From Saccoglossus kowalevskii (lineage: Eukaryota; Hemichordata; Enteropneusta; Harrimaniidae): 23,276 bases of DNA. The DNA lies in contig NW_003133353.1 in the NCBI RefSeq assembly GCF_000003605.2, positions 161,681-184,956 of the forward strand, given 5' to 3'. The first letter of the stretch is position 1. Every line of letters begins with the position of its first letter. A model generated the notes under the pieces. It saw only the letters and a program-made list of their open reading frames with translations. It made no database searches and was not told where the DNA came from. The translations under genes and the position numbers were made by a program. Of this stretch, positions 1-23,276 are shown piece after piece.

Positions 1-420
1 GTCTTACATAGCCAGGTATATATGAGTCTTACATAACCTGATATATATGGGTCTCACATAGCCTGGTATATATGGATCTTACATAGCCTGATATATATGG
101 GTCTCACATAGCCTGTTATATATGGATCTTACATAACCTGATATACGTGGATCTTACATAACCTGATATATATGGGTCTTACATAGCCAGGTATATATGG
201 GTCTTACATAACCTGGTATATATGGGTCTTACATAGCCTGATATATATGGGTCCCACATAGCCTGGTATATATGGGTCTTACATAACCTGATATATATGG
301 GTCTTACATAGCCTGATATATATGGGTCCCACATAGCCTGGTATATATGGGTCCCACATAGCCTGATATATATGGGTCTTAGATAGCCTGATATATACAT
401 GGGTCTTATAGTATATATCA
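1..420. repeat. 25-bp minisatellite, about 17 copies, runs off the window start
   Basis: The unit GTCTTACATAGCCTGATATA plus TATGG recurs every 25 bp from base 1. The last two copies (376 onward) are degenerate, one being 27 bp. Variation is mostly CTT/CTC/CCC and GG/GA changes. The repetitive open frame on the - strand is a by-product of the repeat. Confidence 0.97.
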
Positions 421-2210
421 TATTGACATTTTCCTAGCAGTTACTTTGCCGCAACACGTGTAGATCACTGATTTGTTGACATCTAAACATATATAGTATC
501 ACTAAACATGTGTCGCGGCGTATGACAGCATGTCAACAACTAGTAAATTCGAAAATGGTGTCGATTACAACTTCTCCATGGCAACAATTGCTGTATAACG
601 GTGTCATAAAAACAATCTTTAGGCCAATTTATTGCACCTATCTATAATAGTGTATAGTGATATCAATATGGACGTCCCATCAGCCATTTCCAGATAGCCA
701 CACTTTTCTGAAGAAAAACAGGCAAATGTTTCCCTTGACTAATTGACCGAGTGTTTCTGACAATGATACCTACTTTCGGTGTTTAAATTAGGAACGATCA
801 ATTGTACATATAAGTTGTCAAAAACATAGCATTTCTGAATACGATTGTTAGATCCATCGGGAGCCTATCTTATTTACTTATTGACTCTTACACAATCCCC
901 AGAGGGAAAGAAAATGGCTAATGGCCGTAGAAACCGTAGAAAAATTATGCCTCCAACCTCACTACAGCGTAAATAGTAAAAAGTAAGTAAGTAAAGTAAG
1001 TAAAGCCTTGTATTTCACCGATAATTGTTCAGCTACTCCGGGATATATTTACCTTGCGGGAACGTTGCAACGTTCTGTGTATATTAAATACACCATATTA
1101 AACATGGCAATGCGTTCTATATCTGGTGTAACGTTTGACCTAAATGTATTAATGTCTGGCGTAAAGCCAGTTCTTGTTTACTCCGTGTTATTGGCACTGG
1201 TTTGCCCACGAGATACTAAGTGTTGCATGCTCCAAGAGATGACGTAGCAGGTTATATTCAAACGAATTGTGTGGTGAGTTACCTATAGATCTCATAATAG
1301 TTATAATAATTGTCGGTAGTGAATCAACGTTATACTATTCAGTCAGTTACTGTTTTCATCTATCACACAGGCAGTTAACGGTTGGACTGTACTCATTACG
1401 CAAGTTATCTTCAGTCACTGTAATTGTGTTAAAAACACGGGGAAATTGCATGCAATTTCTTGATAGGAGACAAATAATTTTGCGATTTGGTTGAGGGGAT
1501 TCGGCATTGTAAAACTTAAGTGAAGGTGAAGTATCTTCGTAGATTTTGTTGCATCACGCGTTTTAGTTATTAGTTTATTTGTGGTCGGATGTGTCAGAAA
1601 ATACAGCATTACTTGGGAAGAGGGGGGTTATGTATGTATATCTATATCTACGTATACATTTCTGGCAGAGGTTAAAAGTTACAGCAATATTTCGCGTGCA
1701 GGGGAAACTTTGCCATAACATGGGAGGGGACTAGACTTTGGCAAACATATACATGGAGTTTGGCAAACAAAACGGGATGGGAGCTGAGAAATTTTCTATC
1801 CACACGGCAACTTTCCAACTTTTTAGACCTAGAACATTTGTTAAGGTTACCTCACTCATTGGGTACATTCGTTTCACCAATCGTACATGCAGTTGACGGT
1901 CGGACGAGATTCGCTCAACTCGCAATACAATTTGTATTATTTTTTTGTGAAGTTTATTATTTCAGGTCAAATCTAAGTTGATTTATTTTATAAATATGAT
2001 TTATTGTTTCATTGTCAGCAATTTTTACTTTGAGTTACAATAACATATTACTATTATTATATTTATTAATTTAACATAGTGCATTGCTCGAATACGTATA
2101 CGTATTGCTATTGTCTGATTGTGTGATTGTGCACCATTCCGTCGTAGTATAAGTGGCGTAGTACTAGAATGAATGGAATGCACTAAAATTAAAAGACACG
2201 AGAACTATGT
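421..2210. other. Intergenic stretch, no gene recognised
   Basis: Short open frames only, none with family resemblance or convincing splice sites. A small GTAA microsatellite lies at about 975-1003, and a perfect 16-bp palindrome AATACGTATACGTATT at 2091-2106. Confidence 0.6.
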
Positions 2211-2249
2211 CATATATAAAAAGTATAACTTCACGCCGCGGGTTGAGAT

Positions 2250-2531
2250 ATGTCACGACTCCGTGATGAGATAGAGAAATGGCTGGACGTATCGGGGAGT
2301 AGTCCGCTCCATGTCAAATGCCAAATACCACACAGGAAGAAGGAGGACACTTTATCACGTACGCTTACTGGCCGGAGTACGGACAGCGACAGAGAGTATA
2401 GCTGCTTTCATTGCAAAGTGGCGTTCATATTATTGACCCCGTTTAGTACGGACAGCGACAGGGCGGAAGTGTTGTTGTTTTCATTGCAGTGTTGCATTAC
2501 CGACCACACCCGTGTGTGTCGGCTTAGTTAA
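2250..2531 (+). other. Unassigned 93-codon open frame with internal duplication
   Basis: ATG at 2250 follows a TATA-like element (TATATAAA at 2213-2220) and opens 93 codons ending at 2531. I do not recognise the product. The DNA contains an imperfect direct duplication with a 69-bp offset, starting AGTACGGACAGCGACAG at 2376 and again at 2445. There is no clear initiator at the right distance and no signal or membrane segment. It is more likely repeat-derived or random than a gene. Confidence 0.15.
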
Positions 2532-4669
2532 AAGACAAATGTTTACACTCGCACGTGTAAGTACTCGGCATTCATGGTACGTGTCTTATTTGGGAGGGTT
2601 TAATAGAACTAGCAAAAGGTCATAAAGAACCAAAAAAATGAAAAGAGATTAATTAAAGTTATGGTATGAATCGTTAATACGTAATAGGCTCTGGAAATGA
2701 GCGCTAGGCGTCATTGCATGGAGGTGAGTCGCGTCCACCCTTGCACGTGGATAACAACATACTCAAATTTCCAGTCTCTTGGTGGGACACAGGGGCGCGT
2801 CATACAAAGACATTCCTGATAAAATAAAGTGCCGAAATTCTTCAAAGGTAGCGACGTTCTACGCCACCAAGGTGGTCAGTACTGAATTCTCCGCCCAAAA
2901 ATAGCAAGTCCGATTTGTCTTTATTTTTTCCAACTTGTCCTATTGGACATGCTCCCCAAAGAGCAATCCATCACTTGTGTTGGCGTGGATAGTTCGCCTA
3001 ACAATGTCATTGTTTGTAACACAAACCGACAGCGTGGCGACGTTCATTTAAATAGTTCTTTTTTTTGGTAACAACATGATCAGATTTCAAAATGTAATTG
3101 CTATGCTAAAATCATAGCAAAATGTGATTCTATTATCAAAAGATAGCATTTCTCGTGAGATTGCATTTGATTTTTAACATGAGTGCAATAACTATGAAGT
3201 GAAACATAGTATGAAGCGTAATTGATATACATATTTATTACCTATATTTCACAGCCGTCTTTTCTTCGAATGCTCATTTCAATTCAAAATATTTGTAATA
3301 AAAGTCCGGGTGAACGTCATATCAAAGGAACTTCACGCACTAAATGATGGGAACTATGTCAGCAGAAAAGGGTAATCATTTGAGGGTCATCTGTCTTTGT
3401 TGTTCACAGACAGGAATGTAAACTCTTTTATGTTTTGTGGGTGATATAAAGACTTTCATTTGGGACAAAATCAGAAAACCATCGGCTTCTAGTTCTGGTT
3501 CATATTGCTGAAAAGTGAAGAGATATTATTACTACAACACGTTTTTGGAGAAACGTTTTCTTTTACGTCTTACTAATAATTTGGTGAGTGTAGTGACTTT
3601 TTATAATATATAATTTGTCGTAGATGGAAACTTTAACAACATTTAGAACATTTGATATTCAATTGAGTCAGTTACTTCATAATGACACTATGTTTCAGAG
3701 AAAAAAATTATGATGACTTATTGATTATATTACAATGATGTAAATTATTCAATCAATTGATTAATTAATTAATTGGTTTGGGGTATTTATGTGTTATTTA
3801 GCTGATTATCCCTTCTATTCCATGTGTAGTAATCATTGTATATCGAAATGTAAAATAGTGAGTGCTAACTGAATGTACATTGTCAATTTTTACACTTCAT
3901 AATGTGCCCGGGATGGTGCGGACAGTGTCGTGATTCAAGTCCCAGCGTACGTACAGTTCTTACGCACGGTACAGTGAATGTAATAACGTATATACCGTCA
4001 GTCCCATGTCCCAGCGTATGCTGCGATCTAGGTCGCTACGACATGTGGCGATCCACATGACGAATGAATTGCGGGTTGGGTTGCACGCTTTGAAAGAATA
4101 AGTGTATATAATATTGTGATCAGACCCGCAATCATGATTCCATCAAATGACGTAGCACTTACAGCGTGGATAACGCTAACAATATGATTTACTGGAACGT
4201 TGAAACTGCCTTTTACAGCAAGCTGACGTTAACATTAAGTAGATTGAAAATGATGTCAAATACCGTATGGTATATTAGAAAACTTACTCATCAAGACGAC
4301 AGTTGTAGTTTATTCTCGCTTGGTCGTGTTGTACAAGTTGGTAGCCTGGTGTTCCGTCGTAACTTATTTATGATTGAGACTATGAATAGAAATAAATAAA
4401 CGCGTTTGCAATAAACATTACGAGTGTCAGTTGTCATTACAAAAATTCTTTCAGACTTCCATCGTCGTTTCAACTACACACCAAAACGTACGTGATGTAC
4501 ATACTAAACAGACAATGTGAAATACAGACTGTTATGAGTATATATTCAGCGGTAATCAAGTGTACCTGGTGTGACTATATTTTATCCCATTTTTCTTATG
4601 ATCTGCTATGTCCATAGACAAATTGCTCTATATAGAGCTAGAACTGCCCAGTAAGGCACTATGTCGATT
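2532..4669. other. Intergenic stretch, no gene recognised
   Basis: About 2.1 kb with no supportable gene. GATTCAAGTCC at about 3932-3942 resembles a polymerase III box B, within a locally GC-richer patch (3900-4080), but I find no matching box A. Open frames at 4166-4473 look random. Confidence 0.55.
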
Positions 4670-5190
4670 GTCACAACTCTGTCCTGACATTCTGTCCACA
4701 GTGGCGCTTGACAGTAGGTCGTCACAACTATGCACTGGCATTATGTTGTCACAACTATGTGCTGACATTATGCTGTCGCAACTATGTGCTGGCATTACGT
4801 TGTCACAACTATGTGCTGACATTATGCTGTCGCAACTATGTGCTCGCATTACGTTGTCACAACTATGTGCTGCCATTATCCTGTCACAGCTATGTGCTGG
4901 CATTACGTTGTCACAACTATGTGCTGGCATTACGTTGTCGCAACTATGTGCTGGCATTACGTTGTCACAACTATGTGCTGGCATTAGATCGTCACAACTA
5001 TGTACTGGCATTACGTTGTCACAACTATGTGCTGGCATTAGATCGTCACAACTATGTGCTGGCAGTACGTTGTCACAACTATGTGCTGCCATTATCCTGT
5101 CACAACTATGTGCTGACATTATGTTGTCACAACTATGTGCTACCATTATGTTGTCGCAACTATGTGCTGACATTACGTTATTACAACGGT
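4670..5190. repeat. 27-bp minisatellite, about 19 copies
   Basis: The unit TGTCACAACTATGTGCTGGC plus ATTACGT is 27 bp, nine codons, and contains no stop in two + frames and one - frame. This produces three long repetitive open frames over the same bases (nine-residue motifs such as SQLCAGITL on +). Several frames open at once is the signature of a stop-free repeat, not of a gene. The copies at the left edge are degenerate. It lies about 0.9 kb upstream of exon 1a. Confidence 0.97.
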
Positions 5191-6100
5191 AAGACTGATC
5201 AATGTGGATAGGCTTCAACACACTGAAGTGTGAGATGTGTCGTTTTATACTAAAGACGATAACTTTTTCCATGCTGGTTACTGAGTATAAAATAGAATAG
5301 TGATATTTACATTGTTGTTAAATTGTAGTGCAACCATAAGATAATACTGCTATTCGTATGGATACACTTACGACGCGTAAGAGTAATGAAGTAAGAAGAC
5401 GGTGTCACGGGTCACGGATCAGTAGACCATTTGTACTTTTCCACTCTCATGTAGGCGTTCATCGGTAGTTTAATTTATTGTCTTTGGCGTTGGTTACATA
5501 CACAAATAGATGACTGTGGCGTCGATTGTGACGCCAGATAGAAATGAAATGGCGCGACTATAATATCATCATGATGATGAAGTCACAGCGTTATATGTTG
5601 AGTTTTGGTTCTGTTCGTAAACATTTCGGTATTCAACGTTCCCAAATACTGGAATGGCATTACAACTGACTCGGTCATAGTATAATTTCCCCCACGTGAT
5701 CAGATACGAAGGTGACAGACATCGGTGGATACAGACAGCAGCCGTTCTTTGTATAGATGTACAAATTGATATAGCATAATCACGCTGTCAATACGTATAA
5801 TAATATCTATATGCACCTGATGTCTATCTATCACATGAATTCTTGTAATTCTGTAATATTAATCAATATGTAAAATTATGAATGAGTCAATGTGATTGGC
5901 TGAACCGGCATGATACGATGACAAGTTAACGGTGAAAATTCACACATCTAACATTCAACACAGTAAAAGCCATTCAGTAACTACTTGTAAGTCTGTCCAT
6001 ATTATATTAATGGTGCCAGTCAAGCAGATGTCTTTGTAATTATATTATTTTTTTCGTTGATTCTATTTGGCAGAGTCGACACAGTACACAAACTACTAAG
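5191..6100 (+). other. Upstream flank of exon 1a
   Basis: About 900 bp with no gene. Promoter elements for exon 1a should lie here or further upstream. I see a weak TATATTAT at 6041 and a pyrimidine-rich tract ending in CAG at 6073, but no strong TATA/initiator pair like those at 8588 and 12375. Confidence 0.4.
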
Positions 6101-6179
6101 ATGGGAGTTATGTCACATGTATATTGTTTCATATCAACGTTCATTGCTGTATTTATAGCTAATTCCACGTTAACACAAG
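6101..6179 (+). CDS. fst: Follistatin exon 1a: signal peptide
   Basis: The ATG has a strong start context (A at -3, G at +4) and opens 26 codons with a hydrophobic core (VYCFISTFIAVFIA) typical of an ER signal peptide. The exon ends CAA G followed by donor GTAGGT, so it is phase 1. Spliced to exon 2, the split codon becomes GCT and gives Thr-Gln-Ala-Gly-Val-Cys-Trp. This recreates the Gln-Ala-Gly that precedes Cys-Trp in vertebrate follistatin, with a good -3/-1 cleavage site (Thr, Ala). A pyrimidine-rich tract ending in CAG at 6073 could be an acceptor for an upstream non-coding exon. Alternatively, TATATTAT at 6041 could be a weak TATA box with transcription starting near 6072. One of two well-supported alternative first exons. 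Confidence 0.72.
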
Positions 6180-9100
6180 GTAGGTTGAAACCAAACGTTC
6201 ATCTCATCCATATTTTGTTAACACATTGGTATATTCATAAATTCTGGTGCTCCTGGTGTGCACAGTGTCAACAACATGATAATAATAACGTACATATTCA
6301 CGATTGTTCACTTCGCGTAACACCATAGGTTAATTAAGGTAAATAGTCCCGATTGTTCACTTCGCGTAATACCATAGGTTAATTAAGGTAAATAGTCCCG
6401 ATTGTTCACTTCGCGTAACACCATAGGTTAATTAAGGTAAATAGTCCCGATTGTTCACATAACGTATGACTATATGTTAATTAACACAAAGAGTCTCGAT
6501 TGTTCACTCGGTGTCACGGTATACACTAATTAGTCGACATCTGAACTAATGTAAATTTCAGCGATACTCTACCCTTGAGTAACTTTGTTTTTACTTGCCC
6601 GCCGTAAACACGTGATTTGCGTTTGCGCGAAGTTTACATTACACGGGCTAATGACAAAGGTGGGACAAAGCCTGAATTTAGTCTGGAATGGGCTCGGTGA
6701 CTTAGAGGTGTTAACAGAAATCAATTTTGCCGGTTATACAGCAGACGTATAGAATGACATACACTTTTACTATTCCATCATCGCTGCCCGTAATAATATT
6801 TGTATATGGAAATCCCGTCGGGTATTCTCTGACAGTCATAAAATAGATCTATCACCGAGTAACCGGGCCCCACAATCGTTTCGCGGTGTGTTCGAATTTC
6901 ATGTAAACAAACAGTTTAGCTTTACACACCCGGTGGCCGAGCGGAAGACGTGTCGTGGCGTGAAGCAAGTCGATTTGTTGTCATACGCGAGCGTCGAGTC
7001 GAGCCACGCACGCATAGCATGTTTCTTTTATTTAACATAGTATTTACCGCGCCATGTATTCGGTGTTATTTCCAATTTTACTCTTGGCGCAACAAAGCCA
7101 TTCTTTTTATCTTTATGAATATTTGATTTTAATGGCAGTCCAATCAAGCCACTCAAGCATAGTGCGCATCAACGTCATTTGAAAACTGTCCAACGTTGTT
7201 CAGTCGGCCAATAGAAACCTCTCGTTTCATTTTGTGAAACTGATAAATACATATCGCATTGAACCATACCGAACACGACACAGCGCGCGACGTCTGAATC
7301 TTTTTAAGCATGTTGAAGTATGTCCTCAGTCGACATTGTATCTATAAATTCATAGCTACAGTCCTGAACGCATGGACCTGGTTCCAACTCACCGGGGTTC
7401 CGAAAACAGGCGGCTATTGTTTGCTATATATCTGAATATATATAGTAGCGCCCTCATCGATGTTATTCATTTATAATAATTCAAGTTACGCATGCAGAAC
7501 TGTACATGAGTGAAATAGGGGGGGTGAGAATTGTCTTTCACTATTTTTTACTCTTTCGTATTTTTCAAACCATGAAATAACGAACCAAAATTACCATGTG
7601 CTATTAAATGAGTAAACATCATAATTAGTTGATCAAATAGCTAAACAGGTGAGCGATTTCAAGACCATACACCACATTGGTATCCGTTGTTTAGTACGCA
7701 TTAAATATCCGTTAAAATGAATGAAAATGGCACAATGCAGAACATCACAGTAAAACAACACTGAACACTATTATTATGTCGAAATAAATACAAAGCAGAA
7801 AGAAAAAAAAATCAAGACAATCGAACGTCATGAATATTCAGGAGGCGACGCTTTCTAAATTCCAAATAGACTTTGCGATATTAGCCCCGATATTGGTATG
7901 TCTTGCTGAATATAAGATCATGTCGCCACAAAGCTAAAATGATAAATCACGTGCACATAAAATATTATACATTTGGGAAAATGAACATACCCATGATCTG
8001 ACTGCATTCACTTGATTATCTAGTTCAATCGGTAGAAGTTCAGTGACCAAATAACAGAGCAATTACGTGTAGTTACGTTACTTCCTTCCAACTACCCTGA
8101 GACAATGATATTGTTTTGATACCATCTTTCTTGATCAATCGACTACGTTCTCATTTGCTCCGTCAAAATTGTTACTTTATTATTGATTTAATAATCAAAG
8201 AGTCATACCAAGTACATTGAACTAAAATACCCATATAAACAGTTCAACTGATTGACCTGGAAATGGAATAGTTGTGTTTATCAAAACTATTACTAGTAAT
8301 TTCCATTGCCAAAGGGGTGTTGACAAGTAGAGCATTATGGTCGTTGAACTAAAACTGACCGAACTACTTCAAAAAAATTGGCTCATATATGAACATAATT
8401 TGGAAATTTGCCAATTATTCCAGTCAAAACACATACAAGAAATTCTTAACCAAAACTCGTAGAGAAGTGTTCTCAAGAACAACATAACAGTGTGTAATTC
8501 TGGGAACGACCAATCTATCGAGCATGTGTCAGCTGGTCACACAGTGTGTCCGCGTCTCGTAACCTCAGTGTGTCGTATCGTGCGAACTATAAAGCGACAC
8601 GGTCGCTGCGCCCTGATCAGTGACATCCGAATGTATACAAATGCGCGTAATTATAAAATGACATGTAAACTTATACTAATATGTTCGTCCTTATTTCTGA
8701 GTGTGTATGGTCGTTATAGCTTTTGGCATGAGTCCAAGACGTGTGTACAGCTAGCACGGGTACTTTACTATTTCTACGTCTTGTGTTTCTTTATCGCACG
8801 TTCACAATTTAAATAAATATCACTCAGACATTATCAATATGAACTTGAACTACGCGTTAAACCAATATTATGTTACGTAACAACAATTAATTTAGGTTAA
8901 AATATGTTGATACATATGATATGACCGTATCCTATCGAACATGAATAGCAAATAATATTCAATTTTGCTCACATTGCCTCTTTACATGGTCAAAATGCTT
9001 TGTGAAAATTAAGAAAATTCCATCCCAACTACCCAGAATACCCTGCATCGAGTAAACTCCGTTCACTGCTAGTAGTTCTTTCCCTCCTTTTCTCGGAGTA

Positions 9101-12100
9101 CCCCCCCCCCCGCACACACATACACAGTTGTCCTTGTCGAGCCCACAATTTTCCTGGTGACGGGCGGACACATTTACCATTTTGCCACACAGCAGGCATT
9201 ATACAACCATAATAAATATAACGGGCATTATACAACCATAATAAATATAACGGGCATTATACAACCATAATAAATATAACGGGCATTATACAACCATAAT
9301 AAATATAACGGGCATTATACCAGAATAGATACAACGGGCATTATACAACCATAATAAATATAACGGACATTATACCAGAATAGATATAACGGGCATTATA
9401 CAACCATAATAAATATAACGGGCATTATACAACCATAATAAATATAACGGGCATTATACAACCATAATAGATATAACGGGCATTATACAATCAGAATAGA
9501 TATAAAGGGCATTATACAACCAGAATAGATATAATGGACATTATAAAACCAGAATAGATACAACGGGCATTATGCAATCAAAATAGATATAACGGGCATT
9601 ATACAACCATAATAAATATAACGGGCATTATACCAGAATAGATACAACGGGCATTATACAACCATAATAAATATAACGGGCATTATACCAGAATAGATAT
9701 AACGGGCAGTATACAACCATAATAAATATAACGGGCATTATACAACCATAATAAATATAACGGGCATTATACCAGAATAGATATAACGGGCATTATACAA
9801 CCATAATAAATATAACGGGCATTATACCAGAATAGATATAACGGGCAGTATACAACCATAATAAATATAATGGGCATTATACAACCATAATAAATATAAC
9901 GGACATTATACCAGAATAGATATAACGGGCAATATACAACCAGAATAGATATAACGGGCATTATACCAGAATAGATATAACGGGTATTATACCAGAATAG
10001 ATATAACGGACATTATACATCCAGAATAGGTATAACGGGTATTATACAACCAGAATAAATATAACGGGCATTATACCAGAAAAGATATAACGGGNNNNNN
10101 NNNNNNNNNNNNNNNNNNNNNNNNNNNNNNNNNNNNNNNNNNNNCAACCATAATAAATATAACGGGCATTATACCAGAATAGATATAACGGGCAGTATAC
10201 AACCATAATAAATATAATGGGCATTATACAACCATAATAAATATAACGGACATTATACCAGAATAGATATAACGGGCAATATACAACCAGAATAGATATA
10301 ACGGGCATTATACCAGAATAGATATAACGGGTATTATACCAGAATAGATATAACGGACATTATACATCCAGAATAGGTATAACGGGTATTATACAACCAG
10401 AATAAATATAACGGGCATTATACCAGAAAAGATATAACGGGCATTATACAACCAGAATAGATATAACGGGCATTATACCAGAATAGATATAACGGGTATT
10501 ATACAACCATAATAAATATAACGGGCATTATACCAGAATAGATATAATGGGCATTATACAACCAGAATAGATATAAAGACATTATACAACCAGAATAGAT
10601 ATATAAAGGGCATTATACAATCAGAATAGATATAAAGGGCATTATACAACCAGAATAGATGTAAAGGGCATTATACAATCAGAATAGGTATAAAGACATT
10701 ATACAACCAGAATAGATATAAAGGGCATTATACAATCAGAATAGATATAAAGGGCATTATACAACCAGAATAGATATAAAGACATTATACAACCAGAATA
10801 GATATAAAGGGCATTATACAATCAGAATAAATATAAAAGGCATTATACAACCAGAATAGATATAATGGGCATTATAAAACCAGAATAGATACAACGGGCA
10901 TTATACAATCAAAATAGATATAACGGGCATTATACAATCAGAATATATATAATGGGCATTATACAACCAGAATAGATATAAAGGGCATTATACAACCATA
11001 ATAGATATAACGGGCATTATACAATCAGAATAGATATAAAGGGCATTATACAACCAGAATAGATATAATGGACATTATAAAACCAGAATAGATACAACGG
11101 GCATCATACAATCAAAATAGGTATAACGGGCATTATACAATCAGAATAGATATAAAGGGCATTATACAACCAGAATAGATATAAATGGCATTATACAACC
11201 AGAATAGATCTAATGGGCACTATAAAACCAGAATAGATACAACGGGCATTATACAATCAAAATAGATATAACGGGCATTATACAATCAGAATAGATATAA
11301 TGGGCATTATACAACCAGAATAGATATAAAGGGCATTATACAACCATAATAGATATAATGGGCATTATAGAACCAGAATAGATACAACGGGCATTATACA
11401 ATCAAAATAGATATAACGGGCATTATACAATCAGAATAGATATAATGGGCATTATACAATCAGAATAGATATATAAGGCATTATACAACCAGAATAGATA
11501 TAATGGGCATTATAAAACCAGAATAGATACAACGGGCATTATACAATCAAAAAAGATATAACGGGCATTATACAATCAGAATAGATATAATGGGCATTAT
11601 ACAACCAGAATAGATATAAAGGGCATTATACAACCATAATAGATATAACGGGCATTATACAATCAGAATAGATATAAGGGGCATTATACAACCAGAATAG
11701 ATATAATGGACATTATAAAACCAGAATAGATACAACGGGCATTATGCAATCAAAATAGATATAACGGGCATTATACAATCAGAATAGATATAAAGGGCAT
11801 TATACAACCAGAATAGATATAAAGGGCATTATACAACCAGAATAGATCTAATGGGCACTATAAAACCAGAATAGATACAACGGGCATTATACAATCAAAA
11901 TAGATATAACGGGCATTATACAATCAGAATAGATATAACGGGAATTATACAACCGGAGTAGATATTGACCATTAAGATATTCTCATGTACGGTTTGTTGT
12001 CGTTGAATTTAAAACGTATTGAGTTCGTGCCAAGTGAAGGTCACATACGATTCAATTTGTGTTCACATCCGTTCCGTTATCGGGGAAATCCCTGGCGTGA

Positions 12101-15100
12101 CGAAGGCCGTTTTATTATTTATTTACACAAAAATGTTCGCCTGATACACGTTGGTAACGGAAATAATTTTAAACATACTCTGCCTTCGGGGTCCTAGTGC
12201 GTCATTCAATTCCCGGTAGCTTTGAAAGAGTTGTAGAATTCCGGTGCACGCCACCCGTGGTCGCAATCATTTCGGGGTAAGACGATCGGCAATGTTTGTG
12301 TTAAGTCCACTTTTGGGGGATATTGATTTTCCTATCATAGCACACGTTGACAGTGCCATTAATCAACTCATATCTATAAAAGGGCGCATTGGACGTCTCG
12401 CCTCATTCTACGTACGCATATACAAAGGCATATGTTCGCGTTTGACTCCAAATAGATATCGATTTATTGTAGCGTACCAGTACATTGTTACATTGATCAC
12501 TCACAGATAATGTATACCGTGTTACGCACTCTGTTCTTGTTTTCGGTGAGAATCACGATTGTTCAAGGTATGTTGTGTATTTCGCTAAACTTATTTATTA
12601 CTACGTTATATGCGACTAAAGATTCCTAAAATATCGATATTTACACACACATCAATGTGAAGTATATCGATGAAATAAGTACTGAACTGGTGCCGTGAAA
12701 AACCTCGTTTTTGATAGTTTTTAGTAGAAATGTTGCCTCGTCGTTTGCGTATTATAACATAAGTGTGCCATTGCTCGGTATTACATGCGTTGCTAATATC
12801 TCGAATAAGTCACGTGTTTAGAATTACGATTCGACGCCTTTGACAGATGCGTTTGTCAATCAATAGCCGACAAATCTGCTTACGCGTCTTAGTTATTCTC
12901 GATGAAAACACACTCTACTCTATTTAGTTTAAAAAAAACGGCATCATTCATATCGAAGTTTCATTATGTCGAGGTTTGGGCAAATATAGAATACAAATTG
13001 GTAGAGGGGTATTATTTTATTTTTTCGGGAAAATATCCCGTCTACTGACCTTTTGAAACATTTTCTATCATTTGTATGTATGGTAAGTAAAGCCCCTCAT
13101 ATCTCATATTGATTCGTAGTGTGCAACATTTATATATGTGACAATATACTACTGTTATTGTGTTCTATGAAAACTGTCCATATAAAATATATGTTTGTAC
13201 TAAACGAATTTTGTTCATTGTTGACTGCTACCCGAATACAAGGTACATTAAATATCGTCTACCTTAAGCGTCATATGTAGTACGCGTTCAAACTTCCTGT
13301 AAACACAATTCATACATGCGTTGAATACTTCGCATGTGACCTATATTGAATACAACGTAGCTCGTCAATTGTTAGTTGTGATACGGTGCTACAGAGGCAA
13401 TGTGAATATAATTTACGTTATATTTATTTTATAATACATTTTTATGAAAAAACCCACAATCTATCGTAAAATAAAATAACGTTTTGTCTGCAAACATAGC
13501 AGAAGTCGCTCGATAAAATACTGTTTTATTATCTGTACATAGTTTATCAGCATTTTCTCAAACGAATGACTACTGCAAAGTTTATATTTTATATTCTAAT
13601 GTTTGTATCAAGATGCAATATCGAAAAACAATTATTTCAACATGCTCAAATAAGTTGAACCGCATCTGACTGCAGTTGATTGTTTTTATTTTGAGAATTG
13701 TGGAGTTACACAAGATTAGATATCGGACTGGGTTTATAAACGCTTTGTGCGATATATAGCCTGATGACTTGGTGAGAGTTTATCTGTCGTCTCACCAGTC
13801 GACTGAGACAAATGAAAACAGATTTATGTGTATCGGAAGTATTCCATAGTTATGTATTTTGTAGGTCATTAGTCTAGGCAGGGAGTCGATTAAAGCATCT
13901 TAGTTTAGTCTGATTGTGACGAATGAGATATGTGGCGGGCGTCGCGTCGTCTTAGGCGAGACTGTGGTTACGTCAATGTTTCACTAAAATGACGCGAGTA
14001 ACTGAAACTTGGGCAATCTGAAGATTCAAGGTCACCGTAGATATTACAGTGTATTGCTGTAAAATACGTTAATCTGAAGTTCAATTATTGAAATAAGACA
14101 AGTGAACATGGTTAACCACTATTACAATTTACCAACGGTTTGTCATTTTTTCATTGGAATAAGTGATTCTGATTTAAAATTTAAGCATCAGAACTATTTC
14201 TATATATATATTGCATATATTTTACGTTTTACTAAAATTAGTTGATTATTCGCATAAATAAACAATGTGGTATTCTCAATGTAATGTATCAGCTTCTGTG
14301 GCGGTAAACATCACAAGTATTAGTGCGTATATTGTCAATAGTTTGAATTCAGTTTTCTTGGCAGTTCAAAGAGGGGGATATCGATACGGTACTCCACCAA
14401 TGTGTACTTTTTTGAAAACAACACCGTCTACAAACATCGATCTGTTTGGTGGCATAATCTTGAAATAACTTTGAAGTGTTTGTAGATAACTACCTGAAAC
14501 AAACTCCAACATGACCTCTTAATTCTAATTTCGTCTCACTAACTTAACACGTGCGAGGCGTAACCCACTTGACTTAAATATTCGTGGCATTCAAAACAAT
14601 TTAAATTGTATCTCTTTTTGTAACCTGGATGTGCAGTCGCTTCAAACACTCCGCATAACTTTATTTTCTTACCACAACGCGAGTAAACTGAACGCTGTGA
14701 GAACTATTGGCCACACTTGCCCTGTATGTTTCCCAAGGATGGTCGTCACATTCCACGTCAATGTATTACATTACATAGCCCGCTGAAATAGTACAACTTT
14801 AGTTACCGGCCACACACGTAAACATCGCTATTTTTAAAACGCGTTAGACCTTATTCGACTAATACAGTTACTAGATTTAACCATAGACCCTCTAACAGAG
14901 GGTCTATGATTTAACCGGCTTCAACTTACATTCAACAAATTCAATCGGCCGTTTATTTCTTATACAAGATATGTGATACGTTTTGGTCATGTAATATTTT
15001 ATTGTATGAGTTATGTGGTGAATGTGGTTCAAATAGTGTTGCCATCTACAATAAAGAAACAAAATATTAAAAAATTGAACTTGAATGAAAAGACATGTGT

Positions 15101-18100
15101 CTTCACAAGCATGATGATATTGGTAGTCACCAAAAACCTGAAAATGTATTTTTTTGAGAAACAAGTGCTCACTATAATAAAATAAAAATAAAATGGTTGT
15201 ATTTTGCGTGATGTAAATAGGTGAAAAGAACACTTTCGCAAATGTGGGAGAGTGACTGCAAAATCATCGATAACATCACAATTTCTCAACCAGTCGAGTG
15301 CTTTCATCTATGATGGGGTAACCGTTGTTCTTTTTTTATGAGAACACATGTGTAAATGGCAGATCGAGAGACAGAGTTGGAGTTGCTTGTTGTCATGGTG
15401 ACAGTTTCTATGTTGCCTCACGCGTTGCTCTAATTTATCATTAGCTGGGGTATGTTGGTCGCACATAACCGAAGATGGACGATGTGACGGTCTTGTCAGC
15501 GCCAAAATGACGAAAAAAGACTGTTGTGCGTCAGGGGCACTGAGAATGGCTTGGTCTGCGGATGACGTTTCCTTCGGCACGCTGTTTAAATGGAAAGTGG
15601 CAAAGACTGGTCCTCTAAGCTGCATCCTCTGCCAAGGTGAGTTGGCAGTTGGTAAGTAGTCGGATGATAGAGAGTTTAGTAACCATAGTAACCATGTCAG
15701 GTTTTCCATGACTCGCAGTCGTGATTTTACTTCTACTGCTTTTTATATACATTTTAGACTGTTTTGAATGTTCACAAATTGGCCGTTGTATTTTTTGTTT
15801 GCACGTAGTTTAAATCGAATACTACATAGGCACGTTAGGATTTATGAATTATATAAAATGGTGACATCAGTATTTGCATGTTTTTTAATACATCTGACAC
15901 GCATCTAACATTGGCTACATCTTTCATAGCTTCGTCGTGATTGGTTATTTATAAATGTTATATCAACATTTCATTGGTTCGTATTGATTATCGTATACAT
16001 AGTGCATCTGCCGCGCTTTGCCATGGCACCAGACCGCGACGACGATAGAATAGTGTTCTATTTAACGCGGAAGAGTCTTAATGCGCGAGAATTAAGTCCT
16101 AAGTGGCGATAACAACGGACGGTAAAACAGTAACAACTAATGGGTAGGAGATTGTTTGTAAACAACGTTACGCTATGGCTATCTGCCGCATGCACAGGTG
16201 TTGACTCCGCCGCTTTAACACTGGTCTGATATACGTGCCTGCTATGGTCATTACTTCAACGTCAAAGTAAATAACAGTTACATTTGAAAGAGAATACACT
16301 GGAGAATAATCAAGAATAACTTCAGTTTTATCAAAATCCTCTTACTTTCTAGTAATGTCAGCATGTAGCGTAGTACGTCTCCTCATTATGATACAAGTCT
16401 TCATATATTTTGGTGTGACAATGATTCTGGACTGATTGGTTCTTTTTCCCATTGCAGACAGCTGTGAGCATGCGCAATGTGGGCGAGATAGGCGATGTAA
16501 AATGAACAGAAAAAACAAACCGCGATGTGTATGTTCCCTAAAGTGTTCTCGAGACGAGCGTCGTGGGGCCATCTGTGGCACTGATAGTCGTACATACGCA
16601 AATAAGTGTGCAATGAGAAAATACCGCTGTAAGCAAAGACGCGACATCGAAGTAGCGTATCACGGAGAGTGCCAAAGTAAGTCAATCAATGTTTCCAAAA
16701 TTATGGGAGAAAAAGAAATTCAAGACTGACAAAAATATAATGTACAACGAAATAATTATCAATAACCAAAACAAAATAAAAACTTAAGGATAAGATAATT
16801 CAGCACTTAATTGTGCCTTTTTTCTGATAAGGAACATGGCTTGTCGGCTTGACTTGGCTTGACGAATAAAATACACGTAATTTGTAAGACGACAAGTGTC
16901 GGAAACAATAGTCCAACAGTGTGGTTGGTCCACATTCCACGTTAATGTAATGTTATTTATATCTTTATTACAGCGACATGCAACGGCGTTGTGTGTCCCG
17001 GAAACTTAAGTTGTATCGTTGACCAGCATAACCGACCCCACTGCGTGTCGTGTCAAACGGAATGCCCATCGCCTGCTCCGTATGACATGTTATGCGGTCT
17101 CGATGGTGTCACGTACGAGAGCTCCTGTCAATTAATGGCGGCCACGTGTTTATTGGGAAGTAGCATAGGTGTTGCATATAGTGGGCGATGTAGAGGTAGG
17201 TATTGACAACTATGCTGCATATCAACTATTACCAGGTACAGGGAATATGATCTTCCTAAAGTAAACAATTAGCGATACGTAGAGTGTCGGCGCACATACA
17301 TCCCGCTCCCATTCGCAGGATCCTCAGGCAACTCAACAGTGACACCCACACCTGCCTGATTCACAGAAGCCTAACTAGAACTCGCACTACACCCTACCAT
17401 TCAACACCCTTGACCTCACTGATCCATGCACTGATTAACTGATATGGATTGTTTTGCATTCTATTGTAGGCCCCCAATCTTGTGACAAGTTTAGTTGCAT
17501 ACAGGGTAAGAAATGTCTTGTCACGGCGGATTCGGGGATACCGCAGTGTGTTACATGTAACCAGACAGACTGCAACAAAGAGACAGACCCAGACGGAGTG
17601 GTTGATAATCGAATTTGCGGATCTGATAATCAAACCTATCAAAGTTGCTGCGAAATGAGAAAATCATCTTGCAATAAGGGCATTTCTATAGAGATCAAGC
17701 ATTTTGGACAATGTGAAAGTGAGTATAATAGCGTCCTCTACGGCACTGAAAAAGTCTGATGTTTCGTATTGTTTTTTATTCGCCGCATATATGTCGCATA
17801 CATAATTAAATAGTTTGAATTAGACCATTTTTCAATTTCACTCACGTATACGTTTTAGTAAATTGAATATACTTTATACATTCGATCCAAACTTAACGTT
17901 CCGGTTAAATTCTATGCGTGTGTTTGTCATGTTTGTTTCGAGTCCTCGATTTTTTTATTTGGCCGTGTGATCATGAACTGTCTTAACTCCTTGTATTTCA
18001 AGGTGTTATGAATATCAGAATATGCAAATGTTCTTTGCCTATCTGTAGGACAAATCAAGCGAACCAGGCGAATTAGCCTGCCATTACAGCACGTAGGCCA

Positions 18101-18939
18101 GCCAATGACTGACGAGTAGTTATGTCCTACTTCGTGGTAAGAATAACGGCCTGTAACCTCGCTTCCGCTGACAGCTTAGAGCATACAATCACACTAAATG
18201 CAACTAAGTTTTCCCCTTTCACTCTTTTTTTTAAGCATGGCCTTCTATCTTCTCAACTTCGGCAAACTTTTTAAAAGTGTGTTTAGCAAATAGTCCGTCA
18301 CAAGTTCGCCTTCGCCATGTGTGTGTGTTTTGCTCACTGTGTGATGCCATTTTTTGCTAATAATAATTCTAAAATACATCGGCGTCAGATAAGCACTATG
18401 CTATTTTGCAGCTTTGTTTTCAAAATCTACTACCATAGCATGATTTATCGTCGCGCGACTTCTGAGTGTCACCCTGTTTCGAGTATAGTCACATGGCCAA
18501 GCATGAAAAATCCAATGGTACAAGTAAGCCAACATGTGAACGAATGTGTTTGCAAGTTTGGTCCCACATTTAATGTAAATATTTTGTTTTATTTGCAGAC
18601 ACTACGCTTACTCCAACGCAAGTTTCGCCCAAACTGATGACAACTTACCATGCCCGAGTCGAGAATAGTACGCTAGTCGACTGGACAAGAGAAGAAGCAC
18701 CTCTGGAAAGCGAAAGTACCGTTTTAGGGAATGCTTTATCGAGCGAAGACATTTGGGAAGAGAGTCACCATTCAGTCAACTACTCTGACGACTATGTGAC
18801 GTCAGACGACAGTGACTCTGTGCATGAGGGCGCTATAGAATATATTGACACAATAGATGGCTTTCCTGATGGTAGGCCAATCATGACGCTTGATGACCTT
18901 GAACAGTTCATTCGGAATTCATCTTTTCGTATGCAATAG
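6101..18939 (+). CDS. fst: Follistatin gene, multi-exon (whole locus)
   Basis: Follistatin is a secreted glycoprotein that wraps around activins and some BMPs and blocks receptor binding. I see, in order, a signal peptide, a six-cysteine N-terminal domain, three ten-cysteine follistatin (FOLN plus Kazal-like) domains, and an acidic tail, each on its own exon. All five introns are phase 1 with GT-AG ends (donors GTAGGT or GTATGT, GTGAGT, GTAAGT, GTAGGT, GTGAGT). The joined frame is open throughout: 433 residues with exon 1a, 426 with exon 1c. Three-domain architecture and residue-level similarity separate it from FSTL3 (two FS domains), FSTL1/SPARC (EF-hands) and agrin. Identity is near certain for exons 2-6; which first exon is used is inferred. 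The locus is unusual for its 9.3-kb minisatellite-laden first intron. Confidence 0.95.
6302..6540. repeat. 49-bp tandem repeat, about 5 copies, in intron 1
   Basis: Copies begin GATTGTTCAC at 6302, 6351, 6400, 6449 and 6498, exactly 49 bp apart each time. The first three are nearly identical; the last two keep the period but have diverged. Each of the first three carries GGTTAATTAAGG, whose palindromic TTAATTAA core holds overlapping homeodomain-type TAAT/ATTA sites, and the fourth keeps GTTAATTAA. The array begins about 120 bp after the exon 1a donor, so it is intronic if that exon is used. Any enhancer role is inference. Confidence 0.9.
6541..8467. other. Intron 1 stretch with no recognised gene
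   Basis: About 1.9 kb of AT-rich sequence with no open frame or splice-bounded exon I can support. It contains a GC-richer patch around 6930-7020 with a tRNA-like box A (listed separately) and otherwise unremarkable sequence. Confidence 0.6.
6927..7010 (+). repeat. Possible tRNA-derived SINE fragment
   Basis: TGGCCGAGCGG at 6934-6944 exactly fits the RNA polymerase III box A consensus as found in tRNA-Leu/Ser. About 50 bp further on, GAGTCGAGCC (6996-7005) resembles a degenerate box B. The flanks do not pair as an acceptor stem, so this is not an intact tRNA. A decayed tRNA-derived SINE head is the best guess; chance in a locally GC-rich patch is possible. Confidence 0.25.
8588..8622 (+). 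promoter_or_regulatory. Candidate core promoter 1b (TATA plus initiator)
   Basis: TATAAAG at 8588-8594 is followed by TCAGTG with its A at 8619, 31 bp from the first T, the normal TATA-to-start distance. A CCAAT box lies at 8510-8514, about 109 bp upstream of the proposed start. A signal-peptide-like reading frame follows within 15-40 nt. The arrangement closely parallels the promoter at 12375. No expression evidence is available, so this is inference from motif spacing. Confidence 0.45.
8631..8709 (+). CDS. Possible follistatin exon 1b: signal peptide (weak)
   Basis: Two in-frame ATGs (8631 and 8658) lead into a hydrophobic core, LILICSSLFLSVY, like a signal peptide. If spliced after 8709 in phase 1, the junction codon becomes GCT and gives Ser-Val-Tyr-Ala-Gly-Val-Cys-Trp, with an ideal -3/-1 site (Val, Ala). 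The weak point is the donor, GTCGTT, a poor match to consensus. An alternative phase-1 donor (GTGTGT at 8701) is better but shortens the signal. Unspliced, the frame runs to a stop at 8814-8816 with AATAAA overlapping its end, so a short independent secreted peptide is a second possibility. Support comes mainly from the TATA/initiator pair just upstream. Confidence 0.3.
8717..9192. other. Intron 1 stretch with simple C/CA tract
   Basis: No gene recognised. A run of C residues followed by a short CA-rich tract lies near 9101-9125, immediately upstream of the large minisatellite. Confidence 0.6.
9193..11966. repeat. Large minisatellite, 26/29-bp units, about 95-100 copies
   Basis: The basic unit reads GGGCATTATACAACCATAAT followed by AAATATAAC (29 bp). 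A shorter 26-bp form lacks three bases (CATTATACCAGAATAG). The left half is mostly the CATAATAAATA type interleaved with 26-bp units; the right half is mostly CAGAATAGATA. From about 10860 onward a higher-order pattern appears, marked by GATACAACGGGCAT recurring at intervals of 145 or 203 bp (five or seven 29-bp units). The array is interrupted by 50 Ns. It lies in follistatin intron 1, between candidate first exons 1b and 1c. Confidence 0.98.
10095..10144. other. Assembly gap (50 Ns) inside minisatellite
   Basis: Fifty consecutive Ns interrupt the 26/29-bp array. The 297 bp before the gap (9798-10094) reappear unchanged, as far as I can read, right after it (10145-10441). This indicates two contig ends that overlap but were not merged. 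The true array length is therefore unknown. Confidence 0.97.
11967..12374 (+). other. Upstream region of promoter 1c
   Basis: About 400 bp between the minisatellite and the TATA box at 12375. Short open frames here lack family resemblance or splice signals and I do not call them genes. CTTTGAA at 12220-12226 fits a TCF/LEF site; vertebrate follistatin is a reported Wnt target, but one such match is expected by chance. Confidence 0.4.
12375..12409 (+). promoter_or_regulatory. Core promoter 1c (TATA box plus initiator)
   Basis: TATAAAAG at 12375-12382 is a full TATA box. TCATTC at 12403-12408 fits the metazoan initiator TCAKTY with its A at 12405, exactly 30 bp from the first T. This predicts a 105-nt 5' untranslated region before the ATG at 12510, with no splice site needed. 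Spacing and position directly upstream of a signal-peptide exon make this the best-supported promoter in the window. Confidence 0.7.
12510..12567 (+). CDS. fst: Follistatin exon 1c: alternative signal peptide
   Basis: ATG with A at -3 opens 19 codons containing a short hydrophobic stretch (LRTLFLFSV) and ending CAA G before donor GTATGT, phase 1. Joined to exon 2 it yields Ile-Val-Gln-Ala-Gly-Val-Cys-Trp, the same Gln-Ala-Gly junction as exon 1a and as vertebrate follistatin, with Val and Ala at -3 and -1. It lies 2.9 kb upstream of exon 2, much closer than exon 1a. The signal is rather short and has an arginine at residue 14, so secretion efficiency may differ from form 1a. The TATA/initiator pair upstream supports use as a true first exon; the joined protein would be 426 residues. 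Confidence 0.72.
12568..15444 (+). other. Intron 1 (form 1c)
   Basis: A 2.88-kb AT-rich intron with donor GTATGT and an acceptor ending ATTAG. I see no exon in it on the + strand. It contains a perfect 12-bp hairpin at 14882-14908 and exon-like antisense frames at 14904-15307, noted separately. Confidence 0.7.
14882..14908. repeat. Perfect 12-bp hairpin, 3-nt loop
   Basis: CATAGACCCTCT and AGAGGGTCTATG are exact reverse complements separated by AAC. This is the strongest short hairpin I noticed in the window. It may be the end of a small DNA transposon or a transcribed 3' hairpin on the - strand, where it follows two short frames and an AATAAA; neither is established. Confidence 0.85.
15445..15636 (+). 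CDS. fst: Follistatin exon 2: N-terminal activin-binding domain
   Basis: The exon encodes residues 28-90 of the 433-residue form. Its six cysteines (30, 40, 53, 54, 86, 89) have spacing 10-13-1-32-3, identical to the vertebrate follistatin N-terminal domain as I recall it. This TB-like domain contacts the activin type I receptor site. Cys-Trp at the start, Gly-Arg-Cys, the Cys-Cys pair, a Trp at 63 and Leu-Phe-Lys-Trp at 73-76 all match. Trp31 and Trp63 correspond to vertebrate Trp4 and Trp36, needed for activin binding; vertebrate Phe52 aligns with Ala79 here. Acceptor ATTAG at 15440-15444 and donor GTGAGT at 15637 are phase 1 on both sides (192 nt). The open frame on the opposite strand over this region is a shadow. 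Confidence 0.95.
15637..16457 (+). other. Intron 2
   Basis: An 821-bp phase-1 intron with donor GTGAGT and acceptor TTCCCATTGCAG. Nothing else is recognised inside it. Confidence 0.92.
16458..16676 (+). CDS. fst: Follistatin exon 3: FS1 domain
   Basis: The exon encodes residues 92-163 with ten cysteines (93, 98, 104, 114, 116, 120, 130, 141, 148, 162): an EGF-like FOLN hairpin followed by a Kazal-like fold. Residues 102-113 (RRCKMNRKNKPR) almost match the basic heparin-binding segment of vertebrate FS1, and the following Cys-Val-Cys is identical. This predicts attachment to heparan sulphate at the cell surface, at least for a tail-less isoform. Gly-Thr-Asp-Ser-Arg-Thr-Tyr at 131-137 is the Kazal signature. 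The exon is 219 nt, bounded by GCAG and GTAAGT, phase 1 on both sides. Confidence 0.97.
16974..17195 (+). CDS. fst: Follistatin exon 4: FS2 domain
   Basis: The exon encodes residues 165-237 with ten cysteines (166, 171, 177, 187, 190, 194, 204, 215, 222, 236). The stretch CGLDGVTY followed by ATCLLGSSIGVAY nearly matches vertebrate FS2, the domain that occludes the type II receptor site on activin. Its Kazal reactive-loop region is not expected to inhibit proteases in this family. A sequon (Asn174-Leu-Ser) is present. The 222-nt exon has acceptor TATTACAG and donor GTAGGT, phase 1 on both sides, after a 297-bp intron. Confidence 0.97.
17470..17718 (+). CDS. fst: Follistatin exon 5: FS3 domain
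   Basis: The exon encodes residues 239-320. It carries the ten expected FS cysteines plus one extra, because residues 296-298 read Ser-Cys-Cys where vertebrates have Ser-Glu-Cys; Cys297 is therefore predicted unpaired. Gly-Lys-Lys-Cys-Leu at 250-254 and Ser-Asp-Asn-Gln-Thr-Tyr at 289-294 match vertebrate FS3, and Asn291 keeps its glycosylation sequon. The segment between the sixth and seventh cysteines (272-287) is longer than usual. FS3 can pack against the N-terminal domain of a second follistatin when two molecules clasp the ligand. The exon is 249 nt, acceptor ATTGTAG, donor GTGAGT, phase 1 on both sides. Confidence 0.96.
17719..17759 (+). CDS. fst: Read-through extension of exon 5 (possible short isoform)
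   Basis: If intron 5 is not removed, the frame continues for 13 codons (Ser-Glu-Tyr to Lys-Val) and ends at TGA 17757-17759. The product would be 333 residues and lack the acidic tail. Vertebrate FST317 arises by failure to splice this same intron. An ATTAAA at 17805-17810 could serve as a variant poly(A) signal. Use of this form is inferred. Confidence 0.4.
17719..18598 (+). other. Intron 5
   Basis: An 880-bp phase-1 intron with donor GTGAGT and a strong acceptor (TTTTATTTGCAG). It contains an open frame with no family resemblance (18317-18637) that runs across the acceptor, and an inverted repeat GTAGGACA/TGTCCTAC at 18045-18052 and 18123-18130. Confidence 0.9.
18599..18939 (+). CDS. fst: Follistatin exon 6: acidic C-terminal tail
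   Basis: The terminal exon completes the codon for Asn321 and adds 112 residues to the stop TAG at 18937-18939. About one residue in five is Asp or Glu, against six basic residues, with clusters such as SDDYVTSDDSDS. Vertebrate full-length follistatin (FST344) also ends in an acidic exon-6 tail, which is thought to shield the FS1 heparin-binding site and keep the protein in circulation; that tail is only about a quarter as long. Four sequons (NTT, NST, NYS, NSS) suggest heavy glycosylation. The acceptor is excellent and the phase matches exon 5. Beyond acidity I see no alignable similarity to vertebrate tails, which is common for this part. Confidence 0.85.
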
Positions 18940-20630
18940 TTTGATATATATATGTTTTATCCATTTTTTTTAAACTTAATTTATTGTTCTTTTCTTTTCA
19001 TTTGATTACTGACCAATTTGATAAGAGTTGTTGTCTGAAGCTGCTGTTCAGAATTGTGAATGAGTGCATAACTCATTTACTGAACTTGAACTCCGAAAAG
19101 TAACGGTGAATAAGACGTTTTTAATTGAGGCTGGCAGACGAGATGCTATTTGTAATTGAGTTGAGGTGTCCATCTCATAATGTTGAAAATTTTACAATAA
19201 CAATATCAGGTGTTGATATGAAACATACCATGCTGTTTCATATTCATAGTTTACATCTTTTATGTGTTAGTTATAATGATGCGTCATACAACGTTCCTAT
19301 TAGTTGCGCCCTCTAGTGACAAAGCGCTTGTAGCGCCGTTCACACTGACCACTTTCCCGGAAGTAGCGAGACTGGAGTGCTGAAATACGCCTGCTTTGTC
19401 ACGGCAGAAAACACAAACATGTAAGTTTATCGATTGTTGATAAAAGGGAGTCTTATTTATGTCGTATCTACTTCCTAACCACTCAGAGATTGAACTACAC
19501 ACAGACGTCATTTTGACGTCACAGAAGCGTTTCGTCACTTATTAAAAAGAAGATTTATGCCGGTTTCAAAATATTTATTAAAGGTTGTAAAACATTTCTT
19601 TTTAATATGTTATACCGGTAAAATGGTGTTTTATTTTAGAACAAATAATATATATATAGGAACTCTAATCACACATTTCAAATTAAGTAATTACCTTTGT
19701 TTTGTAATATGGTTACATTTCATTTGTGGTGAACATAAATTGCTACCATGCGCCATTAGAGAAAACACTTAACCTAGCAAAATAAACTGATAAAATGTGT
19801 AATATAATGGATTCTTGACCTCAACTAGTATACGTAGAGGAACCGTGAATTCATAATGTGAAGGTTGTTGATGACGTTGCCATAACTGCACTAATGATAC
19901 CGCGTAAAGGCGCAGTCGTGAGATAGTTCTAGTAACAAGGTTAGAGGTGTTTTTTTATTTATATTTATATTATATATATTATTGAACATCATAATAACAT
20001 ATCGTGTAATATTCTTTATATTGTATTTTGTACTTTTATATTAATAAAAAAATACTGATCACTTGGTATATATGTAGCTATCTACTATGAAGAACTCAAT
20101 CCAATTTTCTTGGTTTATTTTTCCCATGGTGGTCTGTGCTCGTCCAGCAGCAGGAAAAATATGGCCCATCAGTGAAACAACATAGAATACATTTGACCAA
20201 CTTCCCAGCACACTCATCGTTATGAATCTAGTAGACGGGGGAATGGTTGGAAGCACGTGTTAGTGCCGTGTAATGTTCCGGTACTCTGTGATTAGTCTTT
20301 ATTACTGCAATCTAGTAATAACATCTTTTACAGTTAATTCGATAATTTGATAGCGAAATTTTCAAGCCATCATTTCGCAATTATGTGACCAATTTTGACA
20401 AACTCACTTTTTCACTTATTTAGATTTTGTAAAATAAAAACTTGTCATCCTGACTGGATCCAATCTTCTCTTAATGTTTCATCAGGCTTAATTATTTATT
20501 GGGTTAAATATCACTTTTTGGCTGACAACTAAATGTGCTAAAATTAAATACAAGTGAACATTCAAATTTAACAATACAATATATTGTTTCCTTTACAAAC
20601 CAGTGAAGTAAAAATCATGTGACGATCTTT
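18940..20630 (+). other. 3' untranslated region and downstream flank
   Basis: No further gene recognised. The first canonical AATAAA after the stop is at 19781-19786, giving a possible 3' UTR near 860 nt; another is at 20043-20048. A full cAMP-response-type palindrome TGACGTCA (19514-19521) follows a GACGTCA (19504-19510). The stretch 19300-19530 is less AT-rich and begins with GCGCCCTCTAGTG, a motif often seen in dispersed repeats. Short open frames here appear random. Confidence 0.6.
19781..19786 (+). promoter_or_regulatory. Candidate poly(A) signal for follistatin
   Basis: First canonical AATAAA downstream of the follistatin stop, about 840 nt away, followed by a short TGTGT. Placement is plausible but unproven. 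Confidence 0.4.
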
Positions 20631-22190
20631 ACAACATCAAACCCTTTGAAATGAAACACTGTGCCTATCCTTGCAACATCAAACCCTTTGAAATTAAACA
20701 CTGTGCCTATCCTTGCAGCATCAAACTCTTTGAAATTAAACACTGTGCCCATCCTTGCAACATCAAACCCTTTGAAATGAAACACTGTGCCTATCCTTGC
20801 AACATCAAACCCTTTGAAATTAAACACTGTGCCTATCCTTGCAACATCAAACTCTTTGAAATTAAACAATGTGCCTATCCTTGCTTTTTTTGCAACATCA
20901 AACCCTTTGAAACGAAACACTGTGCCCATCCTTGCAACATCAAACCCTTTGAAATGAAACACTGTGCCTATCCTTGCAACATCAAACCCTTTGAAATTAA
21001 ACACTGTGCCTATCCTTGCAACATCAATCCCTTTGAAATGAAACACTGTGCCTATCCTTGCAACATCAAACCCTTTGAAATTAAACATTGTGCCTATCCT
21101 TGCAACATCAAACCCTTTGAAATTAAACACTGTGCCTATCCTTGCAACATCAAACCCTTAAATTAAACATTGTGCCTATCCTTGCAACATCAAACCCTTT
21201 GAAATTAAACACTGTGCCCATCCTTGCAACATCAAACCCTTTGAAATGAAACACTATGCCTATCCTTGCAACATCAAACCCTTTGAAATTAAACACTGTG
21301 CCTATCCTTGCAACGTCAAACTCTTTGAAATTAAACACTGTGCCTATCCTTGCAACATCAAACCCTTTGAAATTAAACACTGTGCCTATCCTTGCAACAT
21401 CAAACCCTTTGAAATGAAACACTGTGCCCATCCTTGCAACATCAAACCCTTTGAAATTAAACAATGTGCCTATCCTTGCTTTTTTTGCAACATCAAACCC
21501 TTTGAAATGAAACACTGTGCCCATCCTTGCAACATCAATCCCTTTGAAATGAAACACTGTGCCTATCCTTGCAACATCAAACCCTTTGAAATTAAACATT
21601 GTGCCTATCCTTGCAACATCAAACCCTTTGAAATTAAACACTGTGCCTATCCTTGCAACATCAAACCCTTTGAAATTAAACACTGTGCCTATCCTTGCAA
21701 CATCAAACCCTTTAAAATGAAACACTGTGCCTATCCTTGCAACATCAAACCCTTTGAAATTAAACATTGTGCCTATCCTTGCAACATCAAACCCTTTGAA
21801 ATGAAACACTATGCCTATCCTTGTAACATCAAACCCTTTGAAATTAAACATTGTGCCTATCCTTGCAACATCAAACCCTTTGAAATGAAACACTATGCTT
21901 ATCCTTGCAACATCAAACCCTTTAAAATGAAACACTGTGCCTATCCTTGCAACATCAAACCCTTTGAAATTAAACACTATGCCTATCCTTGCAACATCAA
22001 ACCCTTTGAAATGAAACACTATGCTTATCCTTGCAACATCAAACCCTTTGAAATTAAACACTGTGCCTATCCTTGCAACATCAAACCCTTTAAAATGAAA
22101 CACTGTGCCTATCCTTGCAACATCAAACCCTTTGAAATTAAACATTGTGTCTATCCTTGCAACATCAAACTCTTTAAAATGAAACACTGT
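20631..22190. repeat. 42-bp minisatellite, about 37 copies
   Basis: The unit begins CATCAAACCCTTTGAAAT and ends CTATCCTTGCAA. It is 42 bp (14 codons) and free of stops in a + and a - frame, so long repetitive open frames result on both strands. Units differ mainly by ATT/ATG, CAC/CAT and GAA/AAA changes. Two 51-bp units carry an extra CTTTTTTTG (near 20884 and 21479), 595 bp apart, marking an internal duplication of about 14 units. A 2-bp loss near 21158 breaks the open frames on both strands, which argues against a coding role. Confidence 0.97.
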
Positions 22191-22549
22191 GAATATGTCT
22201 ACGAAATATCCTTCCCACAATATACTTACAGTCTGATTGTTGTGTTCTCAGAAAGTTGCCGAAGAGGGAGCATTATTTTCGAAGTGCTTTAGAAACATCT
22301 CCCGTGTACTATAATTTTTATAAACAGTATACAGCAGTTTAAGTCTGTCTTGCAAACGTCCCATGCTGATTTTGAATGAGAAAGTGAAACACAAAATAAC
22401 GCAATGAATTCATGTTATCTGAAAGATAAAAAATCGGAGTTCAGAAAAATAACACTCGAGAATAGAAATCGTGTTTTTATTTTAAAAAAAACGTAAAATA
22501 TAATTTGGAATTACGGGAAAGTTTATAAAGAACTCAGTGACTGCTTGTA
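22191..22549. other. AT-rich spacer, no gene seen
   Basis: About 360 bp between the 42-bp and 20-bp arrays. Nothing is recognised here. Confidence 0.6.
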
Positions 22550-23276
22550 GTAGTAAATACAAGTTAGTTACAGTATGTACAAGTTAGATACAATATATGT
22601 ATCATTTAATTACTTTATATATCAGTCACTTGTCACAATATGTACTAGTTGATTACAGTATGTACCAGTTAGTTACAGTATATATCAGTTAGTTACCGTA
22701 TGTATCATTGAATTACCTCATGTATCAGTCACTAGTCACAATATGTACTAGTTTAATACAGTATGTACTAGTTGGTTACAGTATATATCAGTTAGGTAGA
22801 GTATATATCAGTTAGGTACAGTATGTATCAGTTAGAGACAGTATGTATCAGTCACTAGTCACAATATGTACTAGTTGATTACAGTATGTACCAGTTAGTT
22901 ACAGTATGTATCATTTAGGTACAGTATGTATCAGTTAGGTACAGTATATATCAGTTAGGTACAGTATGTATCGGTTGGGTACAGTATGTATCAGTCACTA
23001 GTCACAATATGTACTAGTTGAATACAGTATGTACCAGTTAGTTACAGTATATATCAGTTACTTACCGTATGTATCAGTTAGGTACAGTATATATCAGTTA
23101 GGTACAGTATGTATCAGTTAGAAACAGTATGTATCAGTCACTAGTCACAATATGTACTAGTTGATTACAGTATGTACCAGTTAGTTACAGTATGTATCAG
23201 TTAGGTACAGTATATATCAGTTAGGTACAGTATGTATCAGTCACTAGTCACAATATGTACTAGTTTAATACAGTAT
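22550..23276. repeat. 20-bp minisatellite with 23-bp spacer units, runs off the window
   Basis: The unit is TACAGTATGTATCAGTTAGG (20 bp) with AT/GT variants. A distinct segment CAGTCACTAGTCACAATATG recurs at 22623 (degenerate first copy), 22726, 22849, 22992, 23135 and 23238. Intervals of 103, 123, 143, 143 and 103 bp equal five, six or seven 20-bp units plus 3 bp, a higher-order structure. The array is truncated by the window end. Confidence 0.95.

Follow-up and report, generated by a model that had tools for sequence, protein, structure and literature searches.

The follistatin gene of Saccoglossus raises the question of whether one mature protein can be made behind more than one signal peptide. 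Upstream of the exon for its N-terminal domain lie three candidate leader exons (1a, 1b and 1c), and the original prediction was that two or all three of these serve as alternative first exons under separate promoters. The answer favoured here, if tentatively, is that the sole follistatin gene found has two alternative promoters, each with its own coding first exon, 1a and 1b.

The follistatin gene

The window, which is the whole stretch of DNA that was analysed (23,276 nt), contains a six-exon follistatin gene on the plus strand (Table 1). The encoded protein carries the follistatin N-terminal domain (Pfam FST_N, 1.9e-15, 57.2 bits, cut-off 27 bits) followed by three follistatin domains, with Kazal_2 and Kazal_1 matching three stretches each and the EGF-like FOLN part falling slightly under its Pfam cut-off (20.1 versus 21.1 bits). 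As is typical of follistatin, the last exon encodes an acidic C-terminal tail, its product of 112 residues containing 23 Asp or Glu versus 6 Lys or Arg. Residues 28-322 of the query aligned with the PDB follistatin chain 2p6a_D at 1.2e-83, while follistatin-like 3 matched at a lower level (4e-43). By homology, the protein would be expected to bind and neutralise activin-type ligands.

When the 572-Mb genome was searched with the FST_N profile, one of the seven candidates scored was a match, and exon 2 DNA was found once; a duplicate follistatin gene was rejected at those sensitivities. RNA family searches across the window gave no matches, and no protein relatives were found in genome_contigs and viral_contigs. 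The mitochondrial genes cox1 and nad1 on contig C4830, judged at conserved positions, made best sense with AAA translated as lysine, which speaks against the echinoderm code.

Table 1. Exons, candidate leader exons and predicted promoter elements of the Saccoglossus follistatin gene, in window coordinates.
Feature	Position	Strand	Details
Possible 5'UTR intron	5987..6073	+	87 nt; donor CTT/gtaagt, acceptor tttggcag; just before 1a
Candidate first coding exon 1a	6101..6179	+	79 nt; MGVMSHVYCFISTFIAVFIANSTLTQ plus first base of Ala codon
TATA box, candidate 1c promoter	8588..8594	+	initiator TCAGTGA, A at 8619, spacing 31
Candidate exon 1c	8631..8709	+	good signal peptide also when read from Met 8658 (MTCKLILICSSLFLSVY)
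TATA box, 1b promoter	12375..12383	+	TATAAAAGG; initiator TCATTCT, A at 12405, spacing 30
Predicted 5'UTR of 1b transcript	12405..12509	+	one upstream ATG, at 12432
Candidate first coding exon 1b	12510..12567	+	58 nt; MYTVLRTLFLFSVRITIVQ plus first base of Ala codon
Exon 2 (common to leaders)	15445..15636	+	N-terminal domain, Pfam FST_N
Exon 3	16458..16676	+	first follistatin/Kazal domain
Exon 4	16974..17195	+	second follistatin/Kazal domain
Exon 5	17470..17718	+	third follistatin/Kazal domain
Exon 6	18599..18939	+	acidic C-terminal tail and stop codon

Two leaders with a common junction

Exons 1a and 1b each start with an ATG and stay open up to a CAA G end in phase 1. Joined to exon 2 at 15445, either one rebuilds Gln-Ala-Gly-Val-Cys-Trp, just as had been predicted, and both can be spliced to the single exon 2 in a common phase, as in genes of the IgLON type (see below). 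The two donors, originally described as good, proved to be so: among 1461 GT sites, that of 1a (AAG/gtaggt, 6.06 bits) ranked 4 and that of 1b (AAG/gtatgt, 4.88 bits) ranked 8, which places both among the donors of the gene itself (ranks 2, 20, 5 and 19 for exons 2, 3, 4 and 5). The donor, acceptor, promoter and signal-peptide models were written for this analysis with generic parameters and frequencies.

The human follistatin chains 2p6a_D and 2b0u_C in the PDB begin at the Gly that corresponds to the one following the junction Ala. Since solved mature follistatin starts at that Gly, and the codon for the Ala preceding the cleavage site is split by the splice junction, the mature proteins from the 1a and 1b precursors should be identical. 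The Ala/Gly junction of the leaders agrees with the solved protein, with cleavage itself being scored by a home-made model rather than a trained predictor. Signal-peptide scores were highest for 1c (10.6), followed by 1a (8.2) and 1b (5.7). The 1b leader has a short, weak hydrophobic core with an Arg at -7; it failed a strict hydrophobicity scan, and several background sites outscored it when cleavage was forced at the junction Ala. When donor and leader scores were summed, 1a (14.2) and 1b (10.6) were the top two of the 34 phase-1 leaders on the plus strand upstream of exon 2 (donor at least -2), the next reaching 5.3.

Several other origins for these sequences were considered and rejected. 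Exons 1a and 1b had been called unrelated, and this held: no similarity was found among the three regions beyond that of shuffled sequences, their local alignment scores being equalled by 185, 91 and 131 of 200 shuffles, so that a common origin was dismissed. They do not appear to be repeats, as 1a, 1b and 1c were each found once in the readable stretches of the genome, with counts of repeats being lower bounds and unreadable stretches appearing as N. Were 1b an internal exon spliced downstream of 1a, the acceptor-like site at 12507 would make it 61 nt long and break the frame of exon 2, and this arrangement was rejected for that reason. As anatomy, the pair is well supported: 1a and 1b are both compatible with splicing to exon 2, and the mature protein expected from each is the same.

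Promoter motifs

A scan of 139,201 readable bases on either strand (278 kb of strand) gave nine strict pairs of a TATA box and a TCAKT initiator. Exons 1b and 1c lie directly downstream of two of these nine, with the initiator 30-31 bases on, and neither pair formed part of the original prediction. The pair belonging to 1b precedes the ATG by 105 nt, and its canonical spacing supports a promoter of its own for this exon; the 5'UTR given in Table 1 is predicted from that spacing. On the plus strand of the window, TATAAAAG has no other copy outside 9180-11960. When leaders were scanned behind all nine pairs, a donor above 1 bit was present in that of 1b alone. The similar pair at 1c suggests a promoter there as well, and no TATA box was found for 1a. 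Separate promoters, such as IgLON first exons possess, are in this way favoured for 1b by TATA box and initiator and hinted at for 1c, and 1a would use a promoter without a TATA box.

A possible 5'UTR intron immediately precedes 1a, with a donor of 2.58 bits (rank 39 of 1461) and an acceptor of 3.16 bits (rank 33 of 1099; the gene's real acceptors score 0.18-6.87). Counted from a TCAKT at 5974, 1a is preceded by two ATGs, at 6010 and 6028, and both fall inside this possible intron.

Under the favoured explanation, the TATA/initiator promoter at about 12405 would give transcripts beginning with exon 1b, while a TATA-less upstream promoter would give transcripts with exon 1a, perhaps after removal of the small 5'UTR intron. 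Either exon would be spliced in phase 1 onto the same exon 2 and would act as a signal peptide, and signal peptidase would then free the same mature ligand-binding protein, starting with Gly-Val-Cys-Trp, from both precursors. Differently regulated, 1a and 1b would be distinguished by when and where they are transcribed, and possibly also by the efficiency of entry into the secretory pathway; use in different tissues and unequal secretion might conceivably follow.

Chance and the single-exon alternatives

Across 259,402 strand-bases of this contig, a donor of 4.8 or more with a signal peptide of 5.6 or more turned up three times (the background comprised 139,201 readable bases per strand, about half of the contig reading as N). 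For the 15.4 kb that precede exon 2 this predicts 0.18, and two were seen there. At least two such leaders appeared in 2 of 60 first-order Markov shuffles. These thresholds were chosen post hoc at 1b's own values, so the test is favourable to the candidates. Summed scores gave no excess over the same 15.4 kb, with 1.7 expected versus 2 found at 10.6 or above, and the minus strand of this stretch held sums of 18.5 and 13.2, higher than those of 1a and 1b respectively. By themselves, the donor and signal-peptide scores are at best modestly above chance.

The follistatin gene plan described in the available part of PMC10887188 has a single first exon, so that either 1a or 1b could be a decoy. It is unlikely, although deserving of some weight, that 1b is the only real first exon, served by its TATA/initiator promoter, and that 1a is an open frame that by chance precedes a good donor. 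Only in 1b are a leader and a strong donor accompanied by a core promoter with canonical spacing, and sums like that of 1a (at least 14.2) are expected by chance 0.6 times per 15.4 kb versus one found, again no excess; but the signal peptide of 1a is stronger than that of 1b, its junction fits equally well, and a donor of at least 6 with a leader of at least 8, thresholds set at 1a, occurred at none of the background sites in 259,402 strand-bases. The converse, that 1a is the single first exon and 1b a chance leader beside a TATA-like element, is decidedly unlikely. The donor and leader are better in 1a, and the 1b signal peptide is borderline, but 1b has a TATA/initiator pair with a spacing of 30 just 105 nt upstream, and its donor is the eighth best of 1461.

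The third candidate

The original prediction also included 1c, with the caveat that its donor was weak. The weakness was confirmed (ATG/gtcgtt at 8709, -3.67 bits, rank 534 of 1461) and 1c was not borne out as a functional exon, the alternative donor at 8700 (-1.74 bits) ranking 285 of 1461. All 18 of the GT sites in 8646-8799 were scored, and none was both strong and in phase 1. Exon 1c is probably not a working coding exon, and with the donor it now has it is unlikely to function as a leader.

A scheme with three promoters is a fainter prospect still. In it, 1c would be either an alternative first exon with a decayed donor, abandoned or seldom used, or a transcript start from which splicing leads elsewhere. 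The scheme draws on the TATA/initiator pair (8588/8619) just ahead of the leader that scores highest of all three as a signal peptide, but the donor ranks only 534 of 1461, there is no stronger in-phase donor after 1c (those at 8646, -1.7 bits, and 8664, -0.28 bits, lie within the leader), and chance could account for the TATA/initiator pairs, with at least two strict ones present in 8 of 400 shuffles. Given the weak donor, 1c would in such a scheme be used at a low level or conditionally, or would be in the process of being lost. Very doubtful is the full version, in which each of three separate promoters brings a signal peptide of its own and the mature ligand trap is always the same; if true, promoter choice and leader strength, not gene duplicates, would set the dose of follistatin.

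Least probable is a true first exon upstream, beyond the window, with 1a, 1b and 1c all unused: the adjoining 30 kb upstream (contig 131681-161680) reads entirely as N and all three score well under the human leader, but no more than 9.3 kb from exon 2 there are two leaders that have real-looking donors and form the exact junction.

Relation to known genes

The described isoforms of vertebrate follistatin (FST344 and FST317) diverge at the 3' end, whereas the Saccoglossus candidates vary in the 5' leader. The two genes otherwise correspond in their six-exon plan and in a mature start at the same Gly; according to the available part of PMC10887188, exon 1 of FST encodes the signal peptide, exon 2 the N-terminal domain, exons 3-5 the three follistatin domains and exon 6 the C-terminal domain. 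The literature matches listed contained no report of signal-peptide exons being used alternatively in follistatin, and of those that combined follistatin with an alternative first exon or start, PMC12023386, PMC2830928 and PMC10768475 concern, in the portions available, other genes or follistatin-like 3 transcripts.

A parallel to the proposed 1a/1b arrangement is provided by the mouse IgLON genes Lsamp, Ntm and Opcml, for which the accessible text of PMC5288359 describes separate promoters 1a and 1b, alternative first exons that specify alternative signal peptides, and processed proteins with identical N-termini despite these. If the proposal holds, both systems would combine alternative promoters and first exons, different leaders and one mature N-terminus. 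The IgLON products are GPI-anchored neural adhesion proteins unrelated to follistatin, and the use of both their promoters was measured on transcripts. Signal-peptide swapping between promoters is in general already known, from the IgLON genes (as described in that same text of PMC5288359).

With the principle established in other genes, the surprise of finding it here is limited. Follistatin restrains growth signals of the activin type, and how much of it is present matters. If the two-leader explanation is true, the gene would have a regulatory layer at its 5' end beside the known 3' isoforms, in which promoter and leader are swapped together while the mature protein stays fixed.

Candidate First Exons

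Three candidate follistatin first exons (leaders 1a, 1b and 1c) precede their predicted common target, exon 2, and the best reading, tentatively held and just short of an even chance, is that one mature protein is served by a pair of alternative first exons, 1a and 1b, with two alternative promoters. As originally predicted, both 1a (translation MGVMSHVYCFISTFIAVFIANSTLTQ) and 1b (MYTVLRTLFLFSVRITIVQ) end in CAAG in phase 1, with CT of exon 2 finishing the alanine codon, so that they share the junction peptide Gln-Ala/Gly-Val-Cys-Trp; the junction of 1c is Ser-Val-Tyr-Ala/Gly. When 1461 GT sites of the forward strand were ranked with a generic position matrix, the donors of 1a and 1b came 4th and 8th, and those of the gene's own exons 2, 3, 4 and 5 came 2nd, 20th, 5th and 19th. 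The weak donor predicted for 1c was confirmed (rank 534; alternative donor at 8700, rank 285).

Features of the follistatin gene, its candidate first exons and nearby TATA/initiator pairs (window positions)
Feature	Position	Strand	Remark
1a	6101-6179	+	
Strict pair near 1c	TATA 8588, initiator A 8619	+	12 nt and 39 nt upstream of first and second ATG of 1c
1c	8631-8709	+	
Strict pair near 1b	TATA 12375, initiator A 12405	+	105 nt upstream of 1b ATG
1b	12510-12567	+	
Exon 2	15445-15636	+	
Exon 3	16458-16676	+	
Exon 4	16974-17195	+	
Exon 5	17470-17718	+	
Exon 6	18599-18939	+	includes stop codon

Upstream of exon 2 on the forward strand there were 34 phase-1 leaders with a donor of at least -2 bits, and the highest sums of donor and signal-peptide score were those of 1a (14.2) and 1b (10.6), the third being 5.3; the corresponding minus-strand stretch held 45 such leaders, with top sums of 18.5, 13.2 and 9.6. 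Leaders with a donor of at least 4.8 and a signal-peptide score of at least 5.6 occurred three times in 259,402 strand-bases of the readable contig, an expectation of 0.18 upstream of exon 2, where two were observed, and two of 60 first-order Markov shuffles attained two matches, but this test is generous because its thresholds are 1b's own scores. By sum, 1.7 leaders reaching at least 10.6 were expected there and two observed, and 0.6 reaching at least 14.2 were expected and one observed. In a strict hydrophobicity scan of both strands of the window (donor at least 4), 1a was the sole survivor; 1b, which has Arg at -7, was not recovered. When cleavage was fixed at the Ala of the junction, the sums were 10.4 for 1a and 6.8 for 1b, the latter outscored by several background sites on both strands. 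That only one first exon is in use, all versions taken together, is a serious if less favored alternative, and use of none of the three is very improbable. The 30 kb adjoining the window upstream read as N.

A tandem array with some 97 copies of a 29-bp unit (9195-11965) separates 1a and 1c from 1b and contains a 50-N assembly gap (10095-10144), which leaves the size of intron 1 uncertain for 1a. Further arrays near the gene lie at 1-408, 4721-5187, 6286-6508, 20618-22191 and 22558-23276, with periods of 25, 27, 49, 42 and 20-143 bp.

Putative Promoters

Strict pairs, TATAAA followed by TCAKT 28-33 downstream, numbered nine (four on the plus strand, five on the minus) when 139,201 readable bases were scanned in both orientations, the pairs near 1b and 1c being two of them. 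Among 400 shuffles of the upstream DNA minus the large array, eight contained at least two. The pairs near 1b and 1c are not fully independent of exon choice, as TATA boxes may have guided the original prediction. Among leaders behind the nine pairs (ATG at most 250 nt away, donors above -8), 1b had the strongest donor (4.9 bits versus 0.6 for the runner-up) and also the top sum. A looser TATA motif with TCAKT at 28-34 gave 26 pairs, several inside arrays. Separate promoters had been suggested, and the pair before 1b agrees with this, but a TATA box was absent from the 800 bases upstream of 1a. A candidate 87-nt intron (5987-6073) ends 27 bases upstream of the 1a ATG and, counting from a TCAKT at 5974, encloses the upstream ATGs at 6010 and 6028.

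Some role for 1c, which combines a strict pair with its low-ranking donor, is unlikely. Alternatively, 1c could be a tiny separate gene at 8588-8817, with TATA and initiator; a 52-codon frame opens at 8658 with a signal peptide and closes with a stop codon at 8814, and AATAAA lies at 8812.

Gene Body and Other Loci

The follistatin gene lies on the forward strand of the window (C2510:161681-184956). Pfam identified FST_N and three Kazal stretches in the predicted protein, with FOLN slightly under its cut-off, and the top-scoring solved relative was the follistatin 2p6a_D (E 1.2e-83), which we take to be human. The single FST_N found in the 572-Mb genome (seven candidates scored) was at exon 2, the DNA of which occurred once in a genome search. 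Read-through past the exon 5 donor (17718-17759) appends SEYNSVLYGTEKV before a stop codon at 17757; retention of intron 5 would thus truncate the protein ahead of its acidic tail, in a manner that recalls vertebrate FST317.

Elsewhere, open frames at C2510:112384-124832 and 7252-7722 (loci L019, L020 and L008), on the contig carrying the window, resemble, on visual inspection, a channel for sodium or calcium and a NEIL-type DNA glycosylase. On mitochondrial contig C4830 (L027:1-4341), nad1 and cox2 lie on the strand opposite to cox1, TGA is Trp and AAA is Lys.

One Predicted Mature Follistatin

Among the matches listed from open-licence literature, none described, in its title or the opening of its abstract, alternative first exons, promoters or transcription starts for follistatin; the text passages from some of them concerned either follistatin-like 3 or genes unrelated to this question. 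Expression of follistatin was negligible in the stages studied of the brachiopod Lingula, and the passages of that source are silent on first exons (PMC13121700). IgLON genes offer a precedent for the architecture proposed here for 1a and 1b: according to a passage of PMC5288359, their alternative signal peptides are encoded from 1a/1b promoters, and after processing the proteins share identical N-termini. Follistatin exon 1 is described, in a passage of PMC10887188, as encoding the signal peptide, with 29 residues cleaved off, and the alignment of solved mature chains begins at the Gly after the junction Ala. If 1a and 1b are the two first exons and both leaders are cleaved at this same point, one identical mature protein would therefore be expected from either.
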